NCBI GenBank assembly: GCA_036702865.1
Contig: DATNQD010000043.1
Location: forward strand, 1 to 64,000
Origin: Trichocoleus sp.
GTDB lineage: Bacteria; Cyanobacteriota; Cyanobacteriia; Elainellales; Elainellaceae
Length of the DNA stretch: 64,000 bases
Reading direction: 5' to 3'
Below are positions 1-64,000 of this stretch, one piece after another. The notes beneath the pieces are model-generated. The model had not been told where the DNA came from. It worked only from the letters and a program-made list of their open reading frames with translations, and did not search any database. The translations under genes were made by a program, and so were the position numbers. How positions within the stretch are numbered: the first letter of the stretch is position 1; every line of letters begins with the position of its first letter.

Positions 1-244
1 TCTTTCCAGGTTCTCGGCTCCCGTCGATACCCCTCAAACTCGCTCGCCTGAGCAGTACCTCGTTCACCGCTTTATCAACATATCTAATCCATCCCCACTC
101 TGTCAACCCCTTCACCCAAATCTCTCTCGCAGTTCTGAACAAACTGCTTAACGCTGTGAGCTGACGTTTGGTAATACCAGCCTCTAACTCAGCACTGCTT
201 CCATAGACGGCCATAATTGATGTATAAGTAGTGCGTTCGGGCAT
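1..244 (-). CDS. Unknown protein, N-terminal part, runs off window
   Basis: The reverse strand is open from an ATG at 244 to the window edge (81 codons), and the frame can be followed back to a stop at 292-294. The predicted N-terminus begins MPERTTYTSIMAVYGSSAEL and continues as a mixed, plausibly globular sequence with a Trp-rich stretch near residues 45-55. I do not recognise the family and see no membrane segment. A short open stretch ending just upstream (about 295-375, same strand) also looks protein-like, so this could be a piece of a broken gene. The rest of the gene lies outside the window. Confidence 0.35.
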   Translation of the reverse strand, partial: MPERTTYTSIMAVYGSSAELEAGITKRQLTALSSLFRTAREIWVKGLTEWGWIRYVDKAVNEVLLRRASLRGIDGSREPGK

Positions 245-771
245 GAGCAATTCAGAAACAGGTCCTACGAGGTGAAGGTTGGGTAACGCTTACAGTAAAC
301 CAGGATGCAGCAATTTGTCCTGGATGATTATGTAAATGTGCTTTCCGTCTACCTCTTGTGTGTTGATGCGGTTGATGAAGCAAGCTTTGCACTAAGGTTG
401 GCAATCGGGCATTAAAGGCTTTGCAATTCAATCGTCTGCCTATATCAACTGGTCTTGCTTTGGTAAACGTTCAACTTTATGCATTCCCTTACCTTATCTC
501 GTTCTTCCTTTTCCCTCCCATCTTCAAACAAGTCTAATTAGGATTGTCAAACTTGATTTGGTAAAGCATTGACTCTTCAGCTTAGTACCAGGGGGGATTG
601 CTCTCCCACGTTGCTTGGGCTGTTTTGGAGTTCTGGAGTTAGAAGCAGCAGTGCAGCTTTTCACCGATCGCACTTGACTTTGTTTGAAGTTAGTGAGCTT
701 GGACGAGTTTGGAGAAGACCCAAGCCAAGATACATGAGCACATGGATAATGAGTGAGATTGGGTTAGTTCA
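245..771. other. Non-coding or decayed stretch
   Basis: No gene with a convincing start, ribosome binding site and composition is present. A 30-codon protein-like run on the reverse strand (about 295-375) ends at a stop just ahead of the edge ORF, suggesting decayed coding sequence. The forward open frame at 569-775 has no family resemblance. Confidence 0.4.
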
Positions 772-1155
772 CTAATTATGACAACTGCTACGTTGAAATT
801 TGTCGAAGCAACCAATCTGTAGAAGACTTAACAGTTTAGAGTAATTTTCAGAAGATATTTCTTCACCAAGATAAAGATGAACAGCGAAAGCACCTTCAAG
901 TGTGACAAATTGGTAACCTACATCAGCAGGCGATACGACTGAAATAAATATCAATGGCTCGTCACCGCTGTTCATCACACTATGCACAAATTCGATAGGA
1001 ACGACGACATTTCCAGCAGCGATCGACTTTGTCGTTCCAACTTCGTCCAGATAATAGTCTCTTTTACCGCTCAAATACCGCTCAAAATTGTCCAGGTGTC
1101 TTGCATGTAAGGATGAACGTGCGACAGAATGCCTGACCGGGCGTAACGTACCAGG
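772..1155 (-). pseudogene. Cupin-fold protein remnant
   Basis: The reverse frame is open from a TAG at 1156-1158 to a TAG at 772 but contains no ATG; only a TTG at 1074 could start translation. The translated part resembles the second half of a cupin domain: a turn of the type AAGNVVVPIEFVHSVMNSGDEP, given here only as its key residues (Gly, Pro, His, Asn, Gly-Asp-Glu-Pro). The first cupin motif with the HxH metal ligands is missing. An 11-nt tandem duplication lies at about 1066-1088. A truncated pseudogene is most likely; a very small cupin relative cannot be excluded. Confidence 0.4.
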
Positions 1156-1555
1156 CTACCGCTACAGCATCTCAGATTCTGTAACCGCAGAACGGACAGG
1201 CTCTCTATCCCCGGGGTAAAAGAAATCAGAATTGTGAAATCTATGAGTCATACTCATTGCTATCTTTTACCGCTATTACGAAGATGCAATTATCTCATGA
1301 GTGAATTTAAGGATCGTCTTTCTAATAACTTGTAGCGATTCTTTGCGACGCTGTTCCTAGCGCGGTAGCAACCCCTCAAAAGCTTTATTAGGCTAACTCA
1401 ACATAAAACGAAGGATAGGCAGATGACCTATCCCTTAGAAATTAATGCAATTGTGAGAAAGCGATCGAGTTAGCAGCCTTAAGAAGTTTTTGAAGCAGTT
1501 GTACAGAGACTGAGTGGATCGTGCTCCCTCCCTAGCTTCACTCCTTACCCCGACT
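1075..1555. other. Intergenic, downstream of hemB
   Basis: Apart from the cupin remnant and a terminator-like hairpin at 1404-1433, I see no gene here. Confidence 0.5.
1404..1433 (-). terminator. Rho-independent terminator, probably of hemB
   Basis: On the reverse strand GGATAGG (1427-1433) pairs with CCTATCC (1413-1419) across a 7-nt loop and is followed by a T-rich run containing TTTT. It lies about 120 bp after the hemB stop. Confidence 0.5.
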
Positions 1556-2539
1556 TTAGCTATTCAGCCAGCGGGCAGCATCTTTTGCATGGTAGGTCAG
1601 AATCATATCAGTACCTGCTCGCTTGAAACCCGTTAAGGTTTCCATCACGACGCGCTGTTCATCAACCCAGCCATTTAATGCAGCGGCTTTGATCATGGCA
1701 TACTCGCCAGAAACGTTGTAAGCAGCAACAGGGAGATTGGTGGCTTCCTTGACGCGCCAGATAATATCCATATAAGCCAAGGCAGGCTTAACCATGAGCA
1801 TGTCTGCCCCTTCTGCGATGTCTAGCTCAATTTCTTTGATGGCTTCGCGTCCGTTTGCCGGGTCCATTTGATAGGTACGCCGATCGCCAAACTGAGGTGT
1901 AGATTCTGCCGCATCGCGGAACGGGCCATAGTAAGCCGAGGCGTATTTTGCTGCATAGGACATGATCGGGATATCTTGGAATCCTGCTTCATCAAGACCT
2001 GATCGAATCGCTTGGACGAAGCCGTCCATCATGCCAGAGGGGGCAATAATATCTGCTCCTGCTTTTGCTTGAGCCACTGCCGTTTTCTTCAGCAGTTCTA
2101 GCGTTGGGTCGTTAAGCACTCTTCCACTCAAATCACCCGTTTGCAAATAGCCGCAGTGACCGTGAGAGGTGTATTCGCAAAGGCAAGTGTCATTGATGAC
2201 GATCAGATCAGGGACGGCTTCTTTAACCGCAGTCGTCGCTTTTTGGACAATACCGCAGTCATGCCATGCGCCTGTTGCTTCGGTGTCTTTATCTTCAGGA
2301 ATACCAAATAAAATAATGCCTGGAATACCTAAGTCGTAAACTTCTTTCGCTTCTTCAACGATTTTATCAACCGAAAGCTGATAGACTCCCGGCATCGATC
2401 GCACTTCATTGGCAATCCCGTCTCCCGGAACTGCAAACAATGGGTAGATCAGATCGTTGGTCGTCAGGACATTTTCCTGCACCATGCGACGCAACTGAGG
2501 ATGAGTACGGAGGCGACGAGGGCGATGAGTCGGAAACAT
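1556..2539 (-). CDS. hemB: Delta-aminolevulinic acid dehydratase (porphobilinogen synthase)
   Basis: It condenses two 5-aminolevulinate molecules into porphobilinogen, the first common step of heme, chlorophyll and bilin synthesis in the cytosol. The 327 residues are the normal family length. The Schiff-base lysines are visible in SYAAKYAS (K198) and MVKPALAY (K251). The cysteine cluster [14 protein letters not shown] gives C119, C121 and C129, the triad that binds catalytic zinc in Zn-dependent family members. Start is ATG at 2539. YjbQ lies 142 bp upstream on the same strand, so cotranscription is possible. The identification is secure; metal preference (Zn versus Mg) is inferred from the triad only. 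Confidence 0.97.
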
Positions 2540-2681
2540 AGTGTTAAGGCTGTTCTGAAGTGAGTATCAGGCTTTGCCGATTCTTAACAGTCTAAAACCT
2601 GACCTGTCCCCTCACCCTAACAGAAGTTACAAACTGTAAAAAACAAGTCAATCAAAGTTTACTTAACCCATTCCTGACTCA

Positions 2682-3098
2682 CTACTCCCCCATGATATGA
2701 ACCACTAGTTCGCGGAGATGGGAGTGGCTGCGGTGTTCCCAAACGTAGATTCCCTGCCAGGTTCCCAGAACGAGCCGACCATTCGCAATCGGGATTTGTT
2801 CGGAAGTATGAGTGAGAACGGTACGGATGTGGGCAGGCATATCATCAGGTCCTTCAGTGCTATGAACATAGTCGTAGCCATCTGGTACAAGCTTTGCCAG
2901 GAAGTTTGATAAGTCTACAAGCACATCGGGGTCAGCGTTTTCTTGAATAATTAAGCTGGCAGAAGTATGACGCAGAAAAATGGTACATAGCCCGGTGCGA
3001 ACGCCTGAATCTGCTACGATCGCCGCTACTTTGCTCGTAATTTTATGGAGAGATTTACTATTTGTCTGAACTTTGAGAACCTGCTGGTAGTGTGACAT
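2682..3098 (-). CDS. YjbQ/UPF0047 family protein
   Basis: This is a 138-residue member of the YjbQ family, small trimeric proteins reported to have weak thiamine-phosphate synthase activity; the true role is unsettled. Family signatures are present in order: FLRHTSASL followed by ENADPDV (residues 41-59), HSTEGPDDMPAHIR (79-92) and LGTWQGIYVWEHR (111-123). The conserved His and Glu of these motifs line the presumed active site. Length is typical. It is read in the same direction as hemB, which follows after 142 bp. No signal peptide or membrane segment. Confidence 0.9.
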   Translation of the reverse strand: MSHYQQVLKVQTNSKSLHKITSKVAAIVADSGVRTGLCTIFLRHTSASLIIQENADPDVLVDLSNFLAKLVPDGYDYVHSTEGPDDMPAHIRTVLTHTSEQIPIANGRLVLGTWQGIYVWEHRSHSHLRELVVHIMGE

Positions 3099-3377
3099 TT
3101 ACCCTAAAACTTTGCTTCTGGTACAGGGGAAACCACGATCGAAAAATCCCCTTTTAGAATAGCCTATGGATTCAGAACTCTGACGCTTTAAGTGGTCTTT
3201 TTAGACGAGATAAATCGTTCAGGTTCATCTAATTGGAGGTCGTAAAAGACCTGATTGGGTGATAGTCGGTTGGTCTTTCGAGCAATTACGCTACTGAGGA
3301 ATGTAAATCTTAGAACTTGCAAACTTTAGCAGTAATGTTCTCAGTCTTTGTCAACGCAGCTTTTTCAAGGAAATTGT

Positions 3378-3836
3378 ATGTTTAGTCCTGCCGCTAAACC
3401 TGTTTATTCTCACAATTTGGGTCGTGCCTCTTCTGCATCTCTGCTCGATTTTTCTCGGAAAGCACCAGCCGCTTCAGATGTCATTGCTGACTTTGGTTTT
3501 ATCAAGCGTCGATCGAGAGATGCCTCAGTCATTTCTGACAAAGAATCGCTCTACTATAAGTTCAGCCTGGATCGCGTCACAAAGATCAGAGTGAGCCTGG
3601 AAAACCGCTTAAATTCTGATTTCTTTGCTGGCTTTTTAGCCGATCGAAGCTTATTTTCTCAGTTCTTGAACAGCAATGGTCAAAAAATTGGTTCTGCCTC
3701 TAAATCTGCCAAACCAGAAGACACAATTGGTTTTGTAACGCGCAGATTGAATCCTGGGGTTTACTACCTGCAATTGAAGTCTAATTTCAGTGGTGATATC
3801 AAGTATAAGCTTGAGCTTCAGACCACAGCAAATTAG
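3378..3836 (+). CDS. Single PPC-like domain protein
   Basis: The 152-residue protein has a PPC (bacterial pre-peptidase C-terminal)-like beta-sandwich pattern in its second half: a YYKFSL start strand, a 'G..TRRLNPGVYYLQL' strand-turn-strand near the end and a closing YKLEL strand. The start was placed at the ATG at 3378 because AAGGA lies seven bases upstream; the frame is open further back to a TTG at 3348 without a ribosome site. There is no signal peptide. PPC domains usually sit on secreted enzymes and aid folding or substrate binding, but no catalytic domain is attached here. A second PPC gene follows at 3993. Confidence 0.6.
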   Translation: MFSPAAKPVYSHNLGRASSASLLDFSRKAPAASDVIADFGFIKRRSRDASVISDKESLYYKFSLDRVTKIRVSLENRLNSDFFAGFLADRSLFSQFLNSNGQKIGSASKSAKPEDTIGFVTRRLNPGVYYLQLKSNFSGDIKYKLELQTTAN

Positions 3837-3992
3837 TAAGGCTGTGAGTTGTTTCAGCCTGTGCTTAAGCTTTAAAAAAATTGCTGAAATCTAATAGAGT
3901 TCGGGAACTCACTAACCAAATCATTCGTCTAAGAATTATAGGGATATTGAGTTTAAAGCTCAATCGATTAAACACTCACGCATTAACACAAT

Positions 3993-4850
3993 ATGCTGTC
4001 AAACGCTTCATTCCAATCCCGCAATCAGGGCAGTCTGAACCAAACACTGAATCGCTCCCGTCTTTTTGGCTTTGGCTCTGATTATGGCGATAGCATCAAA
4101 GATGCTAAAAATGTCGGCAAACTAAAACAGGGGAAAAGCTATGATTATTCTGGCGATGTCGGTGGAAGCGACTTAGATTTCTTTAAGGTCAAGTTAGAGA
4201 AAGCTGGAAAGTTTTTTGCCACACTTACCAATAAGAGTGACGGCAACCAACCGATCGCCATAACGCTGCTCAACAAAAACGGGAAGGCAGTCAAAACTGG
4301 GGAGCAATTCCTGTTTTCTAACGTTGATGCAGGGCAAAGCCAGACACTATCAGTCGATCGCTTGAAGGCTGGAACCTACTATCTGCGACTGCAAAGCGAG
4401 GCAGGTAGAGACGAAGATTATGACCTGAAACTATCGCAGTCCGGCTCTAATTCACCAGGGTCATCCAGTGGTGGATTTAATCAAGCTGTTAATCTGGGTT
4501 CTCTGGCTTCTGGAGGCAGAATCAGCCGCTCTGGTACAGTTGGCGGCACTGATGTTGACTTCTACAGCTTTAATGTCAATAACACTAGCCGCATTTTTGC
4601 GACTCTGGACAATAGCAATACAAACGCTAACCCGATCGCGATTTCCATTCTCAACAGTCAGCGAAGCGTTGTCAAAACTGATAGTGGCAGGTTTCTGTTT
4701 AGTAATGTCAATGCTGGCGCAAGCGACACACTTTTTGCACCCACGCTGGCATCAGGAACCTACTATGTGCGAGTCCAGAGCGAAGTCGGGCGGAATGAAT
4801 CTTACAGTTTGGAATTAACGCGATCGAGTACAACAGTCACACCCATTTAA
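3993..4850 (+). CDS. Tandem PPC-domain protein
   Basis: The 285 residues consist of two closely similar PPC-like domains (about 30-149 and 161-277) joined by a Ser/Gly-rich linker. Each contains a GGxDxDF motif, an FLFSNV(D/N)AG strand, a (K/S)(A/S)GTYY(L/V)R strand and an RxExY closing motif. No signal peptide, catalytic residues or membrane segment is seen. The N-terminal 30 residues are Asn/Ser/Arg-rich, like those of the neighbouring single-PPC protein, so the two genes probably share ancestry. Function unknown; binding or adhesion outside the cell is a guess from the family. A clear terminator follows at 4897. Confidence 0.65.
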   Translation: MLSNASFQSRNQGSLNQTLNRSRLFGFGSDYGDSIKDAKNVGKLKQGKSYDYSGDVGGSDLDFFKVKLEKAGKFFATLTNKSDGNQPIAITLLNKNGKAVKTGEQFLFSNVDAGQSQTLSVDRLKAGTYYLRLQSEAGRDEDYDLKLSQSGSNSPGSSSGGFNQAVNLGSLASGGRISRSGTVGGTDVDFYSFNVNNTSRIFATLDNSNTNANPIAISILNSQRSVVKTDSGRFLFSNVNAGASDTLFAPTLASGTYYVRVQSEVGRNESYSLELTRSSTTVTPI

Positions 4851-4896
4851 GACGGAACTGAAGCAGATTCAAAATTAATTCTGCATTCGCTTTTGT

Positions 4897-4923
4897 CCCC
4901 CAATTTTGGGGGCTTTGCTTTTT
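4897..4923 (+). terminator. Rho-independent terminator after the PPC genes
   Basis: CCCCC (4897-4901) pairs with GGGGG (4908-4912) around AATTTT and is followed by CTTTGCTTTTT. It ends 15 bp before the stop codon of the convergent glycosyltransferase. Confidence 0.8.
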
Positions 4924-4937
4924 AGGGTGATTTTTTC

Positions 4938-6017
4938 CTACCCCCTAAAATAGTCTATGACTGCTGCTGCGATCGACTCATTACCGTCTTTTTTCACGGT
5001 TTGATTGGTGCGGGGCGGATCGAGTGGCTGATGCAAGAACTCCCAATCGCTCTGAAAAAATTCCTCTGGTTCTAAAATTCGGTGATAGGCATGGTCTTGA
5101 ACGCCGCTAAGCAACACTTTAGATTCAGCGAAGTCAGTGCGCGTGACTGAAATGAGCGGCACATCCAGACGGCAGGCTTCGGCAAAGGTACTGTAGCCCG
5201 GCTTTGAGACAACCGCCCGACAAAGTGGCATTAGATCGACAGGTCGGTACTGATTACCAGATAAATTCAGCAAGTTTGGCAAATCAGGGGCAGTCCGATC
5301 GAGCGTGATGAACTGCCAGTCAGCAAAGCGTTTCAGGTTGTGATAAGGGATTTGGCTCAAGCCCAGTCCCCCAAAAGTGAGCAATATCGTTCGTTCACGG
5401 GGAGTTTGCAGGTTAAATTGATGGCGCAAATCCTCGACTGCAAAGCGGGGTGTTCCTCCCGTTAAGCCGACATCGGTAATGTTGGGAAAAGCGCTCATTG
5501 GCTCATGAAATGGCAGACGAAACAGCCGATCGCACTGGCTAAACCGCTCTGCAATCCAATCTGCCTCTGCCTCAAATTCACCGCCCCAGGCACGATAAAT
5601 AAAATCCCAGCCAAAATTACTGAGCATCCAGCAAGGTACATTTGCCGCTTGAGCAATTGCTGTAGCGATCGGCGGAATATCTGCCAGCACTAAACTAACG
5701 CGATTTTGCTTAATAAAATTGACTTCCCCCGCAATGATGCGGTTTGCTCTCAGCCGAATCTCCTTCAGCTTCTCTAACGTTGCAGGCAGATCCATCGTCA
5801 GGCTATCGCTCTGGATTACTCCAATATCGAGCGGCATGGGACGGTGAATAAAATCTCGCTCAAGATAAACATCTAGCAGCCAGCGCGGAGCTGTTGTCAC
5901 GATCGCCACAACCACATCCGGCAACCGTTCCTGAATTGCTGCTACCACCGAAGCCATCCGCGTCGCATGTCCAAAGCCGTGATTTGTAATGGCAACGTAG
6001 AGAATCGGTTGAGGCAT
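4938..6017 (-). CDS. GT-B fold glycosyltransferase-like protein
   Basis: The 359 residues show the two-domain GT-B pattern. The N-terminal domain begins ILYVAITNHGFGHATR, a glycine-rich acceptor-side loop also seen in MurG/YjiC-like enzymes and in the N-terminal part of plant L-arabinokinases. The C-terminal domain has TILLTFGGLGLS (about 214-225) and a donor-side loop CRAVVSKPGYSTFAEAC (about 267-283) followed by a conserved acidic region. The likely reaction is transfer of a nucleotide-activated sugar, but donor and acceptor cannot be told. It stands alone, convergent with the PPC genes and 129 bp from the kinase gene upstream. Start is ATG at 6017. Confidence 0.75.
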   Translation of the reverse strand: MPQPILYVAITNHGFGHATRMASVVAAIQERLPDVVVAIVTTAPRWLLDVYLERDFIHRPMPLDIGVIQSDSLTMDLPATLEKLKEIRLRANRIIAGEVNFIKQNRVSLVLADIPPIATAIAQAANVPCWMLSNFGWDFIYRAWGGEFEAEADWIAERFSQCDRLFRLPFHEPMSAFPNITDVGLTGGTPRFAVEDLRHQFNLQTPRERTILLTFGGLGLSQIPYHNLKRFADWQFITLDRTAPDLPNLLNLSGNQYRPVDLMPLCRAVVSKPGYSTFAEACRLDVPLISVTRTDFAESKVLLSGVQDHAYHRILEPEEFFQSDWEFLHQPLDPPRTNQTVKKDGNESIAAAVIDYFRG

Positions 6018-6146
6018 AAGAGGAAGAGATAGGGGTCAGAGTAAGCATAAACGCTCATAACTTAACTGATATTCACAGCCGATCGCCACTCTTTTCTTGG
6101 CGCTCCTCACGCTTCCCTTCCCCTTTGCGCTTTTCCTTATCTCTAC

Positions 6147-8021
6147 TTAATGCAAATCCTCCTCCCACACTGCCACATAAATTCGATCGCGATCGTTTCG
6201 TTCGATTGTGCCTCTCAAATTTCCGGTACTGAAGGAGTAGCTGTTCGATTGGCGCTCAATCACCGCTGCAAGCTCTTGCTTAATTTTGCCGTTGAGTTTG
6301 CCGTTAAGCATTCCATTTAGAGCGGCTTGCATCACCGCTGGATCAACCGATTGAGCAAACGAGGCCTCGGTTTGGCGAACGCGATCGGTCGATTTGTCGT
6401 AGAGATATGCCAGCGTGACTTGATCCGGCACAACCTCATACAGCGCCGATCGAGTGTTGTCCCAATAGGCGTTCGCACTTGTTTCAGTAGGCTGACCGAG
6501 CGTATCAAGAATCTGGGATTCTGTAGCCCCTGTAGGGATGCCAGGAACACTCTGGTTCAAAGTCTGCTCGGCTGGTTGGTCAGTTTTATTCTTGTTCTGG
6601 TTCCTGGGTCTGCGCTCCTCTTGCTCTCGCCGCATAAAATTTGGAATAGGGCGGGTTGGCTTATCCTGATTCGTTTCATCCGGTGATGGAGTACGAGGTC
6701 TAAACAGATCACCGACCCACCCCGGAACATTTGACCCAGGAGATGCAGACGGTTGCGGTGTTTGATCAGCAGAGCCATCTGCTTCAGGAGAAGGTAAAGT
6801 TTCGGTCGGTTCAGGAGAAGGCTCGATCGTTGGTTCAGGGGATGCAGCAGGAGGAGTTGTCTCTGGGCGAGCAGGTGTTTCAGTTTGGGTGGCTGTGCTA
6901 GTCCGAGGATTCTGATTGTTGTACCAAACGGCACTAACTGAGGCGATCGCAATGCTGGCTAGAGTGACAATGCCCAAAAAAGGCAGCAAGCCTCGATTAG
7001 TCGGACGGGGACTATTTTGGCGAGCCGGAATAACAGGATTCGTTGCAGCTTGACTGCGCAGGTTTGGAGTTTGAGGGTTTGGAGTCTGAGGATTTGAACG
7101 AGGCGTTGGAGTTGGCGCGAAGTTTGGACTCACAGCCGGACTCACAGCCAGCGTTGCAGCAGTGGAGGGGTTGGCTCCATTGAATGAAGCGATCGGATCA
7201 GGTGTTGCAGGAGCAGCAGGCAAGAGGTTGAGCCAGGCAGCGATCGTGTCCGGGCGGTATTGCAGATCGATCGCCATCCCTCGCATGACAGCTTGATTTA
7301 CCCCAGGACTAATTTGAGGCTGCAAATCGCGTGGAGCAGGCATCGGAGTTCGATCGCGCAAAATTGAGGCAACCGGAACTTGAGCCGTCAGGAGGGCATA
7401 AAGCGTCGCTGCCAAACCATAAACGTCTGTTGCTGGGGTGCGCTTTGCCTGAGCCATGTACTGCTCGATCGGTGCATAGCCCTCAGAAATAATGCTGGTG
7501 TGGGTTTGGGTTGTTCCAGGGGTAAATTCTCGCGCAATGCCGAAGTCAATCAGCACAACCTGATCAGTTCCTTCCCGGAGAATAATGTTCTGGGGCTTCA
7601 CATCTCGGTGTAATAACCCTTGCTGATGCACCACTTCCAGCGCGGCTGCAACCTGCCGAATGTAATGAATTGCGATCGACTCTGGCAGAGGGTGATTTGG
7701 AAAAACGAATGTATCCAGGGTTTGTCCTGGGATATAGTCCATCACCAGGTAGGGAATCCCATCTTCCACAAAGAAGTCGTTAACGCGCACTATGTTGGGG
7801 TGGACGCATAACGCTAATCGTCGTCCTTCATCCCGAAACTGCTGCTCTAATTTGGCAAACTGCGGATGGCTTCGCAGCTCAGGATTCATCGTCTTAATGA
7901 CGATCGTTTTGTGCAGATAATGATGGGTTGCTTTAAAGGTAATGCCAAATCCACCTTGTCCCAAAGGTTGATCCAGGGTATATTTCCCGCCCTGTAAGGC
8001 TTGCCCTACCTGAATGTTCAT
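6147..8021 (-). CDS. Membrane Ser/Thr protein kinase with C-terminal sensor-like domain
   Basis: A eukaryotic-type (Hanks) kinase of 624 residues. The kinase domain spans about 12-275: glycine loop GQGGFG (21-26), ATP lysine in VIKTMNP (K43), catalytic HRDVKPQN (138-145), DFG (159-161) and an APIEQY substrate-binding loop. A Pro/Thr-rich linker with repeated PQTPN units leads to one membrane helix (about 345-365), then another Pro/Ser/Glu-rich linker. The last 125 residues form a separate domain starting [19 protein letters not shown], resembling the BamE/SmpA-type 'G-T...Q(I/V)...LG.P' motif. The kinase would face the cytoplasm and this domain the periplasm. Substrates are unknown. Confidence 0.9.
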
Positions 8022-8376
8022 GAGTTCCGTCTATATTTCACAAATTGGGCAAACGATTAGCCTCATTACTCTATCCTGGAGTGCGGTCTTCGGATCATAT
8101 AAACAGGACGGATCATTAGAGTGGAACATCTGATGTATCGGTTCAGTCCAATCTATTAATTCCTAAAGGCTAGTCTCAGAAAAGGTAGAACAGCACCAGC
8201 AATGGAGGAATGTTCTTCAACGCGGCATCTCACTATTTTTACTTACCTTTATCCTGACCGTCTAGCACGCTCAAGCCCTCCAACAAAAGACTGAGGTAAG
8301 TTTCCTTTCCTGAGTTTAAAACCCCCTTTCCGGGTGATGCTCATTACCACAAGATTGATTTATTGTAAAACTATGA

Positions 8377-8391
8377 GATTGTTCAACAATC
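8377..8391. promoter_or_regulatory. Perfect 15-bp palindrome, possible operator
   Basis: GATTGTT-C-AACAATC is a perfect 7+1+7 inverted repeat, 75 bp before the small ORF at 8466. The binding protein is unknown. Confidence 0.35.
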
Positions 8392-8465
8392 GTTTCAGAA
8401 ATCGTTGTTCTTTCTCAAGTATCTACCACTCAACAACCACCTAATTTAAAAACGAGGTCATCAGT

Positions 8466-8549
8466 ATGTTAGCTGTATTTTTGTTCTTCACAGGTTATGC
8501 AGTGATGTCCACACTTTTTATCTCTCACGTGGACTATCCAAACCGCTAA
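8466..8549 (+). CDS. Possible 27-residue single-helix membrane protein
   Basis: ATG at 8466 is preceded by CGAGG at a spacing of about eight bases. The product has a hydrophobic run (residues 1-20, rich in Leu, Phe, Val) and ends HVDYPNR, which fits one membrane helix with a short polar tail. The size resembles small photosystem, cytochrome b6f or oxidase subunits, but it matches none that I know. The palindrome upstream supports a dedicated transcript. Without homologues it remains a candidate. Confidence 0.4.
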   Translation: MLAVFLFFTGYAVMSTLFISHVDYPNR

Positions 8550-8911
8550 ATTTCTTCAACTCAAAAAGACTGATTTTCTAACAATTGATTCGCTTTGCAT
8601 TGACTCCGATCGCTCTACCATTGTCTGCCATTGATACTCTCAGTATTGATGCTCTCAGCAGAAGTCAGGCGGCAAATTCAACGCTACAGGAAGCGATAGA
8701 TTGTGGTAACGAGAAGTTGTGATAGTAGCTGGCAAGCATAATGCAATTTTTCCACCTTCTGGAGCATAGCTTTAAAGCATCACTGAAAGCATCAACATTT
8801 TGCCTTCTTTAATCTCTGTCTCCCCCTATCCGCGTCTGCTCCCGCTCTCGCCGTCCCCCTGCCCTCTATGATGGAAGTGGAGCTTATAGCAAGGATGTAG
8901 ACGATCGAATC

Positions 8912-9775
8912 ATGACTATTGTGTGGGAGTTAGATTTTTACTCGCGCCCAGTGCTGGATGAGAATAACAAAAAGCTCTGGGAAGTGTTGATTTGCGAGAG
9001 TCCGACAGACGTATTACGTCAACCTGACTCCCTGTTTCGCTATTCTCAGTTTTGCGCGAATACAGAAGTAAATTCAGTTTGGCTCCGCGAAGCGATCGAG
9101 CAGGCGATCGAGCAGTCTCCTCAACCCCCAGACAAAATCCGCTTCTTCCGGCGGCAAATGAATAATATGATCAGCAAAGCCTGTGAGGAAGCTGGGATTG
9201 CTGCCTATTCGAGTCGTCGGACGCTGGCGCTGAATCAGTGGATCGAGTCGCGCATGGTGGATTACTATCCAACTCTGCCTAATTACCAAGCAGGAAATAA
9301 TCCCTCTGTCAGCTTGCCAGCACCACCGCCCCAACCGTTGCCTGATGCTTTAGTGGGCGATCGATGGGCATTTGTCACCCTGGAAGCCGAGGCATTTTTA
9401 GAGATGCCAGAGTGGGAGATTGGCTTCAGTGAAGCCTTTCCGCTACAAATGTTTGGAGCGAAATCAGATACGCCAATACCGGGTCTGATCATCTATTCGT
9501 CGCGTGCCCTGCCGCTGGCTGCCTGGATGTCTGGCTTAGAACTGGCATTTGTTCGCTATAACAGTGAGCCGCCAACCCAACTGCTGCTTGAAACAGGGGC
9601 TTTTGACTCCTGGGTTCTGGCAACCCTGACAAAACCACCACTACAAACCGAAGCCAAAGACTTTGAAGCCGCCAAGCAAGCCGCTAACGGAATTCACTTT
9701 GTTGCCGTTCAGTCTCCGACTCAATCTGATGCATTCGCTGGATTCTGGCTCTTGCAAGAAGTTAATCTAGCGTAA
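8912..9775 (+). CDS. Tab2/Atab2-like RNA-binding protein (DUF1092)
   Basis: The 287-residue protein starts with the family hallmark TIVWELDFYSRPVLDENNKKLWE and further carries RFFRRQMNNMI and a central WESRMVDYYP-like segment (given as key residues only). In plants and green algae Tab2/ATAB2 binds the psaB 5' region and promotes translation and photosystem I assembly; cyanobacterial homologues are conserved but less studied. No membrane or signal sequence is present, so it acts in the cytosol. Start is ATG at 8912. It is followed in the same direction by the TldE-like gene after about 55 bp, possibly one transcript. Confidence 0.9.
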   Translation: MTIVWELDFYSRPVLDENNKKLWEVLICESPTDVLRQPDSLFRYSQFCANTEVNSVWLREAIEQAIEQSPQPPDKIRFFRRQMNNMISKACEEAGIAAYSSRRTLALNQWIESRMVDYYPTLPNYQAGNNPSVSLPAPPPQPLPDALVGDRWAFVTLEAEAFLEMPEWEIGFSEAFPLQMFGAKSDTPIPGLIIYSSRALPLAAWMSGLELAFVRYNSEPPTQLLLETGAFDSWVLATLTKPPLQTEAKDFEAAKQAANGIHFVAVQSPTQSDAFAGFWLLQEVNLA

Positions 9776-9830
9776 TGTACCGTGATCCCTGAAGATAGGG
9801 AAGAAAGCAGCAGAAGTATTGATACGCACT

Positions 9831-11150
9831 ATGAGTTCTATGGGTTCCGACATCTCCCCACAAGCGGCTCTAGCAGAACAACTCTTAGAACTGGCTGCGC
9901 GATCGGGGGCAGAAGCAGCGGAGGTTTTTGAATCGCATTCGCTCTCTCGTCCTGTTTTCTTTGAAGCCAATCGTCTGAAACAATTAGAAATTTCAGATTC
10001 TGAAGGAATTGCCCTGCGTTTATGGCGTGGAGGTCGTCCGGGTTTGGCAGTGGCTTATGGCGAAGTGGAAGCACAGGCACTCGTCGATCGCGCCCTTGCT
10101 TTGAGTGAACTGAATGAACCAGAAACGATCGAACTCTCCGCACCCACCCCAAACCACTATCCTGATCTAGGCGAGGATTTGCCTGTCGAGCAATTGGTGG
10201 AATGGGGCAAAGAGGCAATTGCCCTCGTCCGAGAAGCCTATCCAGAAATTCTTTGTACCTCTGAGTGGGAATGCGATGCTGAAACAACGCGCTTGATTAA
10301 CTCAGAAGGGCTGGACTGTGGCTATACTGACACCACACTCAGCTGCTATATGTCGGCAGAATGGGTGCGCGGCGACGACTTCCTCAGCATTTCAGATGGA
10401 CAAACGCAGCGAGGTAGCCTTGATCCGGTATCTCTGGCACAGCAGATCTTACAGCGACTGGAATGGACTAAGGAAAACACAGCCCCTTTGACTGGGCGGG
10501 TTCCTGTCCTTTTTACTTCCAAATCAGCCGATATGCTGTGGGGCACTTTGCAAGCAGCAATGAACGGTAAACAGGTGATTGAACGCGCCTCTCCCTGGAG
10601 CGATCGACTTGGAGAACTCGTCACCTCTCAAGCCATCACCATTGCTCAGCAGCCTGCCCAAGGTCCGTTTAGCTGTCCGTTTGACGATGAAGGCACCCCA
10701 ACGCAGCCCATCACTTTCATTCAAGATGGGGTATTACAGTTGTTCTACACCGATCGCAAAATTGGTCGGCTATTGGGCAGTGGTACAACCGGAAACGGCT
10801 TTCGTCCGGGCTTAGGCAGCTATCCCACACCGGGATTGTTTAATTTGCTGATTCAACCCGGAAAACGATCACTAGAGGAGCTGATTACGAGACTTGACCA
10901 GGGCATCATTGTGGATCAGATGCTAGGCGGTGGGGCTGGCATTTCCGGGGATTTCTCAGTCAATGTGGATCTGGGCTATCGCGTTGAGCAGGGGCAGGTC
11001 GTTGGCAGGGTCAAGGATACGATGGTGGCGGGCAATGTCTATACAGCACTGAAGAATTTGGTGGAGTTGGGTGGTGATGCCGAGTGGAATGGTTCCTGCT
11101 ACACACCCTCTGTGATTGTAGAAGGGCTATCTACAACAGGGCGGAGTTAG
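9831..11150 (+). CDS. TldD/PmbA family protein, TldE (PmbA) type
   Basis: The roughly 440-residue protein shows the family pattern: N-terminal RSGAEAAEVFE and ISDSEGIALRLWRGGRPG segments, the central FTSKSADMLWGTLQAAMNGK helix (key residues only), DDEGTPTQP, and the C-terminal LGYRVEQGQVVGRVKDTMVAGN strand set. The HExxxH zinc site of TldD subunits is absent, so it is the PmbA/TldE-like, non-metal partner. TldD-TldE hydrolyses unfolded or modified peptides in other bacteria. I chose ATG at 9831; the frame continues to a TTG at 9819 and a second ATG at 9840. No TldD partner gene is in the window. Confidence 0.9.
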   Translation: MSSMGSDISPQAALAEQLLELAARSGAEAAEVFESHSLSRPVFFEANRLKQLEISDSEGIALRLWRGGRPGLAVAYGEVEAQALVDRALALSELNEPETIELSAPTPNHYPDLGEDLPVEQLVEWGKEAIALVREAYPEILCTSEWECDAETTRLINSEGLDCGYTDTTLSCYMSAEWVRGDDFLSISDGQTQRGSLDPVSLAQQILQRLEWTKENTAPLTGRVPVLFTSKSADMLWGTLQAAMNGKQVIERASPWSDRLGELVTSQAITIAQQPAQGPFSCPFDDEGTPTQPITFIQDGVLQLFYTDRKIGRLLGSGTTGNGFRPGLGSYPTPGLFNLLIQPGKRSLEELITRLDQGIIVDQMLGGGAGISGDFSVNVDLGYRVEQGQVVGRVKDTMVAGNVYTALKNLVELGGDAEWNGSCYTPSVIVEGLSTTGRS

Positions 11151-11205
11151 GGGATTAGAGCAGGTTAGTGGGACGGTTACCGTAAAGCGATCTGCAACTT
11201 CGTGA

Positions 11206-11970
11206 TCATCCGTTCTCCATCATCAATCGCACTTCTTGTAAAACTGGAATCTGCTGATATTGTTCAGGACGGATGGCATCCCAATCGAGTTGAGTGGGAC
11301 GGGGATAGCGGCTTTGGGTTTCGATCGCTGTTTCTGGGGTAACAATCCAATTGAGTGCCCAATCGTGAGGCTGCATCGGGAGACGGGTCTCTTCGACAAT
11401 TTGGAGGGAATGAACGGTCGTGACGATCGGAGTATTCGCTTGAATTAAGCCAAACATCGCAAGCATGGCAAGCTCAAGATCGGCAAATCCGGCTCCTTTT
11501 CCGGTGCGTCCACCACTGCGCGTCACTGCCACACAACCCACCGTGACTAAATCGATCGGCTGCATTTCGGTAAAGCTGATCCAACGCCCATACCGCAATG
11601 CGTTTCGAGCCACTGCCGCTTCCGCGAAAGGAATGTTGCGATCGTGCAGATCAGCGGGGTCTAGTTCTACAAAACAACGCAGATTTGTGAGTCGGGGCAC
11701 TGCCATATAGAGCCGTTTCCCCTGCTGCAGCGCCAGTAACCGAACCGGAATCTGCGGCGAATCGGGATTAGATTTGATCACACTGGCACGCTGCCAGACC
11801 GGAAGCATTGCTAACCTTTCTGCCGCTGCCGCTGCCCCCTGGAATGTGGGAATATGCCCCACTGGGTCGCGCAAAGCAACCTGATGCTGCTGCAACAGCG
11901 CCCAAACCTCCGATCGCAGCGCTTCTTTTTCAGCGTGATAGCCGCTCCAAGCGGTTGCCTCATTCAACAT
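11206..11970 (-). CDS. 5-formyltetrahydrofolate cyclo-ligase family protein
   Basis: The 254 residues match the cyclo-ligase-like family: an N-terminal basic helix, AAAAERLAMLPVW, the VTRSGGRTGKGAGFADLE loop (about 159-176, the phosphate/folate loop region) and a C-terminal TTVHSLQIVEE-like strand. Classical enzymes convert 5-formyl-THF to 5,10-methenyl-THF with ATP. This longer form, with GKGAGFADLE rather than GxGGGYYDR, belongs to the divergent MTHFSD-like branch, so activity is less sure than fold. It is convergent with the TldE-like gene, 55 bp away. Confidence 0.8.
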   Translation of the reverse strand: MLNEATAWSGYHAEKEALRSEVWALLQQHQVALRDPVGHIPTFQGAAAAAERLAMLPVWQRASVIKSNPDSPQIPVRLLALQQGKRLYMAVPRLTNLRCFVELDPADLHDRNIPFAEAAVARNALRYGRWISFTEMQPIDLVTVGCVAVTRSGGRTGKGAGFADLELAMLAMFGLIQANTPIVTTVHSLQIVEETRLPMQPHDWALNWIVTPETAIETQSRYPRPTQLDWDAIRPEQYQQIPVLQEVRLMMENG

Positions 11971-12058
11971 TTGAGCAATGATTTAACAACGATGAGATAG
12001 CAAGCCGATCGTACCTCACCTGTTGCTTACCAAAACTGTTGCTTACCAAGCCTGACAA

Positions 12059-13699
12059 CTAAAAGGGAACTGCCGCCTGCAAGCAAATGATCTCATTCGT
12101 TTGAGGGTGTTTGAAGGAAAGTTCTTTGGCATGGAGATATAGCCGACTTGCTGCCAAACCACCATAGAGCCGATCGCCCCAAATCGGCATTCCTAAACCC
12201 TGAGGATCAGATGAGTGAACTCTCAGTTGATGGGTACGTCCGGTAATGGGAACTAGCTCAATTCTTGTGTGATCGGCTGCCTGCGACAAAACTTGAAACT
12301 GGGTTTGGCTGGGTTTGCCACGCTGCCAGTCTACTTTCTGGTAAGGTCGATCGCTCGGATCTGACCAGAGTGGCAGATCGATCATGCCCGACTTGAGCAG
12401 GACGACGCCTCCCAGAATTGCTTCATAGATTTTGTGGGTCTGTCTTTGCTGAAACTGTTGGCTAATCTGACGGTAGGTTTGGGCATCGCGTGCTAGCAGC
12501 AAAACGCCAGAAGTGTCTTGATCGAGCCGATGCACTGTTGTCAGTGCCATGCCCTCTGGTAACAAATGACGAAGACGCGACAAAACGCTATCCTGTCGAT
12601 CGCGATAGCGTCCAGGAACCGAGAGTAGCCCAGCCGGTTTATTGACAGCAATCAGCCATTGATCCTCATAGAGAATAGGCAAGTCGGGTGCAGCGATCGG
12701 TTCTGGCTGCGGCAAACCAGACAGCAAAAACCCCATGAGCGGCTGACATCGCTCGGCGCAGGCTCCGTAGAATTCCCCCGGAACTTTATCTCCTTTCGAG
12801 GACGGCATTCCCCACCAAAATTCTGCCATTGCTATTGGCTTCAAGCCCTGAGTAGCAGCATAGTGCAGGAGTTTTGGAGCACAGCACTCGCCTGTACCTG
12901 TGGGTAGCCCAGTTGCCACCGCTTCCAGCGAGAGTGACTGCCCAGCAAAATTTGTCAAACAATAGCTGGCATGAAGCTGTGCCTGAAGCTGCCGAGAGAT
13001 CACTTTGCGCTGCTGTTTAAGGGCTTGGATTTGCTGATCTGCTTGCTCGATCGCGCTTTGGAGGGATTGCAGGACAGCAGCGCGTTCTTGTTTCAGCCTG
13101 CGGCGAACGATTCCATCCTGACGGCTTTCCTGATCGAGGCGATCGAGGGCAAGAGTTAATGCATTGCCTGATAAGGTTTGAGCATAGTGCTGTCGCTGCT
13201 GCTGTCTTGCCTGCTTCCGCTGAGTTTGGTCTTGGGTGAGCTGCTGTAAGCGCGTCTCAAATGCCTGAGCGAGAGCCACATACTCGTCTCGTTCTGGAAT
13301 TTGCTGTAGCCTTATTAATGCTTGCTTCAGTTCTTCTAGCTGAGCCAGGGTTTGGGCTTCTTCCAGGACAACCAGATCTCTGCCCGGAATCGGCGGCACC
13401 CACCCTGCGACAACAGGCTTTCCTTCCAAAAGTCCAGAGAATGCCTTGAGGACGCCAGCTTCACCTGTGGAAGTTTCTACCAGCAAAACACCATACATTT
13501 TTCCCTCCTGTCTCTCTTGCTTAGTTGAGGGAAGCTGCTGCATCAAACCCCGCGCGATCGATTCGACAAAGGCAGTCCGGGGCAATCGCAGCAAAGCCCC
13601 GCTTCGGGGACAGTATCCCTCATACCAGTAAGCTGACGGATGATGAGCATCGCTTAGTTCAGCCCTTGAAACCACAAATTCTGAGAGGGGATGCAGCAT
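12059..13699 (-). CDS. RluA-type pseudouridine synthase with long N-terminal extension
   Basis: The C-terminal 210 residues are a pseudouridine synthase of the RluA class: LIAVNKPAGLLSVPGR (349-364), the catalytic motif HRLDQDTSG (H390-G398, catalytic D393) and ITGRTHQLRVH (485-495). It would isomerise uridine in rRNA or tRNA. The first 330 residues are an extension with a charged Gln/Arg-rich coiled coil (about 110-245) and a Cys pattern (C246, C272, C273, C314, C318) that could bind metal or RNA. Such long RluA-family proteins of about 550 residues occur in other bacteria. Target site unknown. Confidence 0.88.
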   Translation of the reverse strand: MLHPLSEFVVSRAELSDAHHPSAYWYEGYCPRSGALLRLPRTAFVESIARGLMQQLPSTKQERQEGKMYGVLLVETSTGEAGVLKAFSGLLEGKPVVAGWVPPIPGRDLVVLEEAQTLAQLEELKQALIRLQQIPERDEYVALAQAFETRLQQLTQDQTQRKQARQQQRQHYAQTLSGNALTLALDRLDQESRQDGIVRRRLKQERAAVLQSLQSAIEQADQQIQALKQQRKVISRQLQAQLHASYCLTNFAGQSLSLEAVATGLPTGTGECCAPKLLHYAATQGLKPIAMAEFWWGMPSSKGDKVPGEFYGACAERCQPLMGFLLSGLPQPEPIAAPDLPILYEDQWLIAVNKPAGLLSVPGRYRDRQDSVLSRLRHLLPEGMALTTVHRLDQDTSGVLLLARDAQTYRQISQQFQQRQTHKIYEAILGGVVLLKSGMIDLPLWSDPSDRPYQKVDWQRGKPSQTQFQVLSQAADHTRIELVPITGRTHQLRVHSSDPQGLGMPIWGDRLYGGLAASRLYLHAKELSFKHPQTNEIICLQAAVPF

Positions 13700-13841
13700 G
13701 ACAACAAAATTGGCGGACTACCTGCCCGCCACAAACTGTTAGTCGATTTTAGTGGATTGAATGAGAAGGGAACCAGAGTAATGATTTGAGATGCGCTGTT
13801 TCAAGCTGTTTCAAACAGTGACTTTGTCGGCGAAAACTCGG

Positions 13842-14306
13842 CTAATTCCCTAGCAAATACCGCAGCCGGATCTGAATATTGGTATTAGTTCCAGCCACAG
13901 CAACAGCAGTGTCGTTGAAATTTGGGGCACTGGTGCGAATCCTTGGATTATTAGAAAAGCCAAATCCTTCGGTAGGGATGCCCAGAAAATTTCGGTTTGC
14001 CTTGCCGTCACCATTGACATCATGCAGCACTGCAACCGCATAGTTGCCCCATTGCAAGTTATTAAAGTTAACCCGCACTGGGGCTTCTGTGATCGAAACA
14101 CAACGCTGCTCTACTGCATTCGCTCCTTGATCAGGAAAGCCACGACCGTTGTTAAATAAGCTAAGGCAAATCTGCCCGTTGCGATTCTTCAAGCCATCAA
14201 TTTCGATCGTGAGTTGGCTAGTTGGACTGGCGATCGCAGATAGCGGTAAGGTCAAGCTTCCCAGAGCAGTTAGCAGCAGGGCAGACGTTTTCAGAAGGGA
14301 TGCCAT
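13842..14306 (-). CDS. Secreted DUF2141 protein
   Basis: A 154-residue protein with a signal peptide (hydrophobic 5-22, cleavage near AIASPTS). The mature part has the DUF2141 features: LTIEIDGLKNRNGQICLSLFN near the start (key residues), a Cys pair (C43, C69), the NYAVAVLHDVNGDGKANRN strand-loop and EGFGFSNNPR. The domain is a small beta-sandwich found in periplasmic or surface proteins; no reaction is known. It stands alone with a start at ATG 14306. Confidence 0.85.
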   Translation of the reverse strand: MASLLKTSALLLTALGSLTLPLSAIASPTSQLTIEIDGLKNRNGQICLSLFNNGRGFPDQGANAVEQRCVSITEAPVRVNFNNLQWGNYAVAVLHDVNGDGKANRNFLGIPTEGFGFSNNPRIRTSAPNFNDTAVAVAGTNTNIQIRLRYLLGN

Positions 14307-14746
14307 GAAGACTCCAAAAAAAGGAATGTTACAAAATTGCTGTAAAGAAATTGTTACAAACTCTGGTCATACGGGCAAATCAGAGCAGAACTAGAATTTT
14401 GAGTAGCAAGTACAAGCGGGTCAGCCTCAGCACCACAAATTTTCCCAGGAGGGATATCCAGAGCTAGACGGAACGTACCATACTAAAGTTCCGTTGCGGA
14501 ATAGCTCAGCAAGTTTATTCAGAGCCAAATTCTCATCAGCATTGGTCTCTGGATATTATCTCTGGATATTGGGATACAGTTTTTTCCGTACTCATTGACT
14601 CCGATTCAGCAGACAAATTCAATTGCACGATAAAGTCATTGAGTAGATCTGGGGACTCTAGCTCTCATTTTGTCAGCTGCTATTTCAATATTTCTTACAG
14701 TTAAACTATTAATATCCTATTGTTTCTCGTAAAGCCGTTTTAGCTT
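14307..14746. other. 440-bp leader region of the MASE1 kinase, with inverted repeats
   Basis: No gene. It contains a nested pair of inverted repeats (GAGCTA 14461-14466 / TAGCTC 14502-14507 around CGGAAC 14469-14474 / GTTCCG 14488-14493) and one ATATCCAGAG (14454-14463) facing two CTCTGGATAT copies (14547-14556, 14560-14569). Confidence 0.5.
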
Positions 14747-17473
14747 GTGCCCTTCCTGCCGCAACTGCCTTCTCTCGCATCTAAACGATGGCTCATCTTG
14801 GTTGGGTTCCTGGCACTGCTCCTAGCTCATGGAACAGCCTTGCTCTTCCGAATTCAACCTGCTGTATCGCTCTGGTTTCCGCCTTCGGGAGTTGCGATCG
14901 TCCTTACGTTCTGGTTAGGGCCGGTCGGGGCAGTCTTGACGGGTATTGTGTCGGTTTTAATGGCTCCTGCCTGGGGGAGTGAAGGCTGGTATCGCTGGGC
15001 TGGCTTAACAGATATGCTAGAGCCGATCGTTGCCTGGTCTCTTTACCGCTATGTCTTTGGCGGCTCGCTTTTCTTAAACGGTTTGCAAAACGCTGTCGCA
15101 TTCCTTCTGAGTGCCCCAATTTTGGGTTGTGCCACTTCTGCGATCGTTGGGACAATTACGCTGGCTCTACTCGGTCAGATTCCGGTTGAAAACCTGGCAA
15201 CTGCAATTCCGCACTGGTGGGTGGGCAACGCGATCGGAACGATGGCAATTGTACCAGTAGCCCTCCTCTGGCTCACACCGATTCTCCAGCAATACGGTTG
15301 GCTACCTGAAACCAATCTCCTCTTCAGGTACAAAAACAATCCAGTGAGTGAGGTTTTGCCCCTGCGTCCGGCTCCCTTTCCCACGCCATTTCCCTGGGCA
15401 GAGATCGGAATGCTGCTTATTTTAAGCATAGGAACTTCCTGGGCAGCAGTGGTGCAGAGCCAACAGGCAGACTACTCCTTTCAGCTATTTTCGCTTCTCA
15501 GCTTTGTGCCAGTGCTCTGGTCGGCGATTCGGTTTGGCGTCGCTGGAGGAATGCTGATGACCAGCCTCTGCGTCATGCTGACTTTGGTGGGGTATTTGCT
15601 GGTCTACCCTCATGCAATTTCCCTACCTCAGTTTCCAGTCCCTTCAGGAGTGCTGTATGTGCACAAGTTTAGTTTGGTTGTGCAATGCATGGTTAGCTTG
15701 TGTGTTGGTACTGCCATTACAGAGATGACAGCTGCACAGGTCGCTTTAGCAGTAGAGCGGGTTCGATCGAGCGAAAGCCAGGCAAGGGCACAGTTAGCAG
15801 AACAACTCGTGCAGCTCAATCAATCTCTTACGGAAGCGAACCGCGAGTTACAGCATAGCGAGGAGCGATTTCGGACTTCGGTTGAAAATATGCTGGACTG
15901 TTTCGGCATCTACACCGCTTTGCGCGACGAGCCTGGAAGAATTACTGGATTTTGTACTGAATATATCAATACGGCTGCCTGCCAAAAAAGCCCTTTGTTC
16001 AAGGCAGAAACGGACAGCGAAGAATATTGCGATCGGTTAGCGATCCATCAGGACTCAGACCTGTTTCAGGCTTTTTGTTTGGTTGTGGAAACGGGTCAGC
16101 CACTCGTGCGAGATTCCTTGATCTATGAGGAGCTGGATGGTGAGCATCGCTTAAGCCAAGCTTTTGATATTCGGATTTCCAAGTTTGGTGACGGATTTGT
16201 AGCAACCTGGCGTGACATTACTGAACGCAAGCAGATCGAAGTTGAACGGGCTGAACTTCTGAGCCGTGAACAGGAAGCCCGCAAACAGGCTGAAGCCGCC
16301 AGCCGCACCAAAGACGAGTTTTTGGCAATTGTCTCTCATGAATTGCGATCGCCTTTGAGTGCCATATTAGGATGGTCGCGTCTGCTGGTTACACGTCAGA
16401 TGGACGAAACAACGACACGACGAGCTCTAGAAGCGATCGAACGCAATGCTCAGGCACAAACTCAACTAATCGAGGATCTGCTGGATATCTCACGGATCAT
16501 TCGGGGTAAAGTTCGTCTCTATACTCGTCCGGTGAGTTTGGTACAGGTTGTCGAAGCGGCGATCGACACGGTGCGTCCCACTGCCGATACCAAGTCAATT
16601 CAGATGCGCCTGGAAACCCATCATTCATCAGCTCCATTCCTGGTTTTGGGTGATCCCGATCGGCTGCAACAGGTTGTCTGGAATCTGCTGTTAAACGGCA
16701 TCAAGTTTACGCCAAATGAGGGGCAGGTAACAGTCCATCTGTCGGTTGAGGAAAACAGCACAGCCAGCAGCAACTCGGTAAAGAGCACAGCCTATGCTCA
16801 AATTCAGGTCATCGATACTGGCAAAGGAATCAGCGCAGAGTTTTTGCCCCAGGTGTTTGATCGGTTTCGGCAGGCAGAGAGTGCCACAACTCGAGTTCAT
16901 GGCGGCTTGGGTTTAGGCTTGGCGATCGTCCGGAGTCTGGTCGATCTCCATGGAGGCATCGTCGAGGCTGCGAGTGAAGGAGAGGGCAAAGGGGCAACAT
17001 TTACTGTTCGATTGCCGCTATTGCAGAAACAAGGTTCTCCAAGCGATCATGCCAACAGCAGCGATTCAGCAACGCCATCTTTTACTGAATTAAGCGGCTT
17101 AAACGTTGTCATTGTCGATGACGAACCAGATATCCGTGACCTTCTGGCAACTGTTCTCGAACAATATGGAGTACAGGTCACTCTAGCAAGCTCTGCGCGT
17201 GAAGTCATGGCTTTACTGCCTCAAATGCAGCCCGACTTGTTAATCAGCGATATTGGGATGCCAGTTGAAGATGGATATGATTTAATTCATCAGATTCGCC
17301 AGCTTCCGGCAGCTCAAGGTGGACAGGTTCCAGCAATTGCGCTCACTGCCTTTGCCAGAGAAGAAGACCGGGTGCGAGCGCTGAACGCAGGCTTCCAAAT
17401 GCACCTCTCCAAACCGATCGATCCGGCTCGTTTAGTCTTGGTTGTAGCTGGGCTTATGAGTCGTTTCAGGTAG
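14747..17473 (+). CDS. MASE1-PAS hybrid sensor histidine kinase with C-terminal receiver
   Basis: A 908-residue hybrid kinase. Residues 12-330 form a MASE1 sensor region of about eight to ten membrane helices, including the typical SLWFPPSGVAIVL. A coiled linker and a PAS-like domain (about 370-490) follow. HisKA carries FLAIVSHELRSPL with H531 as phosphorylated His; the HATPase has the N, G1 (DTGKGIS) and G2 (GGLGLGLAI) boxes. The receiver (about 785-905) has VDDEPD, the acceptor D835 in LISDIGMP and the conserved K in HLSKPID. The start is GTG at 14747. It ends 42 bp inside the convergent kinase gene. Signal unknown. Confidence 0.92.
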   Translation: MPFLPQLPSLASKRWLILVGFLALLLAHGTALLFRIQPAVSLWFPPSGVAIVLTFWLGPVGAVLTGIVSVLMAPAWGSEGWYRWAGLTDMLEPIVAWSLYRYVFGGSLFLNGLQNAVAFLLSAPILGCATSAIVGTITLALLGQIPVENLATAIPHWWVGNAIGTMAIVPVALLWLTPILQQYGWLPETNLLFRYKNNPVSEVLPLRPAPFPTPFPWAEIGMLLILSIGTSWAAVVQSQQADYSFQLFSLLSFVPVLWSAIRFGVAGGMLMTSLCVMLTLVGYLLVYPHAISLPQFPVPSGVLYVHKFSLVVQCMVSLCVGTAITEMTAAQVALAVERVRSSESQARAQLAEQLVQLNQSLTEANRELQHSEERFRTSVENMLDCFGIYTALRDEPGRITGFCTEYINTAACQKSPLFKAETDSEEYCDRLAIHQDSDLFQAFCLVVETGQPLVRDSLIYEELDGEHRLSQAFDIRISKFGDGFVATWRDITERKQIEVERAELLSREQEARKQAEAASRTKDEFLAIVSHELRSPLSAILGWSRLLVTRQMDETTTRRALEAIERNAQAQTQLIEDLLDISRIIRGKVRLYTRPVSLVQVVEAAIDTVRPTADTKSIQMRLETHHSSAPFLVLGDPDRLQQVVWNLLLNGIKFTPNEGQVTVHLSVEENSTASSNSVKSTAYAQIQVIDTGKGISAEFLPQVFDRFRQAESATTRVHGGLGLGLAIVRSLVDLHGGIVEAASEGEGKGATFTVRLPLLQKQGSPSDHANSSDSATPSFTELSGLNVVIVDDEPDIRDLLATVLEQYGVQVTLASSAREVMALLPQMQPDLLISDIGMPVEDGYDLIHQIRQLPAAQGGQVPAIALTAFAREEDRVRALNAGFQMHLSKPIDPARLVLVVAGLMSRFR

Positions 17474-20400
17474 AAAAGTAATCTTAAAACAGGTTCCCTC
17501 ACTGCGATCGAGTTCAATCTGTCCGCTCAGTTGTTCTGCAAGATTGCAAACCAGACGCAAGCCCAGAGAATGACTTTGGCGAAAATCAAAACCATCTGGT
17601 AGTCCAACGCCGTTATCGCTCACGACCAGTTCATAGCTGTCTCCCTGACCACGATGCAAATCAACAGTAATATCGCCCTTTTGATCTGTAGAAAAAGCAT
17701 ATTTGAGGGCATTAGAAACAAGTTCGTTAATGATTAAACCACAAGGAATTGCTACATCAACATTGAGAAACACATCAATGACATGAACATGAAACTGAAC
17801 AAAGCGAGAATTGAGGCTGTATGAACGGGCAATATCCAGAGTGAGGCTACGCACATAATCCGCAAAATTAATGTTCGCTAAATCTGGAGAGTGATAAAGC
17901 TTTTCGTGGATCAAAGCGATCGATCGAATTCGGTTTTGGCTATCTTTGAAGATCTCGAGCGCTTTCTCGTCCTGGACTGATTTTGCTTGAAGTTTGAGCA
18001 AACTAGAGATGATATAAAGATTATTTTTAACGCGATGGTGCACCTCTTGCAGCAAGACTTCTTTTTCCTTCAGCGATGCTCTGATCCGCGCCTCAGCCGA
18101 CTTTCGATCGCTAATATCAGTGACATGTACTAAATTGAGCAATCGGTTTGCGACCTGGATCTGTCGGGCTGCAATATTGCCCCAAAAAATACGACCGCGA
18201 CGGGTGACATATTCTAACTCCTGGCTCCACCCTCCATCAGTGTGGATTTTCTCCGCGATGGTTTGCAGGTCTGCGGCTGAGAAGCCATGACGTTGCAGCG
18301 TGTGTCCTTCAATGCCAATCAGTTCATCTTTGTTAACCGCCTCAAACAGCTCGATCGCCCGACGGTTGCAGTCGATGGTTAACAGCGTTTCGTTATCGAC
18401 TAGAAAGATTGCATCCGTTGATTCGTTAAAAATTGCCTCGCGCAAATCGCGGTTCCGGATGATCTCTAGCTCAGCCTGTTTACGAGCTGTAATGTCTTCT
18501 GCAATTCCAGCAATTCGGTAAAGCTTGCCTGCTTCATCCAGAATGGGGAAGGCGCGATCGTGAATCCAGCGAACTTCCTGGTTAGGACGAATAATGCGAT
18601 ACTCAATGTCGTAGTCTCCTCGGTACTGTTGCTGTTGAACGTCAAGAGTTACCACTTTAGCCTGATCGTCTGGGTAAATCGACTCTGCCCATTCTTCTGG
18701 GTTATGGAGCAGGGATTCTGTGCTGCGCCCCCAAATTCTTTCATAGGAAGGGCTGACATATTGCAGCCGCCCCTCCGCCTGTAAGTCAATCATCCAGAAT
18801 ACGTCTTCAATATTTTCAGTAAACTGGCGAAACCGGGCTTCACTTTCACGAAGCGCTTGCTCTGCTTGCTGACGCTCAGTAATATCTTCAGAGATGCAAA
18901 GAAGATACTCAGGTTGATGGTTCTGATCAAACAGTGGAACTTTTGTCGTGCGTAAAACTCTCAGTCCCAGCGTACGACTGCTCAGCGTTTCCTCGATCGC
19001 TCCTCGTGGTGTTCCCTGAGCAAAAGTCGCGCGATCCTCTTGTTCGTGCAGGTTTGCCTGCGCTTGTGGAAAGAGATAATCACTCGTTCTACCAACAATT
19101 TCAGCTGCATCTAAGCCAAACAATCGTTCACAAGTTTGATTAATTAGTAGCAACGAACCAAAGTGATCAGGCTGTCCATCTTTGACATAAAGCGCAACAG
19201 GTAGATGATCAATGACCGTCTTTAAAAAGTTTTGCGCCTGACGCAATTCAATTTCAATTTGCTGTCGTTGCTCGATCTCTGCTTGCAGTGTTTGGTTGGT
19301 TTGTCTGAGTTCAGCCGTACGTTCATCAACTCGTTGTTCTAGCTCTTGGTTAAGCTGTTGCAGCGCTGCTTCTGCCTGACGGCGATCATGGATATCCATG
19401 CAGCTACCAATAAATCCCAAAAACTTGCCAGTTGCGTCAAATCGTGGGACGCCATTGTCAACCATCCAACGAAATTCACCATCTGCTCGCCTCAAACGAT
19501 ATTCCACCGAAAAAGGTTGCTGAGTCTGGAACGAATCCAGACAAACGTCCAAACAATAACGAACATCATCAGGATGGATGCTTTCTGTCCAGCCCATGCC
19601 AATTTCCTGCTGAAGTTTGCGTTGGGTGAAATTAACCCAGCTTTGATTAACGTAGGTACAAGCTCCAGTCGCGTCGGAGAGCCAAATCAGCACAGGCGCG
19701 CTATCTGCCATGATGCGAAACCGGGCTTCACTCTCGCGCAGGGCTGCCTCAACCTGTCGCCGCTCTGTTACATCCCGAATAATGATTAAAACTTCGTCTT
19801 CCCCACTGACAACAATTCGGATTTCTTCATAGCGCACTTCCCCATCGACCACGATTTGCTGTTCGTATGCCTGGGGCGTTCCCGTTTCTAATGCTCGTCG
19901 AGTATAGTAGAGCCGCTGCTCCGCCAATTCCGGTGGCAAAATATCATAAACCGTACTGTCAGTAATTGGACTGGGAACAGCAATAACTTTGACTTCTCCT
20001 CCACTCAAAAACGAGAGATATCGTCCATCGTGCCGCATCCGAATCAGTAAATCAGGAATGGCTGCCAGAATCGCCTGATTGATCACTTCACTACGCCGAA
20101 ACTCTGCTTCAACTCGCTTGTAGGAGCTAATATCTCGCCCTTCTGGAATCAGCAGTACAACTCGTCCCTGCTCGTCTTTAATTGGACGGATGGAAAAATC
20201 GATCGTCATCTGCTCATTCACGCCAGAAATTTCCACTTCATAGCGGACAAACCGACCTGACGCTGCCTGTTCGATCGCCCATTGCAACTGTGCTTGTGCC
20301 TGGGTAGAGATACTTAGCCCAAAAATTCTCTGAAATGGACGATTGATCACCTGTTCGCGTTGTAGCCCACTAAATTTCAGAGCACTTTGGTTAATCTCGA

Positions 20401-21484
20401 GCAGCACGCCCGCTGTATTGAGTAAGCCTGTGAATTGAAATGTATTGTCAAAAATGGCGCGAAATCGACGTTCACTCTCCTGTAATTCAGTAGTCCGCTG
20501 TTCGACTTTGCCTTCTAATTCTGCATTCAGGATTTGTAAACCTTGATAAAGCTCGGCTTGCTGAATGCCGATCGATAGCTGAAGGGTTAACTGATCAAGC
20601 AAATCAATCTCAAAACCTTGCCAAACACGCGGCTTGGAGCATTGATGCACAATAAACAAGCCCCAGAGGTGCAGGGGTAGCGGTTGCTCATCCGCAACTT
20701 CGGTATTTTTGCCTTCTAACAAAATGGGTACAACCAGATTCGCCTTCACCTGAAATTGCTCCAGCAGCTGAACATGGCAGAGGCTCAAGCCTGCTTCATC
20801 AATATCGCTGGTTGCCCAAATTCTGCCACGCCGATAGTCTTCGCCCCGGCTCTCCTGAAAGCAAGTATCCTCGATCGTCAACCCCAAACTTGTGACCCAC
20901 GGTGGACAAACGGACTCAGCCACTACACAACCGCTCATATCTGCCGCAAATTGGTAGATCAAAACACGATCGGCTTGGAGCGACTGTCTCACCTCAGTTA
21001 CGGCTGTTTGCAGAATCTCGGTTAAGTTAAGCGACTGCCGAATTTGTAGGGTGATGGTTCGCAATAATCGCTGTTGCTCTAGCTGCTGCATCAGGGCAGA
21101 CTGTTCCAGAGCACCCTGCACCGAACGGCATAATTGCTCAGCCGTCAGATCTGGTTTGACGAGATAGTCTTGAGCACCATTTTTCATCGCTTGAACAGCG
21201 ATCGTCTCACTGCCAGCAGCACTCAGGATCACAACGGGTAACTGGCTGAAGTCTGGGTGCCGTTTCAGCAAGTCTAGAAACTCAAGTCCGTTACAGTCTG
21301 GCAGTTGATAGCTGAGCAAAATCAGATCGGGAACTGCTTGCTGGCATTGCGCAATTGCAGCTTCTCCAGTTTCAGCTTCAAAGATGCAATAGATATTGCG
21401 ATCGTCAGCTTCTAGAAAGCGCCGATAGCGGCGACGATCTTCTTGGGAGTCTTCAACGAGAAGGAGCGACAAGCAACGAGACAT
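17432..21484 (-). CDS. REC-GAF(cyanobacteriochrome-like)-PASx6-HisKA_2 sensor kinase
   Basis: A 1350-residue multidomain kinase. REC (5-125) has Ser58 where the acceptor Asp belongs (LILLSYQLP), although E11, D12 and K110 remain. GAF (about 145-310) has DTCF (206-209) and CH (C236-H237) in AGLSLCHVQLLEQF followed by VKANLVVPI, the DXCF and bilin-anchor motifs of cyanobacteriochromes. Six PAS domains follow, then HisKA_2 with EVHHRVKNN (H1149/H1150) and HATPase (NELVSNALKYA, DNGVGLP, LGLRLV). The start is ATG at 21484; a longer frame from 21526 is possible. It probably signals light to a separate response regulator, as no functional receiver is attached. Confidence 0.9.
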   Translation of the reverse strand: MSRCLSLLLVEDSQEDRRRYRRFLEADDRNIYCIFEAETGEAAIAQCQQAVPDLILLSYQLPDCNGLEFLDLLKRHPDFSQLPVVILSAAGSETIAVQAMKNGAQDYLVKPDLTAEQLCRSVQGALEQSALMQQLEQQRLLRTITLQIRQSLNLTEILQTAVTEVRQSLQADRVLIYQFAADMSGCVVAESVCPPWVTSLGLTIEDTCFQESRGEDYRRGRIWATSDIDEAGLSLCHVQLLEQFQVKANLVVPILLEGKNTEVADEQPLPLHLWGLFIVHQCSKPRVWQGFEIDLLDQLTLQLSIGIQQAELYQGLQILNAELEGKVEQRTTELQESERRFRAIFDNTFQFTGLLNTAGVLLEINQSALKFSGLQREQVINRPFQRIFGLSISTQAQAQLQWAIEQAASGRFVRYEVEISGVNEQMTIDFSIRPIKDEQGRVVLLIPEGRDISSYKRVEAEFRRSEVINQAILAAIPDLLIRMRHDGRYLSFLSGGEVKVIAVPSPITDSTVYDILPPELAEQRLYYTRRALETGTPQAYEQQIVVDGEVRYEEIRIVVSGEDEVLIIIRDVTERRQVEAALRESEARFRIMADSAPVLIWLSDATGACTYVNQSWVNFTQRKLQQEIGMGWTESIHPDDVRYCLDVCLDSFQTQQPFSVEYRLRRADGEFRWMVDNGVPRFDATGKFLGFIGSCMDIHDRRQAEAALQQLNQELEQRVDERTAELRQTNQTLQAEIEQRQQIEIELRQAQNFLKTVIDHLPVALYVKDGQPDHFGSLLLINQTCERLFGLDAAEIVGRTSDYLFPQAQANLHEQEDRATFAQGTPRGAIEETLSSRTLGLRVLRTTKVPLFDQNHQPEYLLCISEDITERQQAEQALRESEARFRQFTENIEDVFWMIDLQAEGRLQYVSPSYERIWGRSTESLLHNPEEWAESIYPDDQAKVVTLDVQQQQYRGDYDIEYRIIRPNQEVRWIHDRAFPILDEAGKLYRIAGIAEDITARKQAELEIIRNRDLREAIFNESTDAIFLVDNETLLTIDCNRRAIELFEAVNKDELIGIEGHTLQRHGFSAADLQTIAEKIHTDGGWSQELEYVTRRGRIFWGNIAARQIQVANRLLNLVHVTDISDRKSAEARIRASLKEKEVLLQEVHHRVKNNLYIISSLLKLQAKSVQDEKALEIFKDSQNRIRSIALIHEKLYHSPDLANINFADYVRSLTLDIARSYSLNSRFVQFHVHVIDVFLNVDVAIPCGLIINELVSNALKYAFSTDQKGDITVDLHRGQGDSYELVVSDNGVGLPDGFDFRQSHSLGLRLVCNLAEQLSGQIELDRSEGTCFKITFLPETTHKPSYNQD

Positions 21485-21590
21485 AAAGAAAACAGTGAGG
21501 CAGGGTGGAACGGCACATGATTTCAAATACCTTGATTTTTCCCTGAATCTGGATTGAGCAAACAGTGATAGGTTTCTCTCCCAATTTGCC

Positions 21591-22787
21591 TTAAATCCGC
21601 TCTTGGGCTGCCGGAGTAATGCCCCGTTTGGTTAGACCTGTGTTGAGCTGCATCAAAAATTCAAGATCTTCGCTGGGGAGCAAATCAGCAGAATTCGCTG
21701 CCTTTTCCAAGAAGGTGAAAGCGGCTCTAAACTGGCTGGAGCTAGCGACGATCGGCGAATCGAGGTGACAGGGAAGGATGCGTTCAAAGTCCCATTTGGC
21801 GACTTGATCTGCCCAAGTCAGTACGGTTTGAGGAGCACGATTGAGGATCAGGGCTTGCAGAATCGGTGCCACAAACAGCCGTCCACCCTGAGAAAGCGAC
21901 TCAAACGATCGTTCCCAGTTCGCTTTCCACCGAAACGGATAGATGCCAAAGTAAGCGCGTTTGGACCGATCGGCTGCCTTAAACGAGTCTCGATATGCCT
22001 GCCTCAGGGGGATCGTTTCGAGCGCCTTAGGCTGAAAATAGAAAGCAAAAAGGGCAATCCGCTGCCACCCTTTCCGCCGATTAGCTGCCGTATCTTGTAT
22101 CGGCTCAAACGCATCATCTCGCGCATGAAACAGCATTGGATAAGGATCAAGCTGCACGATCGGCGGGGCCTCTGCCGACACAGACAAGACCGCATCCGTC
22201 ACCAGCAAACTACGCGACGATTTGTGATAAAGGGCAACTTCGCCAAACGATCGCTGTTTCAAATCAACATCTAAGGTCGCATAGTCAAAGTCATCTGCAA
22301 AGGGCGCTGCCGCAGAATTGAACGGCAAAACTTGGGTGCGGTTTGGCGGAAACCCCAGCCAGCTTAAAGGTAGATTGAGCGGAAAACTCCACTGGTTTGG
22401 GGCAACAAAAATCTGCGCCTGAGGAAACCGCCGAGCAAACGGACCCACAAACACTTTATGCTCCAGACCCGATACCGTTGGGAGAATAATGTATTTCACC
22501 TCGCCATGCTGTGCTACTAGCTCCTGCACCAGACGAATGCATTCCTGCGTCGGCGCGATCGGCGCATAAACCAATAGCCCACCGCTTTGCAGCCGCACCA
22601 CCGTCATCCGAATTGGCACCACCACATAGAAAATGCCCTGCGCCTGATCAAACGTCCAAACCGTATCTTTCACCACTTCCTGACGCAAAGTGCGCCGCTG
22701 CCGATAGGGATAGAGCGGTACGAGGGGCCACAGTGCCCAGTCAAACTCTCTTAGACGGTTTTCAGTATCGACGGTTTGCAGTTGCAT
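21591..22787 (-). CDS. DUF4336 protein (metallo-beta-lactamase-like fold)
   Basis: 398 residues, starting at the ATG at 22787 because AGGGAGG lies nine bases upstream; the frame is open to a GTG at 22814. The DUF4336 pattern is visible: LREFDWALWPLVPLYPYRQRR-like N-terminus, VRLQSGGLLVYAPIAPT (the beta-lactamase-type first strands), TVSGLEHKVFVGPFARRFP and LLVTDAVLSVSAEAPPI. The family is related to MBL-fold proteins but the canonical HxHxDH motif is altered, so hydrolase activity is doubtful. It is the last or next-to-last gene of the run 26228-21591 (43 bp after the glycosyltransferase). Confidence 0.8.
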   Translation of the reverse strand: MQLQTVDTENRLREFDWALWPLVPLYPYRQRRTLRQEVVKDTVWTFDQAQGIFYVVVPIRMTVVRLQSGGLLVYAPIAPTQECIRLVQELVAQHGEVKYIILPTVSGLEHKVFVGPFARRFPQAQIFVAPNQWSFPLNLPLSWLGFPPNRTQVLPFNSAAAPFADDFDYATLDVDLKQRSFGEVALYHKSSRSLLVTDAVLSVSAEAPPIVQLDPYPMLFHARDDAFEPIQDTAANRRKGWQRIALFAFYFQPKALETIPLRQAYRDSFKAADRSKRAYFGIYPFRWKANWERSFESLSQGGRLFVAPILQALILNRAPQTVLTWADQVAKWDFERILPCHLDSPIVASSSQFRAAFTFLEKAANSADLLPSEDLEFLMQLNTGLTKRGITPAAQERI

Positions 22788-22830
22788 TGAATGATGACCT
22801 CCCTGCTGCTCCACCCGATTGTTCTCTAGC

Positions 22831-23826
22831 CTATTGTTTCAGTTTATGCAATTTGTTTAACCAGCGGGTTGCTTTGAGCTGTAGAAGATGCCACTGGGTC
22901 AGGTCGGGAATGAGCGATCGATAGGTGGGCTGGTGATCGAAAAACTGGTTGATGTCGCGGAGGATGACCTGAAAGCGATCGAGGATATTGGCTTCTCGAT
23001 ATTCTGCCAGGAATGACTCTGACAAGTGGAACGGCTCAGCCTGTAACGCAGCAAGAATGCGCTGAACATCAAATTCGGTCGCATATCCGGCAATCTTCTG
23101 GCAATTGAAGCCTGGATCGAGATAGTCTGAAAGGCCATGATTGACGCTGGAAAAAACCTGGCAGCCACAAGCCATTGCCTCTAGCGGCTGTAGCCCAAAC
23201 CCTTCACTCACGCCTCGCTCTGCCCAATATTCAGCAGAGTCATAAAGATAAACTTTTGCTCGATTAAACAAGGCTGGCAAATCTTCGACATAGCGATTCA
23301 CGACCTCAACCCGACAGTGCTGCTGTAACGCCGGAATCAGCCGCTGCATTAAGTAGGTAGAGGACTTACGTGCCTGCACCAAAACATCAATCTCACGCAG
23401 TAAATCTAGCCGTTTAAACTCATCACTAATCTGGTTGGGCAAGTAATAAATGAGAGAATGGGGCGATCGCTGTCCCCAATAGCCGAGCGTGTTGCGGCTC
23501 ACCGTAATAATTGGAATCTGGGCGGGGAGATGAAAGCCATAGCCAGCACTGTGAGCATGATAAACCACCGGATAAGCTGCCAGACGCTCCGCCAGTTTTG
23601 CGACATCAAACCCCCAGCTAACAACAAAGATAATGTCTTTCAAGTCCGGCGGATGCTCTTTCAGCACGTCATCCAAAAACAGCGTCTCTTTCTCTCGCTG
23701 CACGTAAGTGACAACTTCGGCTGCACAGATTTTTTGGGCAAGTTTCCAGGTCTTTAGCTCTGCCCATAGACCGCCACAGGCGAATTTTCCACCCGTTCCT
23801 GGCAACAAAAAATAGAGCTTTCGCAT
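22831..23826 (-). CDS. Group 1 (GT-B) glycosyltransferase
   Basis: 331 residues from the ATG at 23826, preceded by GAGGGGGA; the frame extends to 23856 without a better start. The N-terminal domain opens KLYFLLPGTGGKFACGGL, a glycine-rich acceptor loop. The C-terminal domain has DVLVQARKSS, YLYDSAEYWAERG and the donor-binding GVSEGFGLQPLEAMACGC (about 216-233; E-x7-E type), then SSVNHGLSDYL. It probably transfers a sugar to a cell-surface or exported molecule. It is 36 bp after the MFS gene and 43 bp before DUF4336, so in one transcript; whether the permeases export its product is a guess. Confidence 0.82.
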   Translation of the reverse strand: MRKLYFLLPGTGGKFACGGLWAELKTWKLAQKICAAEVVTYVQREKETLFLDDVLKEHPPDLKDIIFVVSWGFDVAKLAERLAAYPVVYHAHSAGYGFHLPAQIPIITVSRNTLGYWGQRSPHSLIYYLPNQISDEFKRLDLLREIDVLVQARKSSTYLMQRLIPALQQHCRVEVVNRYVEDLPALFNRAKVYLYDSAEYWAERGVSEGFGLQPLEAMACGCQVFSSVNHGLSDYLDPGFNCQKIAGYATEFDVQRILAALQAEPFHLSESFLAEYREANILDRFQVILRDINQFFDHQPTYRSLIPDLTQWHLLQLKATRWLNKLHKLKQ

Positions 23827-23862
23827 CTCATCCCCCTCTCTCAAACGCCATCCCAACGTTTA

Positions 23863-25056
23863 CTATAGAGCAGGCTTTGGTGATTTCACCTGATACTGTT
23901 GGCGCGTTGCCACTGCCAGAATCAAAACTGCAAACGTTAAAACTCCCGCCAGATAAAGAGGACGGGCATAGGTTTCTGGGTTCGCCTGATGGATCAGCAT
24001 CCCCGCAATAACAGGGCCGATCGCATTTGAAATACTCAGGTAAGAGGAATTTAGCCCCAGCACCGTTCCCTGATCTTCTGGACTTGCATTCAGGGAAATT
24101 AGCGCATTCACCATCGGCTGCACAAGGGAATTGAATAGCGAAAACAACACACTCACACAAATAAAGTAAGTAACATTTTCCCAAAGCGGCATCAGCAAAA
24201 AAGAGAGACTGCGAACCAATAGCCCCAAAAACAGAATATAAACCAGACTAAACTTGCGGGTCAGAATTGTAATTCCCCCGGTTTGCATGAGCACACCCAA
24301 TGCACCAAAGATGAGAAACATCAGCGTTAATGAACTGTTGTTTTGATTCAGAATATGGATGAAATAGGGCTGAAACGCATAGGTAAAAATGGTGAAGGTT
24401 GTGCCAATGAAAAGGTTAATGACTAAGAGAATGCCAACCCTGGAAAATGTCAGTCCTTTTATCAAGTTCTTCAGCCCCAAGTCAAACAATCGATCGCGGG
24501 GAGCCGCTTTGGTTTTCAGGCTTTCTGGCAACAGCAACAAGGTGATCATCAGCGCCATAAAAGCAATTAGGCTGGAGACTAAAAATGCTGCACCAAGCGA
24601 GATCTGCTGAGCCATTAAACTAATCGCTGGACCCAAGACAAACCCCAACCCAAACGCTGCACCATTGATGCCAAAACCCTTGGCTCGGTTCTCTGGAGTT
24701 GTTAGATCAGAAATAACGGCTTGTGCCACCGATGCATTGCCGCCAGTAATGCCGTCTAAAAATCGGGCAAAAAACAGTACTGCTGCGGTTGAGGCAGTTC
24801 CAGCAATTAGATTTGCCACAACAGTTCCTAGTAGGCTGATCAGCAAGAGCGGCTTCCGCCCAAACCGATCGGACAATTTGCCAATCACTGGCGTTGCAAA
24901 GAATTGAGCTACGGAATAGACCGAAAACAGGAGGCTAGTCTGAAAATCATTTAAGCCAAATTGCCTGCCATAGAGATAAATGACCGGAATCAGAATCGTC
25001 AGACTGAGGGAATTGATCAGCGAGATCAGCGCAATAATCCAAAAGTTACGGGTCAT
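23863..25056 (-). CDS. MFS transporter, TetA-like (DHA1) type
   Basis: 397 residues with twelve predicted membrane helices. The MFS motif A is GKLSDRFGRKPLL (about 59-71) and motif B RFLDGITGGN (about 98-107), with the family's Pro/Gly-rich motif C at FGLGFVLGPAI (about 135-145). It resembles drug or metabolite:proton antiporters of the TetA group; substrate unknown. Its ATG overlaps the TGA of the preceding permease gene (ATGA), indicating translational coupling, and the glycosyltransferase follows after 36 bp. Confidence 0.9.
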   Translation of the reverse strand: MTRNFWIIALISLINSLSLTILIPVIYLYGRQFGLNDFQTSLLFSVYSVAQFFATPVIGKLSDRFGRKPLLLISLLGTVVANLIAGTASTAAVLFFARFLDGITGGNASVAQAVISDLTTPENRAKGFGINGAAFGLGFVLGPAISLMAQQISLGAAFLVSSLIAFMALMITLLLLPESLKTKAAPRDRLFDLGLKNLIKGLTFSRVGILLVINLFIGTTFTIFTYAFQPYFIHILNQNNSSLTLMFLIFGALGVLMQTGGITILTRKFSLVYILFLGLLVRSLSFLLMPLWENVTYFICVSVLFSLFNSLVQPMVNALISLNASPEDQGTVLGLNSSYLSISNAIGPVIAGMLIHQANPETYARPLYLAGVLTFAVLILAVATRQQYQVKSPKPAL

Positions 25057-26228
25057 GTTGGAAAGGAGGGACGAACGCCCGGCAACCCACTGACCGAGTT
25101 CTCAGGTTGCTCTAGTTCCGTTTCTGGGTCGATCGGACAGACTAAGGGTTCTTCTGGTTCTTCAACATTCATTGGATTGATGAAGAATGAGCCAGTTTGC
25201 GGCGGCAAGGTTGGGTCAAGCAAAAGTTCGACGATCGTTTTTGCCATGCCCGCCAGCGGAATTGCCAGAATTACCCCCAATAAGCCGCCCACTCGTCCTC
25301 CCATTAGCAGCGCCGCCAGCACGATCGCCGGGCTCAACCCGGTTAAATTGCCCAAAATCCGGGGAGCCAGCAAATTATCTTTCACCTGCTGTAGTGCGAT
25401 CGAGGCGCCCACGACCTGCACCGCCAGCCACCAGTCAATAAACGCCACCACAACCCCAACGACGACAATGCCGAGTGTCGCCCCCACAAAAGGGATAACC
25501 TCCATCAAGCCAATAAAAATAGCAAACACCAGAAAGAAGGGGACGCGCAGCCACCAGAACACCAGCGACAACCCCACTGCCATGAACAGCCCCAGAAGCA
25601 ATTGCCCTGAAAAAAACCGCTGTAGGTTCTTGCGAAATGATTCGGTTAAAAAATCTCGAATTGGCGGAGAGAAAAAGCTCGTTACCCCGTTCCAGAGCCG
25701 CTCTCCATCCAGCAGCATATAGAACGAAATCACTAAAATCAAAATCAGATCCAAGACCCAGTTAAATGTACCCAACAGCAGCCCAACGCCGCGTGTAGCG
25801 ATCGTTTCTGACCGTTCTTGGAGCTGAGTCAGAATTTGTTCTTGCAGCGGGACGTCAAAGCTAATGTGATGCGCCTTACTCCAGTCCTGAAAATCCATCA
25901 ACTGCTGTTGTCCAGAGCTAATCAAGTCAGGCAAATTCGTCAACAGTTGCTGAGTTTGATAGAACACGGGTGGGGCGATCGTCACTCCCAATAACCCCAC
26001 TGCCACCCCTGCCAGTAAATAAACTAAACCTGCTGCCACCCCACGCGGAAGCACAGTTTGCAGCCTCGCAACGGGATAATTCAGCACAAAGGCAATCAGT
26101 CCAGCCGTCACCAAAATACTAATGAGTTCGCTAAAGTAGCGTAGTGCACTCAGGCTCAACCAGCCTGTGACCAGAATCAGCACCCAGGTTATGAGCAGAT
26201 GTTGCAGTGGCGTAAATAGACGATTCAT
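25053..26228 (-). CDS. AI-2E/PerM family membrane permease
   Basis: 391 residues from the ATG at 26228 (MNRLFTPLQHLL); the longer frame to 26312 adds a polar, unconvincing N-terminus. The family layout is present: two to three N-terminal helices, a soluble middle segment, then five helices with RVGGLLGVILAIPLAGM near the end and VIPFVGATLGIVVV. Members include the putative autoinducer-2 exporter TqsA and Na+/H+ antiporters, so substrate cannot be assigned. A Glu/Pro-rich tail closes the protein. First gene of the reverse-strand run; coupled by ATGA to the MFS gene. Confidence 0.87.
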   Translation of the reverse strand: MNRLFTPLQHLLITWVLILVTGWLSLSALRYFSELISILVTAGLIAFVLNYPVARLQTVLPRGVAAGLVYLLAGVAVGLLGVTIAPPVFYQTQQLLTNLPDLISSGQQQLMDFQDWSKAHHISFDVPLQEQILTQLQERSETIATRGVGLLLGTFNWVLDLILILVISFYMLLDGERLWNGVTSFFSPPIRDFLTESFRKNLQRFFSGQLLLGLFMAVGLSLVFWWLRVPFFLVFAIFIGLMEVIPFVGATLGIVVVGVVVAFIDWWLAVQVVGASIALQQVKDNLLAPRILGNLTGLSPAIVLAALLMGGRVGGLLGVILAIPLAGMAKTIVELLLDPTLPPQTGSFFINPMNVEEPEEPLVCPIDPETELEQPENSVSGLPGVRPSFPT

Positions 26229-26560
26229 TGCTCTCCAATGACGCTGACACGAATTTGAATCACAGCCGATCGTGACGAATGTATTGATAAGCTGGATGGC
26301 AAGCAGCCTCAACTCCTAAGCTTTAACGCAGCATCGCTAAAGAATTGATCTTCTTAAGTTTACATTCTCAAGCCATTGCCCCCACCACCTCAGCCGTTGA
26401 TAAATCCCAGCCATGAGGCTTTTTTTCAGGATACTGTAGGTCAATTGTGGGGAATCATATCGCTAGATTTCATCGCCAAACGTCACACCTCCAGCCCTAC
26501 GCCTAAACATCTATCACGGGTGAAACAAGCTTTGCAGCGGGATTCTGATTTGTATCAATC

Positions 26561-29230
26561 ATGCTAATAACGCAGTGGTTTATTGAACGTAAAGTGATGG
26601 CAAGCTTTGGGGTTGCCTTGTCTGGTCTGGTGACCATGAGCACAGTTGCCTTCCTGAACTGGGAGCGCTTTCAAGCTTCGACGAGTGAAGTAGAACATAC
26701 TTATCAGGTGATTGATAATCTGGAAAAAATCCGCTCCCAGGTAAAAGACGCCGAAACAGGGCAGCGTGGCTACTTGCTCACGGCAGACGATCGCTATCTT
26801 GCCCCCTACCACTCTGCACTACAATCCATCCAGCCAGAACTACAGTCTCTCAAACAACTTACCGCAGATAGCCCGCTTCAGCAGCAGCGAATTGACCAGC
26901 TCGATCGGTTGATTGATGAAAAGCTCGCAGAACTACAAGAAACCATCACGCTTCGCCAAACTCAAAACCTGGAAGCCTCTCTACGCGTGGTGCAAACCGA
27001 TCGCGGTCAGCAGATCATGGAGCAGATTCGCCATCTGACAAAAATCATGGAGGTTGAGGAGCAGAACTTACTCAAGCAACGGTCACAAACGGCTGCTGTT
27101 CTTGCTCGTGATACGGCTTTGTTTATCGTTTTGGGCAGTGTTTGGGCGATCGGTTCAGTTGGCATTGCGCTCCACCTGCTCAACCAAAACATTGCTCAGC
27201 GGCGGCAAGTCGAGGGCATTCTCAATGCAGAGCTAGAAGCGCGCGTGGCAGACCGAACAGTTCAGCTAGAAATGGCATATCAGGCAAAAGATGGGCTGCT
27301 TCAACAGGAACAGGCTGCCCGATCGCAAGCCGAACAAATGCAGGCTCAGATCACACGGACTCTGGAACGCCTGACGGATGGCTTTCTTGCCCTCAACCAT
27401 GAATGGCAAATCACCTTTGTCAATCCGGCTGCCCTGGAAATGCTAGAAAAGCATGGAATGCCGAGATCACCCCAAGAGTTGCTCAATCAAAATTTTTGGC
27501 GGATTTTTCCTGAAGCTGCTGGCACTACCTTTGAGCAGGAATATCGACGGGCAGTTGCCGAACAAACCAAAGTCGAATTTGAAGCCTTTTACCCGTCGCT
27601 TGACCTCTGGCTTGATGTCAATGCCTACCCCTCTGAAGATGGGCTGTCAATTTATTGCAAAGATATTACCGATCGCAAGCGCAGTGAAACATTACTCCAG
27701 CAAAGTGAAGCCCGCTTTCGTCACCTGATTGCCTCCAATATTATTGGAGTGGTTGTGGGCAATTTTCAGGGCGATATTCTGGAAGCAAACAATGCTTTCT
27801 TGCAGTTAGTTGGCTATAGTCCCGAAGACTTGCAGCAGGGGCGAATCCAGTGGAGCAAGCTCACGCCGCCCGAATGGTTCCATCTGGATTTAGAATCTCA
27901 GCAGCAGATGCAGGAAACCGGAATTTCCATTCCCTTTGAGAAGGAATACTTTCGGGCAGATGGAAGTCGCGTTCCAGTCTTGATTGGTGCTGCCTTATTA
28001 GAAGGAGCTGAGGATGTGGCAGTTGCCTTTGTCCTGGACTTGAGCGATCGGAAACAGATGGAAGCAACGCTCCGCCAGCAAACTCTAGAACTGGAAAAAG
28101 CCAGCGGTTTGAAAGATGAATTCCTGGCAGTCGTGTCGCATGAACTCCGCACCCCGCTCAACTCGGTCTTGGGCTGGTCGCAATTGCTGATCGATCGCGG
28201 CGTTGAAACAACATTGATGCAGCAAGGGCTTCAAAGCATTCAGCGCAATGCTCAACTGCAAAAGCAAATTGTCGATGATATTCTCGATGTGTCTCAGATT
28301 ATTCAGGGACAACTGCGAATGGCAGCAACTGCCCAAAACCTGATCCCGATTATTCACGCGGCGATCGATGCGGTTCATCCGGCGGCTGATGCAAAGCAAA
28401 TTCAAATACGCTCGATCTTGAATCCGGCAGGGGGGGTAATCCTGGGAGATGCCGATCGGCTACAGCAGGTGGTCTGGAATCTGCTCTCAAACGCCATCAA
28501 ATTCACGCCCAAAGGGGGTCAGGTCGAGGTGCGTCTGGAGCAGGCTGGCACGGATCTGGAACTTTGCATCCGCGATAACGGCATCGGCATCAGTCCAGAA
28601 TTCTTGCCTCATGTGTTCGATCGCTTCCGGCAGGAAGACAGCAGCAGCACGCGCAGCTATAGTGGCTTAGGGTTGGGCTTGGCGATCGTACGGCAACTAG
28701 TTGAGATGCATGGCGGCACAGTGTGGGCAGAAAGCCAGGGACAGGGGCAGGGAGCAACATTTACAGTGCAGTTGCCGATCATGGCAGTTCAGTCCCCCCT
28801 TGTCGATGCGGCTCCCGGGACAGCGCAAAGTCAGATTGACTTGAATGAAGAAATTTTGCGAGGGATCAAGGTGCTGGTTGTAGATGATGAGGCAGATGTG
28901 CGAGAGCTGGTTTCGATCGCACTTGAAGCATATGGTGCAACAGTCACGACTGCCCGATCAACCGCTGAAGCTTTAGCCTTGTTCGATCGCGTCCAGCCAG
29001 ACGTATTGGTTAGCGATATTGGGATGCCCGAAGAAAATGGCTATGTCCTGATTCGCCGCCTCCGCGACCTGGAAGCCGAACGGGGTAGCCAAATTCCGGC
29101 AATCGCCCTGACTGCTTATGCTCAGGAAGAAGACCGTAGACAGGTCTTCCGAGCCGGATTCCAAGCTCATTTAGCCAAACCGATCGAACCGGATGCACTG
29201 ATTGTGGCGATCGGCAGTTTGATCGAGTAA
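26561..29230 (+). CDS. CHASE3-PAS-PAS hybrid sensor histidine kinase with C-terminal receiver
   Basis: 889 residues. An N-terminal helix (about 12-33), an extracytoplasmic CHASE3 domain (about 35-175, with AETGQRGYLLTADDRYL) and a second helix (about 183-207) form the sensor. Two PAS domains follow (about 265-370 and 382-497). HisKA has FLAVVSHELRTPL with H527; HATPase has DNGIGIS and GLGLGLAIV. The receiver (about 770-888) has VDDEAD, D819 in LVSDIGMP and K in HLAKPIE. Its kinase-receiver half closely resembles that of the MASE1 kinase at 14747. Start ATG 26561; an internal Met at codon 13 is an alternative. Confidence 0.92.
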   Translation: MLITQWFIERKVMASFGVALSGLVTMSTVAFLNWERFQASTSEVEHTYQVIDNLEKIRSQVKDAETGQRGYLLTADDRYLAPYHSALQSIQPELQSLKQLTADSPLQQQRIDQLDRLIDEKLAELQETITLRQTQNLEASLRVVQTDRGQQIMEQIRHLTKIMEVEEQNLLKQRSQTAAVLARDTALFIVLGSVWAIGSVGIALHLLNQNIAQRRQVEGILNAELEARVADRTVQLEMAYQAKDGLLQQEQAARSQAEQMQAQITRTLERLTDGFLALNHEWQITFVNPAALEMLEKHGMPRSPQELLNQNFWRIFPEAAGTTFEQEYRRAVAEQTKVEFEAFYPSLDLWLDVNAYPSEDGLSIYCKDITDRKRSETLLQQSEARFRHLIASNIIGVVVGNFQGDILEANNAFLQLVGYSPEDLQQGRIQWSKLTPPEWFHLDLESQQQMQETGISIPFEKEYFRADGSRVPVLIGAALLEGAEDVAVAFVLDLSDRKQMEATLRQQTLELEKASGLKDEFLAVVSHELRTPLNSVLGWSQLLIDRGVETTLMQQGLQSIQRNAQLQKQIVDDILDVSQIIQGQLRMAATAQNLIPIIHAAIDAVHPAADAKQIQIRSILNPAGGVILGDADRLQQVVWNLLSNAIKFTPKGGQVEVRLEQAGTDLELCIRDNGIGISPEFLPHVFDRFRQEDSSSTRSYSGLGLGLAIVRQLVEMHGGTVWAESQGQGQGATFTVQLPIMAVQSPLVDAAPGTAQSQIDLNEEILRGIKVLVVDDEADVRELVSIALEAYGATVTTARSTAEALALFDRVQPDVLVSDIGMPEENGYVLIRRLRDLEAERGSQIPAIALTAYAQEEDRRQVFRAGFQAHLAKPIEPDALIVAIGSLIE

Positions 29231-29537
29231 ACCGGAGCAGAAGCGAGAACGATAGATTGTAGTAGGTGACAGTAGTAGGTGACGGACGGCAGGGGGTATG
29301 AAGCAAATCGTCATCCTGGTCAGGTTTTTGCCCTATTTTTTTGCCCTATTTTTTTGCCCTATTGAGGTATCCTAGCCACCATGACAATTCAATCAGGTGG
29401 GTCTAATCAAATCAATCAGGTGGGTCTAATCAAAGTGGGTCTTGTCGCTCTCTAGAGCAAGCTGTTCCATTTCAACCAAACCTGCCTAACTTGAAGAGAA
29501 TTTTTCCCCTATCTCCTATCCTCTATCCTCTGTTTCT
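29231..29537. repeat. Intergenic block of four short tandem repeats
   Basis: Four unrelated tandem arrays stand side by side: a 13-nt unit GTAGTAGGTGACR twice (about 29258-29284), a unit TTTTTGCCCTAT three times (29325-29364), AATCAGGTGGGTCTAATCAA twice with 23-nt period (29391-29410, 29414-29433) plus a partial third copy, and a C/T-rich CCTAT-like tract (about 29503-29535) just before the MOSC gene. No gene. Confidence 0.75.
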
Positions 29538-30338
29538 ATGTCCAATCCACTTGTAACGGGTATCTATCTCTATCCTGTAAAGTCCTGTCGCGGCATTGCC
29601 GTTTCTGCCTCTGACCTGACAACCTGGGGGCTGCAATGGGATCGCAACTGGATGGTCGTGACACCACAGGGTCGGTTTTTGACCCAGCGAGAACTGCCAC
29701 AAATGGCACTCATTGAAACGAGGATCGCTCCAGATGCGCTAGAACTTTCTGCACCAGAAATGCCTCGGCTCCGAGTGCCCTTAACGCTTGAAGCGACAGA
29801 GAGCCTGGATGTAGTGGTTTGGGGAGATGCTTGCCAAGCGATCGATCAAGGCGAGGCGGCGGCGCAATGGTTCAGTCAGTTTTTGGGTCGTGCCTGTCGG
29901 CTGGTGCGGATTGGTGAGGCTTATCAACGTTTGGTTGACCCGACTTATTCCAGTGAAGCAGCTCAAGTCAGCTTTGCAGATGGTTATCCGCTGCTGATCA
30001 TTTCTGAAGCGTCGCTCGCAGATCTCAATCAACGTCTAGCCGAGCCTTTGCCGATGAATCGGTTTCGCCCTAATCTGGTTGTATCAGGTTGCGATGCCTA
30101 TGCTGAGGATCGCTGGCAGACGATCGAAATTAATGGCGTCCAATTTGATGGCGTGAAGCTCTGTACGCGCTGTGCCATTACTACAACTAGCCAGGAAACC
30201 GGAGTGCGCGGCGTTGAACCCCTCCCAACGTTGGCAACTTATCGGCAAGTCAAAAAAGGCGTAATTTTTGGGCAAAATTTAGTGCATCGCGGTCTGGGAC
30301 AGCTCACCGTTGGCAGCGAAGTGAAGATTTTGAGATAG
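29538..30338 (+). CDS. MOSC domain protein (YcbX/mARC-like)
   Basis: 266 residues with an N-terminal MOSC beta-barrel (GIYLYPVKSCRG, 8-19; LQWDRNWMVV, 32-41) and a C-terminal MOSC domain containing NRFRPNLVVSG (174-184) and the cysteine motif KLCTRCAITT with C209 and C212. In YcbX and mitochondrial mARC such proteins bind molybdenum cofactor through a conserved Cys and reduce N-hydroxylated compounds; C209 or C212 would be the ligand. No fused ferredoxin domain is present, so an external electron donor would be needed. It precedes wecB by about 90 bp in the same direction. Confidence 0.9.
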   Translation: MSNPLVTGIYLYPVKSCRGIAVSASDLTTWGLQWDRNWMVVTPQGRFLTQRELPQMALIETRIAPDALELSAPEMPRLRVPLTLEATESLDVVVWGDACQAIDQGEAAAQWFSQFLGRACRLVRIGEAYQRLVDPTYSSEAAQVSFADGYPLLIISEASLADLNQRLAEPLPMNRFRPNLVVSGCDAYAEDRWQTIEINGVQFDGVKLCTRCAITTTSQETGVRGVEPLPTLATYRQVKKGVIFGQNLVHRGLGQLTVGSEVKILR

Positions 30339-30430
30339 GCGTTTGGTAAGCTAAAGGTTCGATCGCAGCGAATGACTGCATCAAGCTCCTGAAACTGGCT
30401 AGTAACAATCTTTGTAGCAATCTCTGGCAA

Positions 30431-31543
30431 ATGGCAAATTCACCAATCCGCATCTGTATTATTCTGGGAACGCGACCAGAAGCAATTAAACTGGCTCCGG
30501 TGATCCGCCGATTCCGTCATCATCCCGGCTTTGAGACACAGGTGGTTCTGACGGGGCAGCACCAGGAAATGGTGGCACAGGTGATGCAGCTATTTGACTT
30601 GCAGGCAGACCATGACCTCGCCATTATGCAACATGGACAAACCCTTACCGATATCACCTGCCGTACGCTTCGAGGCTTAGAAGCCCTGTTTCAAGAAGCG
30701 AAACCGCAGTTAATTTTGGTGCAGGGCGACACAACCACGGCTTTTGCCGCAGCAATGGCAGCTTTCTATCAAAAAATTCCGGTAGGACATGTTGAAGCCG
30801 GACTTCGCACCAACGAACTGTTTAACCCCTACCCCGAAGAAGCCAACCGCCGCCTCATTTCTCAGGTGACTCAGCTTCACTTTGCCCCAACGGCTCTCTC
30901 AGTCCAGCATCTAGAGCGATCGGGCGTGCTTGGCAAAATTTATCTGACCGGAAATACCGTTATTGATGCGCTGTTAACGGTTGCCGATCGTCATCCGGCT
31001 TGTGAAATTCCGGGGCTTGATTGGCAAAACTATCGCGTCATTCTGGCAACTGTGCATCGACGCGAAAACTGGGGTGAACCTTTGCAAGACATTGCCACAG
31101 GCTTTTTGCGCATACTAGAAAAGTTTCCCGATACAGCTCTGCTGCTGCCCCTCCACCGTAACCCCACTGTGCGCGACCCGCTCCAGGCAATTTTAGGCGA
31201 TCATCCCAGGGTCTTCCTAACTGAGCCATTAGATTACGCTGAGCTGGTGGGAGCAATTCAACGCGCCACTTTGCTGCTGACTGATTCTGGCGGACTGCAA
31301 GAAGAAGCACCGAGCCTGGGCAAACCTGTCTTAGTGCTACGCGAAACCACCGAACGCCCGGAAGCGATCGACGCGGGCACCGCCAAGCTAATTGGCACTA
31401 ACTCCGATCATATTCTGGCGGCGGCGGCTGAGCTACTGAGCGATCCGGAGGCTTATCGCATCATGGCAACTGCCGCAAATCCATTTGGTGATGGGCAAGC
31501 TGCCGAACGGATCTTGGAAGCCGTCATCGCCTACTTTCAGTGA
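30431..31543 (+). CDS. wecB: UDP-N-acetylglucosamine 2-epimerase (non-hydrolysing)
   Basis: 370 residues, normal length. It interconverts UDP-GlcNAc and UDP-ManNAc for surface polysaccharide synthesis. Family motifs are all visible: ILGTRPEAIKLAPVI at the start, VQGDTTTAFAAAMAAF, GHVEAGLRTNELFNPYPEE (key residues E, D-less loop, R), TVHRRENWG and LTDSGGLQEEAPSLGKPVL with the conserved Asp-Ser-Gly-Gly of the UDP site, then RETTERPEA. Start ATG 30431. It is convergent with the Nudix gene, which begins only 3 bp after its stop. Confidence 0.95.
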   Translation: MANSPIRICIILGTRPEAIKLAPVIRRFRHHPGFETQVVLTGQHQEMVAQVMQLFDLQADHDLAIMQHGQTLTDITCRTLRGLEALFQEAKPQLILVQGDTTTAFAAAMAAFYQKIPVGHVEAGLRTNELFNPYPEEANRRLISQVTQLHFAPTALSVQHLERSGVLGKIYLTGNTVIDALLTVADRHPACEIPGLDWQNYRVILATVHRRENWGEPLQDIATGFLRILEKFPDTALLLPLHRNPTVRDPLQAILGDHPRVFLTEPLDYAELVGAIQRATLLLTDSGGLQEEAPSLGKPVLVLRETTERPEAIDAGTAKLIGTNSDHILAAAAELLSDPEAYRIMATAANPFGDGQAAERILEAVIAYFQ

Positions 31544-31546
31544 GGG

Positions 31547-32029
31547 CTAGTGAGGGCTAGTGAAGGCAGAGACCTGTCGTTCCACCTGATTCAGCAATTG
31601 CTTTAACTCCGATCGCTTCACGCGCTTGATGGCTTGTGGCAAAGTTAGCCATTGTCGTTTGCGGTTTTTTGCTTCTTGCCAATCATCCAGAACCGTCTCA
31701 ACTTCCATTAAAAACACTTCAACCTGGAACGGCAAACCCCACTTGCGCCGCTGATAAACGCCGATCGATGGCTGATGCACTGCTCCAGTGATGCCTGCTT
31801 CCTCCCAGGCTTCTTTGGCGGCTGAATCGGCGGCTGTCATCAAGGGCTCAACCCAGCCTTTGGGAATGCCCCAATTTTTACCTTTAGAAGAGGTAACGAG
31901 CAAAACTTCAATTTGTCGATCGCGGATGCGATAGGGAATCACGCCAGACTGATGAATCACGGGGCATAACAGGGGGTAGATGATAGGTGACAGAAAACAG
32001 GGGAAATCAACGAGTAAGATCCCTGTCAT
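31547..32029 (-). CDS. Nudix hydrolase, DIPP-like
   Basis: 160 residues. The Nudix box is GWVEPLMTAADSAAKEAWEEAGI (written as key positions: G, then K-E-x-x-E-E-x-G); the first Glu of the consensus is Met and Arg is Lys, a variant seen in diphosphoinositol-polyphosphate-type Nudix proteins with PKGWVEP. Metal-binding glutamates of the REUxEE part remain, so activity is plausible; substrate unknown. The first 23 residues of the ATG-32029 frame are hydrophobic and unlike the family; a GTG at 31960 (just before IHQSGVIPYRI) is an equally likely start. The GNAT gene lies 126 bp upstream. Confidence 0.82.
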   Translation of the reverse strand: MTGILLVDFPCFLSPIIYPLLCPVIHQSGVIPYRIRDRQIEVLLVTSSKGKNWGIPKGWVEPLMTAADSAAKEAWEEAGITGAVHQPSIGVYQRRKWGLPFQVEVFLMEVETVLDDWQEAKNRKRQWLTLPQAIKRVKRSELKQLLNQVERQVSAFTSPH

Positions 32030-32155
32030 TTGGGCATTTTGTCGGTCAAGCTATCGCGTTTGAAGACACTAGCTTTAGTTATAACTAATCTCCAGATTCA
32101 AGCAATGGAGATTTCTTTAAACTTGGCAAGAGTTTTACAGTTTTGAGCGATCGTT

Positions 32156-32704
32156 CTAAGGCTCGATGCGTTTAAAGAAAACAACTGTGTCTTTTAGCTC
32201 CCCTGTTGGCAAACAGGCATAGCCTGGGATCACGCCAACCCGACAATAGCCGAGCGAATGATAAAGCCGTTCAGCCACGGTGCCTGCTAATGTATCAAGG
32301 GTCAGCAGCGTGCGATCCTGTTGCTTTGCCAGGGTTTCGAGCTGCAGCAGCAGTGCCTTGGCAATTCCTCTTTGGCGGGCAGTTTGATGCACCAATAGTT
32401 TTGCAACTTCGGCGCGGTGAGGCTGGTTGGGGGGAGTTGCCAAATGCAATTGGACAGTTCCGACTGCGCGATCGTTGAGCAATGCAACCAGGAGAATGAT
32501 TTGTTGAGCCGCAATTTTAGGCAGCAAACTAGACCAGTAAGCCAGTGCCTCTGTCTCGGTGAAGGGCGACATAAAACTCACTGATGCCCCGCTTGCAACT
32601 GCATCAACCAGGATCTCTGCCAGTTCGGGCAGACGGGCTGTTGCTTCTGTCACATCCAGTTGCACAATCTGGTGGGAATTGTCAGCGCGATCGGCAGTCA
32701 ACAT
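32156..32704 (-). CDS. GNAT family N-acetyltransferase
   Basis: 182 residues with a GNAT fold. Motif A, the acetyl-CoA pyrophosphate loop, is VAKLLVHQTARQRGIAKALLLQLE (key R-Q-R-G-I-A, about 100-123), followed by the motif B region LTLDTLAGTVAERLYHSLGY (key Y-x-x-x-G-Y). Substrate is unknown. The start at 32704 lies 15 bp after the stop of the small upstream gene, so the two form an operon. Confidence 0.88.
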   Translation of the reverse strand: MLTADRADNSHQIVQLDVTEATARLPELAEILVDAVASGASVSFMSPFTETEALAYWSSLLPKIAAQQIILLVALLNDRAVGTVQLHLATPPNQPHRAEVAKLLVHQTARQRGIAKALLLQLETLAKQQDRTLLTLDTLAGTVAERLYHSLGYCRVGVIPGYACLPTGELKDTVVFFKRIEP

Positions 32705-32719
32705 TTGCGAAAGAAGGTG

Positions 32720-32983
32720 CTAGAGAAGAGTTCCAAGGGTTTGAATGAGCTGATCGAGATGTGCCTCACAAAAGACTTCTGCCTGTCGCAGAGGCATCCC
32801 CCTGGCAATTGCATAAGTCTCAAACGCATTGTAGATCATGGCTTGTGCAATTTCTCGCTCCTCCTGCCCAATTGCCCAGCGATATTCGATGTAGCCGCGA
32901 ATCATCAGGCTGACCAATTGGCTTTCTTGTCGCAGATCTGCCAAAAGCTGATCGGCGATCGGATGAGATGAAAATGAATCCAT
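32720..32983 (-). CDS. Conserved-looking 87-residue protein of unknown function
   Basis: The frame is open from 33190, but only the part from the ATG at 32983 (MDSFSSHPIADQLL) looks like a soluble protein; upstream residues are irregular and the region 33000-33190 more likely carries promoters for this and the divergent gene at 33192. The product is helical and acidic with an aromatic cluster (IRGYIEYRWAIGQEE). I do not recognise it. Coupled to the GNAT gene, which starts 15 bp after its stop. Confidence 0.55.
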   Translation of the reverse strand: MDSFSSHPIADQLLADLRQESQLVSLMIRGYIEYRWAIGQEEREIAQAMIYNAFETYAIARGMPLRQAEVFCEAHLDQLIQTLGTLL

Positions 32984-33191
32984 AAGGTCAATTTTAAAGG
33001 TTTCTGGGGTGGGCGATCGACCCAGATGCAGAGCAGCCGCCAGAAACTCGATAAATATAGTACGCTTATACTGAAACGCAGACAAGCCCAAAAACCGTAA
33101 GCTTAAAGAAGCTCTGGTCGGGCAAGCAGTCCACCCGGATATCAAATTTTTCGCCAATCTCACCCCATGTGATTCTTGTTGAGGAGACAAA

Positions 33192-33767
33192 ATGGTTGCT
33201 TATACTCTTCCTGAATGCCCAGACCTGATTATCTCAATTCGCGGCAAAGACTCCGAAAAGTCTCGTAAGCAGGCAATGGAGCAGCTTCATCAAATGATGG
33301 AGGATGACGAAATTCCAGCCGATTCATTTCCGAACGGCGTGAGCTTTGCTGATTTTATTGAAGTGGACAGTAGCAAACTGGCGTCCCCTAAAGCTGCTGA
33401 CGACAACAACGAAGTGCTTCAGGCAGTCCAAACCCTCTCTAACCTGGCACTTTTGAAGATTGACCTGGAAAAAGATCGTCAGGCGGCTCTAGAAATTTAC
33501 GAAGTCATCAATCGACTCCTGTTCAGTGACAACTCGATCGAAGAAGAAGAGATCGATCGGCTCAAGCAGGGCTTCAAAACGCTAAAGATCTTTGCCCAAA
33601 ATCATGTCAAGCTTCAGTCTGCCTTACCTCAGGCGGAAGTTGCCCGTGATCTGCTGAATCAGGCACTTTATGGAGAGGCAGGATTATCTGCACAGCGTTC
33701 TGAGAAAACGGATAGCTCAAAGGCTGCATCAAAAGCCGAGAAGAATGGGCAGACGGCTGTCGGTTAA
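33192..33767 (+). CDS. Conserved-looking cytosolic protein of unknown function
   Basis: 191 residues with a good ribosome site (GAGGAGA before ATG 33192). The first 60 residues are mixed alpha/beta (LIISIRGKDSEKSRKQAMEQ, key residues; MMEDDEIPADSFPNGV), then two amphipathic helices (75-150) and a polar Lys/Ala/Ser tail. No signal peptide, membrane helix or catalytic motif is seen. It is divergent from the small gene at 32983. Function unknown. Confidence 0.7.
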   Translation: MVAYTLPECPDLIISIRGKDSEKSRKQAMEQLHQMMEDDEIPADSFPNGVSFADFIEVDSSKLASPKAADDNNEVLQAVQTLSNLALLKIDLEKDRQAALEIYEVINRLLFSDNSIEEEEIDRLKQGFKTLKIFAQNHVKLQSALPQAEVARDLLNQALYGEAGLSAQRSEKTDSSKAASKAEKNGQTAVG

Positions 33768-33836
33768 GGGAAAAAACAGCTAAGGCAAAAAATCTAGACT
33801 CATGCCGCTGCTCAACGAATTTACTCAATCAATAAA

Positions 33837-33866
33837 GGGATGTCCCGATAGAAACAGGAACATCCC
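33837..33866. terminator. Hairpin between convergent genes
   Basis: GGGATGT (33837-33843) pairs with ACATCCC (33860-33866); two more pairs form with one bulged A. On the reverse strand TTTATT follows. It could end either the 33192 gene or the reverse-strand gene at 33914. Confidence 0.45.
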
Positions 33867-33913
33867 CAAGTTTGAGTATCACTTACCCTTGATGCTGACC
33901 CAACCAGCAGATT

Positions 33914-34327
33914 TTATCGCTGACTTGTCGTGGAGGAAATTGAGCCGTTGTACTCTAGCTCCACTGCACCTGTGTCTAAGTTGACGATCGCCACTGTTCT
34001 CACCGTCGGTGACACATAGCCTGGTGCTCCCCCATCAAAGCTGAAGGTTACAGTACCATCCCCATTTTCTGTAAAAGGGGCTTCAGCCGCAGGACCATGC
34101 ATTGCCGCTTCTGCTCGGTAGTAATTTAAGCCGCCATTGGCTTTTTCTGCTGCTTGTCGCGCCAAATTCTTAGCCCGATTCAGTTGCCCTGATTGTTGCG
34201 CTGATTCTGTAATTGAAAGTGAAAGGCTATTCTCTGGGGTAATCGTCAACTGTGCCATTCCCTGCTGGGCACTGACTGCGATCGTCCCCAGGCTCAATCC
34301 CACAAGCAGCCAGATTTTGTGATTCAT
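33914..34327 (-). CDS. Secreted protein of unknown function
   Basis: 137 residues with a clear signal peptide (hydrophobic 4-19, cleavage near GMAQLT). The mature part has an N-terminal helix (QLNRAKNLARQAAEKANGGL, key residues), a Tyr-rich turn (NYYRAEAAMHG) and C-terminal beta strands GTVTFSFDGGAPGYV and VELEYNGS. AAGGAGATGA lies seven to eight bases before ATG 34327, a strong ribosome site. I do not recognise the family; the periplasm is the likely location. Confidence 0.75.
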   Translation of the reverse strand: MNHKIWLLVGLSLGTIAVSAQQGMAQLTITPENSLSLSITESAQQSGQLNRAKNLARQAAEKANGGLNYYRAEAAMHGPAAEAPFTENGDGTVTFSFDGGAPGYVSPTVRTVAIVNLDTGAVELEYNGSISSTTSQR

Positions 34328-34931
34328 TTCAGTTCATCTCCTTACAAGGCAACCCCAACCTAAAGGATGATTGATCTAAATGCCTACCCTAATGGAGTAA
34401 GTTAACGGAAAGATTAATGATTTTATGCCATAGGCGCATTAGATTTACGAAAGGTTTACAGCAGCGCTAGAAGATCGCTTGAGTCTCTAAAAAAAACTGT
34501 TCTGGTTACAGCGATAAGATTCGATCGAATATTGAATTCGTCTAACTAAACCAACAATTATCAGATCAACTTTGCAGCCAGTTTTGAAACAAAATAGTAA
34601 TCATAAATAACTCAATATAGACTGAATTTTGCCTACAAATGTTCCGCAATTGCTTTACGAATATGAGTCGATCTCAAATGTAATTTAAATGATGCACAGA
34701 ATATAGTGGCACTTTGCGATCGATGCTGGCTATCGACTCATGCCATTTTGCAACAATACTTTGAGTCTGTCAGCAGTCTGTCAGAAGCCTGTCAGAAAAC
34801 CTTAAGCCTGGAGAACGGCCTCGAAACCTTGCCTCCTAATCTCCTAACTCCTGCCCTACCTGTGCCGACTTGCCCTAAACCAACTACTATTTATCAGGAA
34901 AGTTACTTGCATCACAGAATCAAGGGTCGTT
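34328..34931. other. 604-bp spacer with 11-bp tandem repeats
   Basis: No convincing gene. It holds three tandem copies of AGYCTGTCAGM (34764-34774, 34775-34785, 34786-34796) and C/T-rich sequence up to the M15 gene. It must contain divergent promoters for the secreted protein and the M15 gene, but no clear -35/-10 pair stands out. Confidence 0.5.
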
Positions 34932-36599
34932 ATGGCAGGATTGAACCCAGAGCAGCGCAACTACTACTATCTTCTTGAAGCCGCCCGCACCGGGATTCAT
35001 AAACCAGTTTTGGCAGCGTTGTATCTGGCGCAGCGTCGCCCTAATCTAGAAGATGGAGAAGTCGGATTAGGGATTTCGCCTGCCAACCGGATTCCCTTAG
35101 AGCAAGTGAATTCTTTTCCAGAGCAGGTGCAGTTTGCCGCAAATAGCATTCGCAGCATTACCGATCGCCTCACAGGACAAGGCTGGAAGAGTGCCGATAT
35201 TTGGAGCAACGAGGCAGGACGCTACACCGATCGCTTCCTCCAGGCGGTTGCAGCAGGCTATATGCCACCTGTGAGTGACCTGACGGTAGCACGTTTAGAG
35301 GCTTGCAGTTTCGAGACGTTAGCTCAAGCCTATGTTGAGGATTTGACGATCGATTACAAAGCTGGAGGCTTACCCCAGAATCTAGATTATCTTGACCCAG
35401 CCCTGCTGCAATTTGCTGAACGGTTGCCCCGCTACTATTTGGGATTGGGCTATCAGCGAGATGCCATACTCGAAACACTGCGAATTTGGCGAAAACTAAA
35501 CAACCGAGTGATGGCAGTCGCCTCACTGATGCGGCTACCCGAAACCGATCCAAGTCTCAATACGCTGGATGAAATCCGTCTTGATCAACCGCTGATCCAG
35601 TTCGTACAGCAGATCTCGCCCTTCTACAATGGCTACCCCTACCAGCGCGAAGCATTGATCCGGCTGACCCAACTTTGGCGACAGTTAGACTCTCGTGAAG
35701 AAGCGATCGCTTCCCTGCAAAATAATCCTTCGGCTGAAACCAATATTCAAATTATTGATCCGGCTCTCGTTGCGTTTGTCCAGCGTATACCGCAGTTTTA
35801 CCAGAGTCGCGGCGATCAGCGTAATGCGCTAACTGAAACTTACCGCGTCTGGAATAGCTTAGATTCTCGTACCACGGTTCTGATCAAACTGGGCATTGAT
35901 CCACAAATTCTGACGGCAAGTAACCCCGATCGCAATGCCTTGGTGAATGCCGCAACGCAACTCGATCGCGCTCTGATTGAGTTTATTAAGCAAATTCCAT
36001 TTCTTTACCGCGAAAACGACCAGCAGCGGGAAGCCTTAATTCGTCTGGTACAGCTATGGCGTAATTTTGATAGTCGTGAGAAAGCAGTCCAGTCTCTTCT
36101 AGATGATGTGCGACGGATGGAACGGGCTCGTCGAGATTCCCCAGATGCTCCACCAAAGCCAGAACCAGCAACCTTACCCCCTCGTCCGCCTCGCTGGACA
36201 CCAAACAATTTACAAATGCATGCCTCTATTGTCCCCAATGGCAATTTCACTTGGGCAGAGGCAACCCATGGCGGAACCCGAATGCCGCCCAACCAGGCAA
36301 CCGTAGACGCGATGATCCGCATTGCTACCCTGGCGCAGCAAGCCCGCGATCGAATTGGGCGACCCTTCCGGATTACGAGCTGGTATCGTCCTTCAGAAAT
36401 TAATCGTGAGGTGGGTGGAGCTTCCCAAAGTCAGCACATGGTTGGCGATGCGATCGACTTTTACTGTGATGGGCTGACAGGCGATCAAATTTATCGGGCG
36501 CTTGATCCCTGGTGGACGGGAGGCTTAGGGCGCTACAGCAGCTATCCTGACCTTTGCCACATCGATGCGCGCGGTTATCGGGCTCGGTGGATACATTAG
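34932..36599 (+). CDS. Repeat-containing M15-family D,D-peptidase-like protein
   Basis: 555 residues in three parts. Residues 1-140: a helical domain with ARTGIHKPVLAALY and GLGISPANRI, resembling lytic enzyme helper domains but not identified. Residues 154-390: four related units starting LDPALLQF (154), LDQPLIQF (217), IDPALVAF (275) and LDRALIEF (344), each with a later YQR(E/D)A(L/I)..L...W and S/NRxxAxxSL. Residues 425-555: an M15-type peptidase domain with RITSWYRP, SQHMVGDAIDF (zinc ligands H502, D509) and CHID (H543). It would cleave peptidoglycan cross-bridges. No signal peptide is visible. AAGGG precedes ATG 34932. Confidence 0.85.
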   Translation: MAGLNPEQRNYYYLLEAARTGIHKPVLAALYLAQRRPNLEDGEVGLGISPANRIPLEQVNSFPEQVQFAANSIRSITDRLTGQGWKSADIWSNEAGRYTDRFLQAVAAGYMPPVSDLTVARLEACSFETLAQAYVEDLTIDYKAGGLPQNLDYLDPALLQFAERLPRYYLGLGYQRDAILETLRIWRKLNNRVMAVASLMRLPETDPSLNTLDEIRLDQPLIQFVQQISPFYNGYPYQREALIRLTQLWRQLDSREEAIASLQNNPSAETNIQIIDPALVAFVQRIPQFYQSRGDQRNALTETYRVWNSLDSRTTVLIKLGIDPQILTASNPDRNALVNAATQLDRALIEFIKQIPFLYRENDQQREALIRLVQLWRNFDSREKAVQSLLDDVRRMERARRDSPDAPPKPEPATLPPRPPRWTPNNLQMHASIVPNGNFTWAEATHGGTRMPPNQATVDAMIRIATLAQQARDRIGRPFRITSWYRPSEINREVGGASQSQHMVGDAIDFYCDGLTGDQIYRALDPWWTGGLGRYSSYPDLCHIDARGYRARWIH

Positions 36600-37068
36600 C
36601 GATCGATTAGCGGTAGTATGATTTAATTATTTCTTTATTTTTCCCTAGCTTCATTTTGCTGTAACGAGTGCGTGAATCCACTAGCCATTTATGTGTTCCT
36701 TGTGACAGGATGCTAGTGGGAAGATTGCGGAATTTTGTTCTTCAGAAGCGATCGATTTTTCCAGCTGATCGAACGCTTTTCCTTCGCATCCGGTGCAGCT
36801 ACTCATCATTCCACTCTCTGTACCCATGCCTTTCGTAAGGAATCTTCATATGCGACGCGCAACGTTCGATCCTGGCACCCTCTTTACAGCAATTCTGATT
36901 GTGCTGACAATTCTTTTGATTGCCCCAATCAACGCAAACTCAGCTTTGAGCAGACCGATCGAGACTCTCCAATTATTAATTCACTAACCTTGCAGGCGTC
37001 CTTACCGATAGCATGAGATCAATGGCGTCAACTCCTGCGCTCTGATCTCTAACTCCTATTTTTGCTTT
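36600..37068. other. 469-bp spacer with a hairpin and one small ORF
   Basis: CCACTAGC (36678-36685) and GCTAGTGG (36712-36719) form a perfect 8-bp inverted repeat with a 26-nt loop and no T tract, so a regulatory hairpin rather than a terminator. The small ORF at 36850 follows. Confidence 0.45.
36850..36987 (+). CDS. Possible 45-residue membrane or secreted peptide
   Basis: ATG 36850 has AAGGA eight bases upstream. The product MRRATFDPGTLFTAILIVLT continues as a strongly hydrophobic helix to IAPINANSALS, like a signal peptide or single membrane anchor, and ends after about 15 more residues. No homologue is recognised. It lies in the same direction as the serpin, 82 bp further on. Confidence 0.4.
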   Translation: MRRATFDPGTLFTAILIVLTILLIAPINANSALSRPIETLQLLIH

Positions 37069-38337
37069 ATGCTTCGCTCTGTTGCGCGTCGACTGAGGCT
37101 TATTCTGTTTGGCGGTATACTTCTGAGCATTCTGGGTTATCTGGGAATGCAACCTTTGACGAGATTGCTTGCCCAACCTGCTCGACCCAGTGATCCAACT
37201 CCAATGGAAGCTGTCGCGCTCGATTCTCGCCTTGTGGATGCCAACACTCGTTTTGGGTTCAAGCTGTTTGCTCAGGTGTTTCAGCGTGGCGATAAGAATG
37301 TGCTGATTTCACCCGCGAGTGTCGCGATCGTGCTGGGCATGACCCACAACGGTGCCAGTGGACAGACTCAGCATGCAATGCAGCAAACCCTTGCCTTCGA
37401 GGGGATGAGTTTAGAGCAGGTCAATCAAGCCAATCAAGCTTTGCTGTCGCAGATTCAAAATGCAGATGCAGAGGTGACGCTGACGATTGCCAATTCGCTG
37501 TGGGCAATGGCAGGACTCACGTTTCAGCCGGACTTTGTCCAGCACAATCAAACTTTTTATGCGGCTGATATCACCCAACTCGACTTTAGCCATCCTGATG
37601 CAGCCGATCGCATTAATGCCTGGGTCAACAACAAGACAGCAGGAAAAATTCCCGAAATCGTTGGACAAATCAACCCAAACGATATCTTGTTTTTAATCAA
37701 CGCCATCTACTTTAAGGGCAACTGGACAACTCCCTTCAATCCATCCAATACGATCGATCGTCCTTTTCATCTTGCCGATGGCTCGGTTAAATCTCATCCT
37801 TTCATGAGTCAGCCAGGACGCTACAGTTACCTGGAAACCGACCAATTTCAAGCCATTCAGCTCCCCTACGGCAAAAAACGCTGGCAGATGTTGCTCTTTT
37901 TGCCCAAACCTAATTCTGATCTGACTCGCTTTGCTCAAAGCCTCACTTCTGAAAACTGGCAGACCTGGATGCATCGCTTTATGGTGAGTCCTGGCATAAT
38001 CCAACTCCCCCGCTTCCGCCTGGAATATGGGCTTAGCCTGGTTGATGCCCTGAAAGCACTGGGAATGAGCATTGCCTTCGATCCAGATCACGCCGACTTT
38101 GCTGCCATGACCGATCGCCCTGCCTATATCAGCGAGGTGCAGCACAAAACCTTTATGGAAGTGAACGAAGCCGGAACCGAAGCCGCCGCCGCCACCTCTG
38201 TCACAGTCACCACCCGCGCTGCCCTGCCCCAACCTCCTTTCCAAATGACCGTCGATCGCCCATTTTTCTATGCGATTCAAGACGAAACAACGGGAACGAT
38301 CTTATTTACGGGAGCGATCGGGGAGCCAGAAGGGTAA
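37069..38337 (+). CDS. Serpin (serine protease inhibitor)
   Basis: 422 residues: an N-terminal basic-hydrophobic segment (8-28, signal anchor or signal peptide) and a full serpin domain (about 50-418). Family marks include NVLISPASVAIVLGM, NSLWAM, INAWVNNKTAGKIPEIV, NAIYFKGNW (211-219) and the C-terminal DRPFFYAIQDETTGTILFTG. The reactive-centre hinge EAGTEAAAAT (367-376) is the small-residue type of inhibitory serpins; counting Gly369 as P15 places P1-P1' at Arg383-Ala384, so trypsin-like proteases would be targets. The loop before DRPF is four residues longer than in alpha1-antitrypsin, so P1 is uncertain. Probably periplasmic or surface located. Confidence 0.93.
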   Translation: MLRSVARRLRLILFGGILLSILGYLGMQPLTRLLAQPARPSDPTPMEAVALDSRLVDANTRFGFKLFAQVFQRGDKNVLISPASVAIVLGMTHNGASGQTQHAMQQTLAFEGMSLEQVNQANQALLSQIQNADAEVTLTIANSLWAMAGLTFQPDFVQHNQTFYAADITQLDFSHPDAADRINAWVNNKTAGKIPEIVGQINPNDILFLINAIYFKGNWTTPFNPSNTIDRPFHLADGSVKSHPFMSQPGRYSYLETDQFQAIQLPYGKKRWQMLLFLPKPNSDLTRFAQSLTSENWQTWMHRFMVSPGIIQLPRFRLEYGLSLVDALKALGMSIAFDPDHADFAAMTDRPAYISEVQHKTFMEVNEAGTEAAAATSVTVTTRAALPQPPFQMTVDRPFFYAIQDETTGTILFTGAIGEPEG

Positions 38338-38419
38338 GGAGGGAAGAGAGCTATCCCTTATTCTGCCTATCATTTACCCCCTGCTATAGCATTAAATAAA
38401 GGGCACAGGCTGGAGAACC

Positions 38420-38770
38420 ATGAACGACGATCGCTATGGGGAGCAAGATCTAAGACGATTGCAGATGTTTTTTTATTTAGTTCCGGTGTTAGGGTTTTTC
38501 CCGGCACTTTGGGCACTGTATCGGCAGTCAAACAATCGGGAACAGCGGCAGGTCAGTCAGTTGGCAGTGAAGCTGGCATTGGGGTGGCTACTGGGTAATC
38601 TGCTGCTGCAAGGGGGAATACAGATGGCGGATTCGTTGACGTTGCCCTTGCTTATCCTGTCGAGTTTGCTTACTTCAGGTTATTTTCTAGTTAATATTTG
38701 GCTGATGGTACGTCTTTGGCAGCGTAAATCGCTATATCTGCCTGGATTAAGCCGGAAAAACGATCGCTGA
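38420..38770 (+). CDS. Small three-helix membrane protein of unknown function
   Basis: 116 residues with three to four membrane helices (about 13-33, 49-66, 70-100). A charged MNDDRYGEQDLRR N-terminus and an Arg/Lys-rich C-terminus would face the cytoplasm. No family is recognised. It precedes the LCP gene by 132 bp in the same direction, so a role in envelope synthesis is possible but only by context. Confidence 0.65.
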   Translation: MNDDRYGEQDLRRLQMFFYLVPVLGFFPALWALYRQSNNREQRQVSQLAVKLALGWLLGNLLLQGGIQMADSLTLPLLILSSLLTSGYFLVNIWLMVRLWQRKSLYLPGLSRKNDR

Positions 38771-38902
38771 TTGAAATTGAAGATTTTTTGGTCAATATTT
38801 TGATCAGCATTGGTGATCTTCTTCTAGAATTGGGTCATTCTGCTGCCGGGTCAGCGATCGTTGCGCTAAATCTGGTAATTGATTGAGTGTGTGAGGAAAT
38901 TT

Positions 38903-40480
38903 GTGTCCACGAATTTGTCTGACTCTGCCCCCGGTTCTGCTCCTGTTACTTCATCCCATCAATGGCGTTGGCTCTGGCTGATATTAGGTCTAGTTGGGGT
39001 GGCGGGTATTTCTGCCTCAGCAGGCGCACTGTTAGCAGTTGCAATTTCGGGTACGCCGCTGCTGCAAAGTAAGTTGAGCCTAGAAGACGCAAAAGTCTTT
39101 AATCAAAAAGAACCGATCACTACAGGAATGAGTCTGCGGCTGCCGCAATTGACGCGCCCAGTCAACATCATGGTTTTGGGGATTAAAGTTCTGGCTTCCG
39201 AGACAGAAGACGCGCCGCCGGAGTCGCGCAATTTGAGCTACGATCCGGTGGTTAATTCGCTAAACGGCTTAGCCGACTCGATGCTGCTGGTGCGATTCAA
39301 TCCACCCGAACACCAGCTTGTTGTAATGTCGCTGCCTCGTGATACAAGAACCTGGGTTGAAGGGGGCGGTCTAACAAAACTTAATGAAGCAAATGTTTAT
39401 GGCGGACCTGCGTTAGCCGCGCGATCGGTCAGCGATTTGTTAGGCGGAGTGGGAATCGATCGCTATATCCGCATTAACGTTCAAGGGGTGGAAAAACTGA
39501 TTGATGCGCTGGGTGGCATTACGGTCAACGTCCCCCAGGATATGTACTACAAGGATGATACGCAACACCTCTATATTGATCTTAAGAAAGGAGAACAGCA
39601 CCTAAACGGCGCAAAGGCTGTTCAATTCTTGCGATTTCGCTATGACCAGAATGGGGACATTGGCAGAGTACAGCGGCAGCAGATGTTTATGCGTGCCCTG
39701 ATCGAGCAAGCTCTGAAGCCTTCAACCCTGGGACGACTGCCGCAAGTTCTTTCAGTGATTCAGACGAATATTGATACCAACCTGAGTGTAGAAGAACTAC
39801 TAGCGCTGGCGGGTTTTGCCGCTCAAACTAATCGTCCCAATGTACAGATGCTCATGCTGCCCGGAGATTTTAGCTCTGCCTCAGAGTTTGATCTCAGCTA
39901 CTGGCTACCTAACCACAGCAAGATTGCTCAACTGATGCAGCAGTATTTTGGGTTAACGAATGTTGATCCAGTGGTAAGCGCGCTTTCCAGCAATGCCACG
40001 ATCGCCGTTCAAGATAGCACCGGAGAAGATGCCACCGTACAAGAGCTGCTGAATACCTTGAAGGATAAGGGCTACGCGAATCTCTATGTAGATAACCCCT
40101 GGAATGAGCCATTGGCAACAACCCAGATTGTGGCACAGAGCGGCGATTTGAGTAGCGCAGAAGCAATTCAGCAGTCGTTAGGGTTTGGAGAAGTGCTGGT
40201 GGAGAGTACAGGAGACTTGCAATCGGATGTGACGATCCGCTTAGGACAAGATGCCCTTCAGCCTACGCAGCCTGTTGCCGCACCGACGCCTGAGCTTCAG
40301 ACACCAAAGACAGAGCCAGAAGCAGAGCGATCGATCCCCACACCTGCTGCCTCTCCCACACCGTCATTTAGCCCAATCCCTGAGGCAATGCCCGTTCAAC
40401 CGTCTCTTGTTCCTGAAGCAACGCCCACACCAATTGAAAAGCCAATTCCAAAGGTTTCACCCGTACCACTTGCTCAGTAA
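38903..40480 (+). CDS. LytR-CpsA-Psr (LCP) family protein
   Basis: 525 residues from a GTG at 38903, chosen because GAGGAAA lies just upstream; the frame also opens at a TTG at 38879. One N-terminal membrane helix (about 24-50) anchors an extracytoplasmic LCP domain (about 90-300): ADSMLLVRF, SLPRDTRTWV, KLNEANVYGG, DALGGITVNVP, LNGAKAVQFLRFRYD and GDIGRVQRQQ with the conserved arginines and aspartates that bind polyprenyl pyrophosphate. A LytR_C-like domain (about 355-460) and a Pro/Thr-rich tail follow. LCP proteins attach glycopolymers to peptidoglycan; the acceptor here is unknown. wecB 7 kb upstream supplies UDP-ManNAc, possibly related. Confidence 0.93.
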   Translation: MSTNLSDSAPGSAPVTSSHQWRWLWLILGLVGVAGISASAGALLAVAISGTPLLQSKLSLEDAKVFNQKEPITTGMSLRLPQLTRPVNIMVLGIKVLASETEDAPPESRNLSYDPVVNSLNGLADSMLLVRFNPPEHQLVVMSLPRDTRTWVEGGGLTKLNEANVYGGPALAARSVSDLLGGVGIDRYIRINVQGVEKLIDALGGITVNVPQDMYYKDDTQHLYIDLKKGEQHLNGAKAVQFLRFRYDQNGDIGRVQRQQMFMRALIEQALKPSTLGRLPQVLSVIQTNIDTNLSVEELLALAGFAAQTNRPNVQMLMLPGDFSSASEFDLSYWLPNHSKIAQLMQQYFGLTNVDPVVSALSSNATIAVQDSTGEDATVQELLNTLKDKGYANLYVDNPWNEPLATTQIVAQSGDLSSAEAIQQSLGFGEVLVESTGDLQSDVTIRLGQDALQPTQPVAAPTPELQTPKTEPEAERSIPTPAASPTPSFSPIPEAMPVQPSLVPEATPTPIEKPIPKVSPVPLAQ

Positions 40481-40520
40481 ATGACACAGAGAAAATGACA
40501 CAGAGAAAATGACACAGAGA
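40481..40520. repeat. 14-bp tandem repeat, three copies
   Basis: ATGACACAGAGAAA is repeated at 40481-40494, 40495-40508 and 40509-40520 (last copy short), beginning at the base after the LCP stop codon. Confidence 0.9.
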
Positions 40521-40692
40521 GCCAGGTTGCATTGTCCTCCATATTAAGCGGTTGGAGCAGATTCAACTGATTTTAGGTTCCCCTAAACTTGCTGAAAAAG
40601 GTGACTTAGAGTTGCGCAATTCTTCCCTGATCAGGGAATGCTAGAGGAGATCGGGCGCATTTTCAATGTCTTCAAACTAAACGCAATTTTTT

Positions 40693-41892
40693 ATGCTACT
40701 TGATAATAAGAAACAGGATATTCTTGGCAGATTAGTCATTAACAATCAAGACTTAGATTTTTTGGAGTCAACTCTATCAGAGTTTAATATTTTTGAAGCA
40801 ATTGGAATTATCAGACAAGAAATTAAACATTCTAATTTTCTCGCTTTTTTACTTAATCCATCAGAGAGCCATCGATTAAGTGATCTGTTTCTCAAAAAAC
40901 TGTTAATTTGTGCATTGCTCAACTCAGAAAATGCGTCTTTGAGTCCTATAGAAGTTGACATTGCAGATTTAGAAGATGCAGAAATCCGACGAGAGTGGAA
41001 GAATATTGATATTTTAATTTATTCTCCAGCTAACAAATTGGTTTTTGCGATTGAAAACAAAGTAGATTCTTCAGAACATTCCAATCAGTTAGCAAGATAC
41101 AGAGAAACAGTTTCTATAGAGTTTCCTGAGTGTCGAAAAATCTTTTTGTACCTGACAAAAGAAGGACATCTAGCCTCTGATGCAGAATGGTTATCCCTGA
41201 GCTATCGGGAAGTTATAGGTGTGATTGAATCAATCTGCAATCAAAATCGATCGACCATCGGTGATGATGTTTATACCTTAATGAGTCATTACGTTAGTCT
41301 TGTCAAGAGACATCTTATGAGTAACTCAGATATTGCAAAGCTGTGTCAGAAAATCTATAAGCAACATCGACAAGCTCTTGATCTAATTTATGAACATCGC
41401 CCAGACTTACAGTCAGAAGTTTCCGAGTTCATTCAGCAAATTATTCAAGATAGTATAGAGGCAGAAGTTGAGAGAGACGATAGCAGCAAGCAGTTTATTC
41501 GGTTTGCGCCAAAAGAATGGGATGATCTGGCTTTCCAAAAGACCTGTCCTGGATGGACAAGCAGTCAGCGTGTTTTATTATTCGAGTTTGTGAACGAGCC
41601 TCAATATCTGGGATTGGATCTAGTTATTGGTCCAAGTGGTGGAGAACTTAAACAAGCGATTTTTAAGACCATAAAAGAACTGAAAATTGCTGGTCTGACG
41701 AGAAGTAAGTTAAAAGAGACAGGATGGAGTCATATTTGGAAGCAAAGGATTCTTGATTTCTCAGATTATGGGGATAGTGATTTAGAAAGCCTACAAGAGA
41801 AAATTGAATCCTTCTGGAAAAAGTATCTCAACAATGAGATAAAGCTGATTCGTCAAGCTATCGCTCAATTAAAGCTAGACCCAAGACCCTAG
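40693..41892 (+). CDS. PD-(D/E)XK nuclease family protein (PDDEXK_4 type)
   Basis: 399 residues. The N-terminal third has the family signature: EIKHSNFLAFLLNP (43-56) and SHRLSDLFLKKLL, then catalytic residues in NIDILIY (D106), AIENKVD (E121, K123) and NQLARY (Q132). This arrangement fits the PDDEXK_4 nucleases often found as lone genes or in defence and restriction islands. The C-terminal 200 residues are unassigned. The gene is visibly richer in A and T than its neighbours (many AAA, ATT, TTA codons) and has no CGATCG-dense stretches, suggesting recent transfer. It stands alone between spacers; DNA cleavage is inferred from the motifs. Confidence 0.82.
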   Translation: MLLDNKKQDILGRLVINNQDLDFLESTLSEFNIFEAIGIIRQEIKHSNFLAFLLNPSESHRLSDLFLKKLLICALLNSENASLSPIEVDIADLEDAEIRREWKNIDILIYSPANKLVFAIENKVDSSEHSNQLARYRETVSIEFPECRKIFLYLTKEGHLASDAEWLSLSYREVIGVIESICNQNRSTIGDDVYTLMSHYVSLVKRHLMSNSDIAKLCQKIYKQHRQALDLIYEHRPDLQSEVSEFIQQIIQDSIEAEVERDDSSKQFIRFAPKEWDDLAFQKTCPGWTSSQRVLLFEFVNEPQYLGLDLVIGPSGGELKQAIFKTIKELKIAGLTRSKLKETGWSHIWKQRILDFSDYGDSDLESLQEKIESFWKKYLNNEIKLIRQAIAQLKLDPRP

Positions 41893-42105
41893 CAGATCAA
41901 AGCAATAACGCCATTTAGAGCATTGAATCAAGGTTGTATTGATAGAAAGTCTGTTGCGGCTCGATCGATTCTGCTAAATTCCTGACAGGATCAGACAGGG
42001 GTAAGGGCGAGGCATTTGCAGCAAAACGGTTGCACTGATTAGAACACATTGGCGCAAATGCTTCCCCCCTACGCGAGGATGCCAAACTCTGATGAATGAT
42101 TCAGG

Positions 42106-44007
42106 TTAGCGCACAATGCCTGAATGGCCTGAGATTTCGCCGATCGGTTCACAGCGTCCCCCTAAGTATTTCGCCAGGAATTCTTCTGCAACAGCATAGA
42201 AGTGAAGGCGGTTTTCAGGACGCGCAAAGCCATGTCCCTCGTCAGTGTAAAGCGCATATTCGACTGGCTTGCCTGCTTTCTGCATTGCTTCTACAATCTG
42301 ATCGCTTTCGGCTTGTTTGACTCGCGGATCGTTGGCTCCTTGACCAATCAATAAGGGTTTCTGGATCCGATCGATAAAAAACAGGGGCGATCGAGATTTG
42401 AGGAATTCTGCTTCGGTGTCAAGATTGCCAACCCGGTGATAGAACTGTGCTTTGAGCGGCTCCCAGTAGGGCGGAATGCTCTGCATCAACGTAATCAGGC
42501 TGCTAGGTCCCACAATATCCACGCCTGCGGCAAATACGTCTGGGGTGAAGGTCAGACCAACTAACGTCGCATAGCCGCCATAAGAGCCACCCATAATTGC
42601 CACTTTTGCAGGATCGGCAATGCCCTGTTGGGTGAGCCAGTTGACGCCATCCAGCAAATCATCGTGCATTTTAGCTGCCCATTCTCGGTTTCCAGCATTC
42701 AAAAAGGCTTTGCCATAGCCAGTCGAGCCTCGGAAATTGATTTGCAGTACCGCATAGCCCCGATTTGCTAACCACTGTGCCTCTGGATCATAGCCCCAGG
42801 TATCTCTTGCCCAGGGCCCACCATGCACCAATAAAACAGCGGGTAAGTTTTTGGCAGGAAGATTAGCAGGAAGAGTGAGATAACCATGAATCGTTAGCCC
42901 ATCCCTGGCATCATAAGAAACAGGCTGCATGGATGTGAGCGGCTGTGTTTCCAGAATTGGTTTATTGCTAAAAAGCAGCGTACTCTCTTTTGTTGCCCGA
43001 TCGTACAAATAGTAATACACCGGACCATCATCAGTGGTGTATGAAACAAGCCAGCGATCGTCTGCCAAAGTGCGGCTACTAATGCCATATTCACCCGATC
43101 GAACTTGAGAAATTGCCTCAAAATCGGCTGCGATGCTGGAGTCTAAAATCTGCCATTCCAGTTTGTCTTTGTAGAAGGCAACAGCTTGTAGGACGCGGCT
43201 TGTAGGATGAGTGACAATGCCACCCACATCATATTGTGGATCTTCAGCAATTACGGTTTCTTGCTTCGTCGCCAGATCAAGCGCGAGTAGACGCTGAGCG
43301 TTGAAATCATGATTGCCAATGATATAGAGCGTTTTGCCATCGAGCGAAAATTCTGCCGGAGATCCCTCATCTTCAGCTCCCCAGTGACGCAGGTTTTCCC
43401 AGTCCTGATCGATCGTTTCCCGGTACAGCAGATCCGATCCACCATCGGCAGTTGCAGCAACGGCTGCCCGAATTTGAAACTGAGCGTCTGATGTCCAACT
43501 AACAATATTTCCAGGGTTGGCAGTATCAAACTCCACTGCTCCAGTGTTGAGATTCACTCGATACACATCAAACACTTGAGGGTTGTTTAAGTTGAGCGCT
43601 ACCAACAGCTGATCAGGGAAATGAGGATCAAGCTCGATCGGTTGAGCTTTTACACCCTGAAAGGGAGTCAGATCACGGACGAGATTGGTGTGAATATCAA
43701 CTAAATAGCAATGAAAATTCTCATCACCATCAGCATCTTGCATGTAGATCAAATGATTACCGTCATACGTCCAGAAATACATCCGGATGCCCCGCTTTTT
43801 GTCTGCGGTCAGCTGGTGATCGTCTTCCTGCCCGATTGTGCGGAGCCAGACCTGCAAAACATCTTTTTCATCCGGAGCAACATAAGCAAGGTACTTGCCA
43901 TCTGGTGAAAGCTGCGGACGAGCACGCTCTGGGTTACCAAACAGAATCTCACGCGGAATGAGAGGAGGCAATTGAGTTAACAAGGGGGATTCAGTTGCAG
44001 TTTGCAT
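42106..44007 (-). CDS. S9 family serine peptidase (acylaminoacyl-peptidase/prolyl oligopeptidase type)
   Basis: 633 residues: an N-terminal beta-propeller (about 20-350, repeated S-P-D-G-K blades such as PQLSPDGKYLAYVA) and an alpha/beta hydrolase domain (about 365-615). The catalytic triad is visible as S475 in GGSYGG, D560 in GANDPRV and H592 in DEGHGF, with the oxyanion HGGPW (395-399). It removes short N-terminal peptides or acylated residues in the cytosol; no signal peptide. Length and layout are normal for the family. No operon partners: the acyltransferase gene follows 158 bp away on the same strand, upstream. Confidence 0.93.
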   Translation of the reverse strand: MQTATESPLLTQLPPLIPREILFGNPERARPQLSPDGKYLAYVAPDEKDVLQVWLRTIGQEDDHQLTADKKRGIRMYFWTYDGNHLIYMQDADGDENFHCYLVDIHTNLVRDLTPFQGVKAQPIELDPHFPDQLLVALNLNNPQVFDVYRVNLNTGAVEFDTANPGNIVSWTSDAQFQIRAAVAATADGGSDLLYRETIDQDWENLRHWGAEDEGSPAEFSLDGKTLYIIGNHDFNAQRLLALDLATKQETVIAEDPQYDVGGIVTHPTSRVLQAVAFYKDKLEWQILDSSIAADFEAISQVRSGEYGISSRTLADDRWLVSYTTDDGPVYYYLYDRATKESTLLFSNKPILETQPLTSMQPVSYDARDGLTIHGYLTLPANLPAKNLPAVLLVHGGPWARDTWGYDPEAQWLANRGYAVLQINFRGSTGYGKAFLNAGNREWAAKMHDDLLDGVNWLTQQGIADPAKVAIMGGSYGGYATLVGLTFTPDVFAAGVDIVGPSSLITLMQSIPPYWEPLKAQFYHRVGNLDTEAEFLKSRSPLFFIDRIQKPLLIGQGANDPRVKQAESDQIVEAMQKAGKPVEYALYTDEGHGFARPENRLHFYAVAEEFLAKYLGGRCEPIGEISGHSGIVR

Positions 44008-44165
44008 GATGGCGGAAACTTGTTCTGTGACGAAAAATACTCTTTTAGGGTAACAAGTCCTTGGGAAGGCAGCAGGGAACCAAAGTCAGCGACTCATTTT
44101 GAATGAACAGGATTAAGCAATGTTTGTGCTGAAGCTTTGAACGGTTGTGATGAAACTCCAGGTTT

Positions 44166-45332
44166 TTATGGTTTGGCTTTCCGCTGCCGTAATCGATCGA
44201 TCACACTCTGCAAGTTCGATCGCATTTGCTGGGCTTTTTGGTAAGTTTCTGTCCGTACCTGCCATGATTTTGAGGCAGAAGGCTGACCTTCCCAAGTTTT
44301 TTGTACTGGCTGAATAACATAGCGCAGACGGGTTCGGTTTGCCCAAACTCCCATTGACGGAAATAGCAGGAAAAGCAGCAGCAGAGGGGAAAGGGGAAAG
44401 ATTGGCATCCCTAACCACCGCGCCACCCGCTTCAGGTTAATCGTCCAGGGGTGTAAATACTCATTACCCAGGCAAACAACAGGTAAGATGGGCAACTGAT
44501 ACTGATTGCTCAACCGAATAAAACTTGGATCAAAGGTTTGTAGCTGATATCGATATCGCCACCCTTTAACCAATCCGCGCCAGCCTTCAGGTGCATACAA
44601 AATTGCAGAAGCCGAACCTTGTTTCTGTTCCAAGTCGATCGCTTTATTCTCAAGACTGGCTCTCTTCACTGCCGCCTCAAAATCTTCTGTCTTGGCGCGA
44701 ATTCCCCCTAAAATCTGCGACCACCCGGCCGGAAGCCACCAGCGCAACCAAGGATGATCAAAAAAGATTTCGTGAGCGACAGGCTGCGGTAACCGATCGC
44801 AATTTTCACTCAGCAACACACCCAGCCCGACAATGTCCCACGGAAAGCACATGCCAGCATGATTAATCGTCACCAGCAAAGAGCCAGTTTGCGGTAGGTT
44901 CTCAATTTGGTGCAGTTCAGCCCGAAAATAATGTTTGAGAATTGGGGTCAAAATTTCTCGTCGAAAAGCCACTTGATACCGAGGATCGATCGCCCGATCA
45001 ACTGCTTGCGGTGCCCGACATCCTAATCGCAGCCAGCGCAGCAACAGCGCCAGATAAAATCCACCAGGGATCAGGAATAGCAGGTACTCTAACCAATTCC
45101 AGCCATCGCGATCGTCGTGATAATGCTGCCAGTGGCGGTTAAACAAAATTAGCCAGCCGGGAGGATACCAAAAACAGAACCAATCAAACCAGCGAAATGA
45201 GTAGGGAGCTAGTTCAGATTGAGCCGCTAACGGGGATTGGGGATAAGCAGAAACGCACTCGTCTACCTCGTGGATGGTTGACACATTAAGTGTTTCTGAA
45301 ATCGCTTGATTGGAATGTTGCCAATCTATCAT
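44166..45332 (-). CDS. PlsC-like acyltransferase (divergent LPLAT)
   Basis: 388 residues. A membrane-associated N-terminal part (helix about 80-100) precedes the acyltransferase domain (about 140-330). Motif I is NHAGMCFPWD, so His158 and Asp166 are separated by seven residues rather than the four of HX4D; motif III is PEGWRG (248-253), replacing PEGTR. This spacing resembles DGAT2-like and related LPLATs more than canonical PlsC. The likely reaction is acylation of a glycerolipid or other hydroxyl at the membrane. The C-terminus has a hydrophobic run (FPLSPLLLLFLLFP) and a basic tail. Substrate unknown. Confidence 0.8.
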   Translation of the reverse strand: MIDWQHSNQAISETLNVSTIHEVDECVSAYPQSPLAAQSELAPYSFRWFDWFCFWYPPGWLILFNRHWQHYHDDRDGWNWLEYLLFLIPGGFYLALLLRWLRLGCRAPQAVDRAIDPRYQVAFRREILTPILKHYFRAELHQIENLPQTGSLLVTINHAGMCFPWDIVGLGVLLSENCDRLPQPVAHEIFFDHPWLRWWLPAGWSQILGGIRAKTEDFEAAVKRASLENKAIDLEQKQGSASAILYAPEGWRGLVKGWRYRYQLQTFDPSFIRLSNQYQLPILPVVCLGNEYLHPWTINLKRVARWLGMPIFPLSPLLLLFLLFPSMGVWANRTRLRYVIQPVQKTWEGQPSASKSWQVRTETYQKAQQMRSNLQSVIDRLRQRKAKP

Positions 45333-45970
45333 TGTGTAAACCAGACAATTAGGTCAACAGGCAATTGATAAAGCAAGATTGAAGCTTAACGAAGATCCAA
45401 CTTTAGAGAAACATCGATCGAAAAATGTTACTCCAACTTAATAGCTAACTTTAAAGATTAAGCAAACCATTCTGTTATTCGTTCCTTAACTTATTCCAAA
45501 ATTATTAATGTCCCATTTTTGGCTATGACCTTTAATTATTAAAGTTAGCTCGCTGAAGCACATCCCTCAATCGGCAGAAATTGCTCATTGACGCATTCAC
45601 GAATCGTTCACTCAACTTAATGGGAGATTAAAAAATTGAATAAAGAAGTTCTACAGGTTTTCTTTAGCTAAACAGGCGATCGCTGACTAGTTCTTCTTTT
45701 CAGCTATCTATCTTTGGTTATGCACCGTACCAATGTTAGGGATGCTACCTTCCACGACAGAATCTATGTTCTATAATTCATATCAAATTTATCTAGTTTT
45801 TATTTCAGAAAACAAAAGGAAAAACTAGCAAAGGATCTATGCAAAGGATTTATTTCGCTAATATCTCAGCAGGGTGATCAACCCCTTTTACAGAATTTAA
45901 GTGAAGTGAGTAAGCGCGCAATATTGCTGTGTTAGCTGTGAATAACTATTAGGAGACTATTAGGAGAACG
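45333..45970. promoter_or_regulatory. 638-bp upstream region of the phosphoketolase gene with inverted repeats
   Basis: No gene. AGCTAACTTTAA (45443-45454) is repeated perfectly in inverse at 45539-45550 (TTAAAGTTAGCT), and the right copy overlaps the palindrome CTTTAAT-T-ATTAAAG (45530-45544). At 45945-45966 ACTATTAGGAG is repeated in tandem, giving two AGGAG ribosome sites before ATG 45971. Confidence 0.55.
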
Positions 45971-48451
45971 ATGGTAGCTAATCCCCCGAAACCAACGATC
46001 GAAGAATCGATTAGCTCATTTGGTGTCGCGAGATCCACCATTAAAGGCAACCCCCTCAGTCCTGAAGAACTAAAAAAGATGCATGCTTTTTGGCGTGCTG
46101 CCAATTATCTCGCAGTTGGGATGATTCATCTGAGAGAGAACCCGCTGCTTCAAGAACCGATCAAGCCAGAGCAGATCAAGAATCGCCTCTTGGGTCACTG
46201 GGGTTCCAGTCCGGGGATCAGCTTTATCTACACCCATATGAACCGGGTGATCAAGCAGCAAGATCTGGACATGATCTATGTGGTCGGTCCTGGACATGGT
46301 GCGCCCGGATTTCTCGGACCTTGCTATTTAGAGGGAACCTACTCGGAGATCTATCCCGACAAAAGCGAAGATCTGGAAGGAATGAAAAAATTCTTTAAGG
46401 AATTCTCCTTCCCCGGTGGCATTGGTAGCCACTGCACGCCCGAAACACCTGGCTCAATTCATGAGGGTGGCGAATTGGGCTACAGCCTGTCTCACGCCTA
46501 CGGTGCTGCCTACGATAACCCTGATCTAATCGTTGTGGCGTTGGTCGGTGATGGCGAATCTGAAACAGGTCCTCTGGCAACGTCCTGGCACTCCAACAAG
46601 TTCATTAATCCCAGTCGGGATGGTGCAGTGCTGCCAATTCTGCATCTCAATGGCTATAAAATTAACAACCCCACAATCCCGGCAAGGATCAGTCATGAGG
46701 AGTTGGAAAATCTGTTTCGGGGTTATGGCTATAAGCCTTATTTTGTAGAAGGTTCAGATCCCGAATCGATGCATCAGGCAATGGCAGCGACCCTGGATCA
46801 CTGTATTGCCGAAATTAAAGAAATTCAGCAAAAAGCCAGATCAACAGGAGTTGTAGAGCGTCCTCGTTGGCCGATGATTGTTTTCCGCAGTCCAAAGGGC
46901 TGGTCTGGCCCTGAATCGATCGATGGACACAAGGTTGAAGGGTTTTGGCGGGCGCATCAGGTGCCAATGACTGATGTGAAAAAGAATCCAGAACATCTAG
47001 TGTTGCTGGAGCAGTGGCTGCGGAGCTATAAGCCGGAAGAGCTGTTTGATGCACAGGGTCGGCTAATTCCCGAGCTGAAAGAGCTGACGCCTCAAGGAAA
47101 TCGGCGGGTTGGTGCGAACCCTCATGCGAATGGTGGGCTATTGCGAAAAGATTTGCGCCTCCCAGATTTCCGAGATTATGGAATCGATATTACAAAGCCC
47201 GGTTATCTTCAGGCAGAAAACACTCGTCCACTAGGAGTTTTCCTGCGAGATGTAATGCGTCTCAATTCAAATAACTTCCGCGTCTTTGGACCTGACGAAA
47301 ATACCTCAAACAAACTGACTGCGATCTATGAGGTCAGCAAGAAGTTTTGGATCGAGGAGTTTTTGCCAGAAGACCTGGACGGCAGCGAACTCTCCACTGA
47401 AGGACGAGTCATGGAGATGCTGAGTGAGCATACGCTTGAAGGCTGGCTTGAAGGCTATTTACTCACTGGACGGCATGGCTTCTTCTCAACCTATGAATCG
47501 TTTGTCCATGTGATCGATTCCATGATCAACCAGCACTGCAAATGGCTGGAGATCTGCAATCACATCTCCTGGAGAACTGATATTTCTTCGCTCAATTTGC
47601 TCATTACCTCAACGGTCTGGCGACAAGATCACAATGGATTTACCCATCAAGATCCAGGCTTTTTAGATGTTGTAGTGAACAAAAGCCCAGGAGTGACGCG
47701 CATCTATCTGCCGCCTGATGTCAATACACTGCTTTCAGTCACAAACCATTGTTTGAACAGTAAGAACTATGTCAATGTGATCGTTTCTGATAAGCAACTG
47801 CACTTGCAGTACATGAGCATGGAAGATGCGATCGTCCATTGCACCAAGGGCATTGGCATCTGGGACTGGGCAAGCAACGATCAAGGCTGCGAGCCGGATG
47901 TAATCATGGCTTCTGCTGGTGATATTCCAACACTAGAAGCACTCGCTGCAACGGTAATGCTCTGGGAAGAATTCCCTGATCTGAAGATTCGCTTTATCAA
48001 TGTCGTTGATCTGTTCAGGCTGCAACCGAGTTCCGAGCATCCCCACGGCTTGAGTGACAAAGACTTTGATAGTCTGTTTACGCTCGATAAACCCATTATC
48101 TTTAACTTCCACGGTTATCCCTGGCTGATTCATCGCCTCGCTTATCGTCGCCATAATCATGCCAATCTGCATGTCCGGGGCTATAAGGAAAAGGGCAATA
48201 TCAACACCCCACTGGAGCTAGCAATTAGCAACAACATCGATCGCTTTAGTCTGGCAATGGATGTGATCGATCGTGTGCCTAAATTGCGAGTTGCAGGGGC
48301 ACATGCCAAAGAGAAATTCAAGAATATGCAGATTGAATGTCGTAACTACGCTTACGAATATGGCGTCGATAAAACTGAAATCCTGGAGTGGAAATGGCCG
48401 GGTGCGCCGGGTGGAGTTGCGCCTGCTCATGAAGATGCACCAACCAGTTAA
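45971..48451 (+). CDS. xfp: Phosphoketolase (xylulose-5-phosphate/fructose-6-phosphate)
   Basis: 826 residues, the usual length. A ThDP enzyme that splits xylulose-5-P or fructose-6-P with phosphate into acetyl-phosphate plus glyceraldehyde-3-P or erythrose-4-P, opening a carbon-saving route to acetyl-CoA. Signatures are GPGHGAPG (about 95-102), the family-specific [25 protein letters not shown] (key H, P, E, G residues), [13 protein letters not shown] for Mg-ThDP binding (about 192-204), the pyrimidine-domain [14 protein letters not shown] and the C-terminal [14 protein letters not shown]-like segment. Start ATG 45971 with two AGGAG copies upstream. A terminator follows at 48533. Confidence 0.97.
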
Positions 48452-48532
48452 TTGAGTCTGCTCGATCCAGGCTCGTTGCAGCAGTTTCATGCAAACATTT
48501 CTCTCTAATCCATTCTCTATAATTCAGCGGGT

Positions 48533-48559
48533 GGGCAGTCTGTCTGCCCTATTTTGTTT
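48533..48559 (+). terminator. Rho-independent terminator after xfp
   Basis: GGGCAG (48533-48538) pairs with CTGCCC (48544-48549) around TCTGT and is followed by TATTTTGTTT. Confidence 0.7.
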
Positions 48560-48680
48560 CCCTCACCTTGTTGCCTATCCCCTATCCCTTGCCATTTCTC
48601 TCTTCGGTCAGGCGTATTCTCAGGCTCAGTTATGTTAATAACTCAAAAGCAAATCATTCCATCCAAACTTTGTTGAGCAA

Positions 48681-49220
48681 ATGCGAGATCTGCAAGTAGA
48701 TTGGGCAAGCATTTTAACGCGAGATGTGCCTGCCCTGGAAATTATTACACGAGGTACGATCGTCTATGTTGCGCTCTTCCTAATTCTGCGTCTGGTGCTC
48801 AAACGGCAAGCGGGAGCCGTAGGCATGACCGATCTACTCGTGGTTGTATTAATTGCCGATGCAGCCCAAAATGCGCTTGCAGGAGACTATCATTCCATTC
48901 CTGATGGTATCCTTCTCGTTTCCACCATTATTTTCTGGAGCTATGTGCTGGATTGGTTAGGGTATCATTTTCCCAAAATGCAGCGCTTCATTCATCCACC
49001 GCCACTGCCGCTGATCAAAAATGGACAGGTGCTTCGACATAATATGCGAAAAGAATTGATTACCGAAAGCGAGTTGATGACTCAAATCCGGGAACAAGGG
49101 GTTGAAGATATGAAAAACGTGAAGCTGGCTTTTATGGAAGGCGACGGCTATATCAGCATTATCACAACCGAGGAGCAGGCTCCGGTTCGCAATGAGCGTC
49201 GCCAAGACAACCGAGGATAA
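48681..49220 (+). CDS. DUF421 (YetF-like) membrane protein
   Basis: 179 residues. Three membrane helices (about 20-40, 48-66, 76-96) lead to a cytosolic domain with the family features LIKNGQVLRHNMRKELITESELMTQIREQGVEDMKNVKLAFMEGDG, described here by key residues G, M, E, L and the final E-G-D-G. YetF-type proteins are associated with Bacillus spores and envelopes; no reaction is proven. Start ATG 48681. It is convergent with the DoxX-like gene (3 bp apart). Confidence 0.88.
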   Translation: MRDLQVDWASILTRDVPALEIITRGTIVYVALFLILRLVLKRQAGAVGMTDLLVVVLIADAAQNALAGDYHSIPDGILLVSTIIFWSYVLDWLGYHFPKMQRFIHPPPLPLIKNGQVLRHNMRKELITESELMTQIREQGVEDMKNVKLAFMEGDGYISIITTEEQAPVRNERRQDNRG

Positions 49221-49223
49221 ATT

Positions 49224-49637
49224 TCATCCCAGGCTTGAAGCTTGTTCTACTACCCGATCGGGTTTCGTATACCAGTACGCCCAGGCAATGAGCACAAACT
49301 GAAACGGTAACCGGAATGTATGGAACCACCAGGTATCTGGAATGCCGTTTAAGTGAATATGGTTCACTGCCATGTTGATATTAGCGGGATACACCGCAAT
49401 GAAGAGGGCAATCAATCCCCAGGCAGCCGCTTGACGTAGTGCTGGAACAAATAATCCTATCCCTAGCCCGATTTCAATCACTCCACTGAGATAGACTAAT
49501 GCTGCTGGTGCTGGCAGAAATCCGGGCACAATTTTGATATAAGGCTCTGGCACAACAAAGTGAGAAATCCCTGCCGCAATAATACAAACGGCTAAAATGA
49601 CGCGCAATATTTCTTTGTTTCGCTTGAGCAATTCCAT
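49224..49637 (-). CDS. DoxX-like membrane protein
   Basis: 137 residues with four membrane helices (about 9-27, 42-64, 69-87, 107-123). AAGISHFVVPEPYIKIVPGFLPAP and LVYLSGVIEIGLGIGLFVP, quoted as key residues H, P, Y, P, G, E, G, are typical of the DoxX/DUF417-related four-helix family. Some members are subunits of quinol oxidases; here function is unknown. Start ATG 49637. Confidence 0.8.
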   Translation of the reverse strand: MELLKRNKEILRVILAVCIIAAGISHFVVPEPYIKIVPGFLPAPAALVYLSGVIEIGLGIGLFVPALRQAAAWGLIALFIAVYPANINMAVNHIHLNGIPDTWWFHTFRLPFQFVLIAWAYWYTKPDRVVEQASSLG

Positions 49638-49720
49638 TAGGTCAACCCCCCCCTGCCGAATCTCTCGATCGATTCTAGAAAGTAAGCATCAATTTCGAGA
49701 TCCCTCGCAGGTGAAGTTCC

Positions 49721-50461
49721 TCATCCTTGCTCATCCAACGGCACAGGTTGCTTCGCTGCAAAAGGCTTAATCAACAAACTAACGCCAACTGTCCAGGCGA
49801 TCGATGCCATCCAACCTGCCAAAATATCACTCGGGTAATGCACGCCCAAATACATTCTTGTCCAGCCGATCGCCAGCACATAAAGTCCGCCAACAATTAA
49901 AGCAACCCAGCGCCACCGAGACTTCCAGCTTAAAATCACCAGTGCAGCAACAAGCGTCATACTAGACATCGCATGTCCGCTTGGAAAACCATAATCAAAC
50001 TCTGGGGCTGGTGATGTCCATAGATGCGGACGAACTCGATGGAGCAGTACTTTTGCAGTGCGATTAATAACAGCACTACCCAGAAGCGCCATCAGGAAAA
50101 AAGCTGCCTGGTGCCACCGTTTTCGGATCAGGAAAAACAGCGTTAAACCGATCGCCACCGGAAACACGCCCCAAAATACGCCAGTTTTTGTCAGCAGTTC
50201 AGCAAAGCGATCGAGTTGAGGCTGCACTGTTGAGTGAATTGCAAGCAAAATCGGAATATCCCAGGTAAATCCGCCCTCGTTCTTCCAGATGTCCTCTGCA
50301 AGTTCTCCAAAAATATAAAGCGGTGCAAAGATGCCCACAAGCAGCAGCAGCAGCATTCCTCGATGAGCCACAACTTTTTGATAGATAAAGTTGAAAAACG
50401 ATTGCGCGAGATGCCAGGGATGAGGAGATGCCATAAGCAGCCAGAGACCTGCGTTAAGCAT
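49721..50461 (-). CDS. PAP2 superfamily phosphatase
   Basis: 246 residues with about six membrane helices. The three PAP2 signature motifs are present: KVLLHRVRP (K137-P145), PSGH (160-163) and TRMYLGVHYPSD (R202, H208, D212), the last with Thr in place of the usual Ser. Such enzymes dephosphorylate phosphatidate or undecaprenyl pyrophosphate at the membrane; the substrate is not decidable. Start ATG 50461. It is transcribed away from the KOW-like gene at 50608. Confidence 0.92.
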   Translation of the reverse strand: MLNAGLWLLMASPHPWHLAQSFFNFIYQKVVAHRGMLLLLLVGIFAPLYIFGELAEDIWKNEGGFTWDIPILLAIHSTVQPQLDRFAELLTKTGVFWGVFPVAIGLTLFFLIRKRWHQAAFFLMALLGSAVINRTAKVLLHRVRPHLWTSPAPEFDYGFPSGHAMSSMTLVAALVILSWKSRWRWVALIVGGLYVLAIGWTRMYLGVHYPSDILAGWMASIAWTVGVSLLIKPFAAKQPVPLDEQG

Positions 50462-50542
50462 AATTTAACAACTCCGAGTATAGTGCAATCCCACGGAGTA
50501 AGCTGTCGCAGCACATTTTGGAGGCAATCCTGTTTAGGTGGA

Positions 50543-50579
50543 TTGACTTAGGTTAAGAAAAGGTTATAAGGTCTTAACC
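50543..50579 (+). promoter_or_regulatory. Promoter with operator-like inverted repeat
   Basis: TTGACT (50543-50548), 16-bp spacer and TATAAG (50565-50570) form a good sigma-70-type promoter 37 bp before the TTG start at 50608. GGTTAAGA (50551-50558) and TCTTAACC (50572-50579) are perfect inverted halves with 21 bp between centres (two helical turns) enclosing the -10, as expected for a dimeric repressor site. Confidence 0.55.
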
Positions 50580-50607
50580 GAATCTTTCTCAACGATCAGG
50601 AGCAAAC

Positions 50608-50802
50608 TTGTCCGAGATTCGGATTGGAACCATCGTCGAAATTCTTCAGCCCGATTATGCGGCGGGAAAAGTGGGTCGAATCGTTGCACCAGAAGTCTTG
50701 CAGAACGGACAAGCAAGCGATCGATGGATTATCAAAGTCGTTGGTGAGGACTTAATTCTCTCTCTGCTCCCAGAAGACTTCCGGTCAGTTCACACTTCTT
50801 AA
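50608..50802 (+). CDS. Small KOW/SH3-like protein
   Basis: 64 residues from a TTG at 50608 with AGGAG seven bases upstream. The sequence GTIVEILQPDYAAGKVGRIVAPE has the beta-turn-Gly pattern of KOW/SH3-like barrels, then a second strand pair (RWIIKVVGEDLILSLLPEDF, key residues). A promoter with an inverted repeat lies directly upstream. Function unknown. It overlaps the stop of the convergent gene by four bases. Confidence 0.7.
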   Translation: MSEIRIGTIVEILQPDYAAGKVGRIVAPEVLQNGQASDRWIIKVVGEDLILSLLPEDFRSVHTS

Positions 50803-51083
50803 GTCGGATCAGATGGCGGTTCTGGTGGTTCAGAGCCAATTTGCAATTCTTTCTTGCTCTGCTTCAACTGTTTGTAGAGTGCTTTAATCTCCTTATAGGC
50901 TTTGTCGGGCGACAGCTTGCCATTTGTCTCCAAAGCACAAAGGTATTCAATTCGTTGAGCAAACTCTTGAAGATTGGCGTTGAACGCAAGGTTCTGCGGC
51001 GTAAAATGTCCGCGATAGCGACTGTGAGGATACAAGAAGTTATTTTTAGCAGATTGGCTTTGAGCGGGATCGGGATCTGGCAT
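50799..51083 (-). CDS. Small soluble protein of unknown function
   Basis: 94 residues: KNNFLYPHSRYRGHFTPQNL near the start (key residues) and a helical middle with LQEFAQRIEYLCALETNGKLS and KAYKEIKALYKQLKQSKK-like charged helix, then a Pro-rich tail. I believe this family is widespread in cyanobacteria but cannot name its role. It ends inside the last four bases of the KOW-like gene. Confidence 0.68.
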   Translation of the reverse strand: MPDPDPAQSQSAKNNFLYPHSRYRGHFTPQNLAFNANLQEFAQRIEYLCALETNGKLSPDKAYKEIKALYKQLKQSKKELQIGSEPPEPPSDPT

Positions 51084-51218
51084 TAGATAAATGCGCCTGC
51101 CTTCACAAATACTTATTGCTAATCTAACCTGTCAGGCTCATAAATGGGAGTGTTCCAGGTATCCAAATCGAACTGTGAGAGTGTGTGCAACTAGAGAACG
51201 GATGGCAAGCCCGCCGCT

Positions 51219-51452
51219 TTAGTCGTTTGCCCATTCCTTCTGAGGCACTAATTCACTGATGCGATCGCGCAGCAAAAAACCACTCTGCTCTAGCTCATTC
51301 ACAATCAGATCCCAATCGCGCAGCGGGAAGCACTGGCAGAGTATATAGAGCGGCTGATGACAGCTCACCTTGCCTTTTTGCAGAAAACAGCGCACTTCCT
51401 CTTGAATCATGTCCAGCGAATAGCGGATTTTGGGGAGTGAGTTCGTTAGCAT
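51219..51452 (-). CDS. DUF4327-like protein
   Basis: 77 residues. YSLDMIQEEVRCFLQKGKVS, QPLYILCQCFPLRDW and FLLRDRISEL follow the pattern of the small cyanobacterial DUF4327 family (key residues Y-S-L, Q-P-I/L-Y, L-C, L-R-D-R-I). Function unknown; no membrane helix. Confidence 0.68.
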   Translation of the reverse strand: MLTNSLPKIRYSLDMIQEEVRCFLQKGKVSCHQPLYILCQCFPLRDWDLIVNELEQSGFLLRDRISELVPQKEWAND

Positions 51453-51549
51453 GTGGGTTAAACTCCAGCGATTGTAGATGACAACTATAAGAAAGAGCGA
51501 ATGACTCGATCAAAACTGACGAGCTAGACCAAACTCGGTGAGAAGCAAA

Positions 51550-51873
51550 TCAGTTCTGCGGCTTAATGGATTGGTTCGTTCGGTTGACCGTTCCCCACAC
51601 CATTGCAGGATGCCCGATCGATCGTTGGCTCATCGTCCAAAGATAAGCATTGGGATGGTGCTCCTTCAGCCACTGCAAAACCCATTGACTGTCCTGGTCT
51701 GAAAGCTGCTCTGAAACGTTAGAGCTTCCACCTGCAAGGATAGCGATTTGCTGTAGAGCTTCATTGGCATGAGCCGGGACAACTGCACGACACCACTGCT
51801 TAACCAACTGATAAATTGTTTCTGTTTGATCCACTTGCTCCACAGTCTGTTTTTGAGAATACAGAATACTCAA
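51550..51873 (-). CDS. Conserved-looking protein of unknown function
   Basis: 107 residues, soluble. An N-terminal helix (VDQTETIYQLVKQWCRAVV), a Ser/Asp-rich turn and a WVLQWLKEHHPNAYLWTMS segment. No family recognised. ATG at 51873. It is read in the same direction as the DUF4327-like gene, 97 bp upstream. Confidence 0.6.
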   Translation of the reverse strand: MSILYSQKQTVEQVDQTETIYQLVKQWCRAVVPAHANEALQQIAILAGGSSNVSEQLSDQDSQWVLQWLKEHHPNAYLWTMSQRSIGHPAMVWGTVNRTNQSIKPQN

Positions 51874-52093
51874 TCAGTATTCTCTGATACGGTCTTTAGT
51901 AACACCGTCTGGCGGATAGATGCAGGGTTAAAGTAGACCACGTCCAGGGTTGAGAAGAAACTATCCACCTGGATAGCCATCTGGTTGTAGCTACTAGATC
52001 GAGTCGCCTCCATACTGAATTGAATAACTTAAACCGTTGTCTCAATTGTTTTTTAATTCTTCAGTGGTTGCTCTGACTTATTCAGGAGATGTC

Positions 52094-52405
52094 GTGCAAG
52101 GAAGGCGAATCATGGTCATCGGTCAAGATGTGCCACTGGTACAGCGTCTCAGTCGATACTGCCTGGAGCTTGGGGCAGAAGTGTTTCCTTACTATGGCAC
52201 GCCTACTAGCGAGGAGGTTGCTCTGTTTAACCCCGAAGCCTCCATCTTTTGTATCCCTGACCCTCAAGAAGCATGGAACGAGATTGACCACCCATATATC
52301 TTATGGTCTGAAGCCTGTCGAGTTACCGACCAGCCCTATGTGTCAACCCTACAAGACCTGGAGCGTCATCTCAAAAAAATTTTGGTGGTCAGGAATTTGG
52401 CTTAG
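52094..52405 (+). CDS. Small receiver-like or Rossmann-like protein of unknown function
   Basis: About 103 residues from a GTG at 52094 (AGGAG five bases upstream), giving MQGRRIMVIGQDVPLVQRLS, which reads as the first strand and helix of a receiver or Rossmann-type fold. An ATG at 52112 (AAGGAAGG upstream) would cut the first strand, and a TTG at 52037 is far upstream. No acceptor Asp in the right place is seen, so it is not an ordinary response regulator. It ends four bases into the convergent NarL-type regulator. Confidence 0.55.
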   Translation: MQGRRIMVIGQDVPLVQRLSRYCLELGAEVFPYYGTPTSEEVALFNPEASIFCIPDPQEAWNEIDHPYILWSEACRVTDQPYVSTLQDLERHLKKILVVRNLA

Positions 52406-53076
52406 ATTAACCCTTCTCGAACTGCTTTAGCCGCAGCCTGAACCCGATCGTCTACGCTCAGCTTATTCAAGATCATCCGCACATAAGACTTAACCGTTCC
52501 CAGCGATAGAAAAAGCAGTTCGGCAATTTCCTGGTTTGAGCGTCCATCAGCAATTAGCTTAAGCACCTCTCGCTCACGAGTACTGAGCAGGGGAACCTGT
52601 AGATTTGCTAAAACTGGCTCTGGTGTAGTAATGGGTGGCTTTAACAGCCGAGCAACTTTACGAGCGACCTGGGGATCAAGATATGCGCCGCCGCCTTGAA
52701 TAAGATGCATGACTGCGATCAACTGCTCCCATTCAATACTCTTCAGGCAATATCCATCTGCACCTGCGGCTAACATGCCCATCACCTGGGTATCGTTGTC
52801 AAACGCGCTGAGTGCCAAAATTCGGGTTGTACTCCGATCGCTCTTAATTTTCTGAGTTGCACTAATCCCATCCATCACGGGTAAGTCAATATCCATCAGA
52901 ACGACATCAGGCTCTAGCTCTGCTGCTAACCGAACTGCCTCTGCCCCGTTCACTGCTTCGCCCACGACTCTAAACCCCGTTTCCAGGGCAAACTGTCCCT
53001 TTAAGCCGCGCCGCATCAGGGCATGGTCTTCCACCAGCAACACGCTAACTTGCGTCTGGTCATGATCCTCAGACAT
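52402..53076 (-). CDS. NarL/FixJ-family response regulator
   Basis: 224 residues from the ATG at 53076, preceded by GGGAGAAG; a longer frame to 53127 exists. Receiver (10-125): LLVEDHAL, acceptor D62 in VLMDIDLP, and K in YCLKSIE. LuxR-type DNA-binding domain (about 160-222): LSTREREVLKLIADGRSNQEIAELL and TVKSYVRMILNKL (key residues). It controls transcription when phosphorylated, most likely by the kinase encoded just upstream, whose stop codon is 17 bp before this start. Confidence 0.95.
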   Translation of the reverse strand: MSEDHDQTQVSVLLVEDHALMRRGLKGQFALETGFRVVGEAVNGAEAVRLAAELEPDVVLMDIDLPVMDGISATQKIKSDRSTTRILALSAFDNDTQVMGMLAAGADGYCLKSIEWEQLIAVMHLIQGGGAYLDPQVARKVARLLKPPITTPEPVLANLQVPLLSTREREVLKLIADGRSNQEIAELLFLSLGTVKSYVRMILNKLSVDDRVQAAAKAVREGLI

Positions 53077-53093
53077 GATTCTGCTTCTCCCTC

Positions 53094-54587
53094 TCAATCC
53101 TCCGCAGTGGACGGTAGAACAAACCAAAAAGTGCTGCCTTCACCGACTTGGCTATCAACACTGATGGTACCGCCATGAGCTTCCACAATCTGACGACACA
53201 AATAAAGCCCCAACCCTGCACCACCCCGCCGTCCTCTGCCTTGGATAAACCGATGGAAAAGACGCTCTTTTTCATGAGGCAGGATTCCCGATCCTCGATC
53301 GCAGACCGCAACCTTCACCTGATTCTTGTGCCAGGGCATGACCTCCACCAGAATTGATTGATGCACTTCACTGACTCGCACTGCATTATCAACTAAATTT
53401 TGGATGACTCGCTGAATCTCCAGCGGATCACCTGCCACGATCGGCAACACTGGAGCAATATGAATGATAATCTCGCACTGTTTCTGTGTACTTGCCTGAA
53501 CCTGAGCCGTGGCACGAGTCAAAATTCTCTGCCAGTCGATCGGGGCATGAACTAAGTTATGGCTGCCACCAGACTCATAGCGCGAGACATCTAGCAGCGT
53601 ATTGACGAGCTTAATCAAGTCCTCATTTGCTTGCTGATATTCCTCCAAAATTTCGCGCCAGCTTTCCGGCACAGCTCCAAACCCCCCATTTAACATGGGA
53701 CGCAGAGTTGCTCGGGTTGCTAAGAGCGGGGTGCGTAAATCGTGGGAGAGGGCAGAAATAAGGTCTTCAAGCTGCTGATTTCGCAGGTGGCTGCGCTCTT
53801 GGCGATCGCGGATCTCCCAAGCCATGCTGTCTAAAACAGATGCTAATCGCCCAATCTCACCTGGAGCAGAATAGTTAAGCCGCACATCCAACTGTCCGGT
53901 TCGCCAGGTTTGTCCAACTTCTGTCAGGGTTTGCAAAGGTTGCTCAACCCGTCGCCGCAGCAGCCATAGATTCCAGGCAACCCCCATCAAAATGATCAAG
54001 AGGCTGAAAACATCCATTGCCGTTCTCAGGCTGCTGAAGTAACTGACCTGCTGATTTCGCTGTTTTAGGGCTTCTTCTTCAATTTGTAAGAGGTCGTTCA
54101 TGTGATCCCGCATTGGATCAAAAAGTGTTTTTCCGGGCAGCGTGGTTCTATTTGCTGTTCCGTTTAAGACCCGTCGCGCAAACTGGCGTTGCCAACCGTC
54201 ATAGGTCGATCGAATTTGCATCAACTGTTGGAGCTGAGCCGGGTTTTGCTGCACGAGTTCATGCAGTTGGTCAAAGCTCTCTTGAAAAGCAGTTTGGGCT
54301 CGCAGGCGGTAAGGCTCTAAGATTTCTTGCCGTCCGGTGAGTAAATAACCCCGCAGGCTGGTTTGCTCATCTAAAACAGCTCCGAGCAGCCGTGCTCCTT
54401 CTCGTTCAATTAGCAGAGAATGCTGAACGCCTTTTACTGCCTTGCGGTACTGAATTTCCAGCAGCAGATTTAAGCCTGCCTGAATCAGAATCAGAAAAAC
54501 CAGAAGCAAAAAGCTTGTATACAGGGGTGCTAATAGACGCTCTTGTAGGGATGACTTGAGGGGCGATCGTCTCAAAAAATCTAGCAC
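53094..54587 (-). CDS. CHASE3-HAMP sensor histidine kinase
   Basis: 497 residues: helix (about 24-46), extracytoplasmic CHASE3 domain (about 48-185, with LDEQTSLRGYLLTGRQEIL), helix (about 190-210), HAMP (about 212-265), HisKA with SALSHDLRTPLLATRATL (H282) and HATPase (N box QNLVDNAV, DRGSGILP, GGAGLGLYLC). No receiver is fused. It forms an operon with the NarL-type regulator downstream. The pairing of a classical HisKA kinase with a NarL-type regulator is less usual than HisKA_3. Signal unknown. Confidence 0.93.
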   Translation of the reverse strand: MLDFLRRSPLKSSLQERLLAPLYTSFLLLVFLILIQAGLNLLLEIQYRKAVKGVQHSLLIEREGARLLGAVLDEQTSLRGYLLTGRQEILEPYRLRAQTAFQESFDQLHELVQQNPAQLQQLMQIRSTYDGWQRQFARRVLNGTANRTTLPGKTLFDPMRDHMNDLLQIEEEALKQRNQQVSYFSSLRTAMDVFSLLIILMGVAWNLWLLRRRVEQPLQTLTEVGQTWRTGQLDVRLNYSAPGEIGRLASVLDSMAWEIRDRQERSHLRNQQLEDLISALSHDLRTPLLATRATLRPMLNGGFGAVPESWREILEEYQQANEDLIKLVNTLLDVSRYESGGSHNLVHAPIDWQRILTRATAQVQASTQKQCEIIIHIAPVLPIVAGDPLEIQRVIQNLVDNAVRVSEVHQSILVEVMPWHKNQVKVAVCDRGSGILPHEKERLFHRFIQGRGRRGGAGLGLYLCRQIVEAHGGTISVDSQVGEGSTFWFVLPSTAED

Positions 54588-54726
54588 AACACTCTACTGA
54601 ACATTCGGCTACCGAATTCTCACAACATAAAGCCAAAGTAACCTAATCAAGTTTAGCACTGGCGGTGGTAGGAAAATGGCAGGGGAAGCAAGTGAGGCAG
54701 CAGCAAGCTTTTATCAGCCAAGCAGG

Positions 54727-54756
54727 TTGACAAATCATACTCATAATGAGTACGCT
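54727..54756 (+). promoter_or_regulatory. Promoter with perfect palindromic operator in the spacer
   Basis: TTGACA (54727-54732) and a weak -10 TACGCT (54751-54756, 18-bp spacer) flank the perfect palindrome TACTCAT-A-ATGAGTA (54738-54752). The site is 31 bp before ATG 54787, suggesting that the start of the peroxiredoxin gene is there and that a redox or metal-sensing regulator binds the spacer. Confidence 0.5.
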
Positions 54757-54786
54757 TTAGAAGTTCAACGAGCACAAGTCAGATTT

Positions 54787-55530
54787 ATGTCAGCTACATT
54801 AACAAACCGTGAAGGACAACGCATCCCGACTGTCACTTTTCGGACCCGCTACAACAATGAGTGGGTGAACGTTACAACAGATGAGTTGTTTAAGGGCAAG
54901 ACTGTGATTGTCTTTTCCTTACCCGGTGCATTTACGCCGACCTGCTCTTCAACTCACCTGCCAGGCTACAACGAGCTGGCAACAGTCTTTCACCAGAATG
55001 GCGTTGATGACATTCTTTGTCTCTCGGTCAATGATGCATTTGTGATGAACGAGTGGGCAAAAGACCAGGAATGTAGCAACTTGAGGCTGATCCCAGACGG
55101 TAACGGAGAATTTACGGAAGGGATGGGCATGTTGGTCGATAAGTCTGATCTGGGGTTTGGCAAGCGTTCGTGGCGTTACTCCATGCTGGTGAAAGATGGC
55201 GTGGTTGACAAAATGTTCATCGAACCGGATGAGCCAGGCGACCCGTTTAAAGTGTCTGATGCTCAGACAATGCTGAACTACATCAACCCTGAAGCCGCAA
55301 AACCAAAGTGCGTTTCCCTGTTCACGAAACCGGGCTGCCCTTTCTGTGCTAAGGCAAAATCGATGTTGACAGAGCGAGGGCTGCAATATGAGGAAATTGT
55401 GCTGGGCAAAGACGCCACAACTCGATCGCTCCGAGCAATCACTCAGGCAACCACTGTCCCTCAAGTATTCATTGACGGTAAGCTTATCGGTGGCTCAGAA
55501 GCGCTGGAAGCCTATCTGGCAGCAGTTTAG
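54787..55530 (+). CDS. Hybrid peroxiredoxin-glutaredoxin
   Basis: 247 residues from ATG 54787; the frame is open to 54676, but a promoter with operator lies inside that stretch and the shorter form matches the usual length of hybrid Prx5-Grx proteins. Peroxiredoxin part (1-170): [15 protein letters not shown] with peroxidatic C53, and Arg130. Glutaredoxin part (174-247): KPGCPFC with C184 and C187, TVPQVFI and GG. It reduces H2O2 and organic or lipid peroxides using glutathione. A lipid-peroxide source (dioxygenase and lipoxygenase) lies 3 kb downstream. Divergent from the two-component operon. Confidence 0.95.
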
Positions 55531-55622
55531 AGCGATCGACCGAAGCAAAAAATGAACTTCAGGGTTTCCAGTACCATTGCCTCTATAAAGTTGCAAAGAT
55601 TACAGTTCGGCATAGAAGAATT

Positions 55623-55651
55623 TCTTAAAAAGCTGTAAACTTTTTTTAAGA
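55623..55651 (+). terminator. AT-rich hairpin after the peroxiredoxin gene
   Basis: CTTAAAAAG (55624-55632) can pair with the T-rich CTTTTTTTAAG (55640-55650). It may end the peroxiredoxin transcript or lie in the leader of the next gene, 18 bp away. Confidence 0.35.
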
Positions 55652-55668
55652 GTTATAGCAAAATCACT

Positions 55669-56103
55669 ATGCCAACAAATTCTGGTTCTGGATTTGGAAA
55701 ACCTCGGTCTCAGCCCAAAACTTCTAGTCGATCGACGCAGCGGGCGCGAGCTTCTCAACAGTACGATCGAATGAAATCAGATGGTCTGCCGGAGTATGAG
55801 GTTTATATCCGGAATCAGGGCAAGAAAACTTGGTATCCGGTTGGCGTAATTGCAGTCAAGCGCTCCAGCCAGATTCATCAGGCAATTTTTGCGAACAAAG
55901 AGGATCTGCTGCAAGGAGCGTTCCGGCTTTATCCAGTTCTGCGGAAAAACCAGCAGCAGTTGGAATATGGCTACCGACTGAAAGAGGATAAAGATGAGCC
56001 AATCCAGCTTGCAGTTCAGCCTCAGACAACGGGGTTAGGTGGCGTTCAGGCAGCCATTGCTCAGGTGGGCGATCGGCTCTCTTCTCTGTTCAAACGCAAA
56101 TAG
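55669..56103 (+). CDS. HHL1-like protein
   Basis: 144 residues. A basic Ser-rich N-terminus is followed by the HHL1-like domain: GLPEYEVYIRN, KTWYPVGVIAVKRSSQIHQAIF (key W-Y-P-V-G and I-x-x-A), LLQGAFRLYPVL and LEYGYRLK. The plant chloroplast protein HHL1 helps photosystem II withstand high light; the cyanobacterial member is only similar by sequence. No signal peptide. Next gene follows after 23 bp, so one transcript. Confidence 0.68.
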   Translation: MPTNSGSGFGKPRSQPKTSSRSTQRARASQQYDRMKSDGLPEYEVYIRNQGKKTWYPVGVIAVKRSSQIHQAIFANKEDLLQGAFRLYPVLRKNQQQLEYGYRLKEDKDEPIQLAVQPQTTGLGGVQAAIAQVGDRLSSLFKRK

Positions 56104-56126
56104 AAAGCAGTAGGAAGCAACAAATT

Positions 56127-56534
56127 ATGGGACAGCTAGAACGTCTGCTGCTGCTGGCGGAAGATGAGCTAACGCAATACAGCACCGATGCTCGCAAAAT
56201 TGAAAAGCTGCGCCAAAAGATTGGTTTATCAGTGCCCCTGCGAGAACAGCAGCAGGTCAAGGCGGCTTTAGTCGAAACAATACCGACTGATCCTGTGAGT
56301 CAGCTCATTGAAAAACAGCGTCAAACCGTCGCGCTGCCCTTTTGGGGAATTGCCGGACTGGGATTGCTGTTTGGTATTTCGTTTTCTCAGCCGCTCGACT
56401 TTGTTGCCACGATCGGCGCAGGGTTTCTTGCCTTCAAAATTCAGCAGTGGGGCTGGAAACTTCAGGCAAAGCGGCTTGTTCTGCAAACGCTAGAAGATAT
56501 TGAGACGCGAATCCAGCAGCCTGCTTCCGAGTAG
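56127..56534 (+). CDS. Small membrane protein of unknown function
   Basis: 135 residues: a charged helical N-terminal part (1-65) then two membrane helices (about 68-88 and 91-107) and a polar C-terminus. Not recognised. It lies 23 bp after the HHL1-like gene, suggesting a shared photosynthesis-related role by context only. Convergent with the GST gene, 6 bp apart. Confidence 0.65.
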   Translation: MGQLERLLLLAEDELTQYSTDARKIEKLRQKIGLSVPLREQQQVKAALVETIPTDPVSQLIEKQRQTVALPFWGIAGLGLLFGISFSQPLDFVATIGAGFLAFKIQQWGWKLQAKRLVLQTLEDIETRIQQPASE

Positions 56535-56540
56535 GACGGT

Positions 56541-57248
56541 TTATGAATTTGCAGGTTTGACTGAAGCAGCCGTTTGTCCAAACAGGATTTTCTTGCCTTC
56601 TTCAGTCATGGTAGGGCTGTTCTTCACGGACTGCCCTTTTTCGTAGGCGCGGACGACTGCTGGTCGAGCGTGGATCTGTTCAAACCAGCGCTTCAGGTTG
56701 GGGAAATCGTCTAAAGTCTGTCGCTGTTGCTGATGCGGCACAACCCAGGGGTAGCAAGCCATATCTGCGATCGAATAGTCGCCTGCCAGGTAGTCTCGTC
56801 CGACAAGCTGCCGTTCCATCACGCCATAAAGCCGATTGGTTTCTCGCACATAGCGATCGATCGCATAAGGAATTTGCTCTGGCGCATACTGAACAAAGTG
56901 ATGATTTTGCCCTGCCATCGGTCCTAAGCCGCCAATCTGCCAGAACAGCCACTCCATTACCGTTTTCCGTCCTCGCGGCTCGGAAGGGAGAAACAAGCCC
57001 GTTTTTTCTGCCAAATAAAGCAGAATGGCGCCCGACTCAAAGACAGAAATGGGTTCGCCGCCATCAGAAGGGTTTTGATCGACGATCGCTGGCATGCGGT
57101 TGTTGGGAGAGATCCGCAGAAATTCTGGCTGGAACTGATCGCCTGCTCCAATATTAATTGGAATGATTTGATAGTCTAGGCTTGCTTCTTCGAGAAAGAT
57201 TGTAATCTTGTGACCGTTGGGCGTTGGCCAATAGTAGAGTTCAATCAT
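56541..57248 (-). CDS. Nu-class glutathione S-transferase (YfcG/YghU-like)
   Basis: 235 residues. N-terminal thioredoxin-like domain begins IELYYWPTPNGHKITIFLEE, the Nu-class signature, with NNRMPAIVD and the glutathione-binding FESGAIL. The helical C-terminal domain has EWLFWQIGGLGPMAGQNHHF and YSIADMACYPWV (key N-cap S-x-x-D). Nu-class enzymes have disulfide reductase and peroxidase-like activity towards organic hydroperoxides. The two oxylipin genes lie 1.1 kb further along on the other strand. Confidence 0.9.
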   Translation of the reverse strand: MIELYYWPTPNGHKITIFLEEASLDYQIIPINIGAGDQFQPEFLRISPNNRMPAIVDQNPSDGGEPISVFESGAILLYLAEKTGLFLPSEPRGRKTVMEWLFWQIGGLGPMAGQNHHFVQYAPEQIPYAIDRYVRETNRLYGVMERQLVGRDYLAGDYSIADMACYPWVVPHQQQRQTLDDFPNLKRWFEQIHARPAVVRAYEKGQSVKNSPTMTEEGKKILFGQTAASVKPANS

Positions 57249-57293
57249 GATCTGTTAATCGCTGCACCAAGGACATCCTTAGTTTAAGCGGTT

Positions 57294-57659
57294 TTAAAAA
57301 CATCGACAGTAGCCAGAGGCATACCAGTAACAGGTAGGTGCATCAGAGGCTTGAACAGTTCCCTGCGGTGGAGCATTGGTTGCAGTCGGCTGGGGATTTG
57401 CTGCCCCTGGATTTGCCGCATCTGGATTTGCCGCCTCATCAATTGAGCGATTTGATGTTGAGCGACTTGGACTTGTGGCGGCCTGGTTAGACTGGCTAAA
57501 TGGGGCAACGCTTGCAGAAGAATTGGCTTCACTGGTAGCGTGAATCGGCTGACTCATAGAACGCCCGATCGCTTCATCTGTCAAGCCTGGTTGAGCAACC
57601 AGCAACCCAAGCGCATGAACCGTGAGCGTTAGTTTGATTGCATTGCGCCAGTTCAACAT
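57294..57659 (-). CDS. Secreted low-complexity protein
   Basis: 121 residues from ATG 57659, preceded by AGGGGGAA; the frame is open to 57740. A hydrophobic start (KLTLTVHALGLLVAQ) acts as signal peptide, then a Ser/Ala/Asn-rich region with AANPDAANPGAANP repeats and a Cys/Tyr-rich end (CYWYASGYCRCF). No family recognised; exported or periplasmic location is inferred. Confidence 0.5.
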   Translation of the reverse strand: MLNWRNAIKLTLTVHALGLLVAQPGLTDEAIGRSMSQPIHATSEANSSASVAPFSQSNQAATSPSRSTSNRSIDEAANPDAANPGAANPQPTATNAPPQGTVQASDAPTCYWYASGYCRCF

Positions 57660-57758
57660 AACTTCATTCCCCCTAAAACGAACCACCTCCACTCTATCTT
57701 CGCTATGGGTGGGGTGAGATCCGTATGAAATAGGTTTCAAGAGGCAGTAAATCTGGCG

Positions 57759-57986
57759 CTAGAGCGATTCAAAGGTTGCTGTAAAGCCGCTGAGAGTGAG
57801 GCACTCTTCAATGAAGTCTTCAGCATCGCTGACGCTTTCAATCTGATATTCCATAATCCGCCGCTCGTCATCTTTCATTTTCTTTGAGGCTAGAGGCATC
57901 CCTGCATACTTGGCAGCGATCGCTTTAAATTCTGTGGCATGGTTGCGCCAGCTTTCTGCAGAACATTGAATAATCACCCGCCACAT
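57759..57986 (-). CDS. Small soluble protein of unknown function
   Basis: 75 residues from ATG 57986 (GAGG nine bases upstream); an ATG at 58004 is possible. MWRVIIQCSAESW, then WRNHATEFKAIAAKYAGMP and a Glu/Asp-rich end. I do not recognise a family. It is read in the opposite direction to the dioxygenase gene. Confidence 0.6.
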   Translation of the reverse strand: MWRVIIQCSAESWRNHATEFKAIAAKYAGMPLASKKMKDDERRIMEYQIESVSDAEDFIEECLTLSGFTATFESL

Positions 57987-58004
57987 CGCTACAGCCCTCA
58001 GCAT

Positions 58005-58385
58005 GATTCACCGATCGTCTCCAATTATTGTGTCACTCATCGTGTCACTCAACCTAAAGACAACAGAAAGACAGCAGAGAAAACCTAATTTATGTTTCGT
58101 TAAGCAATTGATCGCAGCAAGTTTACAAATGTTTTAAGGCATATTTTAAGGCAAGATTTATTCCTGATTTTGTTGTTTCAGCATCGTTTTGCTGCTTTGT
58201 TGTCGCTTATAAAGGTACTCAAGCGGGTACTGACGTTTTAAAGACGAGTTGATAAAGTAGCAATGATCAGTTTGATCAGTCAGCAAGAATCAGAAGAAAT
58301 TACAGAATTTATTTCACTGGTTCAATCCGTTTTAGTTTGTCAATTTTTGCGAACATTTTTGCAAACAATTTAACAAGGAGAAGTT
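58005..58385. promoter_or_regulatory. 381-bp upstream region of the oxylipin genes
   Basis: No gene. It has short direct repeats that may matter for control: ATTTTAAGGCA-like twice (about 58130-58154), TGATCAGT twice (58264-58271, 58273-58280) and a 12-nt imperfect repeat AWTTTTTGCRAAC twice (about 58342-58367). AAGGAG precedes ATG 58386 by about five bases. No clear -35/-10 pair can be picked with confidence. Confidence 0.45.
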
Positions 58386-60152
58386 ATGCCCGATCGCCAG
58401 TGGCATCAGTTGCCGATTGTGTTAAGTCTCCTGAAACTCATTGATTTTCGGGGAAAGCTACGAAAAGATAATCTGCACGACACTAGGCACCTCCCTGATC
58501 AAAACCAATTACCACATCCTTTGCCTAGCCCCGACAATCGCCATCTAGTCGCACGGACTGCAGATGGTAGCTACAATGATCTGGACTATCCAGAAATGGG
58601 CATGGCTGGAACTCGTTTTGGACGCAATGTACCTTTAGAAGATGCCAAGCTGGATGCTGCAAATCTACTAACGCCAAGTCCACGTTTGGTCAGCAATCGC
58701 CTTCTAGTCCGTCAAGAGTTTGTTCCTGCCAGTTTTCTATCTTTAATGGCGGCTGCCTGGATTCAATTTGAAACGCACGACTGGTTCAGTCATGGCGACA
58801 ATCAGCCTGATCATAAAATTGATATTCCTCTACCCCCCGACGACACCTGGGAACAGGAACAGCATCAGCCGTTAAGAATTGATAGAACGATAGAAGACCC
58901 GACTCGCAACGGAGATACAAATCCGCCTACATTTATCAATCGAGAAACGCACTGGTGGGACGCATCCCAGATTTATGGCAGCAATCAAGCGCGGATCGAT
59001 CAAGTTCGCAGCCACGTGGATGGCAAGTTAAACCTGGGTGAAGATGGGTTAATCCCGATCGATCCTGCAACTGGAGTCGATTTAGTCGGCAATCCGGGAA
59101 CCTGGTGGCTGGGAATGGGGTTGCTCCACACGTTGTTTGTCAAGGAGCATAATTTCGTCTGCGACCAACTGAAGCAGCAATATCCTGACTGGAAAGATGA
59201 TCAGTTGTTTGACCATGCACGTTTAATTATTGCGGCAATCACAGCAAAAATTCATACCGTTGAATGGACTCCGGCAATCCTGCCTCATCCCGTCACAAAA
59301 ATTGCTTTACATGCGAACTGGTGGGGAATTTTAGGGCCTGACTTTAAGCGAGCATTTGGACGGATTGCCGATAGTGAAATTCTCAGCGGCATTGTTGGCT
59401 CATCCAAAACCCATCACGATGCTGCTCATTACTATTTAACTGAGGAGTTCACCTCTGTTTATCGAATGCACCCGCTCATTCCTGATGAGTATGAGTTTCG
59501 TTCTGCCAAGAATGGCAAGCTAATTCAAAAAACTGGATTTCCAGAAATCTTTGATAAGAATGCGCGTCATGTGATGGAAACGATCCCAATGGCGGATCTG
59601 TTCTACTCGTTTGGCATTATGCATCCTGGTGCTGTGACGCTGCACAACTATCCTCAGTTCATGCGAAAACTCAAGCAGGAGAACGGAGAAGCTTTTGATT
59701 TAGCAACGATAGATGTTTTGCGCGATCGAGAGCGAGGTGTGCCCCGTTATCGCAGGTTTCGAGAGCTATTAGGGCGTGGACGCATTCAATCGTTTGAGGA
59801 GATCTGCCCCAATAATCCGCAGTGGGCGAAAGAGTTACGCGAAGTTTACAATGATGATTTAGACAGCGTAGATTTGATGGTCGGTCTTTTTGCAGAAGAT
59901 GTTCCAGAAGGCTTTGGCTTCAGTGATACTGCATTTCGCGTCTTCATTCTCATGGCATCTCGACGGCTCAGGAGCGATCGATTTTTTACCAGAGACTACC
60001 GAGCTGAAGTTTATACTCAGTGGGGTTTAGATTGGATTGAGAAAACCACAATGGCAAACCTGCTGCTGCGGCATTATCCTGATCTTGCCGTTTCATTGAG
60101 AGGGGTCGAGAATGCTTTTGCCCCCTGGCGAAAAGTCGGTTGGGCTGGCTGA
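58386..60152 (+). CDS. Heme fatty-acid dioxygenase, alpha-DOX/cyclooxygenase superfamily
   Basis: 588 residues, full length, no signal peptide. The peroxidase-cyclooxygenase marks are: WIQFETHDW (distal-side His131, Trp133), LLHTLFVKEHNFVCDQL (247-263), AAITAKIHTVEW (about 283-294), ALHANWWGILGP (307-318) and LTEEFTSVYRMHPLIPD (351-367), where Tyr359 would be the radical-forming Tyr and His362 the proximal heme ligand. This closely resembles plant alpha-dioxygenases and cyanobacterial linoleate 10S-dioxygenase. It would insert O2 into a fatty acid to give a hydroperoxide; regiochemistry is not decidable. A lipoxygenase gene follows 144 bp on. Confidence 0.9.
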   Translation: MPDRQWHQLPIVLSLLKLIDFRGKLRKDNLHDTRHLPDQNQLPHPLPSPDNRHLVARTADGSYNDLDYPEMGMAGTRFGRNVPLEDAKLDAANLLTPSPRLVSNRLLVRQEFVPASFLSLMAAAWIQFETHDWFSHGDNQPDHKIDIPLPPDDTWEQEQHQPLRIDRTIEDPTRNGDTNPPTFINRETHWWDASQIYGSNQARIDQVRSHVDGKLNLGEDGLIPIDPATGVDLVGNPGTWWLGMGLLHTLFVKEHNFVCDQLKQQYPDWKDDQLFDHARLIIAAITAKIHTVEWTPAILPHPVTKIALHANWWGILGPDFKRAFGRIADSEILSGIVGSSKTHHDAAHYYLTEEFTSVYRMHPLIPDEYEFRSAKNGKLIQKTGFPEIFDKNARHVMETIPMADLFYSFGIMHPGAVTLHNYPQFMRKLKQENGEAFDLATIDVLRDRERGVPRYRRFRELLGRGRIQSFEEICPNNPQWAKELREVYNDDLDSVDLMVGLFAEDVPEGFGFSDTAFRVFILMASRRLRSDRFFTRDYRAEVYTQWGLDWIEKTTMANLLLRHYPDLAVSLRGVENAFAPWRKVGWAG

Positions 60153-60296
60153 TGAACTGTTAACGGTTGAGTCAAACAAGTGTAACTTTTTATGTTTCTA
60201 ATCTGGAAAAACTGGGAACAGATAAGGTTGTACTTTTTAGCTGCTGCATCACTACTTCGATTCACCTGATTCGCTCATCATTCACAAGGGACAGTT

Positions 60297-62534
60297 ATGG
60301 ATAGCATAAACGCTCCGCTGCAAGGGAATACTTCAGCTGATTTGTATCAGTACAACTACACTTATCTAGAATCGATCGGCATGGTCGAGAAACTGCCTGC
60401 TGGCGAAAGCTTCTCACAGCCCTGGTTGGTGCTGATAGGGAAGCAAGCAATTAAGTTAGCTATCAATACGCTAATCACAAATTTAGGAGATCGAGGCAAA
60501 AAAGGGGTTGAAGATGATGTGCGGGAGTTTTTAGGAAAAACGTTACTCATTACCCTACAAGAAGAGGGAACGTCGTTTAAAGCAACCTTAATTAATGCGC
60601 TCGCAGCGTTGGTGCCTCAGCTTTTGCTGCAAACTGCCCCCACTCCTCAACCCGCAGTGAAAGTTACACGCAGTGTGGAAACGATCGTTCAACCAACAGC
60701 AAGTGCTGCTGGATCTGGCGTTGAGATTTCTAGAAATGTTGAGACAAGCATACAGTCAACAATTCAGCTTTCCCCAGCAGATGCACCGTCAAACACTGTC
60801 GAAGTGACAAAGAGTGTTGAAACCGCACTCGATCAACTGCTGCAAACTGAGGCACCCTCCAATTCAGAAGTACCTCAAGTAGATAAAACGATACAACAGC
60901 CGGTCGTTGCTCCTTCTCCAGAAGAAAAGGCTCAAATCTCCAGTGGAATTGATCGGGCATTGCAGCAGCCTTTACCCGGAATACCCGCGAATGAAGCAGA
61001 TGTTGAAAAATTTATTGCTTCTCGTTTAGTTGAAATTTTAGGACAAAAATTTCTCAAAACCTTTGTCAAAAATATTCTCAAACAGTTAAGAGAGAAGTCA
61101 CCCAAAGGTCACGCTAGCAGTCTGGAAGATTATCTCAATCTGTTTCCCTACATTGGTGCACCAGACGTATCAAAAACATTTCAAAGTGACGACTTTTTCG
61201 CCTATATGCGGGTCGCAGGACCCAATCCTCTCATGATTACCCGCATGACTGCACCCGATCCTCGTTTTCCAGTAACAGAGGAGCAGTATCGATCGATTAT
61301 GGGCGAAGACTCGCTCCAGACCGCGATGCAAGAAGGACGAGTTTATCTGGCAGATTATGGGGTATTGGATGGAGCTTTGAACGGCACTTTTGGCGCTCAT
61401 CCGCCTGTTCAGAAATATGTTTATGCGCCGCTGGCTTTATTCGCAGTTCCAACAGGGGATACAGCCGATCGGGCATTACGTCCGGTTGCGATCCAATGTG
61501 GTCAAAATCCGGCAGAATATCCCATCATTACGCCTGCTACGGGGGCGGATGCCTGGCTAATGGCAAAAACAATTGTCCAGATTGCCGATGTTAACTTCCA
61601 CGAAGCCGTCTCTCACTTTGCCCGCACCCATTTACTGGTGGAACCTTTTGTCATCACCACACATCGACAACTGCCCACTACACATCCTTTATTTAAGCTA
61701 CTCGTGCCGCATTTTCAGGGCACACTCGCAATCAATTTTGCCGCTCATCAATTTCTGATTGCGCCTCAAGGCGGCGTGAACGAGCTGCTATCCTCTACGA
61801 TCGACAATTCTCGCGCTTTGATGGTGAAAGGATTTCAGGGGCGCGGATTCAATGCAGATATGTTGCCACAACGGTTGAAGGACCGTGGCGTTGATGACGA
61901 GAAAGCGTTGCCTGTTTATCCTTATCGGGATGATGGGCTGCTGATCTGGCAAGCAATTCACGATTGGGTTTCTGCCTATTTGAACCTGTATTATCAGTCT
62001 GATGCTGATGTTCAAAAGGATCAGGCACTACAAAATTGGGCAAAAGAACTCGTCTCTTTTGATGGCGGTCGTATCCCAGATTTTGGCGATCGAGGCGATG
62101 GTGCGATCGAAACGCTAGCTTATTTGAGCGATGCCGTCACCATGATCATTTTTACCGGAAGTGCCCAACATGCCGCCGTTAACTTCCCCCAAAACGATAT
62201 CATGAGCTTTGCCCCTGGTATGCCCACCGCAGGTTACTTACCAGCAAAAGCGATCGCCTCAGAAGCCACACAAAAAGATTGGTTGAATCTTCTGCCGCCC
62301 CTCGACCAAGCACAATCGCAATTAAATTTACTGTATCTGCTCGGTTCAGTCCATTTCACTCAGCTGGGAAATTACGACCCCAACTATTTTACTGATCCCA
62401 AGGTGACAGCACCGTTGACAGTACTCCAAAATCGATTGAAAGCAATTGAAGTAACGATCGATCAGCGCAACCAAACTCGCCCTGAGTACAATTACCTTAA
62501 ACCCTCCAACATTCCTCAGAGCATCAATATTTGA
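60297..62534 (+). CDS. Lipoxygenase with repeat-rich insertion
   Basis: 745 residues. N-terminus YQYNYTYLESIGMVEKLP, typical of bacterial lipoxygenases. Residues 118-229 are an insertion with three imperfect V-x-(V/I)-(T/S)-(R/K)-(S/N)-VET units and Gln/Pro/Ala-rich linkers. The catalytic domain (about 236-745) has the full iron set: H435 and H440 in NFHEAVSHFARTH, H625 and N629 in SAQHAAVNF, and the C-terminal Ile745. Ala483 in INFAAH occupies the Coffa site, which favours S hydroperoxides. It oxygenates polyunsaturated fatty acids. Start ATG 60297 with AAGGGA upstream. No signal peptide. Confidence 0.93.
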   Translation: MDSINAPLQGNTSADLYQYNYTYLESIGMVEKLPAGESFSQPWLVLIGKQAIKLAINTLITNLGDRGKKGVEDDVREFLGKTLLITLQEEGTSFKATLINALAALVPQLLLQTAPTPQPAVKVTRSVETIVQPTASAAGSGVEISRNVETSIQSTIQLSPADAPSNTVEVTKSVETALDQLLQTEAPSNSEVPQVDKTIQQPVVAPSPEEKAQISSGIDRALQQPLPGIPANEADVEKFIASRLVEILGQKFLKTFVKNILKQLREKSPKGHASSLEDYLNLFPYIGAPDVSKTFQSDDFFAYMRVAGPNPLMITRMTAPDPRFPVTEEQYRSIMGEDSLQTAMQEGRVYLADYGVLDGALNGTFGAHPPVQKYVYAPLALFAVPTGDTADRALRPVAIQCGQNPAEYPIITPATGADAWLMAKTIVQIADVNFHEAVSHFARTHLLVEPFVITTHRQLPTTHPLFKLLVPHFQGTLAINFAAHQFLIAPQGGVNELLSSTIDNSRALMVKGFQGRGFNADMLPQRLKDRGVDDEKALPVYPYRDDGLLIWQAIHDWVSAYLNLYYQSDADVQKDQALQNWAKELVSFDGGRIPDFGDRGDGAIETLAYLSDAVTMIIFTGSAQHAAVNFPQNDIMSFAPGMPTAGYLPAKAIASEATQKDWLNLLPPLDQAQSQLNLLYLLGSVHFTQLGNYDPNYFTDPKVTAPLTVLQNRLKAIEVTIDQRNQTRPEYNYLKPSNIPQSINI

Positions 62535-62607
62535 TTGCTTTAAGTCCTGCATTAGTTCACCTGAGCTGGCAACAGCCAAAGCACCTGAATTAACTGGGAA
62601 TGCACTT

Positions 62608-62653
62608 AGCTCCTGAATTGTGATCTCGTCAAGAGTTTATCTTTTCAGGAGCT
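62608..62653 (+). terminator. Inverted repeat after the lipoxygenase gene
   Basis: AGCTCCTGAA (62608-62617) and TTCAGGAGCT (62644-62653) are a perfect 10-bp inverted repeat with a 26-nt loop, followed by TTT. It lies 75 bp after the stop codon. Confidence 0.45.
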
Positions 62654-62776
62654 TTTGAATGAGTAGGAAAACAATTATTTCGCTGATAAAACCAAACTCG
62701 CTTGGAAGATGAATCTATACTGAATTTTAATTATTTTTAAGTACGATATGTTATGCAGAAATATGGAAAAATTACT

Positions 62777-62808
62777 GTGAACCCTTTCCTTGCAGGGGTT
62801 TACTTTTT
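62777..62808 (+). terminator. Terminator-like hairpin in the AT-rich spacer
   Basis: GTGAACCC (62777-62784) pairs with GGGTTTAC (62796-62803; one G-U pair) across an 11-nt loop and is followed by TTTTT. No gene ends nearby, so it may terminate the oxylipin transcript late or a small RNA. Confidence 0.5.
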
Positions 62809-63326
62809 CATGTAAAAAGACAATATTATTATTTAATAAGTATTTATTCTGCACCTGAAACATACTCATATCCTAACGCAGTATTTTTTGATGTTGATTG
62901 AGTTTTTGCTTACAGATTTGAGTGCAAATCAATAAATTTAATTATTTCTATTCGCTTAGCCAATCTGAATGATTTTGAATAACTGTTGCAACTTTTACAG
63001 TACCAATTCCTCATCTTTCAAAGAGAAAATAGTTTCATTCTCATTTTCATACTCATAATTTATTTTATTTGTGAAACCGATTATTCAAATTCTATCATTT
63101 ATATTATTCATTGATATCAATTAACGTATTAATCAATTTAGCAGTTAAGACGATCGCTAAGTTCAGCGGATTATGTATTCAGGAACACTCTTCATTGCCT
63201 GTAGTATATTCACGATTTAGAAACTATCTGCGAACTAAAAATATATGGTATAAAACAGTCTTTACTGCTTCCTTTTGCAGCTTATTAATCCGTCCTGTCA
63301 GCTATTTAGGCTGTTCTTCAAGCTCA

Positions 63327-64000
63327 ATGAAACGAAGATTTGTCATTTCTTTTTTAGGTACACTGCTTGTCACCCTCATTCTATCGATCGGTTTAAGGGT
63401 GGTTGCACCAATTTCCACAAACGCTCAATCGACAACGCTTTTAGTTGCAGCCGCTGCCAGCTTACGGAATGCCCTAGAGGAACTTGATCCTATTTTTGAG
63501 CAGGCTCATTCAGGCATAACTGTAAATTACAACTTTGCAGCATCAGGCCCTTTACAACAGCAAATCCAGCAAGGTGCCCCCGTTGATGTCTTTTTCTCTG
63601 CTGCAACAGCACAGATGGACGTATTGCAAAACGAAAGCCTTATCCTCACTGACACTCGACGGAACCTTCTGACCAACCAACTCGTTCTCATTGTGCCTGG
63701 TGACTCTACCTTGGGGTTAACCAGCTTCCGCCAGTTGACAAACTCAAACGTCAGACGAATTTCAGTTGGTGAACCACGCAGCGTTCCTGCCGGAAGGTAT
63801 GCTCAAGAACTATTCACCCGCCTGGGACTTTCCGAGCAACTGCGATCGAAATTCGTTTATGGCAACTCTGTTCGCAGCGTTTTGGGAACGGTCGAGAGCG
63901 GCAATGCGGATGCAGGAGTGGTTTACGTCACAGATGCCAAAGTTTCCAATCGAGTGAGACAGGTGGCAACGGCACCCAGCAACCTCCACTCCCCCATCGT
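63327..64000 (+). CDS. modA: Molybdate ABC transporter substrate-binding protein, N-terminal part
   Basis: The frame runs from ATG 63327 to the window end (224 codons). A signal peptide (MKRRFVISFLGTLLVTLILS, cleavage after about STNAQS) precedes the ModA sequence: TLLVAAAASLRNALEEL, with the anion-binding Ser-Leu; VNYNFAASGPLQQQIQQGAP; DVFFSAATAQMD; LTNQLVLIVPGDS; SVGEPRSVPAGRYAQE; and GNSVRSVLGTVESGNADAGVVYV. It binds molybdate or tungstate in the periplasm and delivers it to ModBC, probably encoded next. The upstream spacer is AT-rich; no ModE box was recognised. Confidence 0.93.
   Translation, partial: MKRRFVISFLGTLLVTLILSIGLRVVAPISTNAQSTTLLVAAAASLRNALEELDPIFEQAHSGITVNYNFAASGPLQQQIQQGAPVDVFFSAATAQMDVLQNESLILTDTRRNLLTNQLVLIVPGDSTLGLTSFRQLTNSNVRRISVGEPRSVPAGRYAQELFTRLGLSEQLRSKFVYGNSVRSVLGTVESGNADAGVVYVTDAKVSNRVRQVATAPSNLHSPI

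Follow-up and report, generated by a model that had tools for sequence, protein, structure and literature searches.

The window, a stretch of 64,000 nucleotides of a Trichocoleus sp. contig, contains on its minus strand the CDS of a 1,350-aa kinase (17432-21484). The open reading frame extends over 17432-21526 and comprises 1,364 aa from a TTG at 21526; the internal ATG at 21484 lies close to the start of the receiver domains in relatives, according to a sequence comparison made with the L025 row left out. The protein begins with a receiver domain (Response_reg, 21128-21463, 76.7 bits) that is similar to the one in PPHK. It is followed by a DXCF-type cyanobacteriochrome GAF domain (20555-21037), an array of at least five PAS domains (18077-20422, Pfam and NCBIfam PAS models, residues 369 to about 1150 in the numbering of the 1,364-aa frame), a HisKA_2 dimerisation/phosphoacceptor domain with the motif HHRVKNN (17819-18046, Pfam) and a HATPase_c catalytic domain (17468-17737, Pfam), all on the minus strand. 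Both kinase domains score above their Pfam cut-offs (HisKA_2 with 99.5 bits against 22.3, HATPase_c with 52 bits against 26.4), which identifies the protein as a HisKA_2 sensor histidine kinase. These matches and the frame from the ATG bear out the 1,350-residue kinase described in an initial annotation of this DNA.

The nearest other kinases are a MASE1 hybrid and a CHASE3 hybrid. The MASE1 hybrid kinase gene (14747-17473, plus strand) is convergent with the kinase gene, and the 3' ends of the two overlap by 42 bases (17432-17473). The second large sensor kinase nearby is a CHASE3-PAS hybrid histidine kinase with a receiver (26561-29230, plus strand). No dedicated response regulator adjoining the kinase was detected among the 10 ORFs of one scan and the kinase and 3 neighbours of another. 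At 1e-30, none of the DUF4336, glycosyltransferase, MFS and AI-2E-like neighbours (the last a name that we assume to be appropriate) is matched in the 32 loci L021-L052. A neighbourhood common to the window and the Nostoc-type loci was considered and dropped; the kinase matches there look generic.

The GAF region is open on the minus strand over its whole length (161 aa), with several stops on the plus strand, and matches Pfam GAF at 20564-21028 with 68.1 bits (cut-off 22.4). In the 1,350-aa numbering DTCF occupies residues 206-209 (20858-20869, minus strand) and the Cys-His pair residues 236-237 (20774-20779, minus strand), exactly where the initial annotation had placed them; VKANLVVPI and the LWGLFIVHQCSKPR strand, also named there, are both present in the translated region. 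Cys208 is the candidate second Cys, which would form the adduct at C10 of the bilin, and Cys236 with the adjoining His is, by alignment, the canonical bilin-attachment site. The presence of both Cys motifs of the DXCF type was likewise confirmed, as the two columns are homologous to Cys494 and Cys522 of TePixJ, IEDTCF aligns with the IEDPCF of that protein, and the spacing of 28 residues between the cysteines is identical. In a 115-row alignment, 66 other sequences, TePixJ among them, have D, C, F, C and H/Y in the corresponding homologous columns. A chance motif was rejected on the basis of these columns and the common Cys spacing. The window GAF has the common residue at 66 of the 70 columns that are conserved in at least 70% of the 66 other two-Cys rows.

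TePixJ (DXCF type, blue/green; PDB 3VV4, 4FOF, 4GLQ) also resembles the window GAF in having Ile at the position of the Trp of the XRG types. It differs in being a methyl-accepting chemotaxis protein, whereas the window protein is a kinase. The residues His498 and Trp499 of TePixJ, which bind the B-ring propionate (excerpt of PMC6955287), correspond to Ser and Arg in the window GAF, a point against the photosensor reading, and are not conserved among the 66 two-Cys rows. The XRG (extended red/green) type is defined by a WXDXXL motif, as stated in excerpts of PMC11284453. On its motif this type was rejected, as the Trp is missing and IEDTCF takes the place of WXDXXL; its members AnPixJg2, NpR6012g4 and Slr1393g3 share the fold and the canonical Cys-His with the window GAF, but the second Cys is present in the window GAF. 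The RcaE type was likewise rejected on its motif, which is different. A literature search of limited coverage for a cyanobacteriochrome with DTCF yielded no paper.

The AF2 model of the GAF domain has a pLDDT of 92.5 and a pTM of 0.89, and its best Foldseek match is PPHK (E = 7.8e-20). VIA Z scores are 24.4 to 6mgh (rmsd 1.2 over 146), 23.6 to PPHK 6ob8 (2.2 over 166), 23.6 to AnPixJg2 3w2z (1.6 over 163) and 23.2 to TePixJ 4glq (2.0 over 149, 42% identity); these are near ties. At 1e-5, 23 PDB sequences match the GAF, the best including PPHK (154 bits), miRFP670nano (123), RcaE (114) and TePixJ (108). From the entry names we take all 23 to be cyanobacteriochromes, phytochromes or fluorescent proteins derived from them, and the solved structures closest to the window GAF are GAFs that bind bilin. 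The best relatives by sequence, PPHK and the NpR3784-derived miRFP670nano, are not of the DXCF type, which counts against the DXCF reading. They would fit a GAF that binds phycocyanobilin with a second-Cys adduct that does not work, and that passes through a red/green photocycle like those of PPHK and NpR3784, as would an AU p-value of 0.091 for the grouping with these two and the Thr after the motif Asp, found in red/green types. Most two-Cys rows (51 of 66), however, have this Thr as well, and the window GAF possesses the second Cys and the Phe of the DXCF type and neither the WXDXXL Trp nor a PPHK-like beta-1 Phe. A red/green photocycle is regarded as highly improbable.

Two trees were built without the motif and Cys-His columns. 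The more careful one comprises 79 rows and 147 columns, and its bootstrap had not fully converged. In it the window GAF and 12 Nostoc orthologs form a group with a support of 99/92, within a clade of 42 rows that are mainly DTCF (98/95); both Cys occur in most rows of this clade, L032 with DTYF being one of the exceptions. The TePixJ, RcaE-type and NpR3784/PPHK rows fall outside the clade, as do the XRG rows, which form a branch separate from the window GAF. AU tests were run on a 54-row set, where the constrained trees were worse by 3.6 to 23.6 log units; grouping the window GAF with other reference sets gave p-values of 0.426 (XRG), 0.392 (RcaE-type), 0.41 (TePixJ) and 0.091 (NpR3784/PPHK). 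The support values and the AU tests together indicate that the near placement is good and that the deep placement is compatible with several groupings. As to the phylogenetic check proposed in the initial annotation, the grouping with two-Cys GAFs was obtained (98/95), and groupings with the XRG, RcaE-type and NpR3784/PPHK GAFs were not rejected. The named anchors were PDB chains, with Tlr0924, Tlr1999 and the Nostoc punctiforme set, which are characterised DXCF lineages, left out.

The source genome (5.93 Mb, 90 contigs) encodes one PF05996 protein and one heme oxygenase. NCBIfam assigns the former to PcyA, the phycocyanobilin enzyme, with 339.9 bits against a cut-off of 206. With both genes present, phycocyanobilin is the expected bilin. 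The giant kinase with a DXCF-type cyanobacteriochrome GAF that the initial annotation proposed is supported by the motif columns and their conservation, the tree, the AF2 fold, the PDB matches and the PcyA and heme oxygenase genes. The window GAF is a putative covalent bilin binder, and chromophore binding, photocycle and colours are predicted from its sequence; as a photosensor it would add one more to a large family that has been studied well.

The blue dark state of DXCF types arises when the second Cys is added to C10, and the bilin is typically isomerised to phycoviolobilin with a green photoproduct, as described in excerpts of PMC11284453. Excerpts of PMC5240096 report a beta-2 Phe paired with a helix Phe (positions III and X) in teal and red/green types, and use of the beta-1 Phe in the NpR3784 group. 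At the beta-1, beta-2 and helix positions, mapped by inference from spacing, the window GAF has Leu, Val and Phe, TePixJ Ile, Val and Leu, and PPHK Phe, Val and Phe. The residues of the window GAF would favour a blue/green over a teal photocycle, or blue/yellow-orange if phycocyanobilin is not isomerised. A blue/teal photocycle with a trapped-twist photoproduct, which would change the colour and leave the sensor type the same, could draw on the helix Phe; the beta-2 Phe of the red/green and teal types is replaced by Val, as in TePixJ, and this colour pair is considered unlikely.

PPHK comes from Leptolyngbya sp. JSC-1 (excerpt of PMC11480761). Like the window kinase, it is a histidine kinase whose N-terminal receiver leads directly into a cyanobacteriochrome GAF (PDB 6OAP, 6OAQ, 6OB8). 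Its full name is phosphorylation-responsive photosensitive histidine kinase, and it is a dual sensor; the study of it reportedly found a logical OR of the phosphate signal and the light signal. Its structures include a BeF3-bound state. Receiver and GAF of the window kinase align unbroken to PPHK over about 309 residues (E = 1.8e-86), the region covered by the likeness, and the receiver is joined to the GAF ahead of the kinase as in the PPHK type. The two proteins differ at both sites: in PPHK the motif reads VEDQYF, in which the second Cys is missing, and the receiver carries an Asp, whereas the window protein has IEDTCF, and the phosphorylatable Asp of its receiver is replaced by Ser58 (codon AGC, 21313-21311 on the minus strand), as determined by comparison with relatives. 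Neither the lost phospho-Asp nor the PPHK-like architecture was mentioned in the initial annotation. With the window receiver as query, matches were found in 61 of 117 loci scanned, with Asp in 59, Asn in two and Ser in none; about 10 of the 61 are repeat copies of one gene, both Asn are one gene counted twice, and some weaker matches may be receivers located elsewhere in a protein. The Ser-bearing receiver rests on the one window sequence and is a single case.

In the reading that we consider very probable, a two-Cys DXCF photosensor GAF controls the kinase, and light is probably the main input of the receiver-GAF module. Phycocyanobilin would be attached to Cys236, and Cys208 would add reversibly to C10 to give a dark state absorbing in the blue (or violet). 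Light would isomerise the 15,16 double bond, the second bond would break, and a longer-wavelength state would result; green is its most likely colour after isomerisation of the bilin to phycoviolobilin, yellow to orange without it. The signal would leave the GAF by its exit helix and reach the HisKA_2/HATPase kinase by way of the PAS array. The receiver with Ser58 would be unable to accept phosphate at the usual Asp, which leaves light as the probable main input of the module.

In a phylum-wide sample of 386 genomes, 15, the source genome among them, contain a sequence that matches the window GAF at 1e-50. The Nostoc REC-GAF-PASn-HisKA_2 kinases (such as L021, L024, L027 and L031) share the architecture of the window kinase, and their GAFs are sister to the window GAF (99/92), with 64-69% identity among the ten clade rows listed. 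PAS-HisKA_2-HATPase follows the GAF in all six scanned Nostoc orthologs, and a receiver is present in four of them, with none in L028 and L035. In L035 (Nostoc sp. XA010) the GAF at 4024-4554 has an insertion of about 24 residues just before NTCF and is without the canonical Cys. Among 217 genomes of one family, taken as Nostocaceae from the named Nostoc copies, the Nostoc GAF has close orthologs in 25, all under one genus code. Ortholog L051 has a broken reading frame.

Asp, second Cys, canonical Cys and His are all kept in 15 of these 25 orthologs, and at least one is missing in the other 10 (Asp in five, second Cys in three, canonical Cys in three, His in two, overlapping). A 32-row tree shows at least six changes between an intact and a lost bilin site. 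In 21 of the 25 the receiver motif pattern could be located, 20 times with Asp and once with Asn. The median dN/dS of the sister-clade GAFs is 0.21 (66 pairs), against 0.07-0.15 for kinase domains (15 pairs) and 0.14 for a control GAF clade (15 pairs, mostly saturated), a crude comparison with control-clade dS mostly above 1. The Nostoc GAFs thus remain constrained despite a frequently damaged bilin site, and the family seemingly does not need bilin in every member.

These losses, together with purifying selection that persists all the same, would agree with a GAF that retains the cyanobacteriochrome fold and cysteines and acts as a structural or small-molecule domain, as maybe in the Nostoc orthologs, with no photosensing. 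The window protein, with every bilin-site residue in place, the common residue at nearly all conserved columns and genes for phycocyanobilin synthesis in its genome, makes this quite improbable for the window GAF. In the Nostoc orthologs the receiver Asp is mostly kept and the bilin site often damaged, the opposite of the state in the window protein. It is conceivable, although we rate it as less likely than not, that receiver-plus-cyanobacteriochrome kinases had two inputs at the start and are now reduced to one, in opposite directions by lineage. Under this tentative scheme, the phosphate site would have been lost in the window lineage with the light site retained, and the Nostoc orthologs would have retained the phosphate site and repeatedly lost parts of the light site. 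The proteins form a natural set of variants, with the receiver site gone (window protein), the bilin site partly gone (orthologs) or both intact (orthologs), and would make it possible to test directly how control of one kinase is divided between a receiver and a photoreceptor GAF.

The source genome is rich in cyanobacteriochrome-like GAFs, with 41 places similar to the window GAF at E = 0.001. Two open frames of 1,394 aa (G000:C86:116688-119390 and G000:C71:10013-12517) each contain at least five tandem GAF matches. Tandem GAFs of L013 (1501-1944; G000:C71:11585-12028) and L015 (1501-1941; G000:C71:11069-11509) group with XRG; WXDXXL is replaced there by IxDTCL, with a Cys at the second-Cys position, which looks like a second Cys regained inside the XRG lineage. 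Cys-Leu stands at the canonical site in the GAFs of L083 and L085 (G000:C25:26401-26856 and G000:C17:172242-172694), and their WTDACL combines the XRG Trp with a Cys at the second-Cys position.

What the first reader, a model, noticed from the sequence alone, without database searches (positions are those of the whole stretch)
58386..62534. Two-gene oxylipin locus: alpha-DOX-like heme dioxygenase plus lipoxygenase
Two enzymes that use unrelated chemistries (heme tyrosyl radical; non-heme iron) to peroxidise fatty acids sit in tandem 144 bp apart with strong ribosome sites. All catalytic residues visible in each family are intact (His131, Tyr359, His362; His435, His440, His625, Asn629, Ile745). 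In Nostoc a heme 10S-dioxygenase is known to work with an adjacent catalase-related lyase; pairing directly with a lipoxygenase and no catalase-related gene would be a different pathway, such as sequential double oxygenation or alpha-chain shortening followed by lipoxygenase action. The pathway itself is inference.
Basis: partly seen in the sequence, partly recalled or inferred. Interest (0 to 1): 0.82.

Follow-up and report, generated by a model that had tools for sequence, protein, structure and literature searches.

The report
Alpha-dioxygenase beside a lipoxygenase, one cyanobacterium
A cyanobacterium carries side by side the genes for two known kinds of fatty-acid-oxidising enzyme, a plant-type alpha-dioxygenase and a lipoxygenase; both look functional, but the pairing was found in no other cyanobacterial genome examined and is probably a recent, local combination rather than a conserved new pathway.

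Summary
In detail: an intact alpha-dioxygenase (alpha-DOX, 588 aa) and an intact bacterial-type lipoxygenase (LOX, 745 aa) lie in tandem 144 bp apart. The DOX carries the alpha-DOX carboxylate-binding residues His290/Thr295/Arg527 that YRWH (10S-DOX-like) enzymes lack; close relatives are already characterised (CsDOX, CalDOX, LepDOX). One correction: the LOX iron ligands are His440/His445/His625/Asn629/Ile745; His435 is not one. The tandem is not conserved. Among 390 cyanobacterial genomes 22 have alpha-DOX, 76 LOX, 11 both; only this genome has them adjacent. In family relatives the LOX is followed by a P450 gene, which this genome keeps on another contig. Cyanobacterial alpha-DOX genes often sit beside a conserved catalase-like gene; this genome has neither that gene nor any catalase. 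The DOX is closest to Stenomitos, the LOX to its own family, so the pair joins two histories. Known cyanobacterial alpha-DOXs prefer saturated acids and use linoleate poorly, whereas LOX needs polyunsaturated ones, so the likeliest joint role is parallel oxidation of different free fatty acids, not sequential double oxygenation. One looser case (G089) has a different LOX inside an alpha-DOX cluster.

The parts
58386..60152 (+). alpha-dioxygenase gene (588 aa): heme ligands His131 (distal) and His362 (proximal), radical Tyr359, carboxylate-binding His290/Thr295/Arg527, stacking Phe355 and Phe520
   Evidence: residue roles from PMC8720084
60297..62534 (+). bacterial-type lipoxygenase gene (745 aa): iron ligands His440, His445, His625, Asn629, Ile745; Ala483 at the Coffa position (predicts S stereochemistry); N-terminal helical region with a disordered linker (about residues 108-205), no PLAT barrel in the model
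   Evidence: Coffa rule from own knowledge
60153..60296 (+). 144-bp intergenic gap without a promoter-like or terminator-like match on the + strand; compatible with co-transcription but not proof
58373..58385 (+). ribosome-binding region of DOX (AAGGAG, a few bases before ATG)
60284..60296 (+). ribosome-binding region of LOX (AAGGGA, moderate)
62777..62803 (+). terminator-like hairpin (10 pairs, T-rich tail) about 240 bp after LOX; such matches are as frequent in shuffled sequence

Best explanation
Two intact, independent fatty-acid dioxygenases brought together in this lineage and probably transcribed together. Shown by sequence: a true alpha-DOX (heme, tyrosyl radical at Tyr359, substrate held by its carboxylate through His290/Thr295/Arg527), which by family knowledge adds O2 at C2 of free fatty acids to give 2-hydroperoxides that lose CO2 to aldehydes one carbon shorter; and a bacterial-type non-heme iron LOX that adds O2 to the 1,4-pentadiene of polyunsaturated acids, predicted S-configured from Ala483. 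Inferred: they work in parallel on complementary pools of free fatty acids released from membranes, alpha-DOX mainly on saturated and monounsaturated chains, LOX on 18:2/18:3, rather than on each other's products. Inferred downstream: aldehydes may pass to the genome's aldehyde-deformylating oxygenase, and LOX hydroperoxides to the P450 and alpha/beta-hydrolase that are the LOX's ancestral neighbours and now lie on another contig. Inferred history: a DOX of Stenomitos-like ancestry became the neighbour of the family's own LOX after the LOX was separated from its P450.
For: Intact genes and active-site residues; LOX fold model with Z 45-47 to PA-LOX and CspLOX2. DOX groups with Stenomitos at 100% support while the DOX of same-family genomes lie elsewhere; LOX groups with its own family at 99%. 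Four family relatives and G164 have LOX followed within 4-76 bp by the P450; this genome's P450 orthologue (78%) is on contig C88, followed by an alpha/beta hydrolase, and G164 has LOX-P450-alpha/beta hydrolase in a row. One aldehyde-deformylating oxygenase in the genome. Substrate data for cyanobacterial alpha-DOX: saturated acids preferred (PMC8720084), linoleate poorest (PMC9468042). LOX occurs in 11 of 22 alpha-DOX genomes against 65 of 368 others (not corrected for kinship).
Against: No expression data: co-transcription rests on orientation and a 144-bp gap, with scans of low specificity. PMC8720084 reports little difference between mono- and polyunsaturated substrates for CalDOX/LepDOX, so exclusion of 18:2/18:3 is not absolute. 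This enzyme's own specificity is unmeasured. A single-strain tandem may carry no joint function at all.
Confidence: 0.5

Rival explanations
1. Neutral neighbours: two working oxylipin genes placed side by side by genome rearrangement, each serving its own older pathway, with no shared regulation or chemistry.
For: The tandem is seen in this genome only; the two genes have different histories; the flanking GST and modA genes are not generally kept together in relatives, so the region is fluid.
Against: Expected 0.004 times by chance over the 11 genomes with both genes; same strand, short gap, no terminator-like match between; a second cyanobacterium (G089) has another LOX in an alpha-DOX gene cluster.
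Confidence: 0.33
2. Sequential pathway: LOX and alpha-DOX act one after the other on one polyunsaturated chain, giving doubly oxygenated or chain-shortened hydroperoxy aldehydes.
For: Both active sites are intact and the genes adjacent; G089 holds alpha-DOX and a LOX in one cluster.
Against: A cyanobacterial alpha-DOX turns over linoleate poorly (PMC9468042) and LOX cannot use the saturated acids that alpha-DOX prefers; no conserved adjacency.
Confidence: 0.11
3. Assembly error: the contig joins two unrelated loci between DOX and LOX.
For: Draft genome of 90 contigs; the LOX's usual partner P450 is on another contig.
Against: The join would lie in a plain 144-bp gap with no long repeat in the region; the P450 lies inside an 84-kb contig with other genes on both sides, not at a contig end; 100% completeness, 0.94% contamination.
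Confidence: 0.05
4. The heme enzyme is a 10S-dioxygenase of the Nostoc punctiforme type.
For: Same Pfam superfamily.
Against: YRMH not YRWH; His290/Thr295/Arg527 present, which the YRWH enzymes of three family relatives lack; full-length match to plant alpha-DOX.
Confidence: 0.01

Closest known systems
Cyanobacterial alpha-dioxygenases CsDOX (Crocosphaera subtropica), CalDOX (Calothrix parietina), LepDOX (Leptolyngbya sp.)
   Same: Heme ligands, catalytic Tyr, carboxylate-binding His/Thr/Arg, and Thr304 in the substrate channel as reported for CalDOX/LepDOX.
   Different: The passages read mention no genomic partner; here the gene lies beside a LOX. The exact sequences of the three were not aligned here, only homologues from named cyanobacterial genomes.
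Nostoc punctiforme 10S-dioxygenase plus catalase-related hydroperoxide lyase
   Same: A heme fatty-acid dioxygenase next to a second oxylipin enzyme.
   Different: Different subfamily (YRWH, other substrate contacts) and no catalase-type gene in this genome.
Cyanobacterial LOX-P450 gene pairs (two P450 types found here)
   Same: The window LOX groups with LOXs that are followed by a P450.
   Different: Here the P450 is unlinked (contig C88) and the LOX follows an alpha-DOX.
Pseudomonas aeruginosa LOX and CspLOX2 of Cyanothece
   Same: Bacterial LOX fold without PLAT domain, Z about 46-47.
   Different: A long disordered linker in the N-terminal part, seen in this family's LOXs.
Coral catalase-LOX fusion and cyanobacterial catalase-LOX fusions
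   Same: Pairing of a heme enzyme with a LOX.
   Different: There the heme enzyme processes LOX hydroperoxides; here it is itself a dioxygenase.

Membership tests
alpha-dioxygenase | Animal-heme-peroxidase/COX superfamily, full-length similarity to plant alpha-DOX | tested here: met
alpha-dioxygenase | Catalytic Tyr, proximal and distal His | tested here: met
   Tyr359, His362, His131
alpha-dioxygenase | Carboxylate-binding His/Thr/Arg (rice H311, T316, R559) | tested here: met
   His290, Thr295, Arg527
alpha-dioxygenase | 2-hydroperoxide and Cn-1 aldehyde products | not testable with these tools
   needs recombinant enzyme
10S-dioxygenase (Nostoc type) | YRWH motif | tested here: not met
   YRMH at 359-362; YRWH is present in L004-L006
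10S-dioxygenase (Nostoc type) | Adjacent catalase-related lyase | tested here: not met
   none adjacent; no PF00199 match in the genome
lipoxygenase | Iron ligands His, His, His, Asn, C-terminal Ile | tested here: met
   His440, His445, His625, Asn629, Ile745
lipoxygenase | LOX fold | tested here: met
   AF2 model pLDDT above 90 over most of 270-745; Z 47.3, rmsd 2.6, 565 residues to 5ir4
lipoxygenase | Oxygenation of polyunsaturated fatty acids; position and chirality | not testable with these tools
   Ala483 suggests S only by rule
conserved DOX-LOX operon | Adjacency kept across genomes | tested here: not met
   1 of 22 alpha-DOX genomes among 390; 0 of 35 named cyanobacterial loci

The most novel reading that the evidence does not exclude
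The pair forms a two-step pathway in which LOX hydroperoxides of polyunsaturated acids are chain-shortened by alpha-DOX (or the reverse), giving C17 hydroperoxy aldehydes as signals or defence compounds, with G089's alpha-DOX/OYE/di-heme/LOX cluster as an independent version.
Probability: 0.1. Interest if true: 0.65.

Novelty: new member of a known kind. Interest (0 to 1): 0.36.

Why it matters
In the papers found, cyanobacterial alpha-DOXs appear as biocatalysts, without described biological partners. The comparison made here shows what they usually sit beside (a catalase-like gene, a DyP-like peroxidase, OYE plus di-heme cytochromes, once a catalase fusion), and that the window is an exception with a LOX. 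That makes the natural role of bacterial alpha-oxidation testable by gene removal.

Tried and rejected
Conserved tandem: rejected. 10S-DOX identity: rejected. Sorangium alpha-DOX/LOX pair (L055) as independent support: weak, because its LOX-like protein lacks the Asn ligand and C-terminal Ile and has no close homologue (E below 1e-40) in 183 other genomes of its order. Catalase fold of the CATL neighbour: not established; no PDB sequence match, low-confidence model (pLDDT 48), catalases head the fold list only at E 0.13, and profile comparison with the catalase-like CAT10/fusion domain failed. LOX N-terminal part alone: no PDB sequence match. Flank synteny through GST and modA: uninformative. 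The Nostoc 10S-DOX paper was not held. Papers on bacterial alpha-DOX/LOX gene clusters or their double dioxygenation: none found.

Full report
What is there. The window holds two complete genes on the + strand, 58386-60152 (588 aa) and 60297-62534 (745 aa), separated by 144 bp. The first is an animal-heme-peroxidase family protein (Pfam E 1e-112) that aligns end to end with rice and Arabidopsis alpha-dioxygenase (E 6e-118 and 7e-115). The second is a lipoxygenase (Pfam E 1e-62), nearest in the PDB to Enhygromyxa, Pseudomonas and Cyanothece LOX by sequence and by fold (Z 45-47).

Active sites. In the DOX the heme ligands His131 and His362, the radical Tyr359, and the residues that hold the substrate carboxylate in plant alpha-DOX and in CalDOX/LepDOX (His290, Thr295, Arg527; roles in PMC8720084) are all present; the YRWH-type heme dioxygenases of three family relatives have Val/Ala, Ile/Val and Ala there. 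It is therefore an alpha-DOX, not a 10S-DOX. In the LOX the ligands are His440, His445, His625, Asn629 and Ile745. Ala483 sits at the Coffa position, which by the usual rule (own knowledge) predicts S stereochemistry. The model shows helices but no PLAT barrel at the N-terminus and a disordered linker around 108-205, a segment that is long only in this family's LOXs among those aligned.

How common is the pair. In 390 cyanobacterial genomes alpha-DOX was found in 22, LOX (E below 1e-50) in 76, both in 11; only the window's genome has them adjacent. The association of presence is above chance (Fisher p 0.0009) but is not corrected for kinship. In 80 alpha-DOX loci from named genomes none of 35 cyanobacterial ones has a LOX neighbour. 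One complete genome, G089, has an alpha-DOX cluster DOX / catalase-like / OYE / di-heme / di-heme / small protein / LOX, with a LOX only 34% identical to the window's. Sorangium cellulosum So0157-2 has a degenerate LOX-like gene directly after its alpha-DOX, with no close homologue in 183 other genomes of its order.

Usual partners. The LOX orthologues of four family relatives, and of G164, are followed 4-76 bp downstream by a P450-like gene, and six further cyanobacterial LOXs are followed by a second P450 type, in one case after a small intervening gene; the P450 assignment rests on a profile match at 1.5e-7 with ExxR and Cys motifs. The window's genome keeps the P450 orthologue (78%) on contig C88, next to an alpha/beta hydrolase; in G164 LOX, P450 and an alpha/beta hydrolase stand in a row. 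So an ancestral LOX-P450 neighbourhood has been split here. Cyanobacterial alpha-DOX genes have their own recurrent partners: a gene of unassigned family here called CATL in 14 of 35 loci, in several with either DyP-like and catalase-like genes or OYE and di-heme cytochromes. G157 encodes a natural fusion of a catalase-like domain (E 1.7e-5 to catalase) with alpha-DOX. The window's genome has no CATL and no PF00199 catalase at all.

History. The DOX joins Stenomitos DOX (76% identity, support 100) apart from the DOX of same-family genomes; the LOX joins its own family (support 99). GC and GC3 of both genes are within about 1.4 standard deviations of the window mean. The simplest account, which is inference, is a DOX gained from a Stenomitos-like source, or kept where relatives lost it, next to a LOX that had left its P450.

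Most likely function. Each enzyme should be active. Published cyanobacterial alpha-DOXs prefer saturated C12-C16 acids (PMC8720084) and one gave about 430 mg/g aldehyde from palmitate, 260 from oleate and only 30 from linoleate (PMC9468042). LOX requires a 1,4-pentadiene (family knowledge). I therefore favour parallel use of different free fatty acids over sequential double oxygenation; this step is inference from relatives. The genome holds an aldehyde-deformylating oxygenase that could take the aldehydes, and the P450 could take the LOX hydroperoxides; both links are inferred. Co-transcription is plausible from orientation, gap and the lack of a terminator-like match between the genes, but the scans have no predictive strength here.

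Verdict. Observation confirmed with one residue corrected; interpretation partly supported; the enzymes are ordinary members of known families, the tandem is so far one of a kind. The more general finding is the set of recurrent alpha-DOX and LOX gene partners seen across cyanobacteria.

Noticed in passing
L149 (G157) 163-3228, - strand: A 1021-aa natural fusion of a catalase-like domain (PDB catalase E 1.7e-5) to an alpha-DOX: a hint that catalase-type enzymes process alpha-DOX products.
   Followed up: partly
L010, L011, L041, L040, L043, L147, L166 and others: Recurrent alpha-DOX gene cassettes: DOX with a conserved gene of about 305 aa of unassigned family (CATL), followed by two further unknowns, a DyP-like peroxidase and a catalase-like gene, or by OYE and two RoxA-like di-heme cytochromes; OYE and di-heme genes also flank alpha-DOX in Halomonas and Caulobacter.
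   Followed up: partly
L138, L139, L140, L143, L150-L153, L156, L158, L159: LOX genes followed by a P450-like gene of one of two divergent types in eleven cyanobacterial loci; Pfam misses the first type.
   Followed up: partly
L003 3311-4036 (Elainella sp. Prado103, also L043): An aldehyde-deformylating oxygenase gene converges on the alpha-DOX gene, suggesting an alpha-DOX aldehyde to alkane route.
   Followed up: no
L037, L039 (Nitrosomonas): Nitrosomonas alpha-DOX lies inside the cyanobacterial clade, a likely horizontal transfer.
   Followed up: no
L012, L013, L014, L026, L028, L030-L033: A conserved gene of about 300 aa without Pfam match (c7) beside alpha-DOX in nine cyanobacterial loci; its start resembles a P450 N-terminus but no heme Cys motif was seen.
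   Followed up: no
window 54676-55530 and 56541-57248: A peroxiredoxin-glutaredoxin hybrid and a glutathione-dependent disulfide-bond oxidoreductase lie 1-4 kb upstream of DOX; they could reduce lipid hydroperoxides, but no link was tested.
   Followed up: no
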